Shown here one piece after another: positions 1 to 64,000 of a stretch of DNA of 64,000 nucleotides. Below the pieces are notes generated by a model. The model was not told the origin of the DNA and made no database searches. It saw only the letters and a program-made list of their open reading frames with translations. The stretch is from an uncultured Erysipelotrichaceae bacterium (GTDB taxonomy: Bacteria > Bacillota_I > Bacilli_A > Erysipelotrichales > Erysipelotrichaceae), in NCBI GenBank assembly GCA_944325255.1, contig CALUZH010000010.1, positions 1-64,000 of the forward strand, written 5' to 3'. How positions within the stretch are numbered: position 1 is the stretch's first letter; each line of letters opens with the position of its first letter. The position numbers and the translations under genes were made by a program.

Positions 1-23
1 TTCTTATCCGATTTTCAAAGATC

Positions 24-61
24 AAATACTTATCTTTCTTCCCTATTAACGGTAAGTATTT
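24..61 (-). repeat. Inverted repeat in a leftward leader
   Basis: AAATACTTA (24-32) and TAAGTATTT (53-61) form a perfect 9-bp inverted repeat with a 20-nt loop. It lies just downstream of the leftward promoter at 86-115, so it would fold in the 5' leader of a gene beyond the left edge. No T-run follows it, so a simple terminator is unlikely. Its function is unknown. Confidence 0.4.
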
Positions 62-85
62 AACTTCCTTAACAGGTGCTAATAA

Positions 86-115
86 ATAATACTTCAAAGC
101 CTGAAGGAAAGTCAA
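86..115 (-). promoter_or_regulatory. Leftward sigma-A promoter
   Basis: On the minus strand TTGACT (-35, 110-115) and TATTAT (-10, 86-91) are separated by 18 nt. It fires out of the window, away from the DUF1836 gene, so its target lies left of position 1. Confidence 0.55.
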
Positions 116-136
116 CAAGAAAATGAAGGAAAATGA

Positions 137-676
137 TTATTTTTTTAGATTTTCGCTGTTTTGACTGTTAAATAGCGGATTATTAAGCTCAATTTGCGCA
201 TAAATCTTTAATGCCACCGCTTGTACAACATTAAATAATAAGCGACGATAAGGATCTTTTTCCGCCTTACTGTAGCTGCCGTCATTGATGATGGCATGCA
301 GTACTTCCTCAAAATAGGCTGCAAAGGTATCATAGGCAGTTTTTAAGTCACTGCGCTTCATCGCTGTCTGAATAGCGATCATCTGTGATATTTCACTTAG
401 CGAATAAACTCTTTTCAATATTGTGACAACAATTAAAAAAGCCAAATGATAACGTTTGTAATGTTTACGAATCGGGGCTTTGACAATACTGTTTTTAACA
501 TAGTTATTGATCATGCTGGCGGTAATTTCTTTATCGCTTTCGGCTACATTCAATACCGCCAGATGATCATTTAAATAATAGATCACCTGATCCATATAGA
601 TATCAAATTCCGGTAATTCATCCCAACGCGGACAATGAAAGGCCACCAATTCCTTTTTTATTTCCCTTATTTCCAT
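137..676 (-). CDS. DUF1836 family putative transcriptional regulator
   Basis: This 179-residue soluble protein has the DUF1836 signature near the N-terminus (CPRWDELPEFDIYMDQVI, about residues 15-32), followed by helical segments that resemble MerR-like DNA-binding and effector regions. The family is restricted to Bacillota and has no established function; its fold has been linked to helix-turn-helix proteins. The gene starts at an ATG preceded by AGGATG. It is divergent from the DegV-family gene, and a 12-bp inverted repeat lies in the 109-bp intergenic region. That arrangement suggests it regulates its neighbour or itself (inference). No signal peptide or membrane segment is visible. Confidence 0.8.
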   Translation of the reverse strand: MEIREIKKELVAFHCPRWDELPEFDIYMDQVIYYLNDHLAVLNVAESDKEITASMINNYVKNSIVKAPIRKHYKRYHLAFLIVVTILKRVYSLSEISQMIAIQTAMKRSDLKTAYDTFAAYFEEVLHAIINDGSYSKAEKDPYRRLLFNVVQAVALKIYAQIELNNPLFNSQNSENLKK

Positions 677-712
677 AAGTACATCCTAACATAATTAACT
701 TAACCATTCAAT

Positions 713-751
713 CTAGTATTAAAAACTAGAAGTATTGACTTTTAATACTAG
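713..751. promoter_or_regulatory. 12-bp inverted repeat, candidate operator
   Basis: CTAGTATTAAAA (713-724) and TTTTAATACTAG (740-751) are perfect inverted repeats separated by 15 nt. The right arm lies between the -35 and -10 of the promoter for the DegV-family gene, and the left arm lies toward the DUF1836 gene. The site could therefore control both divergent genes. The spacing suits a dimeric or tetrameric repressor. Confidence 0.6.
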
Positions 752-763
752 GAAGCTTATGAT
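735..763 (+). promoter_or_regulatory. Promoter of the DegV-family gene
   Basis: TTGACT (735-740), a 17-nt spacer and TATGAT (758-763) form a good sigma-A promoter. The right arm of the operator-like inverted repeat occupies most of its spacer. Confidence 0.7.
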
Positions 764-785
764 AAGAAAAAATGAGGTACTTAAG

Positions 786-1631
786 ATGACTAAAATTATC
801 TCTGATTCCTGTACGTTATATACGCCGGAAGAGGCCTTAAAGAAAGGCTTAAACACCACACCCTTATGTATCATTATTAATAATGATAACTATCGGGAAT
901 ATGTCGATATGACTTCTGAAAAACTTTTGTTGTATATTAAAGAAGGAGCTATTCCTTCCTCATCCCAACCGCCAATCGGCGAAAAAGTTGATCTTTATAA
1001 TGACTTAAGTAAAGAAGACGACATTATTGATATTACTATTGCCGATGGTTTAAGCGGCACTTATCATACCGCTATGGCGGCTAGAGAAAGTTGTGACCGT
1101 CCGGAAAAAGTCAGTGTCTTTAATTCCAAGACGCTTTGCGGACCCCAACGTTATTTAGTCGATGAAGCTTTAAAGATGGCCAAGGACGGTCAAAGCCGTC
1201 AAGATATTTTGACCATGCTCGAAAAATCGGCAGCGACCGATGCTTCCTTCCTTATTCCGATTGATTTTGCTTTTTTAAAGCGGGGCGGCAGAATCTCGAA
1301 AGCAGCTGCCGGCTTAGGCGGCTTGCTTAAACTTGTCATTTGTGTCAAAAAAAGTGATGATGGCAAAGTTTTGGAAAAACATTCCATCAATCGGACATTA
1401 AAGGGAGCCATTAATTCCATTATTCAGGAACTTAAGAAAAAAGGTGTCGATGCATCTTACCGCTTTGCCATATCGCATGCCGACAATATCAGCATGGCCA
1501 AGACCATGGAAGATGCTGTAAACAAAGAATTCCCAGGTGCTAAAATTGATATTTTCCCGCTTTCACCGGTATTTATTACCCAAGGCGGACCGGGATGTTG
1601 CGCACTTCAAGCTATCAAAATCATTCACTAA
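786..1631 (+). CDS. DegV family (FakB-like) fatty-acid-binding protein
   Basis: This 281-residue DegV-fold protein starts with the typical beta strand (MTKIISDSCTLY). It has the GLSGTYHTA loop that contacts the lipid carboxylate region and ends with a GGPGCC segment equivalent to the conserved C-terminal H/Q-xGPG loop. FakB proteins of this family present fatty acids to the kinase FakA for incorporation into phospholipid. The start at 786 is chosen because GAGGT lies 7 nt upstream and the family begins there; a start at 735 would lie on the -35 box. No fakA gene is in the window. Transcription ends at the hairpin at 1639-1662. Confidence 0.85.
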   Translation: MTKIISDSCTLYTPEEALKKGLNTTPLCIIINNDNYREYVDMTSEKLLLYIKEGAIPSSSQPPIGEKVDLYNDLSKEDDIIDITIADGLSGTYHTAMAARESCDRPEKVSVFNSKTLCGPQRYLVDEALKMAKDGQSRQDILTMLEKSAATDASFLIPIDFAFLKRGGRISKAAAGLGGLLKLVICVKKSDDGKVLEKHSINRTLKGAINSIIQELKKKGVDASYRFAISHADNISMAKTMEDAVNKEFPGAKIDIFPLSPVFITQGGPGCCALQAIKIIH

Positions 1632-1638
1632 TAAAAGT

Positions 1639-1662
1639 AAAAAAGGCCATGCGGCCTTTTTT
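1639..1662. terminator. Bidirectional terminator
   Basis: AAAAAAGGCC and GGCCTTTTTT flank a four-base loop. The hairpin separates the rightward DegV gene from the convergent Ntdp gene and overlaps the stop codon of the latter by two bases. Confidence 0.85.
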
Positions 1663-2197
1663 AATCAATTTCTACCATCTTAAAATATCTTAATAAATAA
1701 TCATTGATGCAATGGTCATTGAAGGGATCCTTTTTAGCTTTGATCATCTCAATGAGCTCATGCATTTCCTTTTCCACAATATTCATAATATCTTGAGGAT
1801 AATGCATCATTTTGGCATGCTCGGCATATTCATTTTCATCAAGGATGACATAAGTACCGTCAGGATAAACTTTCACATCCAAGTCATAGTCGATATTCTT
1901 AATTGCTTCATGATCATATAAGGAAGGCGAAGCCAAATTACAATAAAAATAAATACCGTTTTTACGAATCATCGAAATAACATTAAACCAACGATGCTCA
2001 AAGAAAAAACAAATAGCCGGTTCCTTTGTAAGCCAACGGCGGCCGTCACTTTCCACCACCCAAGTATGGTCATTAACCGCAACCGTTGTATCTTCAAGAA
2101 CATCAATAATTAAAGCCTTGGCCCAAGTCCTATGCAAGGACCCGTCATGTTTATAAGATTGAATGTAGACACTCTCGCCAATTTTTAAATCCATCAT
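1661..2197 (-). CDS. DUF402 nucleoside tri/diphosphate phosphatase (Ntdp family)
   Basis: This 178-residue protein matches the UPF0374/Ntdp family (DUF402). Members hydrolyse nucleoside tri- and diphosphates with a divalent metal. Visible landmarks are the N-terminal strand-rich part with WAKALIIDVLEDT, the EPAICFFFEHRWFNVI core and the acidic NIDYDLDVKVYPDG segment that carries metal-binding aspartates. No Shine-Dalgarno sequence precedes the tandem ATG-ATG start. TATAAG lies 7 nt before the first ATG, so this may be another leaderless gene, although its -35 is weak. It is monocistronic, between two terminators. Confidence 0.82.
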   Translation of the reverse strand: MMDLKIGESVYIQSYKHDGSLHRTWAKALIIDVLEDTTVAVNDHTWVVESDGRRWLTKEPAICFFFEHRWFNVISMIRKNGIYFYCNLASPSLYDHEAIKNIDYDLDVKVYPDGTYVILDENEYAEHAKMMHYPQDIMNIVEKEMHELIEMIKAKKDPFNDHCINDYLLRYFKMVEID

Positions 2198-2240
2198 AGC
2201 AACACTTATAATAACACAATTAAGGCCAAAGCCTCTAAAA

Positions 2241-2263
2241 AAAGGAACCAGTGTTCCTTTAGA
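2241..2263 (-). terminator. Terminator of thiT
   Basis: On the minus strand AAAGGAAC, a four-base loop and GTTCC are followed by a run of seven T. The hairpin overlaps the thiT stop codon. Confidence 0.8.
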
Positions 2264-2825
2264 TAGGCTTCTTCATTTCTTTAGCGAAAAGCCGATACAA
2301 AAGCGGCGTCACCACCATAAGCATCACCATGGTCGCTATAGAATACGGAAGATTATATTGGGCAGAAGCAATCCAGGCCGCCAAAGAACCGGCAGCATAA
2401 TCACCCGGCCAGGCAAAGGCCCCCGAAATAACTAATGACAACATTCTGATAAGCATAGTAATGACAATGCCGGCTTCCATTGTCCAAAGATTGCTCTTTT
2501 TAATAAAGATGAAAGATGCTCCGCCGATAATGATTGATGGCACAACATAATCAAGAAGGAAACCCAATAAGGCATAACCGCTGGCTAAAGTCGGCGGAAT
2601 GATAATAAATGATACCAGCATCCATATGGCTCCCGTAGCCATGCCCCACAAAGGGCCAAGATGAAAGGCCGCCAAAACAACGGGAATCAAAGCGATATTG
2701 ACGGAACCGCCCTGCGGCATATCTAAAAAGGCGATGGATTCTTTAAAGATATCCAAGGCGACGGCCAGGGCCACATACATGGCCATTAAGACCATAAGTT
2801 TAATGGTTTTACGTGAATTACTCAT
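2259..2825 (-). CDS. thiT: ThiT thiamine transporter (ECF S-component)
   Basis: This 188-residue membrane protein has six hydrophobic segments and the ThiT region MPQGGSVNIALIPV (about residues 38-51), which is diagnostic of the thiamine-specific S-component. ThiT binds thiamine outside the membrane and needs a shared energising module (EcfA, EcfA', EcfT), which is not in this window. The start at 2825 follows GGAGGTG by six bases; the upstream in-frame region is riboswitch RNA. The TPP riboswitch immediately upstream independently supports thiamine as the substrate. Confidence 0.93.
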   Translation of the reverse strand: MSNSRKTIKLMVLMAMYVALAVALDIFKESIAFLDMPQGGSVNIALIPVVLAAFHLGPLWGMATGAIWMLVSFIIIPPTLASGYALLGFLLDYVVPSIIIGGASFIFIKKSNLWTMEAGIVITMLIRMLSLVISGAFAWPGDYAAGSLAAWIASAQYNLPYSIATMVMLMVVTPLLYRLFAKEMKKPI

Positions 2826-2861
2826 AAAAAAACACCTCCAGAGAAGGCGTAAGGAAACCAT

Positions 2862-2930
2862 AACTCCCTACGCTAGCACAACCTAGATCAGGTCAAAGGG
2901 TATATTCTCAGCCTTACGGCACCCCTGTTA
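2862..2930 (-). ncRNA. TPP riboswitch (Thi box)
   Basis: On the minus strand the canonical elements appear in order: ACAGGGGTGCC, GGCTGAGA, ACCCTTTGACCTGATCT and GCGTAGGGA. The core is therefore complete. Downstream, CCTTACGC can pair with the conserved GCGTAGGG, and CTCTGGAG includes the thiT ribosome-binding site. No T-run follows, which suggests translational control of thiT. Confidence 0.95.
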
Positions 2931-2937
2931 TGTCTCA

Positions 2938-2966
2938 ATTATAGCGACATTTTTCTTTCCTAACAA
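2938..2966 (-). promoter_or_regulatory. Promoter of the thiT riboswitch transcript
   Basis: TTGTTA (minus strand, 2961-2966), a 17-nt spacer and TATAAT (2938-2943) lie just before the riboswitch. The -35 abuts the -10 of the divergent msrC promoter, so the two promoters share DNA. Confidence 0.75.
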
Positions 2967-2979
2967 GTATAATAAAAAT
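2944..2979 (+). promoter_or_regulatory. Promoter of msrC, leaderless arrangement
   Basis: TATAAT (2968-2973) lies 6 nt before the ATG at 2980, so the predicted transcription start is the A of the start codon. GCGACA (2944-2949) is a possible -35 with an 18-nt spacer. No Shine-Dalgarno sequence is present. Confidence 0.6.
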
Positions 2980-3432
2980 ATGAAAACCGAAATTAAAAGT
3001 TTAGCTGCCCTACTGGATGGGCATCCCATTTCCGCCATGGCCAATGCCGTAGCCTATCTTTATCAAATCAGCTCGAATATCAATTGGCTGGGCATCTATC
3101 TTTATGCCGACAATCTTCTGCATCTTGGCCCTTTTCAAGGCAAGGCGGCCTGTACGCCCTTGAAACTTGACCATGGCGTTTGTGCCTATGCCTATAATCA
3201 TCAAAAGACCGTCAATGTCGAAGATGTGGAAAAGTTTCCCGACCATATCGCTTGCGACCAAGCTTCGCGCTCTGAACTGGTCATTCCCTTAAAAACCAAA
3301 GAACATATTTTAGGTGTACTAGATATCGATGCGCCGACTATCAAACGTTTTACAAAAGAAGATGAATTATTTTTTGAAGAGGCGGCAAGACTTATAGCCG
3401 ATTATCTTGATAAGCAAGACTTCCGTTTATAA
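2980..3432 (+). CDS. msrC: Free methionine-(R)-sulfoxide reductase (GAF domain)
   Basis: This 150-residue single GAF domain carries the fRMsr signature. Cysteines at residues 58, 68 and 92 (GKAACTP, HGVCAY, HIACDQASRSE) have the same spacing, 10 and 24 residues, as the catalytic cysteines of E. coli fRMsr. The enzyme reduces free methionine-R-sulfoxide with thioredoxin. Together with rubrerythrin and the CoA-disulfide reductase it belongs to the oxidative-damage repertoire. Its 3' end overlaps the end of the convergent acetyltransferase gene by 6 bp, with no terminator between them. The start is the only ATG near the -10 element. Confidence 0.92.
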   Translation: MKTEIKSLAALLDGHPISAMANAVAYLYQISSNINWLGIYLYADNLLHLGPFQGKAACTPLKLDHGVCAYAYNHQKTVNVEDVEKFPDHIACDQASRSELVIPLKTKEHILGVLDIDAPTIKRFTKEDELFFEEAARLIADYLDKQDFRL

Positions 3433-4212
3433 TTGATAATGACGTAAACGTTCTTCAAAATAACGTAAACCTTCATCGACCGCTAAATCAATTCTTAAAA
3501 GCCGCATATCTCCTTTTTTCAAGGAGATTTTTTTAACTAAATCCTTCATTTCCAATCTTTTGCCGATGGCATTAAAACCATCATCGCTATTTAAATCAAG
3601 ATCATAATATTTTTGCCAAGAACCATCGAGCTTTGAACCTTGCAAGATAATAGGTCTGATTAAAGAGCGATACTCACTCAAATGCAGAGCGGTCATATTA
3701 TCATAACTGACACCGGCCAAAAGACAATAGGCCCTTAGTTCATATAGACGGCCCAGCGGCGAAGTATCAGAAAGCCCGAAATTAAGTTCATGATGACCAC
3801 AGAGCATCCGGGCATACTTGCCATAAGCGACAAAGGCTAAATTAGGATGATAAGATATTACGGCCTTGCTTCGCCTTCTTAGGTTATCGACAACCTTAGA
3901 CATCATTTCCGTTTCACTGTTAAGACTGTCAAAGGAAGGCAAATTTTCCCGATATTTGGCATAAAGTTCCCGTTCCATCGGCGGATAGCGAAAATAGGAA
4001 GGCTCATTGTGACTGCCGCATTGCATCGGCATAATTAGCGTACCGTTATAGCCCAAAAGTTCAATCAGGGCATCATTAAAAGTCTCGGCCCCGCCGATTA
4101 CATAGCCAAACTTAGAAAGCGCCGTATGAACAGCCAGAATCATTCCCGGCTTAACACCGACGCTTTGAAAAAGTTCGATTAAATCTTTTTTGCTTAAAGC
4201 TTCCTCAATCAT
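3427..4212 (-). CDS. AAC(3)-family N-acetyltransferase
   Basis: This 261-residue protein is of the aminoglycoside 3-N-acetyltransferase (antibiotic_NAT) family. The start region SKKDLIELFQSVGVKPGM is followed by the acetyl-CoA fold core (VHTALSKFGYVIGG) and a later HPNLAFVAYG segment. The start at 4212 overlaps the end of psuG by 8 bp and gives the usual family N-terminus; upstream ATG codons at 4257 and 4299 lie inside psuG. It is the last gene of the psuK-psuG operon, so a resistance role is doubtful. A function connected with nucleoside or small amine substrates is possible but unproven. Confidence 0.8.
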   Translation of the reverse strand: MIEEALSKKDLIELFQSVGVKPGMILAVHTALSKFGYVIGGAETFNDALIELLGYNGTLIMPMQCGSHNEPSYFRYPPMERELYAKYRENLPSFDSLNSETEMMSKVVDNLRRRSKAVISYHPNLAFVAYGKYARMLCGHHELNFGLSDTSPLGRLYELRAYCLLAGVSYDNMTALHLSEYRSLIRPIILQGSKLDGSWQKYYDLDLNSDDGFNAIGKRLEMKDLVKKISLKKGDMRLLRIDLAVDEGLRYFEERLRHYQL

Positions 4213-5116
4213 GGCTTTCACATAAGGCCTTGGCGATAGATGAACCAACCTTGGCATTATTGTAGACCAGCTTAATATTAGCTTCCAAAGATTCACCATG
4301 GGTAATATCCTTGACCTTAGCTAATAAAAACGGCGTAATATCCTTACCTTTAATGCCTTGTTTATCCGCCTCTTTCAAGGCTTCATCAATCGCGGCATTC
4401 ATAACTTGCGGATCTAAGGAATCTTCCTCCGGTATCGGATTGGTAATTAAGACTCCGCCTTTTAAATTCATAGCTCTTTTTACTTTGATAATCTGCGCCG
4501 CTTCCTCTGGCGAATTAAGTTCATAATCTACTTCATAACCGGATTTACGAGTATAAAAGGCCGGTAAATCTTTAGTCTTATAACCTAAAACCGGAACACC
4601 GAAAGTTTCCAAATATTCCAAAGTTAAAGGTAAATCCAAAATAGCCTTGGCCCCGGCACATACTACAGTAACATTGGTATGGGCTAGTTCCTGCAAATCG
4701 GCTGAAATATCAAAGGTTTGCGGAGCCCCGCGATGAACACCGCCAATGCCCCCTGTAACAAAGACTTCAATTCCGGCCATTGATGCCAAAATCATCGTGG
4801 TCGCTACCGTCGTTGCTCCCCATAGGCCCTTGGCAACGATTACCGGCAAGTCTCTTCTTGATACTTTGGCAATACCCGGACGTTTGCCAAATTCTTCTAT
4901 TTCTTCCATCGACATACCGATAACTCCGACCCCGTCAATGATGCCGATGGTTGCCGGAACAGCACCATTATCGCGAATAATCTTTTCGACATTTAATGCC
5001 GTTTCGACATTTTTGGGATAAGGCATACCATGAGAAATGATTGTTGATTCAAGGGCGACAACCGGACGTTTTTGATCAAGAGCCCTTTGGACTTCGGGAT
5101 TAACTCTAAAATACAT
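4205..5116 (-). CDS. psuG: Pseudouridine-5'-phosphate glycosidase
   Basis: This 303-residue PsuG protein has the N-terminal RPVVALESTIISHGMPYP motif with the conserved glutamate, the GGIGGVHRGA loop and the C-terminal NAALDEAL-like helix region. It cleaves the C-glycosidic bond of pseudouridine 5'-phosphate into uracil and ribose 5-phosphate in the cytoplasm. The start at 5116 follows AAAGGAGGAG. It overlaps the upstream kinase gene by 11 bp, which indicates translational coupling within the pseudouridine catabolic operon. Confidence 0.95.
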   Translation of the reverse strand: MYFRVNPEVQRALDQKRPVVALESTIISHGMPYPKNVETALNVEKIIRDNGAVPATIGIIDGVGVIGMSMEEIEEFGKRPGIAKVSRRDLPVIVAKGLWGATTVATTMILASMAGIEVFVTGGIGGVHRGAPQTFDISADLQELAHTNVTVVCAGAKAILDLPLTLEYLETFGVPVLGYKTKDLPAFYTRKSGYEVDYELNSPEEAAQIIKVKRAMNLKGGVLITNPIPEEDSLDPQVMNAAIDEALKEADKQGIKGKDITPFLLAKVKDITHGESLEANIKLVYNNAKVGSSIAKALCESHD

Positions 5117-6047
5117 ATAACTCTCCTCCTTTAAAATGACATTCATGCATAAAACGATTAACCTCTTCTTCATTAAGACCGGCGACCGTCTCACTGGATC
5201 TGACGGTCAATACGGCCGCCGACAAGGCAAAGCAAACCCGCCAGTTAAGCTTTTTACGCTTTTTATGCATATATACATAAGCCGCCAAAAAAGCATCTCC
5301 GGCACCGGTAGTATTGCTTACATCTTTATTATAAGCATCATGTTCAAAATAATAGATTTTATCACTGGCTAAATAAGCCCCGTTTTTAGTTGTAATAATG
5401 ACTTCTTTGGCACCCTTGGCTCTTAAAGCTCTAAGGGCCGCCACTCTTTTTTCGTCAGTATCCAGCTGGCGCTTTAAAAGCGTCTCGGCTTCAATAAGAT
5501 TTAATTTCAAAATATCGATATAAGCCAGGTTATCAGCCAACTTGGATACCTTATTGGCCGAAATGGCATCCGATACCTTAACCCCTTTAAAATGACGATA
5601 GATTTGTTTAAGAACTTGACTGTCTAGATTAGTATCTAAAATAAGATAATCATCATCATCGATAATATCATTTAAAAAAGCGATGTCTTCATATTTTAAA
5701 GCTTCCACAATCCGCATATCGCTGCTGGCAAGATACATATCTTTATTTTCATCAAGGATGGCTAAATAAAGCGATGTCGGATAATCAGGATTTTTTAAGG
5801 CATAGCTGAGATCAAGGCCCGCTTGAAGACAGGAATTAAAGACCAAATCACCAAAAAGATCATCGGAAAATGCCGATATAAAATAAATCGGTCGTTCATA
5901 GCCGGCTAAATTACAGGCAATATTATGAGCTACGCCACCAAAAGAGATATTGATATCCGCAGGATTGGAATCACGGATAAGCAAAGGATTGCGACACTTG
6001 GCCATAATATCGACATTGGCCCCGCCGATTACATAAATATTGTTCAT
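5106..6047 (-). CDS. psuK: PfkB-family kinase, probable pseudouridine kinase
   Basis: This 313-residue ribokinase-fold protein has the N-terminal GGANVDIM strand, GGVAHNIACNL substrate lid region and the C-terminal NTTGAGDAFLAAY motif with the catalytic aspartate and anion hole. Adjacency and overlap with psuG identify pseudouridine as the likely substrate, giving pseudouridine 5'-phosphate. The ATG at 6047 is 8 nt after GAGGGG; a TTG two codons upstream is less likely. The promoter is not evident in the short gap after dacF, so the operon may be read through from dacF. Confidence 0.88.
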   Translation of the reverse strand: MNNIYVIGGANVDIMAKCRNPLLIRDSNPADINISFGGVAHNIACNLAGYERPIYFISAFSDDLFGDLVFNSCLQAGLDLSYALKNPDYPTSLYLAILDENKDMYLASSDMRIVEALKYEDIAFLNDIIDDDDYLILDTNLDSQVLKQIYRHFKGVKVSDAISANKVSKLADNLAYIDILKLNLIEAETLLKRQLDTDEKRVAALRALRAKGAKEVIITTKNGAYLASDKIYYFEHDAYNKDVSNTTGAGDAFLAAYVYMHKKRKKLNWRVCFALSAAVLTVRSSETVAGLNEEEVNRFMHECHFKGGELYVF

Positions 6048-6065
6048 AAACAAAACCCCTCTTTT

Positions 6066-6995
6066 TTATTCTACCAAATCCGGATATAAATAAGTTAAGA
6101 TATCTTCAACATCCAAGGCATGATTATAACTGACACTGTCATCAACTTCGGCCAAAATAAGCGCATAATCATCTTTTCCATTATTGAAATTAACAACGAT
6201 ATTTAGTTTAGATTCTCCCGTATATCCGGTCTTGCCGCCCAGTACTTTTACCATATTTAAATCCGCCAAGCCCAAATCATAAATCGTCGAGGAAAAGTCC
6301 TGGCCGTTAGTGGCAGTATAAGTTAAGCAATTGACGACATTGAGGGCATCCTTATTTTGATATATATCCCTTAAAAGTAATTTTAGGTCATGGAGAGTAG
6401 TATAATTATCATCTTCATAAAGGCCGGTTGTATTGGCAAAGTGACTGTCATTCATGCCTAAATTAAGAGCTCTTTCATTCATCATACTTACTAAGTCCAA
6501 GCCCCTAGAGGCAAAATAATTTTCTAAAGCACTGCAGGCATCGGCACCCGATGGAAGAATCATGGCATGAAGAATATCATTTAAACTATATTCTTCGCCA
6601 ATCTCTAGACCAGCAATTGAAGCATTGCGGCTATAAGCCAAGGCATAATCATCTTCATCGATAATGACAGTAGCATTTAAATCAATACCGGCATTGATTA
6701 CCGTATCAAGAGTCATAAGCTTGGTTAATGATGCCGGATATATCATGGCATCAGGATCCAAAGCCAAATAATCGGTAGCAGTTGCATAATTAAACAAAAG
6801 ATAATGCTCCGCCATAACCTCAATATCAAGAGTAGTCGGCTCTAAGGGATCATAAGCACAAACCATTCCCAAATCATCATCCCTAAATAATTTAAATAAT
6901 TGGCTGGCTGCATAAACTATCAAACTTATCAATATCGCGACAATAAATATTAAAATTAATAAACGATGAATCTTAAGCTTGCGTCTTTTTGCCAT
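6066..6995 (-). CDS. D-alanyl-D-alanine carboxypeptidase (DacF/DacA-like)
   Basis: This 309-residue penicillin-binding protein has a short cytoplasmic basic N-terminus, one membrane segment (about residues 11-33) and an extracellular peptidase S11 domain. Catalytic motifs are SLTK (S89, K92) and KTG (255-257). The usual SxN motif reads SGA (149-151), so the asparagine is replaced by alanine. It trims the terminal D-Ala of peptidoglycan stem peptides. The C-terminal beta domain of larger homologues is absent. The start follows GGGAGGG. It is divergent from a lipoprotein gene and their -10 boxes overlap. Confidence 0.88.
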   Translation of the reverse strand: MAKRRKLKIHRLLILIFIVAILISLIVYAASQLFKLFRDDDLGMVCAYDPLEPTTLDIEVMAEHYLLFNYATATDYLALDPDAMIYPASLTKLMTLDTVINAGIDLNATVIIDEDDYALAYSRNASIAGLEIGEEYSLNDILHAMILPSGADACSALENYFASRGLDLVSMMNERALNLGMNDSHFANTTGLYEDDNYTTLHDLKLLLRDIYQNKDALNVVNCLTYTATNGQDFSSTIYDLGLADLNMVKVLGGKTGYTGESKLNIVVNFNNGKDDYALILAEVDDSVSYNHALDVEDILTYLYPDLVE

Positions 6996-7007
6996 TTTTG
7001 CCCTCCC

Positions 7008-7036
7008 TTGCGGATGAAATCTTCTTTCATTATAAT
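7008..7036. promoter_or_regulatory. Overlapping divergent -10 elements
   Basis: The segment ATTATAAT (7029-7036) contains TATAAT on both strands. The plus-strand copy (7031-7036) has TTGCGG at 7008-7013 with a 17-nt spacer and serves the lipoprotein gene. The minus-strand copy (7029-7034) can serve dacF. Only one polymerase could occupy the site at a time. Confidence 0.5.
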
Positions 7037-7055
7037 ATTAAAGGTGATTAAGCTC

Positions 7056-7727
7056 ATGAATAAATTAAAAAAATGTCTTTTGGCCATGATGTTATTAATG
7101 ACTTTAACAGCTTGCGCCAAATTCAACGGTACATTAAATGTTAATTCAGACGGAACCTTCACTATCAGCGGCGAGCTATTAATTCAAAAAGATATGCTCG
7201 ATGACCAGGACTTAAAAAGTGAAAATCTTTTAAATGATATTGATAAGGATCTGGCTTCCCACTTAAGTGCCGAAGTAATTGAACGCAATATTGACGGTAT
7301 CGACTATACCGGCATCGCCTTTAAAAGTGATGAGGCCTTCAGTGATGATATTGTCCAAATCGATCAAAATGATGATAAACTGACCCTCATCATCAATCAA
7401 AATTTACTTTCCCGCATCGGCATCGAATTAGATACCCTGGATGATTCTGACGAGGGCATCGCTCTTTTGGAAAGCCTAGGCTTAGATCTCAAATTACAGA
7501 TAAAGATGCCGGGTACCATTATCTCCGCCAATTACGGCGATTCTTTCATGCAAACGGTGACTCTTGATTTGGTCGATAATATTGATTCCGCCTTTATTGT
7601 CGTAAGTTATGTCGACAATCATGTATTCTATATTTTCTTGGCTATCGCGGCCCTCATCTTTGCTGCTATCCTTACTTTATTCTATATTTTATATCAAGCT
7701 TCAAAGCGCAAGAAAAAGACTGCATAA
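7056..7727 (+). CDS. LppM/DUF3153-like lipoprotein with C-terminal membrane anchor
   Basis: This 223-residue envelope protein has a signal peptide with lipobox LTAC (cysteine near residue 20). A beta-rich extracellular domain begins with FNGTLNVNSDGTFTISGELL, which resembles LppM/DUF3153 domains. A second membrane segment (about residues 192-215) is followed by a basic cytoplasmic tail (KRKKK). The molecular role of the family is unknown in Bacillota. The start at 7056 follows AAAGGTGAT by 8 nt; a start at 6966 would sit in the dacF coding sequence. It ends before a strong terminator. Confidence 0.75.
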   Translation: MNKLKKCLLAMMLLMTLTACAKFNGTLNVNSDGTFTISGELLIQKDMLDDQDLKSENLLNDIDKDLASHLSAEVIERNIDGIDYTGIAFKSDEAFSDDIVQIDQNDDKLTLIINQNLLSRIGIELDTLDDSDEGIALLESLGLDLKLQIKMPGTIISANYGDSFMQTVTLDLVDNIDSAFIVVSYVDNHVFYIFLAIAALIFAAILTLFYILYQASKRKKKTA

Positions 7728-7778
7728 AATTCATTTCTCCGCTAAGTAAAAACTAAATCGTCATCAAAATAATCATTT

Positions 7779-7827
7779 AAAAGGATATAGATGTTTGCCT
7801 AATGACCGCAACTATATCCTTTTTTTG
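7779..7827 (+). terminator. Terminator after the LppM-like lipoprotein
   Basis: AAAAGGATATAG (7779-7790) pairs with CTATATCCTTTT (7812-7823) and is followed by T residues. The stem is 12 bp and the loop 21 nt. The flanking 7728-7872 region holds no other recognisable feature. Confidence 0.75.
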
Positions 7828-7872
7828 ATATGTAGTATGTTTTCTTAATTTGGTTTTTTCTTAAAACCCATC

Positions 7873-8556
7873 CTATGATTTTAGAATATATCCATATGCA
7901 TATACCGGTTCATAATTTGAAGGACGCGGATAAAAAACATAATAATATCTTATTTGAATTATATAAGCTTCATCAATTTCGATATAACTTAATGACAGAT
8001 TGTATTTATTAGCGGTTTTTAATTGATATGTTTTAGAGATTCTATAATATGGGATATCATCCGTATTAAAGCCATATTCTAATTCACGAAAATGAGGCTC
8101 TAGTACGGTATATATTGAGGGAATAGGTATAATTTCTTGGCCATCAACCAGCTTATAGAAATCCGTATCTTTATAATGAAAATTAGTGCCCGTATCATAT
8201 CCGCCTTCTAATTCACTTAAATACATATCGTCGCTAATGTTTCCTAATATGGCATCAATATCATAATAATATATTTCATCTATCAGCACTTCACAGGCTA
8301 TATCTGGTTGTGACGTCAAAGGCTCTTTACAAAACTCGCCCATCGTCGGTAAGGCAATTCTTTGCGAAAAAAAGGCAAAGTCTAAGTATTCAAAGTCTAA
8401 ATTATAAACCGATCTATTCATTAACGGTTCATCATCATAATTATAAATATAGCCATAAGGAATAGTTTCATCACTTGGTTCTATATCTTCTTTTGTTTCA
8501 TTTTTTGTACAAGCCAAAAGCGATAATACCATAATCAACAGAATTATTTTTTTCAT
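7873..8556 (-). CDS. Hypothetical lipoprotein
   Basis: I do not recognise this 227-residue protein. It has a lipoprotein signal peptide with lipobox LLAC (cysteine at residue 16), then an acidic linker and a tyrosine- and aspartate-rich domain. Two later cysteines (FCKEP and DIACE) might form an extracellular disulfide. It is monocistronic, with AGGGGTGGTG upstream of the ATG. Lower use of G and C at third positions than in its neighbours hints at a more recent origin, but this impression is not quantified. Confidence 0.65.
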   Translation of the reverse strand: MKKIILLIMVLSLLACTKNETKEDIEPSDETIPYGYIYNYDDEPLMNRSVYNLDFEYLDFAFFSQRIALPTMGEFCKEPLTSQPDIACEVLIDEIYYYDIDAILGNISDDMYLSELEGGYDTGTNFHYKDTDFYKLVDGQEIIPIPSIYTVLEPHFRELEYGFNTDDIPYYRISKTYQLKTANKYNLSLSYIEIDEAYIIQIRYYYVFYPRPSNYEPVYAYGYILKS

Positions 8557-8821
8557 AATTTAAAGTCACCACCCCTAATAAATAGAAAGCGAAACAATAT
8601 TAGAATTGTCTATACTGCTTAAGAATGAACTTAAAATACTAACACTTTAGTATCTTCCCTTCAAAAAACTCTCAATTACTTAGAAAAACTAATAATAGCC
8701 TCTTCCTGCTCGTATTTTAACATGGACGTAATCGCTTGCAAAGATACAATTCTTATGCCTTCATCGTCAAATATACTTATTATATTTATCAGCTATTGTT
8801 TAATTGCTAAATAAGCTATTT
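8557..8821 (-). other. Intergenic region with a possible coding remnant
   Basis: This 265-bp gap has no intact gene. On the minus strand, roughly 8788 down to 8675, about 34 codons read as a coherent helical peptide (including FDDEGIRIVSLQAITSMLKY and ending EEAIISFSK-stop) with no start codon. It may be the tail of a deleted gene. The remainder shows no recognisable signal. Confidence 0.3.
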
Positions 8822-8848
8822 AAAAAAGATGGATTTCCATCTTTTTTA
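8822..8848. terminator. Terminator of the esterase operon
   Basis: AAAAAAGATGG and CCATCTTTTTT enclose a four-base loop. The hairpin overlaps the stop codon of the leftward esterase gene and has U-runs in both directions. Confidence 0.85.
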
Positions 8849-9625
8849 ACCCTTGCGTTTAATTTTCAATTTACTATAGCCGAGTTCCTTAACCCAAACA
8901 TTGGTCTCCAAAGCCCAAGAACCTTCAGAATGATCATGGCCGGGGAATAGATGCATATAAACTTTGGCCCGATTGTTGATGAGTCTTTCAATGCGCATTA
9001 ACTTGGCCGTATAATCGACAAATTCATCAATCGTTGCACATTCCTCGCTGCCATAGCTGATATATAATTCTGTATCATTATTTAAGGAAACATTCTTAAT
9101 ATCTTTAACGATATCATCCATCACATGATAAACATAAGGTGAAAGACATAGGGCCTTAGAAAAGATATGGGAATAAGCATATGCAGCATATAGGGCCATG
9201 AGTCCGCCCATTGAACTGCCGCCGATGGCAGTATGATAACGATCGGCATAAGTCGGATACTTACCATCAATATATGGCTTTAAATCCTTGACTATCCATT
9301 CCATTATCTTTTTGCCTTCAGCATTTATTTCCCCATAATCGGGATCATCAAAACTATATGGCGAAAATTCTTCCAAACGTTTGTTGCCCTCATGGTTACA
9401 TTCGATACCGACAATCATCACCGGATATTTCTTGGCATCAAAGTAATCTTTTAAGCCCCAGCATGTTCCGTATGTCGCCTCTTCATCATCGAAAAGATTA
9501 TGGCCGTCAAACATATATATAACACTCAAACGGTTATTTTTAGGAAGATGCGAAGGCAAATAAATATGCAAGGTCCTTGGCCGGTTATGTAATGTTGAAA
9601 TCTTAATATGTTGTTTAATAATCAT
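8846..9625 (-). CDS. Alpha/beta-hydrolase esterase (esterase D family)
   Basis: This 259-residue protein has the putative-esterase fold (PF00756): a strand with YMFDGHNLFDD, the nucleophile elbow GGSSMGG (about residues 138-144) and a C-terminal PGHDHSEGSW segment with the probable catalytic histidine. No signal peptide is visible, so it is probably cytoplasmic. It is the third gene of the ATP-grasp/esterase/esterase operon, 6 bp after its neighbour. Family members hydrolyse acyl esters of siderophores, formyl-glutathione or carbohydrates; the substrate here is unknown. Confidence 0.82.
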   Translation of the reverse strand: MIIKQHIKISTLHNRPRTLHIYLPSHLPKNNRLSVIYMFDGHNLFDDEEATYGTCWGLKDYFDAKKYPVMIVGIECNHEGNKRLEEFSPYSFDDPDYGEINAEGKKIMEWIVKDLKPYIDGKYPTYADRYHTAIGGSSMGGLMALYAAYAYSHIFSKALCLSPYVYHVMDDIVKDIKNVSLNNDTELYISYGSEECATIDEFVDYTAKLMRIERLINNRAKVYMHLFPGHDHSEGSWALETNVWVKELGYSKLKIKRKG

Positions 9626-9631
9626 AAAATA

Positions 9632-10387
9632 TCAGTCCACAAAAAATTGTAAAAAGTAAGCAATCTGTTTACGCCACCATGGCCAATCATGATTAACATC
9701 ATAGCCCCAAAAATCTACCCAGCAAGGCACATCCAAGCGGGCCATAAGCTCAGCGACTTTTTCGGTATCGGGAATAATCTCGTCTTCATAAGCTCCCCGT
9801 CCTGAACAAATCACAATCTTACTTTCGCGATAAAGAGGAAGATAAGGGTGGTCAAGCGGCATATTGCCTAAATAATCAATGATCGAATTATCGTAGATAC
9901 GCGAATCATGATAATTTTCAAAAAAGTATGAAGCATGATAAATACCGCTTAAGGCAATGGTACCATGATATAAATCCGGCCTTCGCAAAAAGAAATTTAA
10001 GGCATGGGTTGCGCCCATACTGCAGCCGGTTGTATAACAGTCAAAGTCTTTGCAGGCGTAAACTACTTTATTCAATTCATAAAGATAAGGATAAAGTTCA
10101 TCATTAATATAACGAAAATAAGCCTCCATCATTCCTGCTCGGTAGCTTTCATCACCATTAACATCCGACCAGGATTCTTTATCAATCGAATCGACACAAC
10201 AAAAACGCACCAGGCCGTTTTCAATATAATAAGAAGCGGCATCAATCATTTGAAAGTTTTCATAATCAAAGAAACGTCCGTCCTGAGCCGGAAAAACCAA
10301 AAAGATAATGCCGGCATGGCCGAAGATCTTAAACTCCATATCACGGTTTAGGTTATAGGAATAATGTTTAAAATATTCACTGCGCAT
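9632..10387 (-). CDS. Esterase-family alpha/beta hydrolase
   Basis: This 251-residue protein is another PF00756-type hydrolase, diverged from the next gene. It contains FLVFPAQDGRFFDYENF near the N-terminus, the nucleophile elbow GCSMGA (about residues 126-131) and a C-terminal VNHDWPWWRKQ segment with the likely catalytic histidine. There is no signal peptide. It starts 1 bp after the ATP-grasp stop codon and is clearly co-transcribed. Two paralogous esterases beside an ATP-grasp ligase suggest formation and cleavage of an acyl or peptidyl conjugate (inference). Confidence 0.8.
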   Translation of the reverse strand: MRSEYFKHYSYNLNRDMEFKIFGHAGIIFLVFPAQDGRFFDYENFQMIDAASYYIENGLVRFCCVDSIDKESWSDVNGDESYRAGMMEAYFRYINDELYPYLYELNKVVYACKDFDCYTTGCSMGATHALNFFLRRPDLYHGTIALSGIYHASYFFENYHDSRIYDNSIIDYLGNMPLDHPYLPLYRESKIVICSGRGAYEDEIIPDTEKVAELMARLDVPCWVDFWGYDVNHDWPWWRKQIAYFLQFFVD

Positions 10388-10388
10388 A

Positions 10389-11570
10389 TTATCCTACTAC
10401 CGCCTTTACAAAAGGCATAATCTCTCCTTCATCCTTAAAACGGGCCACCAACACTTCATCACCCATGGCATCGGCAATAATCGGCGGATTAACCATATCC
10501 ATAACAAGCTTATCGGCATATTCCTTTCTCACATCATCCAAGTTGCGGCTGTAATTATGACCGAAACGTCTTGAAGCATATACTACATAATATTGGCGAG
10601 TGACTTCCATCCTAGCCTCATTGAAACAGATCATATTGGCCCAAAGCTGGTAGACATCAATATCGGCAGCATAATCCATCATATCAAGGGTCGGTCCTCC
10701 CGGCGGACGCATATTAACTTCCAAGCCGATCACATCGCCTTTTTTGCCCAAGCCTTCCTTATCCTCTTTAAGGAAAAAGAATTCCATATGGAAAAAGCGT
10801 GAATTGCTTGGGAAAGTCTTAAGCGCCGCTCTTCCGGCACTTCTTAAGTTTTCCGGTATATCAATAATCGACCAGTAATAACAATCCAACTCTTCATTGA
10901 CAATATTCATGACCTGTCTCGGGAAATTATGACTGGTCTCATAGATTACATTGCGTTCAGCATCACAAATACCGTCATAAGAAACCAAATCGCCATTAAC
11001 AAATTCTTCCATGATCATCTGCCTTTCCGGATAATGGTCATAAAAATCCTTCAATTCTTCATCATTATCAATACGATGAGTAAAAGAAGCACCTACCCCG
11101 TCATCCGGTTTAACAATTACCGGATAACCGACTTCCTTAATAAAATCAAGACCTGCTTCATAAGTGCTTGTCAAATGATAGCGGGCCGTCTTAATACCGG
11201 CGGCATGATATTTTTCTTTCATTTGGCTCTTATAACGAATAAAACCAATATCATTCATCTTAACGCCGCTGTTGATGTTGAAATCCTGACGTAAGCGGGC
11301 ATCCTGCATTAGCCAATATTCATTATTGGATTCAACAAAATCAATCTTGCCATATTTGTAACTCAAATAAGCAAAGGCTCGATAGACCTCATCATAATTT
11401 TCCAAAGATGATACCTGATAATACTCATCCAAGTAGCTGCGACAGCTTTCGCTCATTTGCGCATAAGGCTCATCCCCGATGCCCAATACCCGGACCCCAT
11501 TATTTTTCAAACCTCGTAAAAATTGATAATAATTTAGCGGAAAACCCGGAGAAATAAAAACAAAGTTCAT
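10389..11570 (-). CDS. ATP-grasp ligase of unknown specificity
   Basis: This 393-residue ATP-grasp protein has a preATP-grasp N-terminal Rossmann-like domain (FVFISPGFPLNYYQF), the ATP-binding segment GYPVIVKPDDGVGASFTH (about residues 148-165), EEFVNGD and the metal-binding motif LEVNMRPPGG (about 284-293). Related proteins are annotated as carbamoyl-phosphate-synthase-like ligases that join carboxylates to amines. It heads a three-gene operon with two esterases and has a strong Shine-Dalgarno sequence (AAGGGGGAT). The reaction is not known from the sequence. Confidence 0.8.
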   Translation of the reverse strand: MNFVFISPGFPLNYYQFLRGLKNNGVRVLGIGDEPYAQMSESCRSYLDEYYQVSSLENYDEVYRAFAYLSYKYGKIDFVESNNEYWLMQDARLRQDFNINSGVKMNDIGFIRYKSQMKEKYHAAGIKTARYHLTSTYEAGLDFIKEVGYPVIVKPDDGVGASFTHRIDNDEELKDFYDHYPERQMIMEEFVNGDLVSYDGICDAERNVIYETSHNFPRQVMNIVNEELDCYYWSIIDIPENLRSAGRAALKTFPSNSRFFHMEFFFLKEDKEGLGKKGDVIGLEVNMRPPGGPTLDMMDYAADIDVYQLWANMICFNEARMEVTRQYYVVYASRRFGHNYSRNLDDVRKEYADKLVMDMVNPPIIADAMGDEVLVARFKDEGEIMPFVKAVVG

Positions 11571-11658
11571 AAATTATCCCCCTTGTATACTTTAATTATA
11601 ACCTATATGAAAAGATTTTCCTAATTTTTTCAACAAATAATGACTATATTTACATATA

Positions 11659-12351
11659 TTATGAAAGTGTTTTATAGAATTCATAACTCTTTAATTCCAT
11701 ACCGCTGTTAAAAGTAAAAAAATCTACAATCATTCTAAAGTCATAATCATCATAGTCATAGGTTTTTAAGATATCATAATCAGTATATCGGCCCTTATTG
11801 ATTAAGCGGAATTTGCGAAGGTATTTAGGCTCTTCCCGATCTTTGCTTTGGGCGTGGTTTAAACAGACAAAGCCGCCCTTTTGCCGACTTAAGCCGACAA
11901 CTTTTTGCTGATTGCAAATAACACAACCGTCAACATAGGGTTTAATGCCGAAAGATTGCGACAAGGCAGCAAAAAAAAGACTTCCGGCACAAAAATCCGG
12001 ATGCTCCAAAACAAAAATAACCTCATCATAGAGGTTATTTTCAAGATGCCGGGATTTTAAACAAGCCTCTAAGAAAATATTTTTATAGCTCAAAGTCGTT
12101 AATTTTTCTTCATTGAAATAGCTTTTCACTAATCGAAATTGCCGTCCCGTATAAAGATCTTTGCCATTTTTATAATCAATAAAAAATTCATAGACATTTA
12201 AGGGAAAAAGCCGATTTTTACTTGTGGGCTTGCGCATTCCTTTGACAATGAGCGTCAAAGGCCCATAGTCTTTGGATAAGACATTGACTAGGGCATCATT
12301 TTCCTGATAATCGTCAATACCTAAGACTAATCCCGTAGTTTTATCGTTCAT
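11659..12351 (-). CDS. recO: DNA repair protein RecO
   Basis: This 230-residue RecO protein has an N-terminal OB-fold (TGLVLGIDDYQENDALVN), a helical domain and a zinc site (CVICNQQ with a later CLNHA). It loads RecA onto SSB-coated DNA together with RecR. The start at 12351 is chosen because GGAG lies 6 nt upstream; a TTG five codons earlier is the alternative. It overlaps era by 11 bp and is the last gene of the ybeY-dgkA-cdd-era-recO operon. Confidence 0.93.
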   Translation of the reverse strand: MNDKTTGLVLGIDDYQENDALVNVLSKDYGPLTLIVKGMRKPTSKNRLFPLNVYEFFIDYKNGKDLYTGRQFRLVKSYFNEEKLTTLSYKNIFLEACLKSRHLENNLYDEVIFVLEHPDFCAGSLFFAALSQSFGIKPYVDGCVICNQQKVVGLSRQKGGFVCLNHAQSKDREEPKYLRKFRLINKGRYTDYDILKTYDYDDYDFRMIVDFFTFNSGMELKSYEFYKTLS

Positions 12352-13240
12352 ACTTATCTCCGACAAAGTAGCCCAAGTCTAAAAGCTCATGTGTTTTGTT
12401 GATCCAGTCCTCTTCCACTTTCACAAATAAGGAAAGTTCTACTCTTTTATTGACCAAGGATCGAATATCCTTCGATGCCAAAGTATTAATCTTACGCAAA
12501 TTATTGCCGGCACTGCCGATGATGATGCCTTTATGGATCGCTTTATTACAAATGATAGTAGCATCAATTAGCATCTTGGAAGGACTGTTTTCGATATTAT
12601 CAACTTTGGTAGCTACTAAATGCGGTATCTCTTCGCGACACGTCATAAGGACCTTCTCACGAATTATTTCGGCAATTCGAAAAGCTAAAGAACTTGATGT
12701 CTTCATATCTTCGGGATAATATGTAACGTTATCATGCAGATATTTGCGAGTGGTCTTAATCAATTCATCTAAGTTTTCATTGTTTAAGGCCGATAAAGGG
12801 ATGATTTCCTTAAAATCATAATGTTCATTGGCAAAAGCGGCAATCTTAATAAGCTCTTCTTTAGCCAATTTATCAATCTTATTTATCAACAAAAATAAGG
12901 GTACGTCCGCTCTTTTCTTCAAACTTTTTAAAATTTTTTCATCAATGCTGCTGAAACCTTTAATCCCGTCAATGATATAATAAATCACATCAACTCCCTC
13001 AACTTGTGCCAAGGCCTCCTTATTCATATAATTGCCAAGACCCGAGGCCGCCTTATGAATACCCGGAGTATCAGTAAAAACAATTTGCAAGTCCTTATCA
13101 TTATAAATACCCACAATGGCATTGCGGGTGGTTTGGGCTTTTTGCGATATAATTGAAACCTTTTCTCTAAGCAAGGCATTTAAAAGCGATGATTTGCCGG
13201 CATTGGGACGACCGATAATAGCTACAAAACCGCTTTGCAT
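12341..13240 (-). CDS. era: GTPase Era
   Basis: This 299-residue ribosome-assembly GTPase has the G1 motif GRPNAGKSS, the G3 motif DTPGIH, the G4 motif NKID and a C-terminal KH domain with GIIIGSAGNNLRKI that binds the 3' end of 16S rRNA. It starts one base after the cdd stop codon (AGGACC as ribosome-binding site) and overlaps recO. The length and domain order are typical. Confidence 0.97.
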   Translation of the reverse strand: MQSGFVAIIGRPNAGKSSLLNALLREKVSIISQKAQTTRNAIVGIYNDKDLQIVFTDTPGIHKAASGLGNYMNKEALAQVEGVDVIYYIIDGIKGFSSIDEKILKSLKKRADVPLFLLINKIDKLAKEELIKIAAFANEHYDFKEIIPLSALNNENLDELIKTTRKYLHDNVTYYPEDMKTSSSLAFRIAEIIREKVLMTCREEIPHLVATKVDNIENSPSKMLIDATIICNKAIHKGIIIGSAGNNLRKINTLASKDIRSLVNKRVELSLFVKVEEDWINKTHELLDLGYFVGDKYER

Positions 13241-13636
13241 CTAAAGGTCCTCACTGCCAAATTGCCATGGCAAAAGTTCGGCGATATTGGTTTCCACAGT
13301 CTTTTCGCCATTAGATAAAATAATCGGCGTATCTTGGTTTAGTAATTCCGACAAGACTTGACGACATATGCCGCAAGGAGTGCCGATGCGTTTGCCGTTA
13401 GAAACGATTGCCAGCATGGCAATATCATCTTTTCTTTTGCCGGCGGCATAGGCACTGAAAACCGCTGTTCTTTCTCCGCAATTAGTAGCGCCGAAAGAAG
13501 CATTTTCAATATTGCATCCAAGATAATAAGAACCGTCTTTGCATAAGACACAAGCTCCGACCTTATAATGAGAATATGGGGCATAGGCATTTTCCATCGC
13601 CCGGAATGCCAATTTAAGCAATTCTTCTCTTTCCAT
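13241..13636 (-). CDS. cdd: Cytidine deaminase
   Basis: This 131-residue homotetrameric-type cytidine deaminase has the zinc and proton-shuttle motifs CNIENASFGATNCGERTA and PCGICRQVL. It converts cytidine and deoxycytidine to uridine and deoxyuridine. The Shine-Dalgarno sequence AGGAGG is strong. With udp and psuGK in the same window it provides pyrimidine-nucleoside salvage. Its place between dgkA and era is a conserved Bacillota arrangement. Confidence 0.96.
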   Translation of the reverse strand: MEREELLKLAFRAMENAYAPYSHYKVGACVLCKDGSYYLGCNIENASFGATNCGERTAVFSAYAAGKRKDDIAMLAIVSNGKRIGTPCGICRQVLSELLNQDTPIILSNGEKTVETNIAELLPWQFGSEDL

Positions 13637-13645
13637 GATTTCCTC

Positions 13646-13981
13646 CTAAAACAGATGACGATAGATAATAAAAGAAGCGATAATCAAAGACATGATGGCC
13701 GCTGTCAAGACAGCTGCAGCCGATAAATCTTTAATTATTTTAATTTGGGGATTATATTTATTATCTACTAAGTCGCAAAGTTTTTCTATTGCCGTATTCA
13801 TAATTTCCATCGTAATGACAAGACCTATACATATAATAAAAGCCAACCACTCCCCGAAAGTCAAAGCCAAGGCCAAACCGCAAACTACCGCCAAAAATCC
13901 AAAGATAAATTGTATGCGGCAAGAGCGGTGCATAAAGGCCAAATATAGACCGTTAAAAGCGGCGCTAAATTTCTTCTTCAT
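13646..13981 (-). CDS. dgkA: Diacylglycerol kinase family, probable undecaprenol kinase
   Basis: This 111-residue integral membrane kinase has three transmembrane helices and the DgkA signature ITMEIMNTAIEKLCDLV with its catalytic glutamates. In Gram-positive bacteria this family phosphorylates undecaprenol for cell-wall synthesis. The start at 13981 lies inside the last codons of ybeY (17-bp overlap); the in-frame upstream part is ybeY sequence in another frame. A short conserved linker separates it from cdd. Confidence 0.9.
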   Translation of the reverse strand: MKKKFSAAFNGLYLAFMHRSCRIQFIFGFLAVVCGLALALTFGEWLAFIICIGLVITMEIMNTAIEKLCDLVDNKYNPQIKIIKDLSAAAVLTAAIMSLIIASFIIYRHLF

Positions 13982-14432
13982 GACGCTTACCAAGAATCTT
14001 TCTTTGCATGGACAGCATCTTGGCCTCATCCTCTTTGGTCATATGGTCATAGCCCAAACAATGTAATAAGCCATGGACAAAAAGAAAGGAAAGTTCCCGT
14101 TCCTCACTGTGACCATATTCCCGGGCTTGAGATTTTACCCGCTGGAGATTAATAAAAATATCTCCCAAATCAATGGTCTCATCTTTGGGCAAATATGTAT
14201 CTTCATTTTCCAAGATGGCAAAAGATATGACATCGGTAACCTTATCGATATGCCGATATTGCCGATTAAGACGATGAATAGTCACCGGTCCCACCAAAAT
14301 GAGGGAAAGCGAATAATCACCTTTCATATGGTGCATATCCAGGGTCTTAGCCATTAACATACGCAATGAATCATAGTAGGGACGATAGTTTTGATTGCGG
14401 GTTTTATTAATAATATCTAATTCATATTGCAT
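13965..14432 (-). CDS. ybeY: Endoribonuclease YbeY
   Basis: This 155-residue metalloprotein has the zinc motif HGLLHCLGYDH (HxxxHxxxxxH), and acts in 16S rRNA maturation and ribosome quality control. The start at 14432 is preferred over 14450 because TATAAT lies only 6 nt before it, so transcription would begin at the ATG, and the family begins there. No Shine-Dalgarno sequence exists. It is the first gene of the operon that runs to recO, so the whole cluster would begin with a leaderless mRNA. Confidence 0.93.
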   Translation of the reverse strand: MQYELDIINKTRNQNYRPYYDSLRMLMAKTLDMHHMKGDYSLSLILVGPVTIHRLNRQYRHIDKVTDVISFAILENEDTYLPKDETIDLGDIFINLQRVKSQAREYGHSEERELSFLFVHGLLHCLGYDHMTKEDEAKMLSMQRKILGKRHEEEI

Positions 14433-14438
14433 GGCACA

Positions 14439-14460
14439 ATTATACAACAAATGCTAGAAT
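14439..14460. promoter_or_regulatory. Back-to-back leaderless promoters of ybeY and rlmA
   Basis: On the minus strand TATAAT (14439-14444) lies 6 nt before the ybeY ATG. On the plus strand TAGAAT (14455-14460), with an extended TGC, lies 6 nt before the rlmA ATG. Only 34 bp separate the two start codons. The -35 boxes are weak and would overlap the opposite coding sequence. Confidence 0.6.
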
Positions 14461-14466
14461 GTAGGC

Positions 14467-15243
14467 ATGAAAATCATATGTCCGATCTGTCAGGAAAGTT
14501 TAAATAAAGAAGCCAAACGTTATGTTTGTAAACAAGGTCACAGCTTTGACATTGCCAAAGAGGGTTATGTCAATCTGGCCATGCAGAAAACTTCACATAG
14601 CGGTGACAGCGACCAGGCGGTAATAGCCCGCCATCTTTTTTTGAACCGTCATTATTATCATTTTTTACGGCAAAGTCTCAATGATTATGTCCTTGCATAT
14701 CATGTTCATAAGCTCTTAGATTTAGCTTGCGGCGAAGGGTATTATACTTCATATTTAAAAGCCACAGAAAAAATCGGCATCGACTTATCCAAGAAAGCTT
14801 TAAAGCTTGCAGCTAAAAATGATCCCCAAAGCACTTATGTTTTAGCTTCAATCTTTCATGCACCGATTGCCGATGAATCTCAAGATATGATTTTAACCTG
14901 TTTTGCACCGATTGCCGATAAGGAAATAGGACGCATGCTTAAAAAAGGCGGCTATTTTCTTTTGGTGCAACCGGGTCCGAAGCATCTTATCGAACTTAAG
15001 GAAGCAATTTACGAAAAACCCTACCGTAATGAAGAAAAAGCCCCGATTATTGATAATTTAAAACTCATCGATAAAAAAATCATCAGTGACTTTGTAGAAA
15101 TGCCAAATGATGATCTTCAAAATCTATTTATGATGACGCCTTATTTTTTTAAAACTTCAAGTTTAGACAAGGCTAAACTGGCCAATATAGAAAAGCTTGC
15201 CATTACCCTCGAATTTGCCATAAGCCTCTTTCAAAAAGGCTGA
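14467..15243 (+). CDS. rlmA: 23S rRNA (guanine-N1)-methyltransferase RlmA
   Basis: This 258-residue protein has an N-terminal zinc finger (C5, C8, C21, H25), a SAM-binding Rossmann domain with LLDLACGEGYYTSYL (about residues 82-96) and a C-terminal segment typical of RlmA. It methylates G745 or G748 in helix 35 of 23S rRNA; the Gram-positive RlmA-II type is associated with the macrolide-binding region. It has no Shine-Dalgarno sequence and the -10 hexamer ends 6 nt before ATG. It ends before a bidirectional terminator. Confidence 0.88.
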   Translation: MKIICPICQESLNKEAKRYVCKQGHSFDIAKEGYVNLAMQKTSHSGDSDQAVIARHLFLNRHYYHFLRQSLNDYVLAYHVHKLLDLACGEGYYTSYLKATEKIGIDLSKKALKLAAKNDPQSTYVLASIFHAPIADESQDMILTCFAPIADKEIGRMLKKGGYFLLVQPGPKHLIELKEAIYEKPYRNEEKAPIIDNLKLIDKKIISDFVEMPNDDLQNLFMMTPYFFKTSSLDKAKLANIEKLAITLEFAISLFQKG

Positions 15244-15252
15244 TAGCCAGCA

Positions 15253-15276
15253 AAAAAGCCTCGATCGAGGCTTTTT
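15253..15276. terminator. Bidirectional terminator
   Basis: AAAAAGCCTC and GAGGCTTTTT enclose GATC. The hairpin separates rlmA from the convergent rubrerythrin gene. Confidence 0.85.
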
Positions 15277-15282
15277 GAATGC

Positions 15283-15825
15283 TTAATAATTTTCTTCTCG
15301 CAACATAAAGTATGAGCGGGCATGATTACATACCGGGCATACTTCCGGAGCTGATACACCCTTGTGGATGTGACCGCAGTTGCGGCAAACCCATTCAACT
15401 TCTTGAGGACGGTCAAAGACAAGTCCCTTATTGATATTGTCTAGCAATTTACGATAACGTTCTTCGTGGGTTTTTTCGATTGCTCCGACACCTTCCATCT
15501 TTTCGGCAATTTCATCAAAGCCTTCTTCGCGGGCCTCTTTAGCCATCCGGTCATACATGTCCGTCCATTCGTAATTTTCGCCATTAGCGGCATCTACTAA
15601 ATTTTCGGTCGTTGTCGGTACTACACCGCCATGTAAATACTTAAACCACAATTCGGCATGTTCCTTTTCATTGGCTGCCGTCTCGGCAAAGATGGCCGAA
15701 ATTTGTTCATAGCCTTCTTTTTTAGCCTTGGAAGCATAGAAAGTATACTTGTTGCGGGCTTGTGATTCCCCGGCAAAAGCTTCTTGGAGATTCTTTTCGG
15801 TCTTGGTTCCTTTTAAATCTTTCAT
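15283..15825 (-). CDS. rbr: Rubrerythrin
   Basis: This 180-residue protein has an N-terminal four-helix di-iron domain ([18 protein letters not shown] and a later [11 protein letters not shown]) and a C-terminal rubredoxin domain with two CxxC pairs (VCRNCGH, VCPVCNH). It reduces hydrogen peroxide in anaerobes using electrons from rubredoxin or NADH-dependent partners. The Shine-Dalgarno sequence AAGGAGG is strong. It is monocistronic and divergent from the amylase gene. Confidence 0.96.
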
Positions 15826-15896
15826 GTTATTTTCCTCCTTAATTGATTATATCATATTTTACCGTTACAATGGGATTACTACCTGGAGGTTTATAA

Positions 15897-17363
15897 ATGA
15901 AACACGGTGTAATGATGCAATACTTTGAATGGTATCTCGATGACGATGCCACCCTTTTTAAAAAAGTCGCCGCCGAAGCCAAGAATCTGAAAGATGCCGG
16001 CTTTACGGCCTTATGGTTACCGCCGGCCTATAAGGGTCAAGCCGGTATCCATGATGTCGGCTATGGCGTATATGATGTCTATGATTTGGGAGAATTTAAT
16101 CAAAAAGGCTCCATCCCGACCAAATATGGTACTAAAGATGATTACCTCAAAGCTATAAAGTCCTTGCATGAGGTCGGTATTGATGTCTATGCCGATATGG
16201 TCTTCAATCATAAAATGGGTGCCGATGGTACCGAACTTGTCAAAGTTGATGTCGATGATGCCAATAACCGTAATATTGATCTTAAAGATGATCAAATAAT
16301 CGAAGCCTGGACATCCTTTACTTTTCCGGGAAGACATAATAAATATTCTTCTTTTAAATGGAATAAGTCCCATTTCAGCGGTGTAGACTATGATAATCGC
16401 AAGGCCAAAACAGCTATTTACCGCATTGCCGACACCTGGAATCCGGATGTCGACGATGAAAAAGGCAACTATGATTATTTGATGGGTGCCGATGTCAATT
16501 TTGAAAACCCTGAGGTCATTAAAGAACTTTACAATTATGGCGAGTGGTATTTAAAAACGACCAATGTCGATGGTTTCCGGCTTGATGCCTTGAAACACAT
16601 TGATCGTCTTTTCTTCAAGGACTGGCTTGAACATTTACGCAAGTGGTCGCACAAAGAACTTTTTACTGTCGGCGAATATTGGTCAAGCGACATCAATGAT
16701 CTTTTAAATTACTTAAGCGAAAACAATGATTGCCTGTCCCTTTTTGATGTTCCTTTACACTACAATATGTTTATGGCCTGTAATGCTTCCGGAACCTTTG
16801 ATATGGGTTCTGTCTTCAACAATACCCTGGTACGTTTAAAAAACCAAAATGCCGTAACCTTCATCGAAAACCATGATACGCAAGCCGGCCAAGCTTTACA
16901 AACGGTCGTCCAGGATTGGTTTAAACCCTTGGCTTATTGCCTTATCCTTTTAAGAGAAGAAGGCTACCCATGCGTCTTCTATGGTGACTATTACGGCATT
17001 AAAAAGATGAATACCAAAGCTTTTAAGGAAGAAATTGATTTAATGCTCAAAGTACGTCATCACATCATGGAAGGCTCACGTCATGATTATTTTGACCACT
17101 TCGATGTCGTCGGTTGGACATTTGAAGGAAATAATGATCCCCAAAGCGGTATGGCCGTAATTATCTCTGACGGACCTGAGGGAATCAAAGATATGTATAT
17201 CGGCAAAAATCATGCCGGACAAACATATATCGATATCAGCGGCCAAAGTAATTATCAAAGCGTGGTCAATGACGATGGCATCGCCACTTTTAAAACCAAT
17301 GGCGGTTCATGGCATATTTATGTTAATCAAGCATATTTTGATAAGCAATGTAGGCTCCGGTAA
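15897..17363 (+). CDS. Cytoplasmic alpha-amylase (GH13)
   Basis: This 488-residue GH13 enzyme lacks a signal peptide, so it acts on intracellular maltodextrin or glycogen. The start MQYFEWY and the catalytic aspartate (GFRLDAL, near residue 228), glutamate (TVGEYW, near 258) and aspartate (ENHDTQ, near 326) are visible, with a C-terminal beta domain. GGAGG lies 7 nt before the ATG. Its last 41 bp overlap the convergent CoA-disulfide-reductase gene, and no terminator separates them. Confidence 0.93.
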   Translation: MKHGVMMQYFEWYLDDDATLFKKVAAEAKNLKDAGFTALWLPPAYKGQAGIHDVGYGVYDVYDLGEFNQKGSIPTKYGTKDDYLKAIKSLHEVGIDVYADMVFNHKMGADGTELVKVDVDDANNRNIDLKDDQIIEAWTSFTFPGRHNKYSSFKWNKSHFSGVDYDNRKAKTAIYRIADTWNPDVDDEKGNYDYLMGADVNFENPEVIKELYNYGEWYLKTTNVDGFRLDALKHIDRLFFKDWLEHLRKWSHKELFTVGEYWSSDINDLLNYLSENNDCLSLFDVPLHYNMFMACNASGTFDMGSVFNNTLVRLKNQNAVTFIENHDTQAGQALQTVVQDWFKPLAYCLILLREEGYPCVFYGDYYGIKKMNTKAFKEEIDLMLKVRHHIMEGSRHDYFDHFDVVGWTFEGNNDPQSGMAVIISDGPEGIKDMYIGKNHAGQTYIDISGQSNYQSVVNDDGIATFKTNGGSWHIYVNQAYFDKQCRLR

Positions 17364-18942
17364 TATTGCGAACCTTAAAACCATGGGCCTTTAAGATGCA
17401 ACAAGCAATATGAGCACGAATACCGACGGCGCAGTAAACATCAATTAATTGATGATGATAGTCTTGCAGTTCAGCAAGTCTTGAACGTAATTCATCAAGC
17501 GGAATATTCATGCTTGAAACAAAATGACCAAGGGCATATTCTTCCGGGCTTCGAACATCCAATAATAGATGATCTCTAGTCTTTAAGGCTTCTTCAACTG
17601 TGACAAATTCTTCAAGACCTAAAATTGCATTTTCGGCCATAAAACCTAGATAATTAGCCGGTGATTTAGCGCTCAAAAAACTCGGAGCATAGGCCAATTC
17701 CAAGCGAGATAAGTCTTTAACGGTGCCTTTTAATTTAATTACGGTAGAAATGACATCGCAAAATTTATCTACGCCATCTTCCCCAACCGCCATAAAACCT
17801 AAAATTCGATAATCCTTTTCATCATAATAAAGTAAACCATGCATCATTGTTGCCCCGGGATAATATGTGGCATGATTAAAGGGATGGATATAAAGCGTCT
17901 TATAAGCCCAATTTGCGGCATCAAGACGCTTTTTATTTAGTCCGCAAGATGCAGCGGTAATATTAAAAGCCTTAATGATGCAAGTACCTATTGATCCGTC
18001 ATATACCGTATCAAGACCGGCAATATTATCGGCAATAATGCGACCTTGGCGATTAGCCGGTCCGGCCAAGGCGGTGACATTCCTATTTTGGGTAATAAAG
18101 TCCTTATTTTCGCAAGCATCGCCACAGGCATAGATATGGTCGATATTGGTTTGCATATGTTCATTAGTCACAATATAACCGCGATCCATCGTAATACCGC
18201 TGTCTTTTAAAAAGTCGGTATTGGGACTGACACCGGCAGCGACCACCACCGCATCATATAAGCTTTCCCCTTTTTCCTCGCATACAAGATAAGCTCCATC
18301 TTTTTTAATAATGTCTTTGATTCTGGCGTGGGTGATAAGTTTTAAATGCTTGCGCATTTCTTTTTCCACATAAATGGCCATGTCATCATCAAGATTAGCT
18401 AAAATATGATCGGCATATTCATAAACGGTGACCTCTTTTTTTGCTGATACGAGATTTTCCGCCAATTCAACACCGATAAAACCGGCCCCGATAATAGCTA
18501 CCGAATTAATATCGGCCAATTGTTTTTTCAATTTCAAGGCATCATCTACGGTCTTTAAATGATATAACTCATCTTCAATTGCATACATCTTACGGGCCTT
18601 GCTGCCGGGGGCCAGAATTAAATAATCATAGCTTTCGGCATATTCTTTTTGGCCTTGCTTAACGATTACCCGACTTTTTTCAGCTTCTACTTTAATAACT
18701 TCATTATTGACTCTGACTTCAATATTAAAGCGTTTTTTTAAAGATTCCGGGGTTTGCAAAAGTAAGGCTTCCTCCCCCTTTATGACATCACCGACATAAT
18801 AAGGCAAACCGCAATTGGCATAAGATACATAGGGGCTTTTTTCTAAAATAATTATTTCAGCCTCTTCATCGAGCCGCCGCAAACGGCAAGCTGCCGATGC
18901 CCCGCCGGCAACCCCGCCGACAATCACCACTTTCTTCTTCAT
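17323..18942 (-). CDS. cdr: CoA-disulfide reductase with C-terminal rhodanese domain
   Basis: This 539-residue flavoprotein has an FAD motif at the N-terminus (VVIVGGVAGGASAACR), the active cysteine C44 in YANCGLPYY, an NAD(P) motif VAIIGAGFIGVELAE, a dimerisation domain and a rhodanese domain (about residues 445-539) with a catalytic cysteine in VYCAVGIRAH. It belongs to the CoA-disulfide reductase/persulfide reductase family and probably handles CoA persulfides or CoA disulfide. The start at 18942 follows AAAGGAGAT; in-frame codons to 18984 lie before the ribosome-binding site. The C-terminus overlaps the amylase gene. Confidence 0.92.
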   Translation of the reverse strand: MKKKVVIVGGVAGGASAACRLRRLDEEAEIIILEKSPYVSYANCGLPYYVGDVIKGEEALLLQTPESLKKRFNIEVRVNNEVIKVEAEKSRVIVKQGQKEYAESYDYLILAPGSKARKMYAIEDELYHLKTVDDALKLKKQLADINSVAIIGAGFIGVELAENLVSAKKEVTVYEYADHILANLDDDMAIYVEKEMRKHLKLITHARIKDIIKKDGAYLVCEEKGESLYDAVVVAAGVSPNTDFLKDSGITMDRGYIVTNEHMQTNIDHIYACGDACENKDFITQNRNVTALAGPANRQGRIIADNIAGLDTVYDGSIGTCIIKAFNITAASCGLNKKRLDAANWAYKTLYIHPFNHATYYPGATMMHGLLYYDEKDYRILGFMAVGEDGVDKFCDVISTVIKLKGTVKDLSRLELAYAPSFLSAKSPANYLGFMAENAILGLEEFVTVEEALKTRDHLLLDVRSPEEYALGHFVSSMNIPLDELRSRLAELQDYHHQLIDVYCAVGIRAHIACCILKAHGFKVRNITGAYIAYQNMLD

Positions 18943-18997
18943 TTTTTGTTTATCTCCTTTTTTACCCATCTTAACAAATATCATTTTCCGGGTAAAT

Positions 18998-19019
18998 TAA
19001 AAAGCTCATCAACGAGCCT
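18998..19019 (-). terminator. Terminator of the two-component operon
   Basis: On the minus strand GGCTCG, TTGA and TGAGC (with one G-U pair) are followed by TTTTT. It overlaps the histidine-kinase stop codon. Confidence 0.6.
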
Positions 19020-20409
19020 TAGGAATATCGAAGTAAAAAAGTGAATACTCTCCGTATTTTGAATCCACCCCATAATTAAACTGATGAAGCTCCAAAAGCT
19101 TCTTGGCCAAAGAAAGGCCAATCCCGCTACCTAGATGGAAACGCACATGTTCCTTATCGACCTTATAATAACGATCCCAGATCTTTGTCAAATCTTCTTC
19201 TTTAATGCCCTGGCCGTTATCAAATACACTGATGCGATAATAATCATCATTATCTTCAACACTTAACTTAATTATTTTATGATCGCTCGTATTATAGTTG
19301 ATGGCATTATTTAAGAAATTATATAAGACCTGACTGATTCTTTTGACGTCAATATCAACTATTCCGTCATCAGCTGTTTCCAAGATAAATTCGATATTTA
19401 AAATCTCACAATATTTGGCATATTGCTCATAGATAGCTCTTAAAAAATCATTCAGATCAACTTTTTGCCGATGCAATACCAACTGATTACTTTCAAGATG
19501 AGAAACATCCAAAAGATCATCAACTAATGATGACAAACGCTTGGCTTCATTGACAATGACATTGATATTATCACTGGTATTTTCTTCCTTGATATCCCGA
19601 ATCATTTCCCCATAACCGACAATCATGGTCAATGGCGTCCTTAAATCATGGGAAACATTAGCTAATAATTCCTTACGGGCGACATCAGCCTTATTAATTT
19701 CGGCATTGGCCTTGGCCAAAGTATTATTCAAACTGTCTAGCTCCAAAGATGTTGTCTTGGCAGCATCCCCGTTATATTGGCCATGCGGTAATTTCTTCGC
19801 TTCTTCATTAAAACGATTAAGCGGTTTAATAATAATCCGGGAAATGAAAAAGGATAAAAGTAAGGTTACGGCAATGACCACCACCGCGATCAACAGATAC
19901 TGCGACTGCATGGTGACAATGGTGGTATTAAGCGGTTCGACCGTTGAAGATACCATAACCAAAAGCGGATAATTATAATAATTGACAATCTGCCCGTAAA
20001 TAAATAAATCCCGATCATTAAAAGGATAGGCCATGCGATAATCCTGAAATAAGTACCTACCGCCATGGTCAATCGTTTCTTGGGCAATAGCCTTAACTTG
20101 AGAACTGGTGAGATTATTAAGGGCACAGACATTATTGCCATTGGTTCCGGTAATCGATGAATTTTCGGTATCAATACGAATACATACCTCATTGAGATAA
20201 GAAGCTTCGGCAGCTAAAGAGCCGATATCTTCTTCGGAAATTTTGGAAGCGATATTATCCGAAATATGAATCATCTCTTCTATTTTGTTGCGATAATAAA
20301 AATCGTCCAAAAAATAACTTTGGAAAAAATAGATGAGTCCTAAAATCAATATATCAAAGCCCAATAAGACAACTGCCGTTTGGAATCTTAAGCTATGCTT
20401 CTTTTTCAA
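19009..20409 (-). CDS. Sensor histidine kinase
   Basis: This 466-residue kinase has two transmembrane helices (about residues 10-31 and 170-193), an extracytoplasmic sensor domain of about 140 residues, a HAMP domain, a HisKA domain with the phosphorylated histidine in SHDLRTPLTMIVGYGEM, and an HATPase domain with DNGQGIKEED and GSGIGLSLAKK. The start is TTG at 20409, within the last codons of the response regulator (17-bp overlap), so translation is coupled. The stimulus is not known. Confidence 0.9.
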   Translation of the reverse strand: MKKKHSLRFQTAVVLLGFDILILGLIYFFQSYFLDDFYYRNKIEEMIHISDNIASKISEEDIGSLAAEASYLNEVCIRIDTENSSITGTNGNNVCALNNLTSSQVKAIAQETIDHGGRYLFQDYRMAYPFNDRDLFIYGQIVNYYNYPLLVMVSSTVEPLNTTIVTMQSQYLLIAVVVIAVTLLLSFFISRIIIKPLNRFNEEAKKLPHGQYNGDAAKTTSLELDSLNNTLAKANAEINKADVARKELLANVSHDLRTPLTMIVGYGEMIRDIKEENTSDNINVIVNEAKRLSSLVDDLLDVSHLESNQLVLHRQKVDLNDFLRAIYEQYAKYCEILNIEFILETADDGIVDIDVKRISQVLYNFLNNAINYNTSDHKIIKLSVEDNDDYYRISVFDNGQGIKEEDLTKIWDRYYKVDKEHVRFHLGSGIGLSLAKKLLELHQFNYGVDSKYGEYSLFYFDIPKAR

Positions 20410-21058
20410 AACGATAACCTACTCCCCTGATAGTCGTAATATATTTGGCATATGGACCGATGGCCTTGCGCAATAACTTCATATGTGTATCCAATGTCCG
20501 GTCATCCTTAAAATAATCATAACCCCAAACTTGTTCCAAGATGCTTTCCCGGGACAAGGCAATACCCTTATTTTGCATAAGATAAAGTAAAAGCTCATAT
20601 TCCTTAAGCGATAGATCGATTCTTTTTCCGTCAACCGTCACAATCCGCGACTTGGTATCAATTTTAAGTCCTTCAAAAACATAGACATCTTCACTTTTAT
20701 CATGACGCTTTAAGATGACTTTGATACGCATCATCAGCTCTTTCAAGGAAAAAGGTTTTGATACATAGTCTTCACCACCAATATCAAAACCATAAATACG
20801 ATCATATTCTTCATTAAGAGCTGTTAAAAAGATACAAGGAATATCGCTAAACTCCCGAATTCTTTGATAGGCCTTAAAACCATCAAGTTTCGGCATCATG
20901 ACATCCATAATCAAAAGATCGAAGTTTTCTTTTTCACACATTTCCACAGCCATTGAACCATCATTGGCCGTCATCACCTCATAGCCCTCATGACGGGCAT
21001 ACTTGGCAATCATTTCGCGGATTTTTTCTTCATCATCGACAACTAATATTTTACTCAT
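20393..21058 (-). CDS. OmpR/PhoB-family response regulator
   Basis: This 221-residue protein has a receiver domain with the acidic pair (DDEE), the phosphoacceptor aspartate in DLLIMDVMMPKLDGF and the conserved KPF lysine, and a C-terminal winged helix ending RTLDTHMKLLRKAIG and TTIRGVGYRFEK. It is transcribed with the histidine kinase. A TATAAT lies about 29 nt upstream of the ATG, and a weaker TACTAT lies 6 nt upstream, so a leaderless start is possible but unclear. Confidence 0.92.
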   Translation of the reverse strand: MSKILVVDDEEKIREMIAKYARHEGYEVMTANDGSMAVEMCEKENFDLLIMDVMMPKLDGFKAYQRIREFSDIPCIFLTALNEEYDRIYGFDIGGEDYVSKPFSLKELMMRIKVILKRHDKSEDVYVFEGLKIDTKSRIVTVDGKRIDLSLKEYELLLYLMQNKGIALSRESILEQVWGYDYFKDDRTLDTHMKLLRKAIGPYAKYITTIRGVGYRFEKEA

Positions 21059-21098
21059 AACTATATAGTAACAGCCTTATGTGAATTATAATTGAACT

Positions 21099-21935
21099 CT
21101 AGTCTTTTTCTAAATTTTCAACAACCTTAGCCAGGTAATGGCCTTCATAGTCTTCGATTAAACCTTCATCAGCCAGTAAAGCCAAATGCGTATCTAACGG
21201 CAAACTAGCTAAAAGTTCCAAATTATAACGTTTGGCCAAATTGGCACTATCATCATCTTGGCCATGCAGGTAGATATCCTTACCGCAATCCGGACATAAG
21301 ACATAGGCCATATTTTCCACCAAACCCAAAAGTTTGGTATTGGTTTTTTGCGCCATGACAATCGTCTTGGCAACAATCATCGATACTAATTTAGAAGGAT
21401 TGCTGACCATTAAAAGGCCATCAACCGGAATATCTTGCAAAACCGAAAGTGCAACATCGCTGGTTCCCGGCGGCATATCAATCAATAAATAATCCAATTC
21501 GCCCCAATGTGCTTCACTGTAAAATTGGCTTACCATCCCGCCGATAATCGGGCCCCGCCACAAAACCGGTGTCTCCTCACTTTCTAACATCATATTAATC
21601 GATAAGATCTTGATGCCCTTTTTGGCAGAAAGATTAGGATAAACCCCCAGTTCGTCACCATAAGCCGGCTCTTCCATATGGAAAATCTTAGGGATGCTCG
21701 GTCCGGTAATATCCGCATCCATGATGCCGACCTTATAGCCCTTATCGGCCAGTTCAACTGCCAAAAGAGCAGTAATCATCGATTTACCGACCCCGCCTTT
21801 GCCGCTTAAGACGCCGATTATTTTCTTGATCTTAGTATCAGCCAAAGGGGTCTTTTTGGCCGGTGCTTCATTGCGGCAATTGCAGTCCTCACCACAACCG
21901 GTACAATTATGATCACAATTATTTGAATTTGTCAT
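21099..21935 (-). CDS. mrp: Mrp/NBP35-type Fe-S carrier ATPase
   Basis: This 278-residue P-loop protein has a deviant Walker A motif (SGKGGVGKS, near residue 46), LLIDMPPGTSD and a CxxC pair (VLCPDCGKD). An N-terminal extension has five closely spaced cysteines (CDHNCTGCGEDCNC) like those of eukaryotic NBP35. The family carries [4Fe-4S] clusters to target proteins. It is the last gene of the rnf operon, directly after rnfB, with AAGGAG as ribosome-binding site. That position suggests it helps to load the Rnf clusters (inference). Confidence 0.9.
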   Translation of the reverse strand: MTNSNNCDHNCTGCGEDCNCRNEAPAKKTPLADTKIKKIIGVLSGKGGVGKSMITALLAVELADKGYKVGIMDADITGPSIPKIFHMEEPAYGDELGVYPNLSAKKGIKILSINMMLESEETPVLWRGPIIGGMVSQFYSEAHWGELDYLLIDMPPGTSDVALSVLQDIPVDGLLMVSNPSKLVSMIVAKTIVMAQKTNTKLLGLVENMAYVLCPDCGKDIYLHGQDDDSANLAKRYNLELLASLPLDTHLALLADEGLIEDYEGHYLAKVVENLEKD

Positions 21936-21947
21936 GTTTACTCCTTA

Positions 21948-22256
21948 TTATATAGATTTTACTTTTAATGTTTCGCCATCCGGGCCCTTGGTACTATTCA
22001 AATATTCAACAATTTCATCCCGTTTTTCCTGGGTACTCGGACGACAATTTACCACATCGGTTTCCTTATTGACCAGGGCCGAAGCTAAACCGCTGCATCC
22101 CGGATAGCCGCAGCTTCCGCAATTATATCCCGGAAGCAAGGATGTAACCTTTTCAATTCTTTCATCGACTTCAACAGCGAAAACCTTGGCCGCCACTGCC
22201 AATAAAAGCCCTAAGGCCATACCGATAATAAGCATTACTATAAAGGCGTTAAGCAT
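21948..22256 (-). CDS. rnfB: Short RnfB without ferredoxin domains
   Basis: This 102-residue RnfB has the N-terminal membrane helix (about residues 3-24) and the Fes domain with cysteines 46, 49, 54 and 71 (NCGSCGYPGCSGLA). It then stops naturally 12 bp before mrp. Usual clostridial RnfB proteins exceed 260 residues and carry two or more further [4Fe-4S] ferredoxin domains; none is present in any frame before mrp. The start at 22256 overlaps the upstream small gene by 8 bp. Electron entry into this complex may therefore use another ferredoxin-like partner. Confidence 0.88.
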   Translation of the reverse strand: MLNAFIVMLIIGMALGLLLAVAAKVFAVEVDERIEKVTSLLPGYNCGSCGYPGCSGLASALVNKETDVVNCRPSTQEKRDEIVEYLNSTKGPDGETLKVKSI

Positions 22257-22440
22257 TTTTATTTTCCTCCTTGAAAAGACGATCGTTATTAGGATGTGCC
22301 ATACATGAAGTAATATTGCATCCTTCACAACTGCTGCGTAAATTTTCACATCCTTCAGGTTTTGGCGTCTTATGATTGAAATAATATAAGACCCCATATA
22401 TTACTGCCAGGATAATAAAATAAATAATCGCTTTAATCAT
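22249..22440 (-). CDS. Small cysteine-rich membrane protein (NqrM-like candidate)
   Basis: This 63-residue protein has one N-terminal transmembrane helix (residues 4-20) and a cytoplasmic tail with four cysteines (31, 38, 41 and 46). Its start codon overlaps the rnfA stop codon (ATGA) and its end overlaps rnfB, so it is an integral part of the operon. Size, topology and cysteine pattern resemble NqrM (DUF539), which delivers iron to the Cys4[Fe] site between the NqrD and NqrE subunits of Na+-NQR; RnfA and RnfE are the homologues of those subunits. A FeoB-associated cysteine-rich protein is the alternative family. Confidence 0.72.
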   Translation of the reverse strand: MIKAIIYFIILAVIYGVLYYFNHKTPKPEGCENLRSSCEGCNITSCMAHPNNDRLFKEENKNA

Positions 22441-23012
22441 ACAATACCGGTCAAACCACTGAAAGCCAAGGCCATAAGACCGGCTACTACTAAGGCAATC
22501 GGATTGCCCTTAAAGGATTCCGGCGTATCGGCGCTGTCAAGTCTTTCCCGAATACAAGAGAAAAGATAGAGCACCAGCATAAATCCCAAAGGTACGGCAA
22601 TCGCATTGGTCATCGTTTCAATCAAGTTGTAGCCTTGGGTAATATTGTCTTGAGCGACATATAATACTACACAGTTCGTCGTAATAAGCGGCAAGTAGAT
22701 GCCGAGATTTTTATATAAGGAAGCACTGTATTTTTTAATAAACATCTCGACAAATTGGACAAAGGCCGCAATTACTAAAATGAAAGTGATGAGTTGCATA
22801 TATTCAATATGCATCTTTACCAAGACTTGATAATAGAGAAAATAAGTAATGAGGCTGGCCCCGAAGATAACAAATATTACAGCCAATCCCATGCCGACAG
22901 CACTCTTGGAATTTTTGGAAACACCCAAGAAAGGACATACACCCAAAAACTTGGAAAGTACGACATTATTGATCAGGACAGCTGCCAAAGCCATCGTTAA
23001 AATTTCACCCAT
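22437..23012 (-). CDS. rnfA: RnfA electron transport subunit
   Basis: This 191-residue six-helix membrane protein has the RnfA/NqrE half-motifs with cysteines in LGVCPFLGVS (near residue 25) and ITTNCVVLYV (near 112). These cysteines, with the equivalent ones of RnfE, bind an intramembrane iron centre. The gene begins 1 bp before rnfE ends and overlaps the downstream small gene by 4 bp. Confidence 0.96.
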   Translation of the reverse strand: MGEILTMALAAVLINNVVLSKFLGVCPFLGVSKNSKSAVGMGLAVIFVIFGASLITYFLYYQVLVKMHIEYMQLITFILVIAAFVQFVEMFIKKYSASLYKNLGIYLPLITTNCVVLYVAQDNITQGYNLIETMTNAIAVPLGFMLVLYLFSCIRERLDSADTPESFKGNPIALVVAGLMALAFSGLTGIV

Positions 23013-23013
23013 C

Positions 23014-23655
23014 TTATTTGGCCTCCTGTTTCTTATTCATATGTTTACGAATGACGGCAAATAATGCCGCAAAGCAGGCAAATGTCAAAAAGGCACCTAC
23101 CGAAGAAGAGAATAAGGATATTTTAAAAGGTTCTAAAGCTTCAATACCGAAAGAAAAAAGAATTTGCTCGGCATTAAAAGGATTATAGAAAGTAATGGAC
23201 ATATTGGCTAAAAATTCCCTGACCAATGAAATCATTGTCAAGGCAAAGGTATAACCCAAGCCCATGCCTAAACCGTCAACCGCACTGGCCAAAGGACCGT
23301 TTTTGGAAGCAAAGGCTTCAGCCCGCCCCAAGATAATACAATTGACGACAATAAGTGATAAAAAGACACCTAATGAAGTATAAAGCTCCGGCATAAAGGC
23401 ATGGACAAACATTTCGACAATCGATACCAAAGTGGCAATAATGACAATATATACCGGAATTCTTACCTCATCCGGGGTAATTTTCCGAATCAGCGAAATA
23501 AGGACATTTGAACAAATAAGTACCAAAGTTACACACAGACCCATACCGATGGCATTATTGAGGCTCGTGGAAAGGGCCAAGGTCGAACACATGCCCAAAT
23601 ACAAACCAAATACCGGATTTTCTTTAATAAAACCGTTTTTAAAATTATTCCACAT
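23014..23655 (-). CDS. rnfE: RnfE electron transport subunit
   Basis: This 213-residue membrane protein contains KENPVFGLYLGMCSTLALS (cysteine near residue 23) and IVVNCIILGRAEAFAS (cysteine near 106), the RnfE/NqrD signatures. It forms the inverted-topology pair with RnfA around the membrane [Fe] or [2Fe-2S] site. The spacing to rnfG is 8 bp. The C-terminal tail is basic and cytoplasmic. Confidence 0.96.
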   Translation of the reverse strand: MWNNFKNGFIKENPVFGLYLGMCSTLALSTSLNNAIGMGLCVTLVLICSNVLISLIRKITPDEVRIPVYIVIIATLVSIVEMFVHAFMPELYTSLGVFLSLIVVNCIILGRAEAFASKNGPLASAVDGLGMGLGYTFALTMISLVREFLANMSITFYNPFNAEQILFSFGIEALEPFKISLFSSSVGAFLTFACFAALFAVIRKHMNKKQEAK

Positions 23656-23663
23656 AAGACCTC

Positions 23664-24170
23664 CTAATATAATGCACTAACGGCATTACGAGCGGCGGCT
23701 ATCATATTCTGCATCGCCGTCGATGTTAAAGTGGCGCCGGATACCATATCGACATCTTCATCCATCGCTTTGCCGATGTAGGCCGTATTAATAAATTCTT
23801 CTTCAAAACAACGGCTTCCGTAACCGTTAGTTTCTTGATTGGACAAAATAATTAAATTGCTGATCGTTCCTTCGGTATCAAAACCGATTAAGGCCACAAT
23901 CGGCGTTGAAGAGTAACCATATCCTTGAACTTTGACAATATAAGCTTCACCGCTTACTTCATATATTCCTAAGATATTTTCATCGTCACCCGTATAGTCA
24001 ATAGTAATGAACTCTTTGCCCGGATACATCAATTCCAGATTCTGCTTCTCGCTGGCCAATTCGTTGGCCGCAATCAACGGTTCGGTTATACCGTTGACAT
24101 AGCCGATACAAAGTCCCGATAAAGCAGAAATTATTCCCAAAAACAGTACTAAACTCAACGTTTTTTTCAT
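23664..24170 (-). CDS. rnfG: RnfG FMN-binding subunit
   Basis: This 168-residue protein has one N-terminal membrane helix and an extracytoplasmic FMN-binding domain. The covalent FMN site is SGATLTS with threonine 147. ApbE, encoded divergently from this operon, is the expected flavin transferase. RnfG passes electrons between RnfD and RnfA/E. It is slightly shorter than typical RnfG, which has about 190-200 residues. Confidence 0.95.
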   Translation of the reverse strand: MKKTLSLVLFLGIISALSGLCIGYVNGITEPLIAANELASEKQNLELMYPGKEFITIDYTGDDENILGIYEVSGEAYIVKVQGYGYSSTPIVALIGFDTEGTISNLIILSNQETNGYGSRCFEEEFINTAYIGKAMDEDVDMVSGATLTSTAMQNMIAAARNAVSALY

Positions 24171-24172
24171 CT

Positions 24173-25648
24173 TTATTCTCCCGCTACTTCAAATGCAGCC
24201 TGTACCGCAGCAACTACCGATTTGGAAGTATAAGTAGCCCCCGATACAAAATCGACGCTGTCAGTGGCTGATTTACCGATAAAGCTTTGAAGCAAGGCAT
24301 CAAGTGCGTTATCGCCAATACCCGGCGTATCACCGAAATTAACAAGCTTAATATCTTTGACCTTGCCATCTTCAATCCAAATATCAAAGACATTTTCACT
24401 ATAAACATAATCGCCATGGCTTCCGCCTCCGCCACCGCTTTCACTATCTAACATACCATAGCCCGTTACCGTTACCCGATAAGAGCCATCATCATTAAGT
24501 TCAACCTTAGCTCCCTGCGGTTCATAATTGCCGGCCAAGGTCAAAGTTCCCGAACTGTTAAAATCAGCAATATTAATGCTGCGATAAGCCTTGGCATCAA
24601 GTCCCAAACCTAAGACTCCAATCAAAACTACCGAAGCCAGAACTACCGTAATAACACTGATATTAATTTTATTTAAATGTTCCACCTGCTTACCGGCAAA
24701 ATATTTATCAATAACCGGCGTTAAGATATTACCGAATAAAATGGAATATAATACCCCTTCCGGCAAATTGGAATAGTAACGGATAATTACCGTAATCAAG
24801 GCAGTCAAAGCAGCATAAACCATCTTACCGGCTCGGGTTGTCGGACTGGTAACCGGATCGGTCAACATAAAGACCGCCCCAAAGACGGCACCACCGGTCA
24901 AAACCGCATATAAGGCATAATCAAAACCTAAGCCATGCGGCAAGGCCACTAAGAAAGAACCGACAAAAATAACCCCCAAATAAGTTACCGGTATCCGCCA
25001 ATCAATAACGTCCATAAGTGTTAAATAAACACCTAAGGCCAAAATCAAAAGACTGCTTGTTTCACCCATGGCTCCCTGATAAAATCCTAGGGCTAAATTG
25101 CCAAGACCGCCGAAATCATTTAAGAAAATAGCGAAATCACTCGGTGTAGCAATTTGGCCAACTGCCGCCAAAGTCGAAGCCGGCGTAGCTGAAGTAATTA
25201 AATCAACCGATATATTGCCGGCAAAACTGGCAAAGATAATAGCTCGGCCCACTGCTGCCGGATTAAAGATATTTTGCCCAAAACCGCCAAAGACCAGCTT
25301 GCCGAAAAAGATGGCAATAAAAGTCGCTACCACAATGGCATAAACTTCAGTATTGACTTGAACCATCAAGGTCAAAATAATCGCTGTAACCCATGGGAAT
25401 GAGCTTTCCAATTGATCTTTTATTTTGATATGCCGACACTTGGCCCAAACGCATTCCGTCAAAATCGCCGTAACATTGCTGGCGAGCATCAACAATATGG
25501 CATTAAGCAAATATGCCGTACCTAAACTATAAGCCCGATAAAGAGCGAAAACATAGACAATAAGCAAGGCAATCGTCAAATGCATCATGATTCGACCGGT
25601 CGAATTTTTCCGTTGCATATGCGGTGCCGTTTCAAATTTTAATTCCAT
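24173..25648 (-). CDS. rnfD: RnfD with fused C-terminal FMN-binding domain
   Basis: Residues 1-350 form a normal RnfD with about nine transmembrane helices, the GAMGETSSLL flavin motif (threonine 197) and the LTDPVTSPTTRAGK loop. Residues 355-491 form an extra extracytoplasmic domain with a glycine-rich loop (405-409) and a second covalent-FMN motif VSGATYTS (threonine 472), as in RnfG. Ordinary RnfD ends near residue 320-350. The fusion adds a third predicted covalent FMN to the complex. The reading frame is uninterrupted. Confidence 0.92.
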   Translation of the reverse strand: MELKFETAPHMQRKNSTGRIMMHLTIALLIVYVFALYRAYSLGTAYLLNAILLMLASNVTAILTECVWAKCRHIKIKDQLESSFPWVTAIILTLMVQVNTEVYAIVVATFIAIFFGKLVFGGFGQNIFNPAAVGRAIIFASFAGNISVDLITSATPASTLAAVGQIATPSDFAIFLNDFGGLGNLALGFYQGAMGETSSLLILALGVYLTLMDVIDWRIPVTYLGVIFVGSFLVALPHGLGFDYALYAVLTGGAVFGAVFMLTDPVTSPTTRAGKMVYAALTALITVIIRYYSNLPEGVLYSILFGNILTPVIDKYFAGKQVEHLNKINISVITVVLASVVLIGVLGLGLDAKAYRSINIADFNSSGTLTLAGNYEPQGAKVELNDDGSYRVTVTGYGMLDSESGGGGGSHGDYVYSENVFDIWIEDGKVKDIKLVNFGDTPGIGDNALDALLQSFIGKSATDSVDFVSGATYTSKSVVAAVQAAFEVAGE

Positions 25649-25658
25649 TTCTGCCCCC

Positions 25659-26945
25659 TTACTTCTTTAAAAGCGCCAATGAACGCTTGGCCCTTCTGAT
25701 GCCTTCGGTAACGGCAATCTTTGAAGGACATACATATGTGCACATACCGCACTCAATACAATCCTGGGCCTTTAATTTCTTTACAAGATCCAAATCCTTG
25801 GCTTTAAAGGCCTTATTGATATTGACCGGTTGCAAACCGCTTGGACAATGGTCAATACAAGCTCCGCAACGAAGACAAGCCAAAGGCTTGATATCTTCAT
25901 ATTTTAAGACCGTGACGGCATTGGCAAATGGCGTTATGGCCACTTCATCTTTAGTTACCGTATTGCCCATCATCGGACCGCCGGCAATCAAAGCCAACTT
26001 GCTTATATTTTCATTATAACCGCCGCAAGCTTCAATCAATTCTTTATAGGTTGTGCCCACACGACATAAAACATTATGCGGATTTTTAACTCCTTCGCCC
26101 GATACCGTAACCATCTTTTCATAAATCGGTAAACCGCTGGTCATGGCTTGAGCCAACATAATAGCGGTAGTGGCATTGGATACAATAACGCCGACTTCAA
26201 TCGGCAACTTGTCATAACGCTTTTTAAGCAAGGCATAAACCAATGTCCTTTCCCAACCCATCGGATAAACATCCTTAAGCGGACAGATCTTCACCATCGC
26301 TTCATCCTTGAAACGTTCCTTAAGAAGAGCAATAAGTTCGGTCTTATTTTCCTTAATGCCGATTAAACATTCCCGACAATTCGAAGCCTTAATCAGCGCT
26401 TTGACACCCCGATAAAAATCATCCATCCGGGTCTCAATCATTCTGGCATCAGCGGTAATATAGGGTTCACATTCCACGGCATTAATAATCAAAGTCGAAC
26501 ATTTGTCGGTTTGATACTTGATATAGGTTGGAAAACCAGCACCCCCGCAGCCGACCAAACCCTTATCCTTCATAAAGTCGATAATATCATCGCGCTTCGC
26601 CTCTTCATCAAGGGTAGCAAGATCAGCCTTTTCATCCTTACCGTCATTGGCAATAACGATATGATCAACCGGCTTCAAAGCACATGACATATGTTTTTCT
26701 ATAGCGACAACTTCGCCCGATACCGGCGCAAAGAAAGGCACATAAAAATGATCGTCACGACAAGCAATACGATCACCGATCTTGACCTTATCACCCACAT
26801 TAACCAAAGGCTTGACCACGGCATTACCATGTAAAAGCGGTACATAGACCCTTTCTTTAGGCTTTAATTCAATTATTTCATTGTGAGCGGTAAGTTCTTT
26901 ATGACCATCCAGATGCATTTGCATCGGGCCAACCAAAAATGTCAT
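25659..26945 (-). CDS. rnfC: RnfC NADH-binding subunit
   Basis: This 428-residue peripheral subunit has an N-terminal barrel-sandwich domain, the NADH/FMN-binding glycine loop VGCGGAGFPTYIKY (about residues 126-139), an SLBB domain and two [4Fe-4S] motifs (CLRCGACIDHCP and CIECGMCTYVCP) near the C-terminus. It exchanges electrons with NAD. The ATG at 26945 lies 10 nt after AGGAGG; a TTG two codons earlier is too close to that site. It heads the operon rnfC-D-G-E-A-small-B-mrp. Confidence 0.95.
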   Translation of the reverse strand: MTFLVGPMQMHLDGHKELTAHNEIIELKPKERVYVPLLHGNAVVKPLVNVGDKVKIGDRIACRDDHFYVPFFAPVSGEVVAIEKHMSCALKPVDHIVIANDGKDEKADLATLDEEAKRDDIIDFMKDKGLVGCGGAGFPTYIKYQTDKCSTLIINAVECEPYITADARMIETRMDDFYRGVKALIKASNCRECLIGIKENKTELIALLKERFKDEAMVKICPLKDVYPMGWERTLVYALLKKRYDKLPIEVGVIVSNATTAIMLAQAMTSGLPIYEKMVTVSGEGVKNPHNVLCRVGTTYKELIEACGGYNENISKLALIAGGPMMGNTVTKDEVAITPFANAVTVLKYEDIKPLACLRCGACIDHCPSGLQPVNINKAFKAKDLDLVKKLKAQDCIECGMCTYVCPSKIAVTEGIRRAKRSLALLKK

Positions 26946-26975
26946 AAACAAAAAACCTCCTGACTATAATTATTC

Positions 26976-26994
26976 TAGCATAATATGCTATAAT
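26976..26994. promoter_or_regulatory. Palindrome and apbE -10 in the rnfC-apbE intergenic region
   Basis: TAGCATAATATGCTA (26976-26990) is a perfect 15-bp palindrome that overlaps the TATAAT (26989-26994) of apbE. It sits in the 71-bp gap between the two divergent genes and could be an operator that coordinates the Rnf complex with its flavin transferase. Confidence 0.5.
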
Positions 26995-27016
26995 AAGCTC
27001 CATCAAAGGCAAAAAC

Positions 27017-28120
27017 ATGAAAAAAGCTTATATCGGAATTATCATTTTATTGCTTATGCTGAGCTCTTGCAAAAGCTCATATAAGGGGAGCGATGTCTGC
27101 TATGATTGCGGATTTAATACAATATGGAATTATACCTTGTATTGCGATAATGCAGAAAGCTATCAAAATTATCAAAAAATCATTCATGATTCAGCAAAAT
27201 ACTATCATCAATTATTTGATATCTATCATAACTATAAGGGTCTAAACAATATTAAAACCATCAATGACTACGCCGGCATCAAGGCTGTAGAAGTCGATGA
27301 GGCCATCATTGAGCTTTTAAGTTTGGCAAAAGATATTTATCTTTTATCCGATGGCTCCTTCGATATTGCCCAAGGCAAGCTTTTTGCCCTATGGCATGAT
27401 TATCGGGAAGCGGGAAAAACTTTAAACGCTGAAGAAAAAGGCGGTCTTTTGCCAACAGAAAGCGAACTTCAAAACGCTTATAATGCCCAAGCCTTCAGCC
27501 ACATCATCATTGATGATGAAAATAATACTGTCTTCATCGATGATCCGAATGTCAATATCGATGTCGGAGGTATCGCCAAGGGCTTTACAGTCGAAAAAAT
27601 AGCTGCTGAGTTAAAGGACTCAGGTCTTGAAAGCGGAGGCATATCAGCCGGCGGCAATGTCAAAACCATCGGCCAAAAAAATAATAATGAGACTTGGAAT
27701 GTCACCGTCACCGATCCCCGCAATAATACTTATGTCGCCTATGACGGCGTCTTGACATTGGCAGTCAAAGATGACATGAGTGTCGTTACTTCAGGTGACT
27801 ACTTCAATTATTATTTAGATAATATGGGCAATAAGCAGCATCATATTATTAATCCTCATACTTTAAAACCCGGAAATCTTTATCATTCCGTAACTATCGT
27901 TTGCCAAGACAGCGGTTTGGCCGATGCCCTGTCCACTGCCTTGTTCAATATGTCAATAAGTGAGGGAGAAAAGCTCATCAATGATGTGAAAGAAAAATAT
28001 CATTATGATGTGGGCGTCTTATGGATTTTGAGTGAAGAAAATAATGAAGCCATAGAAGATATCGAAAAAAACGGCTTAAGAATCTATATGAATGATAATT
28101 TTGCCCAATATCTCAAATAA
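27017..28120 (+). CDS. apbE: ApbE FAD:protein FMN transferase, lipoprotein
   Basis: This 367-residue lipoprotein has a signal peptide with lipobox LSSC (cysteine near residue 18) and the ApbE domain: DGSFDIAQGKLFALW, the NIDVGGIAKGF flavin-binding loop and VVTSGDYFNYY. It uses FAD to attach FMN covalently to threonine in S/T-G-A-T motifs outside the membrane. Its targets here are RnfG and the two RnfD sites. AAAGG precedes the ATG. It is transcribed divergently from the rnf operon. Confidence 0.95.
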   Translation: MKKAYIGIIILLLMLSSCKSSYKGSDVCYDCGFNTIWNYTLYCDNAESYQNYQKIIHDSAKYYHQLFDIYHNYKGLNNIKTINDYAGIKAVEVDEAIIELLSLAKDIYLLSDGSFDIAQGKLFALWHDYREAGKTLNAEEKGGLLPTESELQNAYNAQAFSHIIIDDENNTVFIDDPNVNIDVGGIAKGFTVEKIAAELKDSGLESGGISAGGNVKTIGQKNNNETWNVTVTDPRNNTYVAYDGVLTLAVKDDMSVVTSGDYFNYYLDNMGNKQHHIINPHTLKPGNLYHSVTIVCQDSGLADALSTALFNMSISEGEKLINDVKEKYHYDVGVLWILSEENNEAIEDIEKNGLRIYMNDNFAQYLK

Positions 28121-28142
28121 AAGACCGGGATTTCCGGTCTTT
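28120..28142. terminator. Bidirectional terminator between apbE and pgi
   Basis: AAAGACCGG and CCGGTCTTT enclose a short loop, with A- and T-rich flanks, between two convergent genes. It overlaps both stop codons. Confidence 0.8.
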
Positions 28143-29412
28143 ATTCTTTACCTAATAATTTAAACATCTTCCGTTTATATACTTCAACTCCCGGTTGATT
28201 AAACGGATTGATATCCAAAAGATAACAACTCATAGCACAGGCCTTAAAGAAGAAATAAATCATATAGCCAAAACCAAAGGCCGTATCTTCTTCCAAGGTG
28301 ATAACGATATTCGGCACTCTTCCCTCTTCACTATGGGCCGCCAAGGTTCCTTCCATTGCCATATGATTGACCCAGGAAAGCTTCTTGCCGGAGAGATAAT
28401 TCATCTTATCAAGATTTTGATCATCATCAGGGAAAATGACATCATCCGGCATCTTGGCAATATCCAAAACTGTTTCAAATAATATTTTTCTTCCCTCTTG
28501 AATAAATTGTCCCAAGGAATGAAGATCGGTAGAAAAACAAGCACTGGTCGGAAGTAAGCCCAAACCTTCTTTTCCTTCGGATTCCCCGAAAAGTTGCTTC
28601 CACCATTCTGCCACCATCGTAAGCTGTAAATGATAGGTCACAAACATTTCTGCCTTATAACCCATGTCATCTAATATTCTTCTAGCTACGGCATATTGAT
28701 AAGCCGGATTAACTTTTAAATCTGAATTAGATAAATCTTCATAAGCCTTCTTACTTCCTTCCATCAAAGCCTTGATATCAATGCCTACTAAAGCTAAAGG
28801 AAGTAAACCTACCGGTGTAAAGACCGAATAACGTCCACCGATATCATCAGGAATAGCGAAAGTAGTATAGCCTTTATCATCGGCCAACGTTTTAAGCGTA
28901 CCCTTCACTTTATCGGTAGTTACCAAGATTCTTTTTTGGGCCTCATCACCATATTTGGCAATCATGAATTTCTCAAATATCCTAAAGGCCACCGCTGTTT
29001 CCGTAGTTGTTCCGGATTTGGATATCACATTAAGTACCACATTGCGCTTATTAAGATGTTCAAGAACCTGAGCTATATAAGGAGCAGAAAAAGTATTGCC
29101 CACAAAGATACATTCCATACCATCAAGCGGATATAAGCCTTTTAACATTTCTACTGCTGCCCGAGCGCCCAAATAAGAACCACCGATGCCGCAAACGACA
29201 ACAGTATCATATTGCCCTTCAAGATTCTTAACCGTCTTTAAAATCTTTTCTAATTCTTCTTTGTCATAATTTAAAGGCCAATCGAGCCAACCTAAAAAAT
29301 CATTGCCGGCACCGCTTTTTTCATGAAGCATTTTGTGGGCTTGGTTGACGGCTTCTTGATAAGTGCCCACATTTTGAGCCAAACGCGCATGGCTCAAATC
29401 CAATTTAATCAT
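28141..29412 (-). CDS. pgi: Glucose-6-phosphate isomerase
   Basis: This 423-residue short-form (Bacillus-like) PGI has SIS-domain motifs VVCGIGGSYLGARAAV and VISKSGTTTETAVAFRI and the catalytic region GRYSVFTPVGLLPLA. It interconverts glucose 6-phosphate and fructose 6-phosphate. The ATG follows AGGAGAT and overlaps the upstream S1-domain gene by 8 bp, so the two are co-transcribed. Confidence 0.96.
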   Translation of the reverse strand: MIKLDLSHARLAQNVGTYQEAVNQAHKMLHEKSGAGNDFLGWLDWPLNYDKEELEKILKTVKNLEGQYDTVVVCGIGGSYLGARAAVEMLKGLYPLDGMECIFVGNTFSAPYIAQVLEHLNKRNVVLNVISKSGTTTETAVAFRIFEKFMIAKYGDEAQKRILVTTDKVKGTLKTLADDKGYTTFAIPDDIGGRYSVFTPVGLLPLALVGIDIKALMEGSKKAYEDLSNSDLKVNPAYQYAVARRILDDMGYKAEMFVTYHLQLTMVAEWWKQLFGESEGKEGLGLLPTSACFSTDLHSLGQFIQEGRKILFETVLDIAKMPDDVIFPDDDQNLDKMNYLSGKKLSWVNHMAMEGTLAAHSEEGRVPNIVITLEEDTAFGFGYMIYFFFKACAMSCYLLDINPFNQPGVEVYKRKMFKLLGKE

Positions 29413-29770
29413 TTTTTATCTCCTTTCGCCACTTAGGCAAAGCTTCCGCAACCGACTTAAAACCGATACGGTTTTCCGGCATGCCCGGAAACTTAACACG
29501 CTTTAAATATTTTCTGCGGTTCTGGCTTAAAGCCTTAAAAGAAAGACGCAATTGGGCATGTTCATAATCTATATCGATCACCTTCAGCATCACATGATCA
29601 TTTACTTTGACAAAGTGGCCGATATCCCGCACAAAACCGTTAGAAAGCTCACTGATATGAATCAATCCGGTAACATTGTCATCAAAGGCCACAAAGGCAC
29701 CATAGGGCTTGATGCCACTGATTCGGCCATAGACCGTCATCCCGATCTTATAATCTTCAATTTTGCTCAT
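29405..29770 (-). CDS. S1-domain RNA-binding protein (YugI/CvfD-like)
   Basis: This 121-residue protein has one N-terminal S1 domain (YKIGMTVYGRISGIKPYGAF and GLIHISEL) and a basic C-terminal tail. Relatives such as YugI (general stress protein 13) and CvfD act as RNA-binding regulators. The start at 29770 is preferred because TATAAT lies 6 nt before it; no Shine-Dalgarno sequence is present. It precedes pgi with an 8-bp overlap. Confidence 0.85.
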   Translation of the reverse strand: MSKIEDYKIGMTVYGRISGIKPYGAFVAFDDNVTGLIHISELSNGFVRDIGHFVKVNDHVMLKVIDIDYEHAQLRLSFKALSQNRRKYLKRVKFPGMPENRIGFKSVAEALPKWRKEIKND

Positions 29771-29776
29771 GTTTTC

Positions 29777-29782
29777 ATTATA
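29777..29782 (-). promoter_or_regulatory. -10 element of the leaderless S1-domain gene
   Basis: On the minus strand TATAAT is separated by GAAAAC from the ATG. The predicted transcription start is the start codon. No convincing -35 is visible. Confidence 0.5.
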
Positions 29783-29848
29783 CAACGGGGTCGGGCAATT
29801 CTATGACTTTTTTTCGACTTATGTTATACTAATCAAAGAGGTAAAGAA

Positions 29849-30307
29849 ATGTTGGAATCGATGTACCCGTTATGGTCTTTTGTCATAAGTGTTTTAATTG
29901 CTCAAGGAGTTAAACCGCTGATGGCCTATCCCCATAAAAAGAAATGGAATTGGAAACTTATTTTTTCTTCCGGTGGCTATCCCAGTTCCCATACGGCCGG
30001 GGTGGCATCCTTGTGTATGGCTGTCGGTCTTAATTACCGCTTTGATTCTCCGCTTTTTGCCATTACCTTAGCTTTTGCGGCCATCGTTTCTTATGATGCG
30101 GCCAATGTCCGCTATTATGCCGGTAAAAATATCATGATTACCAAGCATATTATTCAAGAACTCAAAAACAAGTCCCTGATCGAAGTAGATGAAAGTATCT
30201 ATGAAGAGCCGATGAAGGAGGTCTTGGGACATAAGTGGTCAGAAGTCTTGGCCGGAGCCTTTTTGGGTATTTTAATCGCTTTAATTCTCTACCTTGTAAG
30301 GAGTTAA
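29849..30307 (+). CDS. DUF212 (YuiD-like) membrane protein
   Basis: This 152-residue protein has about four hydrophobic segments and the divergent PAP2-like motif SSGGYPSSHTAGVASL, with a later acid-phosphatase-like histidine missing. The function of the family is unknown; lipid phosphatase activity is speculative. GAGGT precedes the ATG and TATACT lies further upstream, so this gene has a normal leader. The nfu-like gene starts 1 bp after its stop codon. Confidence 0.85.
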   Translation: MLESMYPLWSFVISVLIAQGVKPLMAYPHKKKWNWKLIFSSGGYPSSHTAGVASLCMAVGLNYRFDSPLFAITLAFAAIVSYDAANVRYYAGKNIMITKHIIQELKNKSLIEVDESIYEEPMKEVLGHKWSEVLAGAFLGILIALILYLVRS

Positions 30308-30308
30308 T

Positions 30309-30536
30309 ATGGAAAAAGAAGAAGCTGTGATTCGCTGTATTGAAAAAATCCGTCCCTTCTTACAAAGAGACGGCGGCGATGTAGAATTTGTTAAACTGGA
30401 AGACGATATCGTCTATGTTCGGGTATATGGCGCATGTCTTGGCTGCATGGCCTTAGACTATACTATTAAAGAAGGTGTTGAAGCCATCATCATGGATGAA
30501 GTCGAAGGTATTAAAGAAGTTCGTGTCACTCAATAA
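30309..30536 (+). CDS. NifU C-terminal-like Fe-S scaffold
   Basis: This 75-residue Nfu-domain protein has IRPFLQRDGGDVEFV and the cluster-binding CLGC pair (CLGCMALDYT) followed by IKEGVEAII. It assembles or carries [4Fe-4S] clusters. It forms a two-gene operon with the DUF212 gene and ends before a strong terminator. It would supply iron-sulfur proteins such as the Rnf subunits (inference). Confidence 0.9.
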   Translation: MEKEEAVIRCIEKIRPFLQRDGGDVEFVKLEDDIVYVRVYGACLGCMALDYTIKEGVEAIIMDEVEGIKEVRVTQ

Positions 30537-30539
30537 AAT

Positions 30540-30578
30540 AAGCTGCAAGTTGAAATATTAATTAACTTGCAGCTTTTT
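30540..30578 (+). terminator. Terminator of the DUF212-nfu operon
   Basis: AAGCTGCAAGTT and AACTTGCAGCTT form a 12-bp stem, followed by TTTT. Confidence 0.85.
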
Positions 30579-30634
30579 AAATAATTATTTGTTAAAGCCA
30601 TAGAGATTATTAACTTTAACATCTCCTATCTAAA

Positions 30635-31051
30635 TCAGTATTGCTGGCGCTTTTTCATCTTAAATAAGGCCGCAATCAAGGTACAGCCCATCACAATAGC
30701 TACAGCTGAAGATAATACATCAAGGCCATAACTCAAAGCCGCAGCATAATTTTTTTCAAATAAGGTTAAAACCGTATAATACATCGATCCCCCGGGAACC
30801 AAAGGCACTAAGGCACAAAGCAAATAAATTGAGGTAGGGAAGTGTCTGATCCGGGCCAAAATTTCAGACAAAAGAGAAACGATAAGACTGGCCATAAATA
30901 ACGAAGCAGTGCCAAAATAGGGAAATAATAATTTATAAGTCAAGCCCCCGGCCATTCCGACTAAGCCGGAATATAACATTTCTTTATATGGCACATGAAA
31001 AATCATCGCATAGCCTAAAGCGGCAAAAAAGGCCATCATTCCTTCTACCAT
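30635..31051 (-). CDS. Threonine/serine exporter, small subunit (ThrE C-terminal domain, DUF3815)
   Basis: This 138-residue protein with five predicted membrane helices corresponds to the C-terminal ThrE half (DUF3815). Landmarks are GLVGMAGGLTYKL and the conserved ALVPLVPGGSMYYTV. It is encoded 7 bp inside the end of the partner gene, so the two subunits are made together. The pair is thought to export threonine and serine. Confidence 0.88.
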   Translation of the reverse strand: MVEGMMAFFAALGYAMIFHVPYKEMLYSGLVGMAGGLTYKLLFPYFGTASLFMASLIVSLLSEILARIRHFPTSIYLLCALVPLVPGGSMYYTVLTLFEKNYAAALSYGLDVLSSAVAIVMGCTLIAALFKMKKRQQY

Positions 31052-31812
31052 AATACCTCCGTCAACATAAAGCCCAAAACACTGCCCAAAGCCAAGGCAA
31101 TGGCAATAAACAAAGCTTCGGTAGCCCGCGATAAGCCGCTTAAAAGATCACCCCCAACCGAGTCTCTGATAGCGTTGGTAATAGCCAATCCCGGTACAAA
31201 AAGCATTAATCCGGAAATAATGATGGTATCCCGATTAAGAGGGAAAATATGAGCTGCTGCTCCGGCCAAAAAAGTCAAGATAAAAGAAGCAGCCAAATGA
31301 TTAAAAAAGGCTGATGGTACATAGCGACCGGCCAAGAAGGTAAAAGCCTTGGCAAGTACAGCGATAATAATGGCCCATAAAGCTTCATGGAAGTTAGCAC
31401 CAAAGAAAAAAGCGAAACCCAAAACACAGATGGCCGCCCCGATAATATTGACCAAGAAAGTATCATCGTTACGTTTTTCAATATCTGTCAATTGAACGCT
31501 TAAGGCTTCTAAGCTTATGGCCCTGTCCCCAGCCTGGCGCGAAAGAGCATTTACTTCAGCCAGTTTAGCTAAATCAACTGTTTTAAGCCTCACTCTTTTA
31601 ACATTATGGATAAGATGACCATCCTTGGCAAAGGAGACAATAAGCATTGTCGGCGTCGCATAGGAATCAACCGAATCAGCTCCATAGGCCAAGGCTAAAC
31701 GCGTCATCGTATCTTCAACCCGCCATATTTCAGCTCCATTTTCAATAAGGATGCGACCGGCCTTGGTGATTACCAGGGCCAAATCCTCATTATTCAGCTT
31801 TTTTTCCGTCAT
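31045..31812 (-). CDS. Threonine/serine exporter, large subunit (ThrE N-terminal domain, DUF1212)
   Basis: This 255-residue protein has the DUF1212 domain: a cytoplasmic N-terminal region (AGRILIENGAEIWRVEDTM and ATPTMLIV) followed by five membrane helices with FVPGLAITNAIRD. The start at 31812 lies within the end of the upstream AI-2E-family gene (23-bp overlap), preceded by AAGGGC. An in-frame start at 31833 lacks a ribosome-binding site. Confidence 0.88.
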   Translation of the reverse strand: MTEKKLNNEDLALVITKAGRILIENGAEIWRVEDTMTRLALAYGADSVDSYATPTMLIVSFAKDGHLIHNVKRVRLKTVDLAKLAEVNALSRQAGDRAISLEALSVQLTDIEKRNDDTFLVNIIGAAICVLGFAFFFGANFHEALWAIIIAVLAKAFTFLAGRYVPSAFFNHLAASFILTFLAGAAAHIFPLNRDTIIISGLMLFVPGLAITNAIRDSVGGDLLSGLSRATEALFIAIALALGSVLGFMLTEVLW

Positions 31813-32944
31813 TGTAGCTAATGCCCTTCTCATTTAAGCGCCGATTGACAAAATCCCTTAATAGATAATAAACAATAGCGAATAACGGAACCCCGACAAT
31901 CATGCCTAAGACACCCATATAAGCTCCACCGACAATAATGGCAAATAAAATCCATAATGAAGAAAGACCCATGGAATCGCCCAAAATCATCGGACCGATG
32001 ACATTGCCGTCAAGTTGTTGAATAACCAAAATGGCAATGGCAAAAATTAAGGCCTGCCAAGGATCAATTATCAGCAAAAGTAAGATACTTGGTATCGCAC
32101 CGATAAAAGGACCGAAAAAGGGAATAATATTGGTAACACCGACAATAAAACTGATCAAGATGGAATAATCCAGGCCTAAGATTGTCATGACAATAAAAGT
32201 CAATACGCCGATTATCACCGAATCAATAATTTTACCGATAAAAAAGTTGCTGAACTTATCAATGCTTAAACGGACAATCAAAGCCAGACGCTCATGATTT
32301 TTTAAGCTGAATAAAGCCATGGAAAGCTTAGTCAATTCTCTTTTCAAATGATCGCGGTCAATCAAAATATAAAGAGCGACCACCATACCGATTAAGAAAT
32401 TGCCGATACCGGTAAAAGTCGCCATCGTCGTGGCAATGATATTCGGCAAATAATTCTCGGCCCAGGCAAAAAATTTCGTAAATAAGCCTGAAGAAAAAGC
32501 ATAAATATCATTGATAATTTCATCGCTTAAGAAAAAACTTCCCGATATTTCATTAATCCATTTGGCCGCTCCGTCAAGATATCCCTGCCAAGAATTAAAT
32601 AATTGACCTACACTATTGATTAATTGCGGAATCAAAATAGCAAAGAATAAGGCAATTACCAAAATAAGAACCAAAATGCAGACAATAGCTACTAAAGTCC
32701 GCCTTAATTGCGGTCTATTTTTAAAAGGAAAGTGCGGTTCCAAACGTTTAGCCAAGGGCACAAGAAAGAAAGCGAAGACCAGACCCCAAATAAAGGGTGA
32801 AAGGATGGCCAAAAGATTCTTCAAAGCCGCACTTACGGCATTTATCTCCCGTAAAAGATAAAAGAAAGTAATCAAAATTATGCCGCTGACCGTCAAAGCG
32901 ATAATATTTTGCTGCACTGTCTTATCCTGTAACCATTTCTTCAT
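31790..32944 (-). CDS. AI-2E family transporter (PerM/UPF0118)
   Basis: This 384-residue membrane protein has about eight transmembrane helices and the family segment IIPFFGPFIGAIPSILLL. Members export autoinducer-2, Na+ or other small molecules; the substrate here cannot be assigned. AGGAGAT precedes the ATG. It is first in a three-gene operon with the two ThrE halves. Confidence 0.88.
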   Translation of the reverse strand: MKKWLQDKTVQQNIIALTVSGIILITFFYLLREINAVSAALKNLLAILSPFIWGLVFAFFLVPLAKRLEPHFPFKNRPQLRRTLVAIVCILVLILVIALFFAILIPQLINSVGQLFNSWQGYLDGAAKWINEISGSFFLSDEIINDIYAFSSGLFTKFFAWAENYLPNIIATTMATFTGIGNFLIGMVVALYILIDRDHLKRELTKLSMALFSLKNHERLALIVRLSIDKFSNFFIGKIIDSVIIGVLTFIVMTILGLDYSILISFIVGVTNIIPFFGPFIGAIPSILLLLIIDPWQALIFAIAILVIQQLDGNVIGPMILGDSMGLSSLWILFAIIVGGAYMGVLGMIVGVPLFAIVYYLLRDFVNRRLNEKGISYNDGKKAE

Positions 32945-33000
32945 CTTTTAAATCTCCTAAACTGCCTTTTATTATAACAAAGTCTTCCCTAATAATTTTA

Positions 33001-33026
33001 AAAAAGGTGTGGCTATTGCACACCTT
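33001..33026 (-). terminator. Terminator of ileS
   Basis: On the minus strand AAGGTGTG, a seven-base loop and CACACCTTTTT form a strong hairpin just after the ileS stop codon. Confidence 0.85.
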
Positions 33027-33030
33027 AAAC

Positions 33031-35760
33031 TTATTCTAAAACTTTATGGCAACGCTCACAAAGACCTTCTTCATCATCAGTCTTAGTGATGTTCCAGCAA
33101 CGCGGGCAAACCTTGCCTTCGGCAACAATTACCCCATACTCGCCGGTTTCCATCGGCGTCAAATGATCATTGACGAAGCTGACGGCCGAAACAATGAGCC
33201 ATTGATTAATATGTTGGCCAAAGTATGAAGTCAATAAGTTTTGATCCTCTAAAGAAACATTCATCAAAACATGGGCTTCCAAGGACTTACCGATTACCTT
33301 ATCCTGACGGGCTACTTCCAATACCTTGAGCACATCATCACGGATAGCCATCAAATGACGGAAGTTTTCCATGATTTCAACTTCATCATCAAAGTGTCTG
33401 ACCTCCGGGAAGTGACTGTAGTGAACCGAAGGAAGATCTTCATGTTTATAAAACTTCCATACTTCATAAGTAGTAAAACTTAAAATCGGTGACCACAACT
33501 TAACCAAGGCATCAGTCATCATATAGATGACACTTTGAACCTGTCTTCTTCTTAAAGCATCCTTTTTATCGATATAAAGAATATCTTTAGTAAAGTCTAA
33601 ATAATATGAACTTACTTCATTAGTCATAAAGTTAGTTAAAGTACTGCTGACTAGTACAAAGTCATAAATTTCATAGGCTTTTAAGGTCTTATCAATGACA
33701 TCTTGAAGCAAAATAAGCATATGCTTATCAACTACTTCCAGCTTTTCATAAGGCAATAAGTCCTTTTCATAATCAAAATCATCCGGGTTAATATTACCGA
33801 GCATGAAGCGGAAAGTATTGCGGATCTTGCGATATTGTTCGGAGACCTGCTTAAGATTACTGTCACCGATACGCATATCGGCCTTAAAATCAACCGTACC
33901 GGCCCAAAGTCTTAAAATATCAGCCCCATATTTCTTGATAATATCCAATGGGTCGACAACATTACCGACCGACTTATGCATAGCCTGGCCCTTGGAATCA
34001 CAGACATAGCCATGGGATAAAACACTCTTATAAGGAGCGACGTCGTGATTGGCAACCGAGACAATCAAAGATGAATTAAACCATCCCCGATATTGGTCGC
34101 TGCCTTCAAAATATAAATCACAAGGATAACTGTAGCCCCGGGCAATAAGTTCATTCCAGGAAGATCCGGAGTCAAACCAAACATCCATAATATCTTTTTT
34201 TTTGTTGTACTTATTATTTGGGGAATGGTCATTATGATAATTCGGCGGCAAAAGCTCCAAAGCTTCTTTTTCAAACCAAATATTGGAACCATGTTCTTCA
34301 AAGAGTTCGGCAATATGCTCAAAGACTTCTTCTTCAATGATCGGAGTCTTATCTTCATTATAGATAATCGGAATCGGTACACCCCACAGACGTTGTCGGG
34401 AGATACACCAATCCTTACGATCCTTGATCATATTGGAAATTCTAAGTTCACCCCATTCATTTTGCCACTTAACTTCATGTACCGCTTTAAGCAAACGGTC
34501 TTTAATCTTATCAATAGAGGCAAACCATTGAACCGTAGCCCGGAAAATAACCGGTTTTTTCAAACGATCATCATGCGGATAGGCGTGGGTAATCCATTCC
34601 ATTTTTAAAAGATGGCCGCTTTCATCAAGCTTAATAACGACATCCTTATTGGCATCAAGAACGAATTTACCGGCCAAGTCTTCTCCGGCTTCGGCAGTTA
34701 AATTGCCTTTTTCATCGACCGGACAGAAAGCCGGCAAATGATATTTTTGACCGACAATAAAGTCTTCGAGACCATGACCCGGTGCCGTATGAACACAACC
34801 GGTACCATCTTCATCAGTAACATGATCACCTAAAATAATGACTGATTGACGGTCATCATAAAGCGGATGACGGCAGGTAATACCCTCAAGTTCCTTACCC
34901 TTAAAAGTTTTCTCAATGCCCAAATTGCTTAATTCAAACTTATTTAAAAGCTCGTCAATCTTTGACTTTAAGAAAAGAAGTTTTCCTTTTTCCGTATTAA
35001 CGACCGCATATTCAAAACGTTCATTTAAACAAATTGCCAAATTGGCCGGAATGGTCCATGGAGTAGTCGTCCAAATAACAAACTTCTCATCACCTTTTAA
35101 AACCCCTTTACCGTCTAAGACATCAAAGGCAACATAAATAGTCGGATCCTTACGGTCAATATAAACAATTTCACTGTCGGCAATAGCCGTTTCCTGATAT
35201 GGTGACCAATAAATCGGTTTTAATCCTTGATAAATTAAACCGTCAAGAGCCATTTTGGCAAACGAACGAACCTGACGGGCTTCAAAGCCCTTATCCAAAG
35301 TAACATAAGGATGCTTAAAATCAGCGACTTGACCCAAACGTTTCATGGTGGCCATTTGCTTAGTGATTTGGCTATGAGCATAGTCCTTACATTTTTCCCT
35401 AAATTCACTGGCACTTACTTCTTTGCGATTGACACCTAATTTTTGGACAGCATTTTCAATCGGCAGGCCATGTGTATCCCAACCCGGGAAATAAGGTGTA
35501 TAATAACCGGCCATCCCCTTAGAGCGGACAATAATATCTTTAATAATCCGGTTCATAGCTGTACCGGCATGAAGATTGCCATTGGCATAAGGCGGACCGT
35601 CATGCAAGACAAAAGGCTTGTTTCCACGATTGCGTTCTAAGATCTTTTCATAATGATTGTCGGCTTCCCACTCTTCAAGATAAGTCGGTTCCTTGCTTGG
35701 CAAATTACCCCGCATCTCAAAGTCGGTTTTTGGCATGTGCAATGTTTCTTTGTAATCCAT
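33031..35760 (-). CDS. ileS: Isoleucyl-tRNA synthetase
   Basis: This 909-residue class I synthetase has the HIGH motif (GPPYANGNLHAG), an editing domain with WTTTPWTIPANLA and DEDGTGCVHTAPGHG, an anticodon-binding domain and a C-terminal zinc finger with four cysteines (CPRCWNI, CERCHK). The KMSKS equivalent reads KGQAMHKSVGN near residue 594, so its first lysine and central serine are replaced. GGGAGG precedes the ATG. The T-box leader with an AUC specifier agrees with the substrate. Confidence 0.97.
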   Translation of the reverse strand: MDYKETLHMPKTDFEMRGNLPSKEPTYLEEWEADNHYEKILERNRGNKPFVLHDGPPYANGNLHAGTAMNRIIKDIIVRSKGMAGYYTPYFPGWDTHGLPIENAVQKLGVNRKEVSASEFREKCKDYAHSQITKQMATMKRLGQVADFKHPYVTLDKGFEARQVRSFAKMALDGLIYQGLKPIYWSPYQETAIADSEIVYIDRKDPTIYVAFDVLDGKGVLKGDEKFVIWTTTPWTIPANLAICLNERFEYAVVNTEKGKLLFLKSKIDELLNKFELSNLGIEKTFKGKELEGITCRHPLYDDRQSVIILGDHVTDEDGTGCVHTAPGHGLEDFIVGQKYHLPAFCPVDEKGNLTAEAGEDLAGKFVLDANKDVVIKLDESGHLLKMEWITHAYPHDDRLKKPVIFRATVQWFASIDKIKDRLLKAVHEVKWQNEWGELRISNMIKDRKDWCISRQRLWGVPIPIIYNEDKTPIIEEEVFEHIAELFEEHGSNIWFEKEALELLPPNYHNDHSPNNKYNKKKDIMDVWFDSGSSWNELIARGYSYPCDLYFEGSDQYRGWFNSSLIVSVANHDVAPYKSVLSHGYVCDSKGQAMHKSVGNVVDPLDIIKKYGADILRLWAGTVDFKADMRIGDSNLKQVSEQYRKIRNTFRFMLGNINPDDFDYEKDLLPYEKLEVVDKHMLILLQDVIDKTLKAYEIYDFVLVSSTLTNFMTNEVSSYYLDFTKDILYIDKKDALRRRQVQSVIYMMTDALVKLWSPILSFTTYEVWKFYKHEDLPSVHYSHFPEVRHFDDEVEIMENFRHLMAIRDDVLKVLEVARQDKVIGKSLEAHVLMNVSLEDQNLLTSYFGQHINQWLIVSAVSFVNDHLTPMETGEYGVIVAEGKVCPRCWNITKTDDEEGLCERCHKVLE

Positions 35761-35784
35761 AATTCCTCCCCCTAAATAAAAAAG

Positions 35785-35975
35785 GTGCTACCAAGGGCGC
35801 AAAACCGCGCGGTACCACCTTACTTTTAACTTTTTCTCTTAACGCGAGTAACGATCATAACTCTTCGCCATGATAGCTCATGAGTGATTTTCTTTAAGGC
35901 CTTGTATCTTTTTCCACCAACCAAAGACTCGCTTTAACTAATCCTTAAAAAACATGTCTCAATCTTTGCAATACA
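35785..35975 (-). ncRNA. T-box riboswitch for ileS (Ile, AUC specifier)
   Basis: On the minus strand the leader has a Stem I whose closing part pairs GAGT with ACTC, a candidate specifier AUC followed by A (35886-35888), the conserved T-box AAGGTGGTACCGCG (35808-35821) and a terminator (GGTGGTACC pairing with GGTAGCACC, then TTTTTT). Uncharged tRNA-Ile would stabilise the antiterminator and allow ileS transcription. Confidence 0.93.
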
Positions 35976-35981
35976 CATGCC

Positions 35982-36009
35982 ATTATACCATAAGGATAAA
36001 CATTGTCAA
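35982..36009 (-). promoter_or_regulatory. Promoter of ileS
   Basis: TTGACA (36004-36009), a 16-nt spacer and TATAAT (35982-35987) form a near-consensus sigma-A promoter upstream of the T-box leader. Confidence 0.85.
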
Positions 36010-36024
36010 AAATATTTTTATCTA

Positions 36025-36058
36025 TGTAAATGCTTACGGTATATGTTATAATCAGGTT
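36025..36058 (+). promoter_or_regulatory. Leaderless promoter of the ABC ATPase gene
   Basis: TATAAT (36047-36052), with an extended TGT, lies 6 nt before ATG 36059. TGTAAA (36025-36030) is a weak -35 with a 16-nt spacer. No Shine-Dalgarno sequence is present. Confidence 0.55.
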
Positions 36059-36718
36059 ATGAAACTTACAGTAAATAACTTAAATTTCGCCTATCAAGAC
36101 GGCGAACAGGAAAAAATCATCTTCGAAAATGTCAATGTCCAATTTGCCGGCGGCCAAGTTCATGTCATACTCGGAGCATCGGGAAGCGGAAAGTCGACAT
36201 TGCTGGCACTTTTGGGAACTGTAGATAAACCGCAAAGCGGAAGCATAAAGCTTGATGGCCAAGATATCTTTGCAAGAGATACGGAATATCGCAAACATCA
36301 TATCGGCTTTGTCTTTCAAAACTATAACTTAATTGAAGATTTAAGCGGTATGGAAAATATAGAGATGGCCCTGGCCATAGCTGACAATATGAAAGTAAAA
36401 GACACCATACTCGGAGTCCTTAATCTGGTCGGTATTGATGAAGCGACTGCCAAAAAACGCGTCAATAAATTATCCGGTGGCGAGCAACAAAGAATCGCCA
36501 TTGCCCGTGCCTTCATCAATAATCCAGACATCATTTTGGCCGATGAGCCTACCGGCAATCTTGATCCTGATACCTCGCTTATCATTATGAATATCTTCTT
36601 GCGCTTGGCCCATGAATATGACAAATGTATTATTTTGGTTACTCATAATCAGGACTTGGCCAAGATGGGCGATTGCATATATACTGTTAAAAACCATAGC
36701 ATTTTAAAAGGTGAATAA
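36059..36718 (+). CDS. ABC transporter ATPase (MacB/LolD type)
   Basis: This 219-residue ATPase has Walker A (GASGSGKST), the Q-loop ([12 protein letters not shown]), the signature LSGGEQQR, Walker B ([10 protein letters not shown]) and the switch histidine (LVTHNQ). It belongs to the exporter class that pairs with FtsX-like permeases. Two such permeases are encoded convergently just downstream. The start at 36059 is chosen from the -10 position and the family N-terminus; a longer in-frame start at 35954 would run through the ileS promoter region. Confidence 0.9.
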
Positions 36719-36731
36719 TCTCACCTTTTTT
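36706..36731. terminator. Bidirectional terminator
   Basis: AAAAGGTGA and TCACCTTTTTT enclose six bases between the ATPase gene and the convergent permease gene. Confidence 0.8.
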
Positions 36732-36736
36732 AATAG

Positions 36737-38185
36737 CTAATTACCGCCGGTCAGGGCTGTTTTAATATTACGCGGTTGGATTAAGTGATATAAAATGACG
36801 GTTAAAATAACTATAATAGCCAAAGCCAAAACAAATATCGCCAAGATATAAAACCATGGAACATTGACAAGTGCCGGATCAAAGTCGACATTCAAGAATA
36901 AATCAAAGCCGTTTACCTCACCCGATGATATTCTTAACAATTGATTCTGCATGGCTACACTGTCTTTAAAAATCTTATCGATGATGACAAAAAAACTGAG
37001 GCGGAATAAGATTGTTCCCAAAACAAAGCCTAAAGCACCAACGATTATATTTTCAATAAGTCTTTCTTTTAAAACATCCTTATAGCTCATGCCCATAACC
37101 ATCTTAACGGCATTAGCCCTTCTTTGACGATAAAACGACAAGGAAATAAAAAGCGAAGAAAGAATAATCGTCATTATTATAAACATCAAGGCAAAGAAAT
37201 TAATAGCCTCTTCCATCGAAACTAAAGGTTTAATAATACTATTAACCCAATCCAGGCTTGATTCAATATGATATGTAAGTTCTTCAAAACCATTGGCATT
37301 AAATAAATTCTTGATTTCTTCTTCTTTTTGTATAAAGGTCGCTTCATCCACGAAAGAAAAAGACAAATCATGAAAAATCAATGTCGGCAATACCGTATAC
37401 TCATCATTTTGCACATGAGCGTTCTGCATTCTTTCCATAAATTCATCATAATATCCAAGCGCATCATCCCGATGAATATAATAACGATTATTCAAATTGA
37501 AATCGGCATCATCAACCTCCATTGTTTTGATTTTCCGTTCGTCATAAATACCGACAATCTCAAAATACAACGGTTCATCATAAAAATCATAATAACGAAT
37601 AGTCGTATTGGTAGTGCGATTGGAAGGAATGTATATCTCAAGAATATCCCCGACCTGGGCTTCAACAACCAAACCGTCATAATATAAATAGGTATTCTCG
37701 TTGACGACCATCTCTCCACTGTTTTCTATCGGTCTTCCGGCAATAATATCAATATCGTTCTCATCAAAGAAGCTTTCTTCAACGCCATATAAATTGATCA
37801 TGCGGTAATTATTTTGGCCAAGCGTATATTCATCATTTATACCGTTTCGATAAATGGTTGTATTGTTGACATAGGGCATTACCATGGGAATAAAATCAGC
37901 ATCATTTTCGAGGCAATATTTTCGAATATTATAATAAGAATCAAGATAATCCCGTTGCTTTGCCGGCTCAAAATAACCGGCCACAAAAGTATCGTCGCAA
38001 ATTCCACCCGTAACGCTAATATCATAGGCAATATTTCCCTTTACCCGATCTTCAATATACTTATTGGTATTCCCTAAAGCATAGGCAAACATCGTAGCAA
38101 AGCCCAATAAAAACAGGCATATGAAAAGGACGGCAAATTGCTTAAAATGATTGCGCAAGTATTTAGTTACACAATATCGCATCAT
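36737..38185 (-). CDS. FtsX-like ABC permease (second subunit)
   Basis: This 482-residue permease has one N-terminal membrane helix (about residues 15-38), a large extracytoplasmic domain (about 40-320) and three C-terminal helices with the FtsX motif (RRANAVKMVMGMSYKDVLKE). It overlaps the preceding permease by 4 bp. The topology is that of MacB or LolC/E exporters, which move substrates from the membrane or outside face rather than the cytoplasm. The two permeases probably form a heterodimer with the ATPase at 36059. Confidence 0.82.
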   Translation of the reverse strand: MMRYCVTKYLRNHFKQFAVLFICLFLLGFATMFAYALGNTNKYIEDRVKGNIAYDISVTGGICDDTFVAGYFEPAKQRDYLDSYYNIRKYCLENDADFIPMVMPYVNNTTIYRNGINDEYTLGQNNYRMINLYGVEESFFDENDIDIIAGRPIENSGEMVVNENTYLYYDGLVVEAQVGDILEIYIPSNRTTNTTIRYYDFYDEPLYFEIVGIYDERKIKTMEVDDADFNLNNRYYIHRDDALGYYDEFMERMQNAHVQNDEYTVLPTLIFHDLSFSFVDEATFIQKEEEIKNLFNANGFEELTYHIESSLDWVNSIIKPLVSMEEAINFFALMFIIMTIILSSLFISLSFYRQRRANAVKMVMGMSYKDVLKERLIENIIVGALGFVLGTILFRLSFFVIIDKIFKDSVAMQNQLLRISSGEVNGFDLFLNVDFDPALVNVPWFYILAIFVLALAIIVILTVILYHLIQPRNIKTALTGGN

Positions 38186-39861
38186 AATCCTTCCCCTTCA
38201 AGCAAGATTTCCTTAATATTCAGTTTATTTATTCGATAATAGCCATAAAGGCACGAAAGCAAAAGACATAAGGTAATAATAAGAATATAAATGATAATAA
38301 AATAATAAGGAATATCGACTTCAATGGTATTGACGTAACTCGAAAAAACCGTTGCCCCCAAACCGATATCAATAATATTATTTTGTAAAGATTGGAGATA
38401 TAAATGCATAAAAAGATAAGCAAGCAATATCGACAAAATTAAAGGCAGCGTTGAAAGACATAAGTATTCCTTAAACTTATCAAACATGACCTGCTTTTTA
38501 TTTTTGCCTAAGGCTATCGCTATACCGATTTCCTTTTTACTTTTTTCAATATCATTATGCATATGCAGCATAAAAAAAAGAAGACATGACAAGATGGCAA
38601 AAATACTTAAAAAGGCAAATAACATTTCATTAATATTGACGCTTGATATAACTGTGGCAAAACGATCTAAATTACTGAAATAGGTATAATCTATAACCCT
38701 GTTCGATACCGCATTCAACTTTTCAATCTCATCATCGATAAAGACCGCAATACTTTCTAACTTATCCTGATCGCTCACCTCAATAACCAATGGTCTTATA
38801 CCGCCATATTGGCTATAAAATACCTCATTGCCACTTAAAATAACATTTTGATAAGTGCTGTCATCACCCGCTATTTTCTCAGGCAAGAGATTTTGCGCAT
38901 AAGATTCATCCAGCATCGTATTTAAGATTTCATCAAAGCAGGATTGCGGCACATAAATAAAGTTATAGTAATTGTTGTCAAGCATATTGGCATAACTGCG
39001 GGATTCCATATATAAGCTATCCATTATTTTCATGCCGTCACGAGGATAAGCATCATTAATACCGATTACTTCAAATTCAAAGGTTTTGATAAAATTGCCA
39101 ACCTCAACCGTAAGCGGAATTATATCACCGACTTCGACTTCTTCAAATCCGCCCAAATCAATAACATAATTGTCATTATTAACGATACAGACAAAGTCAC
39201 CATCCATGATTTCTTCTTCAGTGAAGCTTCTTCCCTCTTCAATATCCATATAACCCAAGATCATATCACTCCATCTTGGCGAATTAACACCGACCAATGT
39301 CGGAATAAAACCCCAAGAATATTTTCTAAATTGATCTTCATTGTTAATCAATGGATCATAGTGATTCGGTACTGATTCCAAAGCTGTCACATATTGACGA
39401 TTATTTGCAAAATCACGGGATATGAAAGACAGATAATCATTGGTATATGATCCATATTCTGAATTACCAATCAAACGTATGTCATTATCATCCAAATATA
39501 ATATTCGATATAGTTCTTCATCATGAATATCACTGGCAGCATAGATACGGTTGGTCAATAAACATGTTTCATATGCCACATGATTACCACCAATCTCTTT
39601 AAGGCCGGCTATCATCTCTTCATAGATATCTTTGATTTCCAGTAATTCCTCTTCATCACTGGCATATCCTTGAATATCATTAATATCCCCATAAACAATA
39701 TAATTAACGCCTAAATTGCCAAAAAGAAAATCACCAACTTTTTCATTAGTCATTTTCGTTCCGATGGCAAAACATACAAATACCAACAAGACAAATATCG
39801 TCAAGATATTCATAATGTAAGTAAAGGGCTTATTTTTAAAGCGATGAATAAAACAATACAT
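38182..39861 (-). CDS. FtsX-like ABC permease (first subunit)
   Basis: This 559-residue permease has the same four-helix layout (about residues 13-34, 420-443, 470-490 and 525-548) and a larger extracytoplasmic domain. The conserved cytoplasmic loop reads KKEIGIAIALGKNKKQVMF. The extracytoplasmic domains of the two permeases are not similar, which suggests division of labour. No Shine-Dalgarno sequence precedes the ATG; TAAATA lies 6 nt upstream, so it might have its own leaderless promoter. Confidence 0.8.
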   Translation of the reverse strand: MYCFIHRFKNKPFTYIMNILTIFVLLVFVCFAIGTKMTNEKVGDFLFGNLGVNYIVYGDINDIQGYASDEEELLEIKDIYEEMIAGLKEIGGNHVAYETCLLTNRIYAASDIHDEELYRILYLDDNDIRLIGNSEYGSYTNDYLSFISRDFANNRQYVTALESVPNHYDPLINNEDQFRKYSWGFIPTLVGVNSPRWSDMILGYMDIEEGRSFTEEEIMDGDFVCIVNNDNYVIDLGGFEEVEVGDIIPLTVEVGNFIKTFEFEVIGINDAYPRDGMKIMDSLYMESRSYANMLDNNYYNFIYVPQSCFDEILNTMLDESYAQNLLPEKIAGDDSTYQNVILSGNEVFYSQYGGIRPLVIEVSDQDKLESIAVFIDDEIEKLNAVSNRVIDYTYFSNLDRFATVISSVNINEMLFAFLSIFAILSCLLFFMLHMHNDIEKSKKEIGIAIALGKNKKQVMFDKFKEYLCLSTLPLILSILLAYLFMHLYLQSLQNNIIDIGLGATVFSSYVNTIEVDIPYYFIIIYILIITLCLLLSCLYGYYRINKLNIKEILLEGEGL

Positions 39862-39897
39862 AATATATATTTAAAAACAACAATATTTCTATAAGAA

Positions 39898-39930
39898 ATG
39901 GCGCATATTTAGATTATTATTATGCGCCAT
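39898..39930 (-). repeat. Inverted repeat between secreted-protein gene and permease genes
   Basis: ATGGCGCATA (39898-39907) and TATGCGCCAT (39921-39930) form a 10-bp stem with a 13-nt loop. The T-run after it on the minus strand is poor, so it may attenuate rather than stop transcription into the permease genes. Confidence 0.5.
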
Positions 39931-39975
39931 ATTGAAGAATTACATATAACTTCAAAACTTCAAAGTCTTAAAATA

Positions 39976-40308
39976 CTAAGCATAAAAGGTAATAGAATGA
40001 TAATCGCTTACGGTAGGGCTCCAGTAAACTTCAACCTTGATGCCGCTACCAACGACTGTGACAACGAAGTCATGCGTTACTATTCCGTCGATTCTAACTT
40101 CTAAATAAATATTTGTGGCAGTACCATTAACCACTTCGTAATGACCGGTTGCAGTAATTCTCGAAGCATAAGCAACAGTTTCATAATTTACAGGGACATA
40201 AGCACCCTGAACCTCGATTTCTACGGGTTCTTCGGCTAATGTAGGAATTGTTGTACACATTATAGATGCACACAATATACTAATTGTTAATAATCCTTTT
40301 TTAAACAA
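39976..40308 (-). CDS. Small secreted protein of unknown function
   Basis: I do not recognise this 110-residue protein. It has a Sec signal peptide (residues 1-25, probable cleavage in TLA-EE) and a beta-rich mature part of about 85 residues without cysteine. The start is TTG at 40308, preceded by AGAGGAA and a strong promoter. It lies directly upstream of the two FtsX-like permease genes on the same strand, so a functional link with that transporter is plausible. A lactococcin-972-type bacteriocin was considered, but its motifs are not evident. Confidence 0.6.
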   Translation of the reverse strand: MFKKGLLTISILCASIMCTTIPTLAEEPVEIEVQGAYVPVNYETVAYASRITATGHYEVVNGTATNIYLEVRIDGIVTHDFVVTVVGSGIKVEVYWSPTVSDYHSITFYA

Positions 40309-40331
40309 AAGTTTATTTCCTCTTCACCAAC

Positions 40332-40360
40332 ATTATATAATATTTTTGTAAGCGATTCAA
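40332..40360 (-). promoter_or_regulatory. Promoter of the small secreted protein gene
   Basis: TTGAAT (40355-40360), a 17-nt spacer and TATAAT (40332-40337) form a good sigma-A promoter with a leader of about 20 nt before the TTG start. Confidence 0.75.
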
Positions 40361-40441
40361 TATTTTTATAAAGAATATGAAAATTATTTCTGATATACTA
40401 TTTCATTAGGATTTAGATAAGATTCTTTCAATAATAATAAA

Positions 40442-40945
40442 ATGCTCGCCGTATATACATTAATATATGTCATTATTTATAAAATACTAAGGCCGCATAG
40501 TTGTTTTATCATTGACGGAATCATTTTGATATTGTTTGCCTCTATCCCTTACCGTCATATTCTTTTAGAAAATATTATCTTCATTCTCTTTTTTATCGAG
40601 GCGATTATCGATTTATGGTTTAAAGAAAGCTATAGCTTAATCAATATGATGATTTTGATTGCTTCCTTATGGCTCAAGGGTTTTGATATTTCTATATTGT
40701 GGGGAGCCATATTGCCGCTTATTTTATTAATAATCAATAAATATTACAAAATAGTCATCGGCGATGGTGATATTGAATTATTGTTTTGCCTTTTACCCTT
40801 GTTAGGAATATATATCTTTTGGATCTTTTATTTAGCTTCCCTCATGGCCGGATTAGTAATCATCCTTAGCTATCTTTTTAAAAAACCGCTAGATAAAATA
40901 GCCTTTTTCCCTTTTCTCTTATTGGCTTGTTTAAGCATAATATAA
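40442..40945 (+). CDS. Orphan prepilin-peptidase-like membrane protein (A24 family)
   Basis: This 167-residue protein has six hydrophobic segments. The two catalytic aspartates of type IV prepilin peptidases are recognisable: D57 in EAIIDLWFK and D110 in VIGDGDIELL (GxGD). The N-terminal zinc or methylase domain of full PilD is absent, as in TadV/CpaA-type enzymes. No pilin, ATPase or competence genes are in the window. AATAAT lies 6 nt before the ATG and no Shine-Dalgarno sequence is visible, so it may be leaderless. Confidence 0.65.
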   Translation: MLAVYTLIYVIIYKILRPHSCFIIDGIILILFASIPYRHILLENIIFILFFIEAIIDLWFKESYSLINMMILIASLWLKGFDISILWGAILPLILLIINKYYKIVIGDGDIELLFCLLPLLGIYIFWIFYLASLMAGLVIILSYLFKKPLDKIAFFPFLLLACLSII

Positions 40946-40969
40946 AAAGCGACACTCTTAAGCGTCACT
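40944..40969 (-). terminator. Terminator of the rimP-rbfA operon
   Basis: On the minus strand AGTGACGCT and AGTGTCGCT pair fully using two G-U pairs and are followed by TTTTT. The hairpin includes the last codons of rbfA. Confidence 0.6.
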
Positions 40970-41306
40970 CTTTATTGATTTTATCGATTATTGCTTCAAT
41001 GCGTCGGCCGTTTTCAAGACTTTTATCTAAGATAAACTGAAGTTCCGGCATTTTGCGAAGATCCATGCGTTTAGCCAGTTCACTGCGCAAAAAGCCTTTA
41101 GCTTTTTCTAATGTCTTTAAGCCTTCTTCATTGCGCTTTTGCTTACCCAAAAAAGAGACATAAACTTTGGCATAGCTGAGATCGCTTGTAACCTTGACTT
41201 CGGAAATGGTAATAAAACCGACATTAGGATCCTTAAGTTCAAAGGCAATAATATTGGATAGTTCTTTAAGCATTAAGGATTCAATACGTTTTAAACGTAA
41301 AGACAT
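40965..41306 (-). CDS. rbfA: Ribosome-binding factor A
   Basis: This 113-residue KH-fold protein has RIESLMLKELSNII and GFITISEVKVTSDLSYAKVY. It assists 30S subunit maturation at the 5' end of 16S rRNA. Its ATG overlaps the infB stop codon by one base (TGATG). It is the last gene of the rimP operon. Confidence 0.96.
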   Translation of the reverse strand: MSLRLKRIESLMLKELSNIIAFELKDPNVGFITISEVKVTSDLSYAKVYVSFLGKQKRNEEGLKTLEKAKGFLRSELAKRMDLRKMPELQFILDKSLENGRRIEAIIDKINKE

Positions 41307-43135
41307 CAGACTCTTTCCACCTCTTGGTCTTCAAAGGCTTCGATGATATCGCCTTCTTTGATATCATTATAATTCTCGATGGTCATACCACATTCATAAC
41401 CGTTTGTAACTTCCTTGGCATCATTTTCAAAACGTTTCAATGATCCCAGTTTACCGGTATAAATGACAATGCTGTCACGGATTAAGCGAACCTTGGCATC
41501 TCTTGTAACCTTGCCATCGGTTACCATACAGCCGGCAATAGTACCGATTTTCGAAACTTTATAGACCTTACGGACTTCAGCCTGACCGATAACGACTTCT
41601 TCATAGACCGGTGCCAGCATACCCTTCATAGCGGCTTCCATCTCTTCGACAGCCTTATAAATTATATTGTGAAGACGAATATCTACGCCTTCCTCCGCAG
41701 CTTTCTTGCGGACATTAGCATCCGGACGAACATTGAAACCATAAATGACGGCCTTAGATACGCTCGCCAACATGACATCAGATTCCGAAATAGCGCCAGC
41801 ACTGGAACGAATAATAGTTACCTTAACACCATCTACATCAATCTTGGCTAAAGAAGCAGCAACTGCTTCGGCTGTACCTTGGACATCGGCTTTGACAATG
41901 ACCGGTACTTCCTTGACTTCACCTTGGGCAATTTGGCTGGCCAAATCATCAAGGGTGACAGCGGTAGCACTACGTTCTTTTTCAAGTTTTTCTTTGGCTC
42001 TTTTTTCGGCTATAATACGGGCTTCTTTATCATTATAGAAGACTTTGAAATGATCACCGGCTACCGGTACATCATTCAAACCGATAATCTCAACCGGCGT
42101 TGAAGGCAGGGCCTCTTTGATTTCTCTGCCCATATCGTCGGTCATTTTTCTAACCTTGCCATAGCAGCTGCCAACGACGATTGAATCGCCCTGTCTTAAA
42201 CATCCGTTTTGCACCAAAAGGGTTGATACCGGACCCCGTCCCTTATCAAGCTTAGCTTCAATGACACTGCCGGTAGCCCGCTTTTTCGGATTAGCCTTAA
42301 GTTCTTTAACTTCGGCAACAACTAAGATGGTTTCCAAAATATCTTTAATGCCCTCACCGGTCCGGGCCGAACAGTTAACGAAAATGGTATCGCCACCCCA
42401 TTCTTCCGGAATGAGACCTAAATCGGCCATTTCACTTTTGACGCGATCAGGATTGGCATCCGGTTTATCCATCTTATTGATGGCGACAATAATCGGTACA
42501 TCAGCAGCTCTTGAGTGGTCGACAGCCTCTTTGGTTTGCGGCATGACCCCATCATCAGCAGCTACGACAATGATAGAAATATCGGTAATCTTGGCACCTC
42601 TGGCCCGCATGGCCGTAAATGCTTCATGCCCCGGGGTATCAAGGAAGGTCACAAGTTTGCCGTTTACCCGAACCTGGTAGGCCCCGATATGTTGGGTAAT
42701 ACCGCCAAATTCACCTTCAACGACCTTTGTTTTACGGATGGAATCAAGAAGCGTCGTCTTACCATGGTCAACATGACCCATGATGGTGACAATCGGCGGA
42801 CGTTCTTTAAGATCTTTTGGATCATCAATTTCATCATCCTCAAGACTGTCATCTTCCGGTACTTCTTCCTTAGTGGCATCAATACCATATTCCATACATA
42901 CCAATTCCACCGTTTCATCATCTAGTGATGAGTTAATGGTCACCATTTTGGAAAGCATAAATAATACCTTAATGATATCGCTGGCATTCTTATGTATTTT
43001 TTCCGCCAATTCCGAGACAGTAATACCGTCTTTATAAGTGATGGCTTCAACCTTTTCCTCTTTTTGCGGTCTTGGAGAATAATTATTGTTTCGGTTTTTA
43101 CGATTATTATTTTTCTTATGAACTTGTTTCGCCAT
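41306..43135 (-). CDS. infB: Translation initiation factor IF-2
   Basis: This 609-residue IF-2 has one N-terminal IF2_N domain, then G1 (GHVDHGKTT), G3 (DTPGHEAF), G4 (NKMD) and the C-terminal fMet-tRNA-binding domain. The variable N-terminal extension is very short, giving a length near the lower limit for the factor. The start at 43135 has AAGGAG 7 nt upstream; a GTG two codons earlier touches that site. It overlaps ylxQ by 20 bp. Confidence 0.97.
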
Positions 43136-43433
43136 TGACACTCCTTCTTTCTATTTCATTCAAGAGGCTTTTCGCAAAGCCTTCATCAATCAGGCCGGCA
43201 GCCGTAATATGATGTTTACCTAAAGCCAAGGATAATTCTTTAAAGCTGAAGGTATCGATACAAGGAAGCTTGTAGTAGTAGCATTTTTTGGCCAGACGCT
43301 CTTTGGTTTTTAAAGAAGCATCATTGGCCACAAAGAGTAGTTTAACTAAGGACATTTGTTTAAGCAGGGTCTCACCTACGATAACTTTGCCGGCACGGTT
43401 AGCCAAACCCAGGGTTTGTAAAAGCTTATTCAC
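43116..43433 (-). CDS. ylxQ: L7Ae-family ribosomal protein YlxQ
   Basis: This 105-residue L7Ae/L30e-fold protein has [17 protein letters not shown] and later AANDAS-like RNA-binding elements ([14 protein letters not shown]). It is thought to bind kink-turn RNA. It overlaps ylxR by 8 bp and infB by 20 bp in the conserved nusA-infB cluster. Confidence 0.9.
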
Positions 43434-43683
43434 TTAAGATTTTGGCAATCTCCGCATATACCGACTCCGGAATTTCTACTTCCAAAGCCCGGCTTAAAGC
43501 TTTTTTCTGTTTGGCTAGCTCCAGCGCCTTTAAATCCTTCTTGATATAGGCACCTTTACCGTTACGTTTGCCGCCCAAATCAATCTCCACCGTTCCTTCC
43601 GGGGTCCGGACGATCCTTAACAGTTCCTTTTTCGGGCAGGATTCACCGGTAGCCACACAACGGCGCATCGGTATTTTTTTCAT
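43426..43683 (-). CDS. ylxR: RNA-binding protein YlxR (DUF448)
   Basis: This 85-residue protein has RRCVATGESCPKKELLRIVR and the GKGAYI motif of DUF448. In B. subtilis it acts as a nucleoid-associated or RNase P-modulating protein. It begins 2 bp after nusA. Confidence 0.92.
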   Translation of the reverse strand: MKKIPMRRCVATGESCPKKELLRIVRTPEGTVEIDLGGKRNGKGAYIKKDLKALELAKQKKALSRALEVEIPESVYAEIAKILSE

Positions 43684-43685
43684 TT

Positions 43686-45443
43686 TTAATCCTTATCGTA
43701 GTAATCTTCGTAAGCATCGAAGTCGATATCATCATTAATCCATGAATCCTCCGACTCTCTTTCTTCCTGCAAACGGATTTCTTCGAGCTCTTCTTCAGAA
43801 TATTCAACTTTCAAAGCATGCTCCTCATCCTTTTTCATGTCCTTAGCCCGTAAACGCCGATCTTCGTCAGCACCCTTGCGTTTACGTTTCTTTTCAGCCG
43901 GCTTTTCTTCCCGTTTGGAAGCATCGGCATAATCTTCAAACTTTGACTTATATTCCGGCTTCGGTTCAAGCTTTAATTTACGCTTTGGCTCTTTCTTTTC
44001 TTCTTCTTTTACTTCTTCAACTTTTTCTTCGCTTGCTTCCGCTTTATTTTCTTCTTCAAGCGTTTCCGGCAAGACTTCCTCTTCATTATTTATAGTTTCA
44101 TTTACTTCTTCAAACGGAGCCTCTTCTTCTTCAAGCGGCGTAGAGACCTCAAGTTCATCAAAGACTTCTTCAATCATTCCGGTATCATGGTCCTTGAGTT
44201 CCTGTTCAAATTCCTGTTTCCGCTTTAAGGCTTCTTCTTGGAGCTGTTGGAATTTCTTGGCTTCTCTTTCCTTCTTGATCCGTTCCTGATCAGCAGCAAA
44301 TTCCGCTACCTTGGCGTCAATATCGATACCGGCCTCATTAATTTCCGAAATGGTTTTAATATCAATCTTGCGGTCTGTCAATTTAACAGCCAATTTGGCA
44401 TTTTTACCCTTCTTACCGATGGCAACCGACAATTGATCGTCGTCAACAACCACAATTAACGGCCGATTAGGACGTTTAAGTCTTCTTTCTCTTTCTTCCT
44501 CGCTCAAGGCGGAAAGATCTTCCTCCTGATAGAAACAAGCCTTTACTTCCGCCGGCGACAGGGCATTTTTAACCAATTCGCCAATATCATCATTCCACTC
44601 AAAGACATCGATCTTTTCGCCCTTTACTTCAGAAATTACTGCCTGTACCCGACTGCCGCGCGGACCGATACAAGCCCCGATCGGATCGATATCTTCATTG
44701 CGGGAATAGACAGCCATCTTCGTTCTTTCACCGGCTTCCCGGGCAATGGCCTTAATTTCGACCACACCTTGCGAAATTTCCGGAACTTCTTTTTCAAAAA
44801 GTCTTTTGACAAACATGGCATCAGCTCTTGATAAAACGACCTGCGATCCCTTGGAATTTTTGGATACTTCCTTGATAATGGCCCTTATTTGCATACCTTC
44901 ATGGTAAACTTCACCCGGGATTTGTTCCGACTTCAAAAGGATACCGATAGTATTTTTAATATCTACCAAGACAAATTTCTCTTCAACGGTTTTGATGATA
45001 CCGCTGATAAGATCATATTCCTTGTCCTTATATTCATCATAGACCCGTTGTTTTTCATATTCTTTAATTTTTTGCTTAAGCATATTTTTGGCGACACTGA
45101 TGGAAGAACGGCCAATCTCATTAAAATCAACTTCCTCGGTAATGATGTCCCCAATCTTTGCATCACTTTTAAGCTTACGGGCTTCACTGAGTTCAATATC
45201 AAGCGTCTCATCAAACTTGTCGCTGTCATCTTCAACGACGGTCAAGTCATGATAAATTTTCATCTCCTTGCCGTCAATTTCCACTCTGACAACGGCAGCC
45301 GGTGCATCAATATGTTTTTGATAAGTTTTGATGATGGCTTCCTTGAGCGTTTCAATGACAAATTCCGGACTGATTTTGCGGTCATCTTCAAACATCCGCA
45401 TACCTTCAATAAAATCTTTGTTTTTTAAATTAATGCCACTCAT
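43686..45443 (-). CDS. nusA: Transcription factor NusA with long charged C-terminal tail
   Basis: Residues 1-360 comprise the NusA N-terminal domain, an S1 domain and two KH domains (DPIGACIGPRGSRVQAV, VAIGKKGKNAKLA). Residues about 370-585 form a lysine- and glutamate-rich, probably disordered tail with long EEE and KKE runs. B. subtilis NusA ends near residue 371, so the tail adds about 215 residues. The ATG at 45443 follows AAGGAG; the upstream ATG at 45458 overlaps the end of rimP. NusA modulates pausing, termination and antitermination. Confidence 0.94.
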   Translation of the reverse strand: MSGINLKNKDFIEGMRMFEDDRKISPEFVIETLKEAIIKTYQKHIDAPAAVVRVEIDGKEMKIYHDLTVVEDDSDKFDETLDIELSEARKLKSDAKIGDIITEEVDFNEIGRSSISVAKNMLKQKIKEYEKQRVYDEYKDKEYDLISGIIKTVEEKFVLVDIKNTIGILLKSEQIPGEVYHEGMQIRAIIKEVSKNSKGSQVVLSRADAMFVKRLFEKEVPEISQGVVEIKAIAREAGERTKMAVYSRNEDIDPIGACIGPRGSRVQAVISEVKGEKIDVFEWNDDIGELVKNALSPAEVKACFYQEEDLSALSEEERERRLKRPNRPLIVVVDDDQLSVAIGKKGKNAKLAVKLTDRKIDIKTISEINEAGIDIDAKVAEFAADQERIKKEREAKKFQQLQEEALKRKQEFEQELKDHDTGMIEEVFDELEVSTPLEEEEAPFEEVNETINNEEEVLPETLEEENKAEASEEKVEEVKEEEKKEPKRKLKLEPKPEYKSKFEDYADASKREEKPAEKKRKRKGADEDRRLRAKDMKKDEEHALKVEYSEEELEEIRLQEERESEDSWINDDIDFDAYEDYYDKD

Positions 45444-45454
45444 TTTCTTCTCCT

Positions 45455-45898
45455 TCAAAATTTAACGGCGTAGCGTAGCTTTTTAATAGCTTTTTTAGCT
45501 ATCGTAATTTCTTTATTTAAATTCTTGACTTTAATCTTAAGCACAATATCTTCATCTTTAACTTCCCTAAGGTCACCCTCATATACTTCCTTATTGTCCG
45601 TTTCCACATGAATATAGGAACCTAAAGCCTTATCAATATCATCTAAGGCAATAGCTCTTTCAATACCGGCCGAAGAAACATCTAAAATATAATGCTCATC
45701 ACTTTTATCAACCTCATCCAAAACGGCCGATATTTTTTCCGATACTGCGGTTATTTGTTCAAGATTAAGACTTTCATCAATTTCCACGGCCAATATCAGG
45801 TCACCTCTTTTTTTATAAAGGCGTAAAGAATAAAGGTGATACCCATCTTGTGCAATGGCCCTAGAAATAGCTTCTTCAACTAAGGTCTTTTCCAGCAT
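45455..45898 (-). CDS. rimP: Ribosome maturation factor RimP
   Basis: This 147-residue protein has VDESLNLEQITAVSEKISAV and YILDVSSAGIERA, the RimP signature. It is needed for 30S assembly. The ATG at 45898 lies 5 nt after GGAGG; an ATG four codons upstream overlaps that site. It is the first gene of the cluster and its promoter overlaps the 3' end of polC. Confidence 0.93.
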   Translation of the reverse strand: MLEKTLVEEAISRAIAQDGYHLYSLRLYKKRGDLILAVEIDESLNLEQITAVSEKISAVLDEVDKSDEHYILDVSSAGIERAIALDDIDKALGSYIHVETDNKEVYEGDLREVKDEDIVLKIKVKNLNKEITIAKKAIKKLRYAVKF

Positions 45899-45920
45899 TC
45901 CATCCTCCAAACATAAGATA

Positions 45921-45980
45921 AGGAGCGATGAATCGCTCCTTTATTGAACTTATAATACACCATTTTTCCCTTTAAAACAA
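45921..45980 (-). promoter_or_regulatory. Promoter within the end of polC and leader hairpin before rimP
   Basis: TTGTTT (45975-45980), a 17-nt spacer and TATTAT (45952-45957) form a promoter whose -35 is in the last codons of polC. Downstream, a 10-bp stem (AAGGAGCGAT with ATCGCTCCTT, 45921-45942) with a two-base loop would fold in the leader. No T-run follows it. Confidence 0.55.
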
Positions 45981-48900
45981 GGATATTTGATTGGATTCTT
46001 CCAAACCTTCCAAAACTTTCAAAGATTCAAGCTTCCTTAAAAGGGTAGTTGAAAGCTGGGTCCGATTCAAAAGATCTTCCTTGGATATGAATTCCTGTTC
46101 ATTGCGGGCCTTGACAATACTTTCGGCAACGTTTTCTCCCAAACCGTCAATAATACTGAAAGGCGGAATTATTTCATGGTGGTTGTCAGGGTTGACCAAA
46201 AATTGACTGGCCAGGGAACGGTTGATATCAATATTGGTAAAGTGATAGTCCCGTGATACCATTTCATAACATACTTCCAAGGTATTGAAGATATCAATTT
46301 CCTTTTTGGAGGCTTTTTGGGCAGGATCATTACTGTTCATCTTGATCTGCAATTCATCCATACGCCTTTTAATGCTTGGGGCATCCTTAATCATCGTTTC
46401 AATCTCATAGGCATCACAACGCAAAGTAAAGAAAGAAACATAATAATATTCCGGATAATAGACCTTAAACCAGGCAATTCTTACCGCCATGATTACATAG
46501 GCGGTGGCATGAGCCTTCGGGAACATATATTTAATCTTTTTGCAGGATTCGATATACCACTTCGGCACATTATGCTCAATCATGAGCTTTTCATGTTCTT
46601 CCGATAGACCCTTGCCCTTACGGACTTTTTCCATAATATCAAAACTGGCCTTGGATGGTAAGCCATATTGCAACATCGTCGACATGATATCATCACGACA
46701 ACCGATGACATCTCTTAGCGGGATGCCGTTATCAACCAAGTCTTTGGCATTGTTGTTCCAAACATCGGTGCCATGAGAAAGCCCGGATATCTGGATGAGA
46801 TCGGAAAAGTTTTTCGGACTGGTTTCTTGCAGGATGCCGCGCACAAAGCGGGTACCAAATTCCGGCAAACCGCAGGCCCCGGTCGGCTCATCATAATCAG
46901 GATTAACGATGCCTAGGGCTGACGTTGAAGAAAATAAGGACATGACCTTAGGATCATTCATTGGAATAGTCTTAGGATCGATGCCGGAAATATTTTGTAA
47001 AAGGCGCATAGCTGTAGGATCAACATGTCCCAGGATGTCAAATTTTAAGACATTATCATGAATTTCATGGAAATCAAAGTGCGTGGTCTTCCAAGTGGAT
47101 GCCGGATCATTGGCCGGGAATTGGACCGGGGTAAAATCATAAACATCCATATAGCTTGGAATAACGATAATACCGCCGGGATGCTGGCCGGTCGTTCTTT
47201 TAACCCCTTCGCAGCCCGAGGCCAATCTTTGTCTTTGAGCTCGGGACATGCCTTCAATGCCTTTTTCTTCACAATAACCCTTGGCATAACCAAAGGCCGT
47301 CTTTTCGGCAACGGTTGATATGGTTCCGGCCCTAAAGACATGGTCTTCACCAAATATTTCACGGGTAAAAAGATGGGCCTTTTCTTGATATTCTCCAGAG
47401 AAATTAAGATCAATATCCGGTACCTTATCACCATTGAAGCCCAAGAAGGTTTCAAAAGGAATATTTTGGCCATCCCCCTTCATCATGGTGCCGCACTTTG
47501 GACATTTCTTGTCCGGCAAGTTATAACCGGATTTAACATCTTCATCCTTAATCCACTCCAAATAGCGGCAATGCGGACAAACATAATGCGGCGGCAAAGG
47601 ATTGACTTCGGTAATGCCGGCCATCGTAGCAGCTAATGAAGAGCCGACCGAACCTCTTGAACCGACAAGATATCCTTCGGAATTAGATTTTTTAACCAAA
47701 AGATGTGAAACATAATAAATAACCCCATAGCCATTACCGATAATCGAATCAATTTCCCGCTTAATTCTTTTTTCGATAAATTCATCTAAAGGATCACCAT
47801 ATATTCTTTTGGCATTTTCCCAAATGATATCCACAAGTTTCTCATTGGATCCTTCAATAACCGGTGTATACAATTTAGAATGAATCGGCTTTAATTCATC
47901 GCACATATCGGCAATCTTATGAGGATTGTCGATAACCATCTCATTAATAAGTTTGGCATCATCAAGCCAAGCAAAGGCATCCAGCATTTCCCTGGTATTG
48001 CGGAAGTGCTGGTCGGGAATTATCTGCTTATAACGCTTTTCTTGATTATAAAGATACAAAGGATGACGAGCACCGCCGATACCCTTGGTATTGACATAGA
48101 CATCACGATAGATCTTCTCTTCTTTAGTTACATAATGAAGATCCCCGGTAGCCACCAAAATTTTATTTTGGGCCAAGGCCTCTTCGATGATATCCCGCTG
48201 ATATTGTTTAAGACGCTCGAGGTCAAAACTTCCCCGATCTTCAATCAGCGGCCGATAATTTTCCAGAGGTTGTAGCTCAATATAATCATAAAAGGCAATG
48301 GCTTTTTTTAATTCTTCCCGACTGCGGGTTTGGGCAACTTCAAATACTTCCCCGTTAAAACAGGCGCTGCCGATTAAAAGATTTTCCCGATACTTATTCA
48401 GGGTGTCCCGAAAAATTCGCGGTTCGGCAATAAATTCCGATTCTTCATTTCCCTTGGTATTGGCTTTGCCAAATATGGCCAAAGTATCCGTATTGGAAAT
48501 GGATACCAACTTGAAAAGATCCTTTAAACCTTCCTTATTCTTACAAAGGACGGTGGTATGCAAGCCTCGTTTTTTAGCAAAGGCATCTTTACTTTGGAAG
48601 TCGGATAATTCTATAAGACTTTTAATATTGTTTTTTTCAGCATCCTTCAGCATTAAATTGAAGACCGAAGCCAAGACCTCGGCATCATAGTCGGCCCGAT
48701 GGGCAACTTCTTCATCATAGGCAACTCCATATTGCCGGGCAATATGCCCCAAGCTGTAAGAACGGCGGTTTTTAAAAAGCGAACGGGAAAAATCCAAAGT
48801 ATCAATAACCGGATTAGTTAAGGGTTTTTCACCGATGCGCTTAAGTTCTTCATTTAAAAATCCATAGTCAAAAGAAGCATTATGAGCGACCAAAACCCGG

Positions 48901-50309
48901 TCGCCGATAAAATCAAGAATCTCTTTATAAGCTTCTTTAAAAGTCCGAGCCGAGGCTACATCGCTGTCTTGGATATGGGTCAATTCACTGATGTTTTGCG
49001 GAATGGGAATCGGCGGCTTTAAAAAGAAATCCTTATGTTCGCCAACCATGCCCTTATGCATAATAACGGCACCAAATTCAATAATATAATCATGTCGGGT
49101 AGATAAACCGGTTGTTTCCAAGTCAAAAACGACATATTCGGCATCTTTTAAAATTCTATCATCGGCATTATAGACCAAATTCAAACGTTCATCGACCATA
49201 TTGAATTCCACACCGTAAAGAATTTTAAACTTCCTTTCCGGATGGGTCTTTAAAAGTTCGGCGGCCTTGCGTTGAGCCGGCGGAAAGCCCTGGACATCCA
49301 AATGATCGGTTATGGCCACGGCCTCATGGCCCATCTTAAAGGCCGCTTCGACAATCTCTTCAACTTCGCAAACCCCGTCCATTTCCGACTTGTTGCTGTG
49401 GGCATGAAGTTCAATACGTTTTTTTTCTTCATTATCAAAAATAAGTTCCGGTTTATCAAAGAATTCAATCTTCTCCACTTCAAAGATATAGTCATTGGCG
49501 AAGTTATCATAATGATAATTACCGCTGAAATAAGCACACTTGCCTTCCTTATTGGCGCTTAATTCTTCCTTGGTCAAACGATATGACTCATTGGCCTTAC
49601 AGATACAGGCGTCACTTTCATCCTTGACATAAAGGGTCTGCCGGATTTTCCCGTCACGGGAAACCCGTTCATCAATCTTAAAAATCTCTCCCTTAAACTT
49701 AACCCCATAAAGAGTATCGGAAAGCTCGCTTATACTAACTTCGGTATATTCTTTATTTTTGCGGGGATAGTGTTTAAATTCCTTTTTTTCACCATTATTT
49801 GTCGGGGCTTTAGGACTTTTTGGCAAATTAATTCTTTCTTCATGATATTCTTCGACAAAACGCAGATCCATATTAATATCCTTGTCATAGCCCAAATCAC
49901 GAAAAAAGACTTTAAGCTTGTCCAATTCATTTTGATCATTTTCATAATATTCTTCATCAATGGCAGATAAGACAATCCCCTCACCATTATTTTTGGCTGC
50001 AAAGGAAGCGAAAGCCCCACCATATTTTTTCGAAAAATCCTTTAAATAAAGATTAATTTCCTTAATCGGCATATCATGATTTTCCACTTTAAAGATGAAG
50101 CTGGAATCTTCCAGAATATGTTCCTTAAAATAATTTAAAAGATCGGTATATAAAGAATGCGGCAGAATACAGTTATTTTTAATCTTGAAAATAGCACTGT
50201 TTTTTTTACGGAAATATAAAACTTCCTCTACTTTAAAATCTTTAAAATAAGCTATCTGTTCTTCAAGATAACCTTTTTCCTTAAAAAGGGCATGGATGTC
50301 AAACGGCAT
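45972..50309 (-). CDS. polC: DNA polymerase III PolC
   Basis: This 1445-residue Gram-positive replicative polymerase has an N-terminal domain, an OB fold, a PHP domain (ELHAHSNKSEMDGVCEVEE) split by a DnaQ-like 3'-5' exonuclease (VFDLETTGLSTRHDYIIEFG, near residue 400), the PHP remainder and the C-family polymerase core with catalytic aspartates in KVPDIDLNFSGEYQ. A zinc finger (CPHCRYLEW, CPKCGTMM) precedes the palm. AGGAGG precedes the ATG. It confirms that the organism is a low-GC Gram-positive bacterium. Confidence 0.97.
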   Translation of the reverse strand: MPFDIHALFKEKGYLEEQIAYFKDFKVEEVLYFRKKNSAIFKIKNNCILPHSLYTDLLNYFKEHILEDSSFIFKVENHDMPIKEINLYLKDFSKKYGGAFASFAAKNNGEGIVLSAIDEEYYENDQNELDKLKVFFRDLGYDKDINMDLRFVEEYHEERINLPKSPKAPTNNGEKKEFKHYPRKNKEYTEVSISELSDTLYGVKFKGEIFKIDERVSRDGKIRQTLYVKDESDACICKANESYRLTKEELSANKEGKCAYFSGNYHYDNFANDYIFEVEKIEFFDKPELIFDNEEKKRIELHAHSNKSEMDGVCEVEEIVEAAFKMGHEAVAITDHLDVQGFPPAQRKAAELLKTHPERKFKILYGVEFNMVDERLNLVYNADDRILKDAEYVVFDLETTGLSTRHDYIIEFGAVIMHKGMVGEHKDFFLKPPIPIPQNISELTHIQDSDVASARTFKEAYKEILDFIGDRVLVAHNASFDYGFLNEELKRIGEKPLTNPVIDTLDFSRSLFKNRRSYSLGHIARQYGVAYDEEVAHRADYDAEVLASVFNLMLKDAEKNNIKSLIELSDFQSKDAFAKKRGLHTTVLCKNKEGLKDLFKLVSISNTDTLAIFGKANTKGNEESEFIAEPRIFRDTLNKYRENLLIGSACFNGEVFEVAQTRSREELKKAIAFYDYIELQPLENYRPLIEDRGSFDLERLKQYQRDIIEEALAQNKILVATGDLHYVTKEEKIYRDVYVNTKGIGGARHPLYLYNQEKRYKQIIPDQHFRNTREMLDAFAWLDDAKLINEMVIDNPHKIADMCDELKPIHSKLYTPVIEGSNEKLVDIIWENAKRIYGDPLDEFIEKRIKREIDSIIGNGYGVIYYVSHLLVKKSNSEGYLVGSRGSVGSSLAATMAGITEVNPLPPHYVCPHCRYLEWIKDEDVKSGYNLPDKKCPKCGTMMKGDGQNIPFETFLGFNGDKVPDIDLNFSGEYQEKAHLFTREIFGEDHVFRAGTISTVAEKTAFGYAKGYCEEKGIEGMSRAQRQRLASGCEGVKRTTGQHPGGIIVIPSYMDVYDFTPVQFPANDPASTWKTTHFDFHEIHDNVLKFDILGHVDPTAMRLLQNISGIDPKTIPMNDPKVMSLFSSTSALGIVNPDYDEPTGACGLPEFGTRFVRGILQETSPKNFSDLIQISGLSHGTDVWNNNAKDLVDNGIPLRDVIGCRDDIMSTMLQYGLPSKASFDIMEKVRKGKGLSEEHEKLMIEHNVPKWYIESCKKIKYMFPKAHATAYVIMAVRIAWFKVYYPEYYYVSFFTLRCDAYEIETMIKDAPSIKRRMDELQIKMNSNDPAQKASKKEIDIFNTLEVCYEMVSRDYHFTNIDINRSLASQFLVNPDNHHEIIPPFSIIDGLGENVAESIVKARNEQEFISKEDLLNRTQLSTTLLRKLESLKVLEGLEESNQISLF

Positions 50310-50318
50310 ATCGTCCTC

Positions 50319-51509
50319 CTAAAATGATTCGTCAATTATGCTTTTTACTTCCATGGCATCGCCGATAGCTCCGGCAACGGTGGAAGGCCCTAAATTGGCA
50401 TCACCGACAATATAAACAAAAGGATAAGAAGCATGATGATTTTCATAAGTAAAATCAGCACTTAAGGATGCAAATTTTTGACCGATGGCCATAACTGCGG
50501 CATCGCAAGCGATATTATATTCGCTGCCGGCAATTTCTTTAACCTGAGTGCGGCCATCACTTCCCGGAACGGTGAGTTCCATTTTGATAAGGCTGGCGAC
50601 AAGACCCTGATCGCTTGGATGCAAGGCTTTAAGATTAGTCAGATTAAGGAAGTGGACACCACGGTTTTTAGCTTCTTCAATTTCTTCAATATTGGCCGGC
50701 ATTTCCTTAAAACTTCGACGATAGACCAGTGTAACATCCTGAACAAAAGCCTTAAGGCTGTTAGCCACATCCATCGCCACATTGCCACCGCCGATTACCA
50801 AAACATGCTTAAGCATTTGATATTTAGCCCTTTGTTTAAGGATATTAAGATCATATAAAACCTTAAGTCCCGAATAGGCATATTCTTCGCCGACTATGCC
50901 CATCTTCCGCTCTTGCATGGCCCCGGTGCCGATAACCACTCGATCAAAATCATGAGATAATTCCTTAAGCTTAGCTGCATCCACCATGGTCTCATAGTGA
51001 AAATCAGCGCCTAAATCTGTCACTTCTTTGATGGCCATATCTAAGTATTTCTTGTCAAAACGAAAATCCGGTATTCCGGTTTTGATGGTTCCGCCGGCAA
51101 AGGCTTCCTTTTCAAAAAGAGCGACCTCATAACCATCTAAAAGCAGTTCCTTGGCCAAAGCCAAATTGGCAATACCGGCACCAATCAAGGCAACAGAACG
51201 TTTATTTGAAACTTTCTTTTTTCTTGCATCGGGCATTGAATCGGCAATATACTTTTCAATTTCATGAATTTTTACCGCTTCACCCTTAAAATGTTTAACG
51301 CAATGACCTTCACATTGTTTACTGTAAGCACAAAGGCGACAAGTGATATAAGGAAAAGGATTGGCCTTAGCCAAGATAGTTCGCGCTTTTAAAAGGTCAT
51401 CTTCTTTTAAAGCCTTAATAAAATCCCGGATATGATTTTTAACCGGGCAAGCTTTTTCACATAAGGGGTTCAAACACGAAAGACATGCGTTTACTTCTTG
51501 ATCGATCAT
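50319..51509 (-). CDS. GltD-like NAD(P)-dependent oxidoreductase
   Basis: This 396-residue flavoprotein resembles the glutamate-synthase small subunit. The N-terminal Fer4-type helical domain carries cysteines (CLSCLNPLCEKACPV and CRLCAYSKQCEGHC), then FAD-binding (IGAGIANLALAKELL) and NAD(P)-binding (LVIGGGNVAMDVANSL) Rossmann motifs follow. No gltA-like glutamate synthase is adjacent, so it may transfer electrons to another partner or to sulfur. It lies 9 bp before polC and overlaps rnc by 4 bp. Confidence 0.88.
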   Translation of the reverse strand: MIDQEVNACLSCLNPLCEKACPVKNHIRDFIKALKEDDLLKARTILAKANPFPYITCRLCAYSKQCEGHCVKHFKGEAVKIHEIEKYIADSMPDARKKKVSNKRSVALIGAGIANLALAKELLLDGYEVALFEKEAFAGGTIKTGIPDFRFDKKYLDMAIKEVTDLGADFHYETMVDAAKLKELSHDFDRVVIGTGAMQERKMGIVGEEYAYSGLKVLYDLNILKQRAKYQMLKHVLVIGGGNVAMDVANSLKAFVQDVTLVYRRSFKEMPANIEEIEEAKNRGVHFLNLTNLKALHPSDQGLVASLIKMELTVPGSDGRTQVKEIAGSEYNIACDAAVMAIGQKFASLSADFTYENHHASYPFVYIVGDANLGPSTVAGAIGDAMEVKSIIDESF

Positions 51510-52177
51510 AAGGCCATTTTTTCTAAAGCATTTTTGGCGGCATTTTTCTGGGCTTCTTTTTTGCTGCTGCCCTTGCCTTCGCCATAGGCTAAGCCGTCAA
51601 TTTTGACAAGAACCGTAAATTCAGGATTGTTGCTGGGGCCATGGCTTTCCACTACTTCATAAGTTATGGCCCGTCTGGAATCGGCTTGCACATATTCCTG
51701 CAATTTCGTTTTGTAGTCAATTTCCTGAAAATCATAAATATGATGTTTCATCACAATATCCAAGAGTTTAAAGACATTGTCGATGTCGGTATCGACATAG
51801 ATGGCCCCGATAAAGGCTTCAAACATATCGGCAATTATGGAGTCCCGATTGCGACCTCCGGTTTTTTCTTCGCCGACCCCCAGCAAAAGATAATCGTTGA
51901 GCTTAAATTCTCGGACAATCTTGGCCAACATCTTTTCACATACCAAATTAGCCCTGCGGGTTGTCATCTCGCCTTCCTTAATCGGCGGTTTTAAATCAAA
52001 TAGGCGCTTGGCCGAATAAATTTGTAAAACGGCATCACCCATAAATTCCAAACGCTCATTATCATGCAATGAACCGCGATGTTCATTAACATAGGAAGAG
52101 TGGGTGAAAGCCTGTTTGATTAAATTTTCATGATGGTAGGCAATACCGTATTTATCTAAAAAATCAAAAATCGTCAT
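51506..52177 (-). CDS. rnc: Ribonuclease III
   Basis: This 223-residue RNase III has the catalytic signature ERLEFMGDAVLQIYSAKRLF, a second acidic cluster (DMFEAFIGAIYVD) and a C-terminal double-stranded RNA-binding domain (GKGSSKKEAQKNAAKNAL). It processes rRNA precursors. It follows recG by 14 bp. The usual length is kept. Confidence 0.96.
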   Translation of the reverse strand: MTIFDFLDKYGIAYHHENLIKQAFTHSSYVNEHRGSLHDNERLEFMGDAVLQIYSAKRLFDLKPPIKEGEMTTRRANLVCEKMLAKIVREFKLNDYLLLGVGEEKTGGRNRDSIIADMFEAFIGAIYVDTDIDNVFKLLDIVMKHHIYDFQEIDYKTKLQEYVQADSRRAITYEVVESHGPSNNPEFTVLVKIDGLAYGEGKGSSKKEAQKNAAKNALEKMAL

Positions 52178-52191
52178 ACCTAGATTATACT

Positions 52192-54168
52192 CTAATCGCC
52201 GGCATTTAAAATTGCCTTATCATCAATTTCCCGATAATATTCATCCATGACTTTTTCATCACGCCGTTTTAAAAGTTCCCGCGCATCCTTTTTAGCCGCT
52301 TCAACAATTAAAGTATCATTCATAATATCCCCTAAAATAAAGGACGGAATCCCACTTTGCCGGGTGCCGATGATATCGCCCGGACCCCGCAATTTCAAAT
52401 CTTCTTGAGCAATATAAAAACCATCATTGGATTTTTCTAAAACCTTGAGTCTTTTTAAGGCTTCCGCATCCTTATTAGCCGTAAGCAAGAAGCACTTGCC
52501 CCTTTCATAACCTCTTTGAATACGACCCCGCAGTTGATGAAGCTGGCTTAAACCAAAACGATCGGCATCATAGACAATCATCATGGTGGCATTTACGACA
52601 TTGACCCCAACCTCCACAACTGTGGTCGCTACTAAAATATTAATATCGCCATTTAAAAATGCTTCCATCACCTTATCTTTTTCTTCCTCACTCATTTGCC
52701 CATGCAGAAGACCCAAACGATAAGTTTTAAATAAATCCTTTAAGGCTGCATAAAGATGGACGGCATCTTTGACATTGAGAGCTTCGGATTTATTGATGGC
52801 AGCGGCAATAAAGTAGACCTGTCTTTGGGCTTTTAAAGCTTCCTTGATCTTATCAATAATCGATACAATACTGTTTTCTTTAATTAAATAGGTGTCACAA
52901 CCCTTACGTCCCATAGGCAAACCTTCAATGGTTGAAACTTCCATATCACCATATATGGAAGCCGCCAAGGTCCGAGGGATCGGCGTTGCCGACATCATTA
53001 AAAGATCGACATTTTGACCCTTATTTTTTAATTTATGCCGTTGTTTAACACCGAAGCGCTGCTGCTCATCCGTAACGACCAAGCCTAAATTGGGATAGTA
53101 AACATCATCGGAAAAAAGCGCATGAGTACCGACAACAATATCATATTTACCCTCACTAATCGCTTTTTTAATATCCCCGTTATCTTTTTTATTGCCACAA
53201 AGCAAGGCAATATTTAAATTCGGAAAAAGCTTACTTAAACTTTGATAATGCTGCTTGGCCAAGACCGAAGTCGGAGCCATAAAGGCCCCCATATAAGAAC
53301 TCAAGCTATTGGCATATAAGGCCAAAGCCGCTATTATCGTTTTGCCCGAGCCGACATCGCCTTGCATAAGACGGGTCATGGTCAAGGGTTTTTTTAAATC
53401 TTCCAATATCTCCCCAAGAGCCTTTTTTTGTTCAAGGGTCAATTCAAAGGGCAGGTTCTTGATGGCGGTTGCCATTTTATCCATAGAAAAATCTTTAACT
53501 TCTTTTGGCGTCAATGAGACCTGACGGCGACTTTCAAGCACAAGATAAAAACGCAAAAATTCATCATATTTTAAACGAACAATGGCTTTTTTCAAAGCGC
53601 TTTTGGATGTGGGAAAATGGATATTCCGATAAGCTTCTTCAAGTGATATCAAACCGTGACGCTCAATAAATTCTTGCGGTAAATTATCCTTGATTATGGC
53701 TGTTTTTAAGGCCTTATCGACCATTTTTGCAATATCGCTTTGCCGCATTCCTTCTTTCAGAGAATAGACAGCCTTGATACCCAATTCTTCATTTAAGGAA
53801 TGGGTTGTATAATTTAAGGCAGTAAAGTTATTTTGGCCGTCATATCGACCTTTTATAACCAAAGTCGCATTTTCTTTGAGATTTTTAATCCATGGACGGT
53901 TAAAAATAGTAACATTGATTACTTCCTCATCATATAAGACCTTAAAGCGGGTAATGGCTCTTTTACCAAAGCGATAAGTTCCCGGATATGATAAAAGCCT
54001 TCCTTCAAAAAGCAGGTTGTCGCCCTTTTGCCATTCTTTAAAAGCTTTAGTTACATTTTCTTCGTAACGATAGGGATAATAACGCAAAAGGCCCTCGACA
54101 TCATTGATGTCCAGGGCTTTTAAAATAGCTAAGCGCCGCGGGGTCAATTGTAATTCTTTAAGGTCCAT
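52192..54168 (-). CDS. recG: ATP-dependent DNA helicase RecG
   Basis: This 658-residue helicase has an N-terminal wedge OB domain and SF2 motifs: Walker A (MQGDVGSGKT), motif II TDEQQRFGVKQR near residue 367, motif III MSATPIPRTLA and the C-terminal TRG region. Motif II is DEQQ where DEQH is usual. RecG unwinds branched DNA at stalled forks. No Shine-Dalgarno sequence precedes its ATG, which lies 9 bp after the PepSY gene. Confidence 0.95.
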   Translation of the reverse strand: MDLKELQLTPRRLAILKALDINDVEGLLRYYPYRYEENVTKAFKEWQKGDNLLFEGRLLSYPGTYRFGKRAITRFKVLYDEEVINVTIFNRPWIKNLKENATLVIKGRYDGQNNFTALNYTTHSLNEELGIKAVYSLKEGMRQSDIAKMVDKALKTAIIKDNLPQEFIERHGLISLEEAYRNIHFPTSKSALKKAIVRLKYDEFLRFYLVLESRRQVSLTPKEVKDFSMDKMATAIKNLPFELTLEQKKALGEILEDLKKPLTMTRLMQGDVGSGKTIIAALALYANSLSSYMGAFMAPTSVLAKQHYQSLSKLFPNLNIALLCGNKKDNGDIKKAISEGKYDIVVGTHALFSDDVYYPNLGLVVTDEQQRFGVKQRHKLKNKGQNVDLLMMSATPIPRTLAASIYGDMEVSTIEGLPMGRKGCDTYLIKENSIVSIIDKIKEALKAQRQVYFIAAAINKSEALNVKDAVHLYAALKDLFKTYRLGLLHGQMSEEEKDKVMEAFLNGDINILVATTVVEVGVNVVNATMMIVYDADRFGLSQLHQLRGRIQRGYERGKCFLLTANKDAEALKRLKVLEKSNDGFYIAQEDLKLRGPGDIIGTRQSGIPSFILGDIMNDTLIVEAAKKDARELLKRRDEKVMDEYYREIDDKAILNAGD

Positions 54169-54177
54169 AAACTTATA

Positions 54178-54924
54178 TCAATTATCGATTTCGTTATTCA
54201 AAACTTCACCGCTGGCAGCATCAATAACGACCTTATATTCATTATTAGCGCAACGATAATCAATTTCCATAACGGCTGTTTGACGCCAATATTCCTCATC
54301 AATACTGACATCATAAACATCTTCTTGTTTAATATCATTGGCTGAAAAAGCGATATCAAAAGCTTCATTCCAAGTGATATCGGCCTTAAAAGCGACATAA
54401 GGATCATCATTTCTTTCACTTCGTTCCTTAAAAACTTCGCCACTTAAGATATTGACCTTTGCCTCATATTCCAGCTTTTCATCGACAAATTCCACATCAT
54501 AAAGACCATCTTGGTTTTCATCTTGGTCAACCTGTACTTCACTTATTAAAGATCTGTCAGTGGCAAAGTGTTCAAGTACCATATTTAAGGCTTCATTAAA
54601 TTCATCAGCCAAAGAAAGAGATTTATCGTTTTCCGGAACATTTAAAGTCTCATCTTGGGAAGGACTTACTGTATCATCGGCCGTTAAATCATTATACATC
54701 AGCACTTCACCATTTTTGCTTAAACGAAATTCGGCCCTTCTTCCTCCTTCTTCCAACAAGATATAAAAGCCATCATCTTCCTTGCGGCTTTGGCTGACAG
54801 TTGTTTTGGAAGCATCCATAGCACTATAATCCATAGCGATATCAATGGCCTTATCCAAAGCGATTTCTTCGCTTTGACAAGCTGCTAAAATTAAAACCAA
54901 AATACCAATTATCCATTTTTTCAT
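54178..54924 (-). CDS. PepSY-domain lipoprotein
   Basis: This 248-residue lipoprotein has lipobox LAAC (cysteine at residue 16) and two PepSY-like repeats: EVQVDQDENQDGLYDVEF with KVNILSGEVF, and SIDEEYWRQTAVMEIDY with VVIDAASGEVL. PepSY proteins often inhibit or chaperone extracellular proteases. The ATG at 54924 follows AAGGAGAC. It is followed by recG, and it lies 11 bp downstream of the broken aldo/keto-reductase gene. Confidence 0.8.
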   Translation of the reverse strand: MKKWIIGILVLILAACQSEEIALDKAIDIAMDYSAMDASKTTVSQSRKEDDGFYILLEEGGRRAEFRLSKNGEVLMYNDLTADDTVSPSQDETLNVPENDKSLSLADEFNEALNMVLEHFATDRSLISEVQVDQDENQDGLYDVEFVDEKLEYEAKVNILSGEVFKERSERNDDPYVAFKADITWNEAFDIAFSANDIKQEDVYDVSIDEEYWRQTAVMEIDYRCANNEYKVVIDAASGEVLNNEIDN

Positions 54925-54935
54925 CTTTTGTCTCC

Positions 54936-55733
54936 TTAATACCAATCATGTTTTTCATGCCGATCTAAGCCGGCTAAAAGTTTAAGTTCTTCCGCATTGA
55001 AACCAAAATCAAAAATATCCAAATTCGCTCTTAAATGATCGCGATCCTTAGATCCGGGTATCACTATTACCTTTCTTTCAATATTGAAACGTAAGATAAT
55101 TTGAGCCGGACTCTTTTGATATTTTATTGCCAAATCCTTTATTAAAGGATCATTCATCATTTCCAGATTATATCCCCGACCTCCTAAAGGATACCAGCTC
55201 TGGACGGCCAAATCTAAATTTTGTAAATAACTCACATTGTCACTGTCCTGATAATAAGGATGAAGTTCATTTTATACAAGTACCGGCTTTGTTTGACAGT
55301 GTGGCAAAAAATAATCTATTTTTTTTCGATAATAACAGGAAAGACCGGCCATTTTTACCTTGCCCGAAGCAATGGCTTCTTCAATAGCCCGATAAGCATC
55401 AAGATCGTTGTAAGATGGATGATGCAACATCATAATATCGATATAATCAAGCTTTAAACGGGCCAAGGCTTGATCAATTGCGGCTTTGGCTCGATCATAT
55501 TCACTAGGATAAAGCTTAGTTATAAGGATATAATCTTCACGCTTTAAACCGCTTCTTCGAAGCCCTTCTCCAACAGCGCCTTCATTATCATACAAAGATG
55601 CCGTATCAAAAAGACGATAACCGACATCTGAGGCATCCATTATTGCTTTGATACAAATATCGCCCTTTAAACTGTATGTTCCTAAACCTACCAAAGGGAT
55701 ATCAATGCCATTATTTAGTTTAATTGTTTCCAT
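54936..55733 (-). pseudogene. Aldo/keto reductase interrupted by one in-frame stop
   Basis: The frame from 55733 to 54936 encodes a complete aldo/keto reductase of 265 residues except for TAA at codon 154 (55272-55274). The text reads KPVLV-stop-NELHPYYQ, where homologues have glutamine, so CAA changed to TAA. The catalytic residues D43, Y48, K73 and H104 lie in the first part; the NADP-binding VIPGSKDRDHLRANLDIF lies in the second. No other damage is visible, which suggests a recent mutation, a sequencing error or readthrough. Confidence 0.85.
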
Positions 55734-55788
55734 TTTTCTTCTTTCAGGCTTGTATTTACCAAATAATTAAGTTAAAATTATTAAGCAT

Positions 55789-55873
55789 CCCCGAATGGCG
55801 GAATTGGTAGACGCATACGACTCAAAATCGTACGGAGCAATCCATGCCGGTTCAAGTCCGGCTTTGGGGACCA
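55789..55873 (+). tRNA. tRNA-Leu (CAA)
   Basis: The acceptor stem CCCCGAA pairs with TTTGGGG, the D-arm reads TGGCGGAATTGGTAGACGC and the anticodon loop CTCAAAA gives anticodon CAA at 55823-55825. It has a long variable arm, GGTTCAAGTCC as T-arm, and an encoded CCA at 55871-55873. The tRNA reads UUG. It borders a decayed mobile element and may be its attachment site. Confidence 0.95.
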
Positions 55874-56002
55874 TTTTTATTTTAGCTTATCAGTCCTGTA
55901 GCGGTCAAACCCCTTGCTCAGGGCTTTTTTTATGCCTCATTTGTTGACATAATTGCATAATATCATATTACTGTTACCATTTTGTTACCATTTATACGGT
56001 AT
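55874..56002. repeat. Intergenic junction with exact tandem 11-bp repeat
   Basis: TGTTACCATTT occurs twice in direct tandem (55972-55982 and 55983-55993). Upstream, CCCTTGCTCAGGG with a run of T (55911-55931) could be a weak terminator. The location just 3' of an intact tRNA gene, next to element-derived sequence, suits an integrase arm-binding region. Confidence 0.45.
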
Positions 56003-57460
56003 TTAATGGAAACTTAAAAGTTTACCTTCGCCGTCAAAAGAGTTTGGTGATATTTGTTTAGATCTTTGCAATGATTTGTCATCCATTCCAATGGAATATT
56101 GCTTACCACTATTGACAACATCCTCATTATTTGAGATATTGTTGTCAGAAGGAGCGACTGATCCAGGTAATGCTGGTAATCCAGGTAATGCTGGTGTACG
56201 GTTGCTCCTTTTAATCTGTGTGGCATCATAATCGGAATCATTGACAATATTCCCGTTATCTGAGATATTATCATTGAAAGTGGTAGTGCCATTTGCGCTC
56301 TCCGTTGACTGGAGCTGGCGGAATGACATACTATCACTTTTTTCATTATTTTGTCTTCCATTATTGATATATTCCGAAAAATTTGAGACATTATCTCTGA
56401 TAGCGGAATCTGTCGTCCAGTACCCCCTGCTTATCAGGGCCTGGTTGTATAAGCGACGAATTTCCGCTATTTTTATCGGCATAATTATTATGATTTGAAG
56501 AAGTTTCTGTATTTGATTCACCAAACATATCAACGTTGTTGTTATCCTGTACAGAATTATTGACATATTCTTGAGAATTTGAGATATTATTACCAGAAGA
56601 ATAGTCACTGCGATGGGTGCTTTCGTTTTCGATAGTGCCCCCCATAGGGGTTAAGTCCCCTAACTCGCGGTGGCTATTTTTTATATTTATAATGTCATAA
56701 AGGGTGGAACTGCCATTGGCATTGTGTTCAACCACAAGTTCCCCATCATAAAGTTTCTAGTCAGTAATTTTGCCCTTATTATCTTTAACAGGTATTCCAA
56801 AAGTTACATCATAGTGCGTAAAACCTTTTTGTCCGATATCCGGATCTCCTTGATGTACTTTGTTATTGTAATTTTCCTGATATGATGGATTTCTGGCAAC
56901 ACTTACGACATCGCCAAAGTCACTAACGATTCTGTTTTTGGTCCTTAGAATACCAGGGGCTTCTTTTCCGATTCTTCTAGAGTATTTAGAATATAAATAT
57001 TCATTCCTATCATATTCGGTATAGTCAATAACGCTTCCATCATCATTGATTGTGAATTGTTTGCCGATATTATCGTTAAGATATTTCTTTACCCTTTTTA
57101 GATCTGTTGCTTCTGATCTCGATATTGCATTATCGGCCAAAGCCGCCACCTGCAGTTGGCGATTGATTAGACATATAATGACGACATTTTTCAAAGTATA
57201 AAGATCATGAGTCTGACTGAATTTTCTTCTGTTTCCGCTTGGAGTATACGGATCAGTTCCGTTTTATATTCCTCGGACGTTAATTTCAGAGTTTATTTTA
57301 TTTTCAACTAATAGACTTTTGTCTAGAATCGTTGACATCTTCTTGAGAATTTGAGTTACTAGCAGTAGAAGATTGTACAAGGTCGTCGGACAATTGAAGT
57401 CCGAGTACTTTGGTTACAATCTCTTTTTTGTTTTGCCTATAGGATAAAGTAATCTTTGAT
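56003..57460 (-). pseudogene. Decayed phage or integrative-element polyprotein gene
   Basis: Read on the minus strand, several fragments belong to one former coding sequence. From about 57460 a segment with KVLGLQLSDDLVQ ends in a stop near 57310. A second fragment (57194-56757) contains DFGDVVSVARNPSYQENY and ends in TAG, where the same frame continues as KLYDGELVVEHN to 56391. After a frameshift the third fragment ends at 56003. The sequence resembles the large polyvalent proteins of phages and conjugative elements, whose domains are joined by repeated linkers. No intact mobile-element gene remains. Confidence 0.65.
56111..57360 (-). repeat. Five copies of a degenerate ~33-bp repeat
   Basis: The copies begin at about 56111, 56240, 56363, 56559 and 57330 and share a plus-strand core like ATTGACATATTC then about eight variable bases and TTTGAGATATTAT. 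On the coding strand they encode a peptide such as NNISNSQEYVNN, DNVSNFSEYINN, DNISDNGNIVND, NNISNNEDVVNS and ASNSNSQEDVND. They lie inside the decayed polyprotein gene. Spacing of three neighbours is about 125 bp. Confidence 0.7.
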
Positions 57461-57489
57461 TACAGTATTTATAAACAATAAGTTTAATA

Positions 57490-57999
57490 TTACTTTCCCG
57501 CATAATCATAAGCATAAATAATGATGGTCACTCCCAAATACAATAATTCAATCAAAGCATTAATAGCTAAAAAGTGAAGTGTCAATGCCATGATCAACAT
57601 CAACATAAAAAGGTATATGGCCAAGATATAACGATCTTTTTTCATAAAGACAGAGCGATGATATAAAATACGCAAAGTAAGCGTCGTTAAAAAGGCAAAG
57701 GTCGAATAAGCAATAATAATATGAATATCAGCCAAATATCTTTTATCGCTATAAGGGAAAAAGGCACATAAAAGAATAAAGACCGTCAATAACCGACGAA
57801 TTAAGGGACTTATAGTATCTTTTGTACCGTTATAAACAATAATAGCTATCAATATCCCCAATAACGATACAGCTAAATAACCATATTTATTTTGCGTCAA
57901 TGTGGAAAGATTATCACGAAAAAGATCGCCCTTAGAAATAAGAGCGATCAAATAAATAATCGTTAGAAAAGACAAAAGATGAAAATTAGTTTTTTTCAT
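57490..57999 (-). CDS. Hypothetical membrane protein
   Basis: I do not recognise this 169-residue protein. It has five hydrophobic segments and a histidine in a membrane-proximal loop ([11 protein letters not shown]). It overlaps udp by 14 bp and is transcribed with it, so a role in nucleoside use or a general membrane role is possible. It is the last intact gene before the decayed mobile element. Confidence 0.65.
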
Positions 58000-58762
58000 C
58001 GGCGATTAGATTTCTTATTGCCGCAATAGCTACCCTTATAGCCTTATCGGTATCATGAACCTGGATATTTTCTAAGCCCGCCTTGGCCCGTTCTTGATTA
58101 GCAACAGCCAAAAAAACACTGCCGCAGCGGACATTGAGATATTGGGCAACAATAAACAAAGCTGCCGATTCCATTTCACTGGCCTTGGTATGCAATCTGA
58201 GCCAAGCATCCCACTTATTTAAAAGCTCGGCATGATTTGGCAAAGTTTCCGGACGATGTTGACCATAAAAGGCATCCTTGCATTGAACAATACCCACATG
58301 ATAAGCGACACCCATATCTTTACCAGCCTTAACCAAGGCATTGGTCACATCAAGATTAGCTACAGCCGGAAATTCAATCGGTGCATATTCTTTACTGGTA
58401 CCTTCAAAACGAATAGCCCCGGTAGCGATGACAATATCGCCACCCTTTACTTCCAAGTCCATGCCACCGCAAGTTCCGACTCGGATAAAAGTATGAGCAC
58501 CGCATTTAACCAATTCTTCCATCGCTATTGAAGCGCTGGGACCACCGATACCGGTAGATGTAACTGAAACCTTAACACCATCCAAAGTTCCGGTATAAGT
58601 CATAAACTCGCGACTGTCGCCAACTAAAACCGGATTATCAAAATAAGCGGCAATTTTACTTGTCCTTTTAGGGTCACCCGGCAAGATGACATATTCTCCC
58701 ACATCGCCCTTACCGACACCGATATGATATTCTTTTCCTGAGCCTTCCGTATAATCAATCAT
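57986..58762 (-). CDS. udp: Uridine phosphorylase
   Basis: This 258-residue PNP/UDP-1 family enzyme has [14 protein letters not shown], the phosphate-binding [24 protein letters not shown] and the ribose-binding SEMESAALF. These favour uridine phosphorylase over purine phosphorylase. It splits uridine into uracil and ribose 1-phosphate. The start at 58762 follows GAGGTGAAC; a TATAAT lies upstream. It complements the cdd and psuGK functions in the window. Confidence 0.88.
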
Positions 58763-58867
58763 TAGGTTCACCTCTTTCATCCCCATTATAACATGCCCAT
58801 GGTACCTATTGATTATTAAATCTCTTTACAAAAACCCCCGCTTTATATTATTATTAAACATGCCTTT

Positions 58868-58941
58868 AGGGGTTTCGTACAATGGTAGTATACCGGTCTC
58901 CAAAACCGTTGATGGGGGTTCGATCCCCTCAACCCCTGCCA
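58868..58941 (+). tRNA. tRNA-Trp (CCA)
   Basis: AGGGGTT pairs with AACCCCT in the acceptor stem, the anticodon stem is CCGGT/ACCGT-like with loop CTCCAAA and anticodon CCA (58900-58902), the T-arm contains GGTTCGATCCC, and GCCA is encoded at the 3' end. TTTACA upstream with an AT-rich -10 is a possible promoter. Confidence 0.96.
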
Positions 58942-58951
58942 TTAAAAAAAT

Positions 58952-58978
58952 AATCCGGATTTCTTGTCCGGATTTTTT
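58952..58978. terminator. Terminator between tRNA-Trp and the CPBP gene
   Basis: AATCCGGA and TCCGGATT enclose seven bases and are followed by TTTT. It can serve tRNA-Trp and the convergent CPBP gene. Confidence 0.85.
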
Positions 58979-58984
58979 ATTTTT

Positions 58985-59911
58985 CTAGATAATAATCATT
59001 AAGATTGAATGGCCGATAATCAAAATAAGAGCGGCGATAATGCTTGGTCTTGTAAGGAAGGCCTTCCATATAGCTTGGGCATGATTATGTCGGGATATCC
59101 GGACATAACGATATATCTTGGTAAAGACAAAGACAATGGCCAAAAAATATAAGACAAAAAGAATAATAGCTACGACCACATAATATTGTATAGGAATAAT
59201 CGACATTCCATAAATAACGGCATTAAAAATAATATGGATAATAATCGCCGGCTGGATACTGTGGTAACGCAAAGTTACCTTTGTCAAAAATAAAGACATG
59301 ACAAAGCTTGGCAGCATCTCGGAAAAAGAAACATGGGATAAGGCATAAAATAAGGCGATCGCCCAAAGAGCGAAACGATTGCCATAACGACCCATGGCCC
59401 TTAAAAGAACACCACGGAAGGCAAATTCTTCTAAAAGCGGCGAAACAATCACATAGAGAAAAATATATAGGGGATTGAAAAGATAATTCGTTTCAAAAGT
59501 GATGCCAACCGGCGAAACAATTTCTTCGCCCAAAGGCAGATAGCTGCTTAAGACCATGGTGAAAAAAATCGCTGCCGTTCCCAAGGCAATAAAAACGACA
59601 CTCAAAACAAACAAGTCTTTAAATTTGATATTGCACTTGCGCCAAACATCTTGAAACTTGACCTTGGCCGAGGCAAAAAGGGCCAGAGTCGGAACCAGGG
59701 TTCCAACCACAAACAATAAGTAGATAAGACCGACATAATAATATTGATTGTTTAAAAAAGCATTTAATTCCGGCACTGTCCTGAGATAAGAAGTAATAAC
59801 CGAAGGTACATATAAGACCAAAAGAATATATAGGCAGAATATCAAACCGACGGTCGTGAAATCTCTTTTGACATAATTAATGCTTACAACCTTGCTTTTT
59901 CTGTTGCTCAT
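58985..59911 (-). CDS. CPBP-family intramembrane metalloprotease
   Basis: This 308-residue protein has about eight membrane segments and the CPBP/Abi motifs: EEFAFR with E161, E162 and R166, then FYALSHVSF with H193, and IHIIFNAVIYG with H226 and N230. These are Rce1-like proteases; bacterial members include bacteriocin self-immunity and protein-processing enzymes. TATAAT lies 7 nt before the ATG and no Shine-Dalgarno sequence is present. It is divergent from an FAD protein gene that also has a leaderless arrangement. Confidence 0.88.
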   Translation of the reverse strand: MSNRKSKVVSINYVKRDFTTVGLIFCLYILLVLYVPSVITSYLRTVPELNAFLNNQYYYVGLIYLLFVVGTLVPTLALFASAKVKFQDVWRKCNIKFKDLFVLSVVFIALGTAAIFFTMVLSSYLPLGEEIVSPVGITFETNYLFNPLYIFLYVIVSPLLEEFAFRGVLLRAMGRYGNRFALWAIALFYALSHVSFSEMLPSFVMSLFLTKVTLRYHSIQPAIIIHIIFNAVIYGMSIIPIQYYVVVAIILFVLYFLAIVFVFTKIYRYVRISRHNHAQAIWKAFLTRPSIIAALILIIGHSILMIII

Positions 59912-59918
59912 ATGCCAA

Positions 59919-59958
59919 ATTATAAAACAATTGCTCCCCCATGTAAAACAGTTATAAT
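59919..59958. promoter_or_regulatory. Divergent leaderless promoters
   Basis: The minus-strand promoter has TTACAT (59941-59946), a 16-nt spacer and TATAAT (59919-59924), 7 nt before the CPBP ATG. The plus-strand promoter has TTGCTC (59931-59936), a 16-nt spacer and TATAAT (59953-59958), 6 nt before the FAD-protein ATG. The promoters are interleaved in 53 bp. Confidence 0.65.
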
Positions 59959-59964
59959 GATGAT

Positions 59965-61527
59965 ATGTTAATTATTAAAGATATTAAGTGCCCTTTGAAT
60001 GCCGATGCTTCGGACATTAAAAAAAGACTTGCCCAAAAATTAAAAATCCGGGAAACGGACATCTATATGTGCCAAGCCCATAAACGTTCACTTGATGCCC
60101 GCCAAAGAAATGCTTCCCTGCAATATGTCTATCAATTGCTTGTGGAAATTAAAAACGAAGAACGTTTTTATCATTTGCCTAATGTCGAAAAGTATATAGC
60201 GAAAGACCTTCGCCCCTTAAAAATAAAAAGTGCTGTCCGACCGATCATTATCGGTTATGGGCCGGCTGGTATTTTTGCCGCCAAACGTTTCATTGATGCC
60301 GGTATAAAGCCGCTTGTCTTTGAAAAGGGACCGCGCATTGAAGAAAGAAGAAAAAAGGTTGCCCATTTTTTTAAAACCGGTGAACTTGATGAAAATGCCA
60401 ATGTCCAATTCGGTGAAGGCGGAGCCGGAACTTTTTCCGATGCCAAGCTTACCACCCGAATTAAGGATCCTTTAATCCCCTATATTCTTGATGTTTTTAC
60501 CAAACATGGGGCCCAGTCAGAAATTAAAATTGATGCCCATCCCCATATCGGTACCGATGTCATTCAAAAAGTCATCACCGCCATTACCGACAATCTTCAA
60601 AGCCAGGGCGCCGAATTTCATTTTTCGGAAGCCGTAAAAGACTTTATCGCTATCGATGGCAGGATGCGGGGAGTTATCACCGATAAGGGCAGATACTTCA
60701 GTGATTATATTATTTTAGCTTCCGGTCATAGTGCCGAAGATTTAGCAAAAACCCTAATCAAACATCAAGTCCATATCACTGCCAAGGATATGGCCATCGG
60801 TTTTCGGGTTGAACATCCCCAAAGCCTCATTGATAAGCAGCAATACCATGATGAAAAAGAATATCTTTTAGGCCCGGCCGAGTATTTTTTACGCTATAAG
60901 GGTGAACGGGGCGTCTATAGTTTTTGTATGTGCCCGGGCGGCATCGTCGTTCCTGCTTCATCCAAAAAAGCAAGCATTGTCACCAACGGCATGTCCTATG
61001 CTGCCCGAAACAGCGGTATAGCCAACAGTGCCATATTGGTCCAAGTGCCTTCAAGTGATTTTCAAAGTGACGATCCGCTTGCCGGCTTTGCCTATCTTCA
61101 TGAACTAGAGGCCCGAGCCTATGCTATAAGCTCCTCATATAAGGCCTTAGCCCAAAATATTAAGGATTATATGAATCACGATATAAGCCCTCTTATTTTC
61201 CCTTCAAGCTATCCTTTAAATACCCATCTGAATGATTTCAATAAATTTTTTCCACCTTTATATAACACCTTATTTAAGGAAGCTTTTAAACATTTTGATC
61301 AACAAATACCCGGTTTTATCGATCAGGGCATTATGCTGGGCCCGGAAACCCGCAGCAGCAGTCCAATCCGCATTTGGCGCGATAAAGACGGCCAGGCCGT
61401 TAATAATGAAGGCCTTTATCCGGCAGGTGAAGGCAGCGGTTATGGCGGAGGAATTATGTCCTGTGCCTTAGACGGGGTCAAGACGGCTGATCGAATTCTT
61501 TTAAAATTAAGCCATAATTCACTTTAA
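59965..61527 (+). CDS. FAD-dependent dehydrogenase-like protein (YtfP/HI0933-related)
   Basis: This 520-residue flavoprotein has an N-terminal THUMP-like/RNA-associated region (residues 1-90), then the dinucleotide motif PIIIGYGPAGIFAAKRF, the family signature FGEGGAGTFSDAKLTTR and a C-terminal GEGSGYGGGIMS. It belongs to the uncharacterised bacterial FAD-dependent proteins annotated as NAD(FAD)-utilising dehydrogenases. No partner gene shows its substrate. No Shine-Dalgarno sequence precedes the ATG. Confidence 0.85.
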   Translation: MLIIKDIKCPLNADASDIKKRLAQKLKIRETDIYMCQAHKRSLDARQRNASLQYVYQLLVEIKNEERFYHLPNVEKYIAKDLRPLKIKSAVRPIIIGYGPAGIFAAKRFIDAGIKPLVFEKGPRIEERRKKVAHFFKTGELDENANVQFGEGGAGTFSDAKLTTRIKDPLIPYILDVFTKHGAQSEIKIDAHPHIGTDVIQKVITAITDNLQSQGAEFHFSEAVKDFIAIDGRMRGVITDKGRYFSDYIILASGHSAEDLAKTLIKHQVHITAKDMAIGFRVEHPQSLIDKQQYHDEKEYLLGPAEYFLRYKGERGVYSFCMCPGGIVVPASSKKASIVTNGMSYAARNSGIANSAILVQVPSSDFQSDDPLAGFAYLHELEARAYAISSSYKALAQNIKDYMNHDISPLIFPSSYPLNTHLNDFNKFFPPLYNTLFKEAFKHFDQQIPGFIDQGIMLGPETRSSSPIRIWRDKDGQAVNNEGLYPAGEGSGYGGGIMSCALDGVKTADRILLKLSHNSL

Positions 61528-61568
61528 TTTCACAAGCATAAATATAATGATAATTGAGGTGAGAAAGT

Positions 61569-62654
61569 ATGAAAAACAGTATTAAAACTTATATTATCGT
61601 CTTTTTAGTTGCTATATTGGGTGGCTTTATCGGTGTTTACGGCGGTCATACTTTATATGATGCCGAAAATCCCGCAAGTGTGACCAACGAAAGCACTTTG
61701 ACCACTACCTACAGTAATAAAGAAAATTCTTCCTTAAAAGAAGGCATTAAAAAAGCCTATGATACAGTCGTTGAAATATCGGTTGATAAAAGTGAATCAT
61801 CATATTTCTTCGGTCAAGAGATCCGTTCAACTTCTTTAGGTTCCGGTGTCATTATCTCTCAAGACGGCTATATCATTACCAATGAACATGTCATCGACGG
61901 CGCCAACAAAATAACCGTCGAAGATGTAAATGGCAATATATATGATGCTGAACTTATCGGCTATGATACCAAGACCGATATCGCCGTCATTAAAATTGAT
62001 GCCCATGATCTTGATTATGCCGAAATCTCCGACAGCGATGCCCTGGAAATCGGTGATGATGCCATTGTCATCGGTAATCCTTTAGGTAACGGTATATCGG
62101 TATCTAACGGTATTATTTCCGCCTTAAACAAGGAAGTCGTCATTGAAAATGAAACCATGTATCTTATTCAAACCAATGCAGCCGTCAACCAAGGCAACAG
62201 CGGCGGCGGACTCTTTGATATCAATGGTAATTTAATCGGCATCGTCAATGCCAAATCCGGCAATACTTCAAGCAACGTATCCGTTGAAGGTTTAGGCTAT
62301 GCCATCCCTTCAAATTTAGTTGTCGAGATTGCCAATGATATCATCGATAACGGCTATGTCAAAGACCGGGCTACCTTAGGTGTCACGGTCTCTAATATCT
62401 CCCAAATGCAAGGCTTTCCGGATGGTTTATATATCATCTCCATCCAAGAAGGTTCCGCTGCCGAAAAAGCCGGCTTACAAACCTATGATCGGATCATTGA
62501 GTTTAACGGTATGGAAATTAATGATTACAATGATTTAAGTCAAGCCTTGGAAGAGCTTGATGTCGGTGATACTGCCGCTATTAAGGTCATTCGCAATAAT
62601 GAAGAACTGGAATTAAGTATTACGCTTCAAGAAAATACCCAAAGCAATAATTAA
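61569..62654 (+). CDS. htrA: HtrA/DegP-like serine protease
   Basis: This 361-residue protease has an N-terminal membrane anchor (residues 7-25), a trypsin-like domain with the triad H107 (NEHVIDGA), D137 (TKTDIAV) and S211 (GNSGGG), and one C-terminal PDZ domain (about residues 265-355). It degrades or refolds damaged exported proteins at the outer membrane face. A TATAAT and a GAGGTGAG ribosome-binding site precede the ATG, so it has an ordinary leader. It ends before a large terminator hairpin. Confidence 0.93.
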   Translation: MKNSIKTYIIVFLVAILGGFIGVYGGHTLYDAENPASVTNESTLTTTYSNKENSSLKEGIKKAYDTVVEISVDKSESSYFFGQEIRSTSLGSGVIISQDGYIITNEHVIDGANKITVEDVNGNIYDAELIGYDTKTDIAVIKIDAHDLDYAEISDSDALEIGDDAIVIGNPLGNGISVSNGIISALNKEVVIENETMYLIQTNAAVNQGNSGGGLFDINGNLIGIVNAKSGNTSSNVSVEGLGYAIPSNLVVEIANDIIDNGYVKDRATLGVTVSNISQMQGFPDGLYIISIQEGSAAEKAGLQTYDRIIEFNGMEINDYNDLSQALEELDVGDTAAIKVIRNNEELELSITLQENTQSNN

Positions 62655-62659
62655 CAAGC

Positions 62660-62717
62660 AAAAAGAGGCGATATAAGCCAGAGCGAATAACTCTTGGCTA
62701 CTACCGCCTCTTTTTTT
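62660..62717 (+). terminator. Terminator of htrA
   Basis: AAAAAGAGGCG (62660-62670) pairs with CGCCTCTTTTTT (62705-62716); an inner hairpin lies between the arms. A T-run follows. Confidence 0.8.
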
Positions 62718-62790
62718 ATTGGCAGCTAAAACTTTGAGCTATATACCAAAATACAAGAAAATCATAGTTTTCTTAGAGCTTTAGAATATA

Positions 62791-62827
62791 AAAAGGTGTG
62801 TAAACCCTAGATTTACACACCCCTTTT
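62791..62827 (-). terminator. Terminator of the EF-G gene
   Basis: AAAAGGTGTGTAAA and TTTACACACC form a long stem with a short bulge, and A/T runs flank it. It lies just after the leftward EF-G gene. Between the two terminators (62718-62790) I see nothing. Confidence 0.8.
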
Positions 62828-62836
62828 TAAAATAAT

Positions 62837-64000
62837 TTACTCTTCGTCGTCTTCAACTTTGGCATTTTGAATGACTTTTTCAGCAATCGGTTGCGGACAT
62901 GGTTCATAACGATCAAAGTTAATGACATATTGACCGCGTCCTTGCGTCATTGAACGCAATTCCGTTGCATACTTTTGCATTTCGGCCATCGGTACTTCCG
63001 CATCGATCTTCTGTTCATTTTCTTCAGTCATTTCCATACCCATGATAATGCCCCGGCGTTTATTGAAGTCACCGATTATCGTACCGGTATATTCTTCCGG
63101 TACCCAAACCGTAACTTTGCCAATCGGTTCCAAAAGGATCGGTTTCGCTTTCGGCATACCGGCCTTATAAGCTAAACGAGCCGCAGCCTTAAAGGCAATT
63201 TCCTTAGAGTCGACTTCATGATAAGATCCATCAAAGAGCGTTGTCTTAACACCGACAACTTTATAGCCGGCCAAGACCCCCTTTTCCATACATTCTCTTA
63301 GACCCTGTTCAACAGCCGGGAAGTATTGTTTAGGTACGGCACCGCCAAAGATTTCTTCTTCAAAGACCATTTCTTCACTGTCACATGGTTCAAAACGAAC
63401 CCATACATGGCCATATTGTCCGGCACCACCCGATTGTTTCTTATGTTTACCTTCGGCTTCGACACTGCCCTTAATAGTCTCCCGATATGGAACTTTATAA
63501 GGAGCCATTTCAATTTCAACCTTATATTTATTTTTAAGTTTATTGACTACCACATCTAAGGCCTGGTCACCCATGGCATAGAGGACTTGTTCCTTGGTTT
63601 CAGTGTTTTTAACCAGCTTTAAAGTCTTATCTTCTTCGAGAACTCTTTGAAGCGCAAAAGACATCTTGTCTTCATCGGCCTTGGTTTTTGGCGTAATAGC
63701 CATACCAAGCATCGGTTCCGGGAAGACAATAGGCGGATAATTAACGGCATTATCCTTAGTTGATAAGGTATCGTTGGTCTCGGTATATTGCAACTTGACA
63801 ACAGCCCCTAAATCGCCGGTAAATAATTTACCGACGGCGACTTGATACTTACCGTTCATAACATAGATTTGATTGACTTTTTCGCTTTGTTCCTTGGCTA
63901 GATTATAAACTGTAGAATCGGAACTCAGGACACCGCTCATCACCTTAAGATAAGAAATCTTACCAACGAAAGGATCGACAACTGTCTTAAATACTTGAGC
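62837..64000 (-). CDS. fusA: Elongation factor G, C-terminal part (5' end beyond the window)
   Basis: The open frame reaches the right edge without a start, so only the last 387 residues are seen. It contains part of domain II (AQVFKTVVDPFVGKISYLKV), then PPIVFPEPMLGMAI, domain IV with GGAGQYGHVWVRF and domain V with RRGIIMGMEM. The sequence resembles EF-G2-type translocation factors rather than the canonical strA-operon EF-G. The G domain lies outside the window, so paralogue identity is provisional. Confidence 0.88.
   Translation of the reverse strand, partial: AQVFKTVVDPFVGKISYLKVMSGVLSSDSTVYNLAKEQSEKVNQIYVMNGKYQVAVGKLFTGDLGAVVKLQYTETNDTLSTKDNAVNYPPIVFPEPMLGMAITPKTKADEDKMSFALQRVLEEDKTLKLVKNTETKEQVLYAMGDQALDVVVNKLKNKYKVEIEMAPYKVPYRETIKGSVEAEGKHKKQSGGAGQYGHVWVRFEPCDSEEMVFEEEIFGGAVPKQYFPAVEQGLRECMEKGVLAGYKVVGVKTTLFDGSYHEVDSKEIAFKAAARLAYKAGMPKAKPILLEPIGKVTVWVPEEYTGTIIGDFNKRRGIIMGMEMTEENEQKIDAEVPMAEMQKYATELRSMTQGRGQYVINFDRYEPCPQPIAEKVIQNAKVEDDEE

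Follow-up and report, generated by a model that had tools for sequence, protein, structure and literature searches.

NqrM is a small membrane-bound protein for Fe-S maturation in NQR, a complex homologous to Rnf (PMC12174285). The literature that we searched yielded no maturation factor for the Fe-S clusters of Rnf, an energy pump of ancient origin in bacteria; NqrM alone is named there, and for NQR only. The Rnf complex of Azotobacter is linked to an extra protein, RnfH, which is listed without a cofactor and without a homologous subunit in the other complexes (PMC12174285); compared by description only, it shares with the protein dealt with here the linkage to Rnf. Within Rnf, the C-terminal domain of RnfB with its two to seven [4Fe-4S] clusters takes electrons from ferredoxin (PMC12174285).

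A conserved small gene between rnfA and rnfB

The window, by which we mean the whole stretch of 64,000 nucleotides that was analysed, contains rnfC-D-G-E-A-B, all present and in order, with a small gene inserted before the last of them (rnfC-D-G-E-A-[small]-B, 26951 to 21948). NCBIfam matches were obtained for C, D, G, E, A and B. The features of the locus are:

21099..21935, minus strand: Mrp/ApbC-type Fe-S cluster carrier ATPase, 12 nt downstream of rnfB
21948..22256, minus strand: mini-rnfB, 102 aa, transmembrane helix and one Fe-S domain (PF04060), without the C-terminal ferredoxin domain
22249..22256, minus strand: 8-nt overlap of the end of the small gene with the start of rnfB (ATG at 22256), from the sequence
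22249..22440, minus strand, including the stop codon: gene of the small single-TM cysteine-rich protein, 63 aa, from the sequence, relatives' loci and AlphaFold2
22266..22271, minus strand: AGGAGG ribosome-binding site of rnfB, inside the small gene and 9 nt before the rnfB ATG, from the sequence
22303..22329, minus strand: codons of the invariant core C38-x2-C41-x4-C46, from alignments A1 and A3
22348-22350, minus strand: codon of the less conserved C31, from alignments A1 and A3
22437..22440, minus strand: 4-nt ATGA overlap of the small-gene start with the rnfA stop (TGA), from the sequence
22437..23012, minus strand: rnfA, 191 aa, cluster cysteines C26 and C114
23014..23655, minus strand: rnfE, 213 aa, cluster cysteines C23 and C106
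23664..24170, minus strand: rnfG, NCBIfam, below the curated cut-off
24173..25648, minus strand: rnfD with an extra C-terminal FMN_bind domain, NCBIfam, below the curated cut-off
25659..26951, minus strand: rnfC, NCBIfam
27017..28120, plus strand: apbE-like flavin transferase gene, divergent from rnfC

The small ORF (22249-22440, minus strand, ATG start) encodes a protein of 63 aa, MIKAIIYFIILAVIYGVLYYFNHKTPKPEGCENLRSSCEGCNITSCMAHPNNDRLFKEENKNA, whose cysteines at residues 31, 38, 41 and 46 are arranged as C31-x6-C38-x2-C41-x4-C46. The preliminary description of a single-helix, four-cysteine protein whose gene is coupled to both rnfA and rnfB is borne out by the translated ORF, by the overlaps of 4 nt with rnfA and 8 nt with rnfB, and by AlphaFold2, which, when run with 32 relatives, predicts one confident helix (residues 2-24; pLDDT ~95 over residues 1-20). 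The tail is predicted with low confidence (pLDDT ~50-60) and is probably cytoplasmic, because basic residues come after the helix. A profile search of the PDB with the small protein gave no match at E<=1. As to the neighbouring genes, the RnfD of some relatives exceeds 600 aa, which suggests further FMN_bind-type domains, and a query with the Mrp/ApbC ATPase finds matches downstream of rnfB in just one of the 80 GTDB loci described below (L052).

That the small ORF is not a chance reading frame is evident from its relatives. In the best 30 of 60 relatives' loci the gene directly follows rnfA in every case and is itself followed by rnfB in 28, the other two loci being short and without a detected rnfB. 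Among 84,980 GTDB species, a pattern scan with alignment A2, narrower than the divergent A1, returned 80 loci, all of the order rnfE-rnfA-small and 79 of them with rnfB next; they include Holdemania, Longicatena, Dielma, Faecalitalea, Holdemanella, Amedibacillus, Allobaculum, Faecalicoccus and Solobacterium. Similar proteins, which were to be looked for elsewhere, are therefore present in further rnf operons with this gene order. Moreover, dN/dS values of ~0.03-0.13 in close pairs with high protein identity and measurable synonymous divergence indicate purifying selection; at larger divergence the ratio is unreliable because of saturation.

Members of the Erysipelotrichales type share the signature N-x-K-T-P-x-P-x-G-C-E-[DN]-L-x3-C-x-G-C-x3-[SA]-C. 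Over the class as a whole, conservation is confined to the three core cysteines (C-x2-C-x4-C) and, almost completely, to N22 and P28. Of 118 distinct members, 108 have a fourth cysteine, on the N- or C-terminal side of the core (downstream in only 11/118); nine have the three core cysteines only, and one (L042) is without the full core. A fourth cysteine that is found on either side of the core or is missing is easier to reconcile with a labile site than with a fixed cluster.

Occurrence with Rnf and with a short RnfB

The distribution of the small protein was surveyed in 296 genomes of one GTDB class, the listed genomes of the phylum-level sample belonging to no other class, by use of the broad profile A3 (E<=1e-4) for the small protein and TIGR01943 for RnfA. 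The small protein was found in 147 and RnfA in 165 of these genomes. Eight RnfA-positive genomes (f11 g93/g149, G221, G278) are NQR, since the gene after their RnfA-like gene encodes a protein that resembles NqrF and has Fer2 and FAD/NAD domains; the Pfam scan of this protein covered one NQR genome, and the others, read for all but G150, start alike. With these eight set aside, the small protein is carried by 143 of 157 Rnf genomes as compared to 4 of the 139 others (Fisher p ~1e-61, ignoring phylogeny). The occurrence with Rnf is thus near one-to-one and extends over 17 Bacilli families, and the protein is present in none of the eight NQR-only genomes. We take this co-occurrence to reflect in part shared ancestry. 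An apparent presence of rnfA without the small gene in f11 g93/g149 and in two f14 genomes was dropped, as the operons concerned are NQR. Four f14 genomes (G104, G130, G071, G093) contain three to four RnfA matches each, which suggests several operons of the rnf/nqr type.

The exceptions are few. A strict match is lacking in 14 Rnf genomes. In five of them (G281, G091, G069, G119, G164) a reduced ORF of helix and cysteines lies between rnfA and rnfB but escaped the profile; five belong to a single genus with full-length RnfB (g115 of f6); and the assemblies of the other four (G094, G268, G293, G306) are incomplete or contaminated. As for carriers without Rnf, G256 and G303 are 85-86% complete and have the small gene at the unlinked locus of their Rnf-bearing relatives, the gene of G237 is an orphan, and the match in G232 lies within an open frame of 314 residues and was read as due to chance. 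Presence and absence also go together within genus g18, where G018 has both Rnf and the small protein and G202 has neither. In all, the earlier suggestion of a single-TM, cysteine-rich accessory protein specific to rnf is supported.

The small gene does not need to be in the operon to be retained. It sits at another locus, with rnfA directly adjoining rnfB, in f22, where its neighbours encode phosphoglucomutase and uracil-DNA glycosylase, in most of f17 and part of f6, where they encode ThiF and dCMP deaminase, and in f4, where it lies beside the deaminase gene. Being kept with Rnf though unlinked, the gene owes its co-occurrence to more than operon linkage alone. In addition, paralogues are found at metal-handling loci: extra copies lie beside genes of Cu-type P-ATPase/HMA proteins (L034:6769-6960 and L042:6708-6851, the latter copy without the third core cysteine) and beside the gene of a CsoR-type metal repressor (L233:2148-2348), an arrangement that agrees with a putative metal-binding tail. 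Further extra copies, in f14, adjoin pyruvate dehydrogenase genes.

Another trait of these operons, one that the preliminary description did not connect with the small protein, is the size of RnfB. Aligned with the solved RnfB chains (174-333 aa), the RnfB of the window covers no more than their first ~75 residues, and it is without the C-terminal ferredoxin-input domain. It is no truncated artefact, since the 79 RnfB of the GTDB loci agree: none exceeds 127 aa, the start being taken as far upstream as the frame allows. The f9 genomes (L233-L236) have an RnfB of ~187 aa with a tandem second PF04060 Fe-S domain and eight cysteines and no Fer4; we have therefore dropped the idea that theirs is of the ferredoxin type, the extra length being the doubled Fe-S domain. 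Among the families examined this doubled form was confined to f9. The sole exception found is g115 of f6, whose complete RnfB measures 267-277 aa, with Fer4 in the one scanned, and in which none of the five genomes has the small protein. RnfB lengths were read directly in fetched loci, and open-frame lengths agree for the listed genomes. Since g115 probably represents a single event, the correlation with RnfB length cannot separate function from lineage. No paper joining RnfB and Erysipelotrich was found in the literature searched.

Possible roles of the small protein

What, then, would the small protein do for Rnf? Its near-universal presence with short-RnfB Rnf in Bacilli, and its near absence from the rest of that class, suggests that it is probably a dedicated helper in iron handling. 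Our preferred reading, to which we would give a probability of about 45%, is that of a membrane-anchored factor delivering iron or Fe-S clusters specifically to the Bacilli-type Rnf. The single N-terminal helix would anchor the protein in the membrane, and the tail with its C-x2-C-x4-C core and, usually, a fourth cysteine would bind Fe or a labile Fe-S cluster and hand it over while Rnf is being assembled, a part much like the one ascribed to NqrM in NQR. The client may be the [2Fe-2S] site of RnfA/RnfE, towards which the preliminary description had pointed, the single [4Fe-4S] cluster of mini-RnfB, which is made directly after the small protein, or both. We count in favour of delivery the co-occurrence (143/157 versus 4/139), which holds also where the genes are unlinked, the A-small-B order, the conservation of N22, P28 and the core cysteines beside a variable fourth one, the AlphaFold2 model of a helix with a low-confidence tail, the copies at metal loci, the Mrp/ApbC Fe-S carrier gene after rnfB in the window and, by analogy, the precedent of NqrM in the homologous complex (PMC12174285).

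Against delivery stand the lack of detectable homology to NqrM, the share of common ancestry in the class-wide co-occurrence, and the Rnf of g115 together with the eight NQR genomes, which are without the protein and, in the members examined, keep the cluster cysteines. These cysteines (C26 and C114 of RnfA, C23 and C106 of RnfE) are conserved in essentially all RnfA and RnfE examined, and the Bacilli systems that do without the small protein and without detectable NqrM, the Rnf with full-length RnfB and the NQR, possess them no less. Operons of the NQR type (NqrD/NqrE followed by an NqrF-like protein) at loci L210-L212, L214, L216 and L217 (genomes G221, G278, G245, G127, G101 and G144) contain no detectable NqrM. 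With the cluster cysteines intact where both the small protein and NqrM are missing, the RnfA/RnfE site does not need the small protein in general.

The tie to mini-RnfB fits equally well with a role as a subunit. In this main alternative the protein would be a small redox or docking Fe-S subunit that sits beside mini-RnfB and partly replaces the missing ferredoxin-input domain. In its favour, the protein accompanies RnfB forms that have no Fer4 (the 79 GTDB loci of at most 127 aa and the doubled Fe-S domain of f9) and is missing from the only genus whose RnfB is full-length. The spacing of its core equals that of the first three cysteines of the RnfB Fe-S motif, with which it also shares the position after a TM helix, in a neighbouring gene, and the profile probability against the RnfB Fe-S domain is 87%, over 15 columns only; most distinct members (108/118) possess a fourth cysteine. 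Yet the tail, of only ~20-50 residues and with low AlphaFold2 confidence, is much shorter than the RnfB domain and has no conserved fourth cysteine after the 16-residue spacing, nine distinct members have three core cysteines only and L042 is without the core, and the gene is often unlinked, with extra copies at metal loci. Neither the small protein nor the A1 members match PF04060, a Pfam Fe-S match is altogether lacking, and the NCBIfam search with the small protein produced sub-threshold matches only. We therefore regard a subunit role as possible but somewhat doubtful.

A third account would make it a general membrane metal/thiol protein of the FeoB-associated type that lies near rnf for expression only. 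PF12669 is indeed the closest Pfam model, and single TM and short cysteine-rich tail are common to both. But the score of the small protein, 17.9 bits, remains below the cut-off of 27, so that the comparison with this family proposed at the outset ended without a match; the model matches 9 of 24 members of the small family weakly. The profile probability against PF12669-type sequences is 94%, over ~14 columns at the cysteine core; like that against RnfB it is far above column-shuffled controls, and convergence could explain both, as they span 14-15 core columns. Copies at copper loci would suit this account. On the other hand, the source genome encodes a true PF12669 protein elsewhere (G000:C24:87353), the small protein bears the signature KTPxPxGCE(N/D)L, its gene is not beside feoB in any of the loci examined, and it is nearly absent without Rnf (4/139), all of which makes this account improbable.

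It is harder still to see in the protein a structural helix that stabilises the junction of RnfA and mini-RnfB, with the cysteines being secondary. The A-B position and the persistence of the TM helix even in the most strongly reduced forms (~35 aa) speak for it, but the three core cysteines are among the few residues that are invariant throughout the class.

With NqrM the small protein has in common the single N-terminal TM, a polar/basic turn, a short tail with about four cysteines, a length of ~60-80 aa and an accessory position to a homologous complex. It differs from NqrM in its cysteine spacing and in occurring with Rnf, not NQR. PF04400 (DUF539), the family with which a comparison had been proposed, has no match in the source genome (E<=10) or in the 296 class genomes (E<=0.01), although the model finds four true NqrM, taken from plasmid records, with scores of 30-80 bits. 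The hhalign profile probability against NqrM is 10-18%, and the GSCGG(L/I) motif that follows the helix in the NqrM of L162-L169 is absent, GCE(N/D)L being found instead. What stands of the NqrM-like designation is thus the layout of helix, turn and cysteine tail, and not family identity. A true NqrM recruited to Rnf is for these reasons the least credible account, in spite of the like layout, similar length and four cysteines of the protein and its place next to the NqrE homologue.

Implications for Rnf of the Bacilli

The small gene and the short RnfB may together mark a distinct class of Rnf in the Bacilli, whose RnfB would have given up the ferredoxin-input domain, its function being supplied or relayed by a tiny membrane Fe-S protein, a proposal that we rate as rather unlikely. 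If it is true, the Rnf pump would have in the small protein a seventh component that has gone unrecognised. The two features open to testing the assembly of the membrane [2Fe-2S] cluster and the route of electrons into Rnf in Bacilli of the gut and elsewhere, that from ferredoxin into complexes with mini-RnfB among them. The small protein might also be needed for producing such Rnf complexes in another host.
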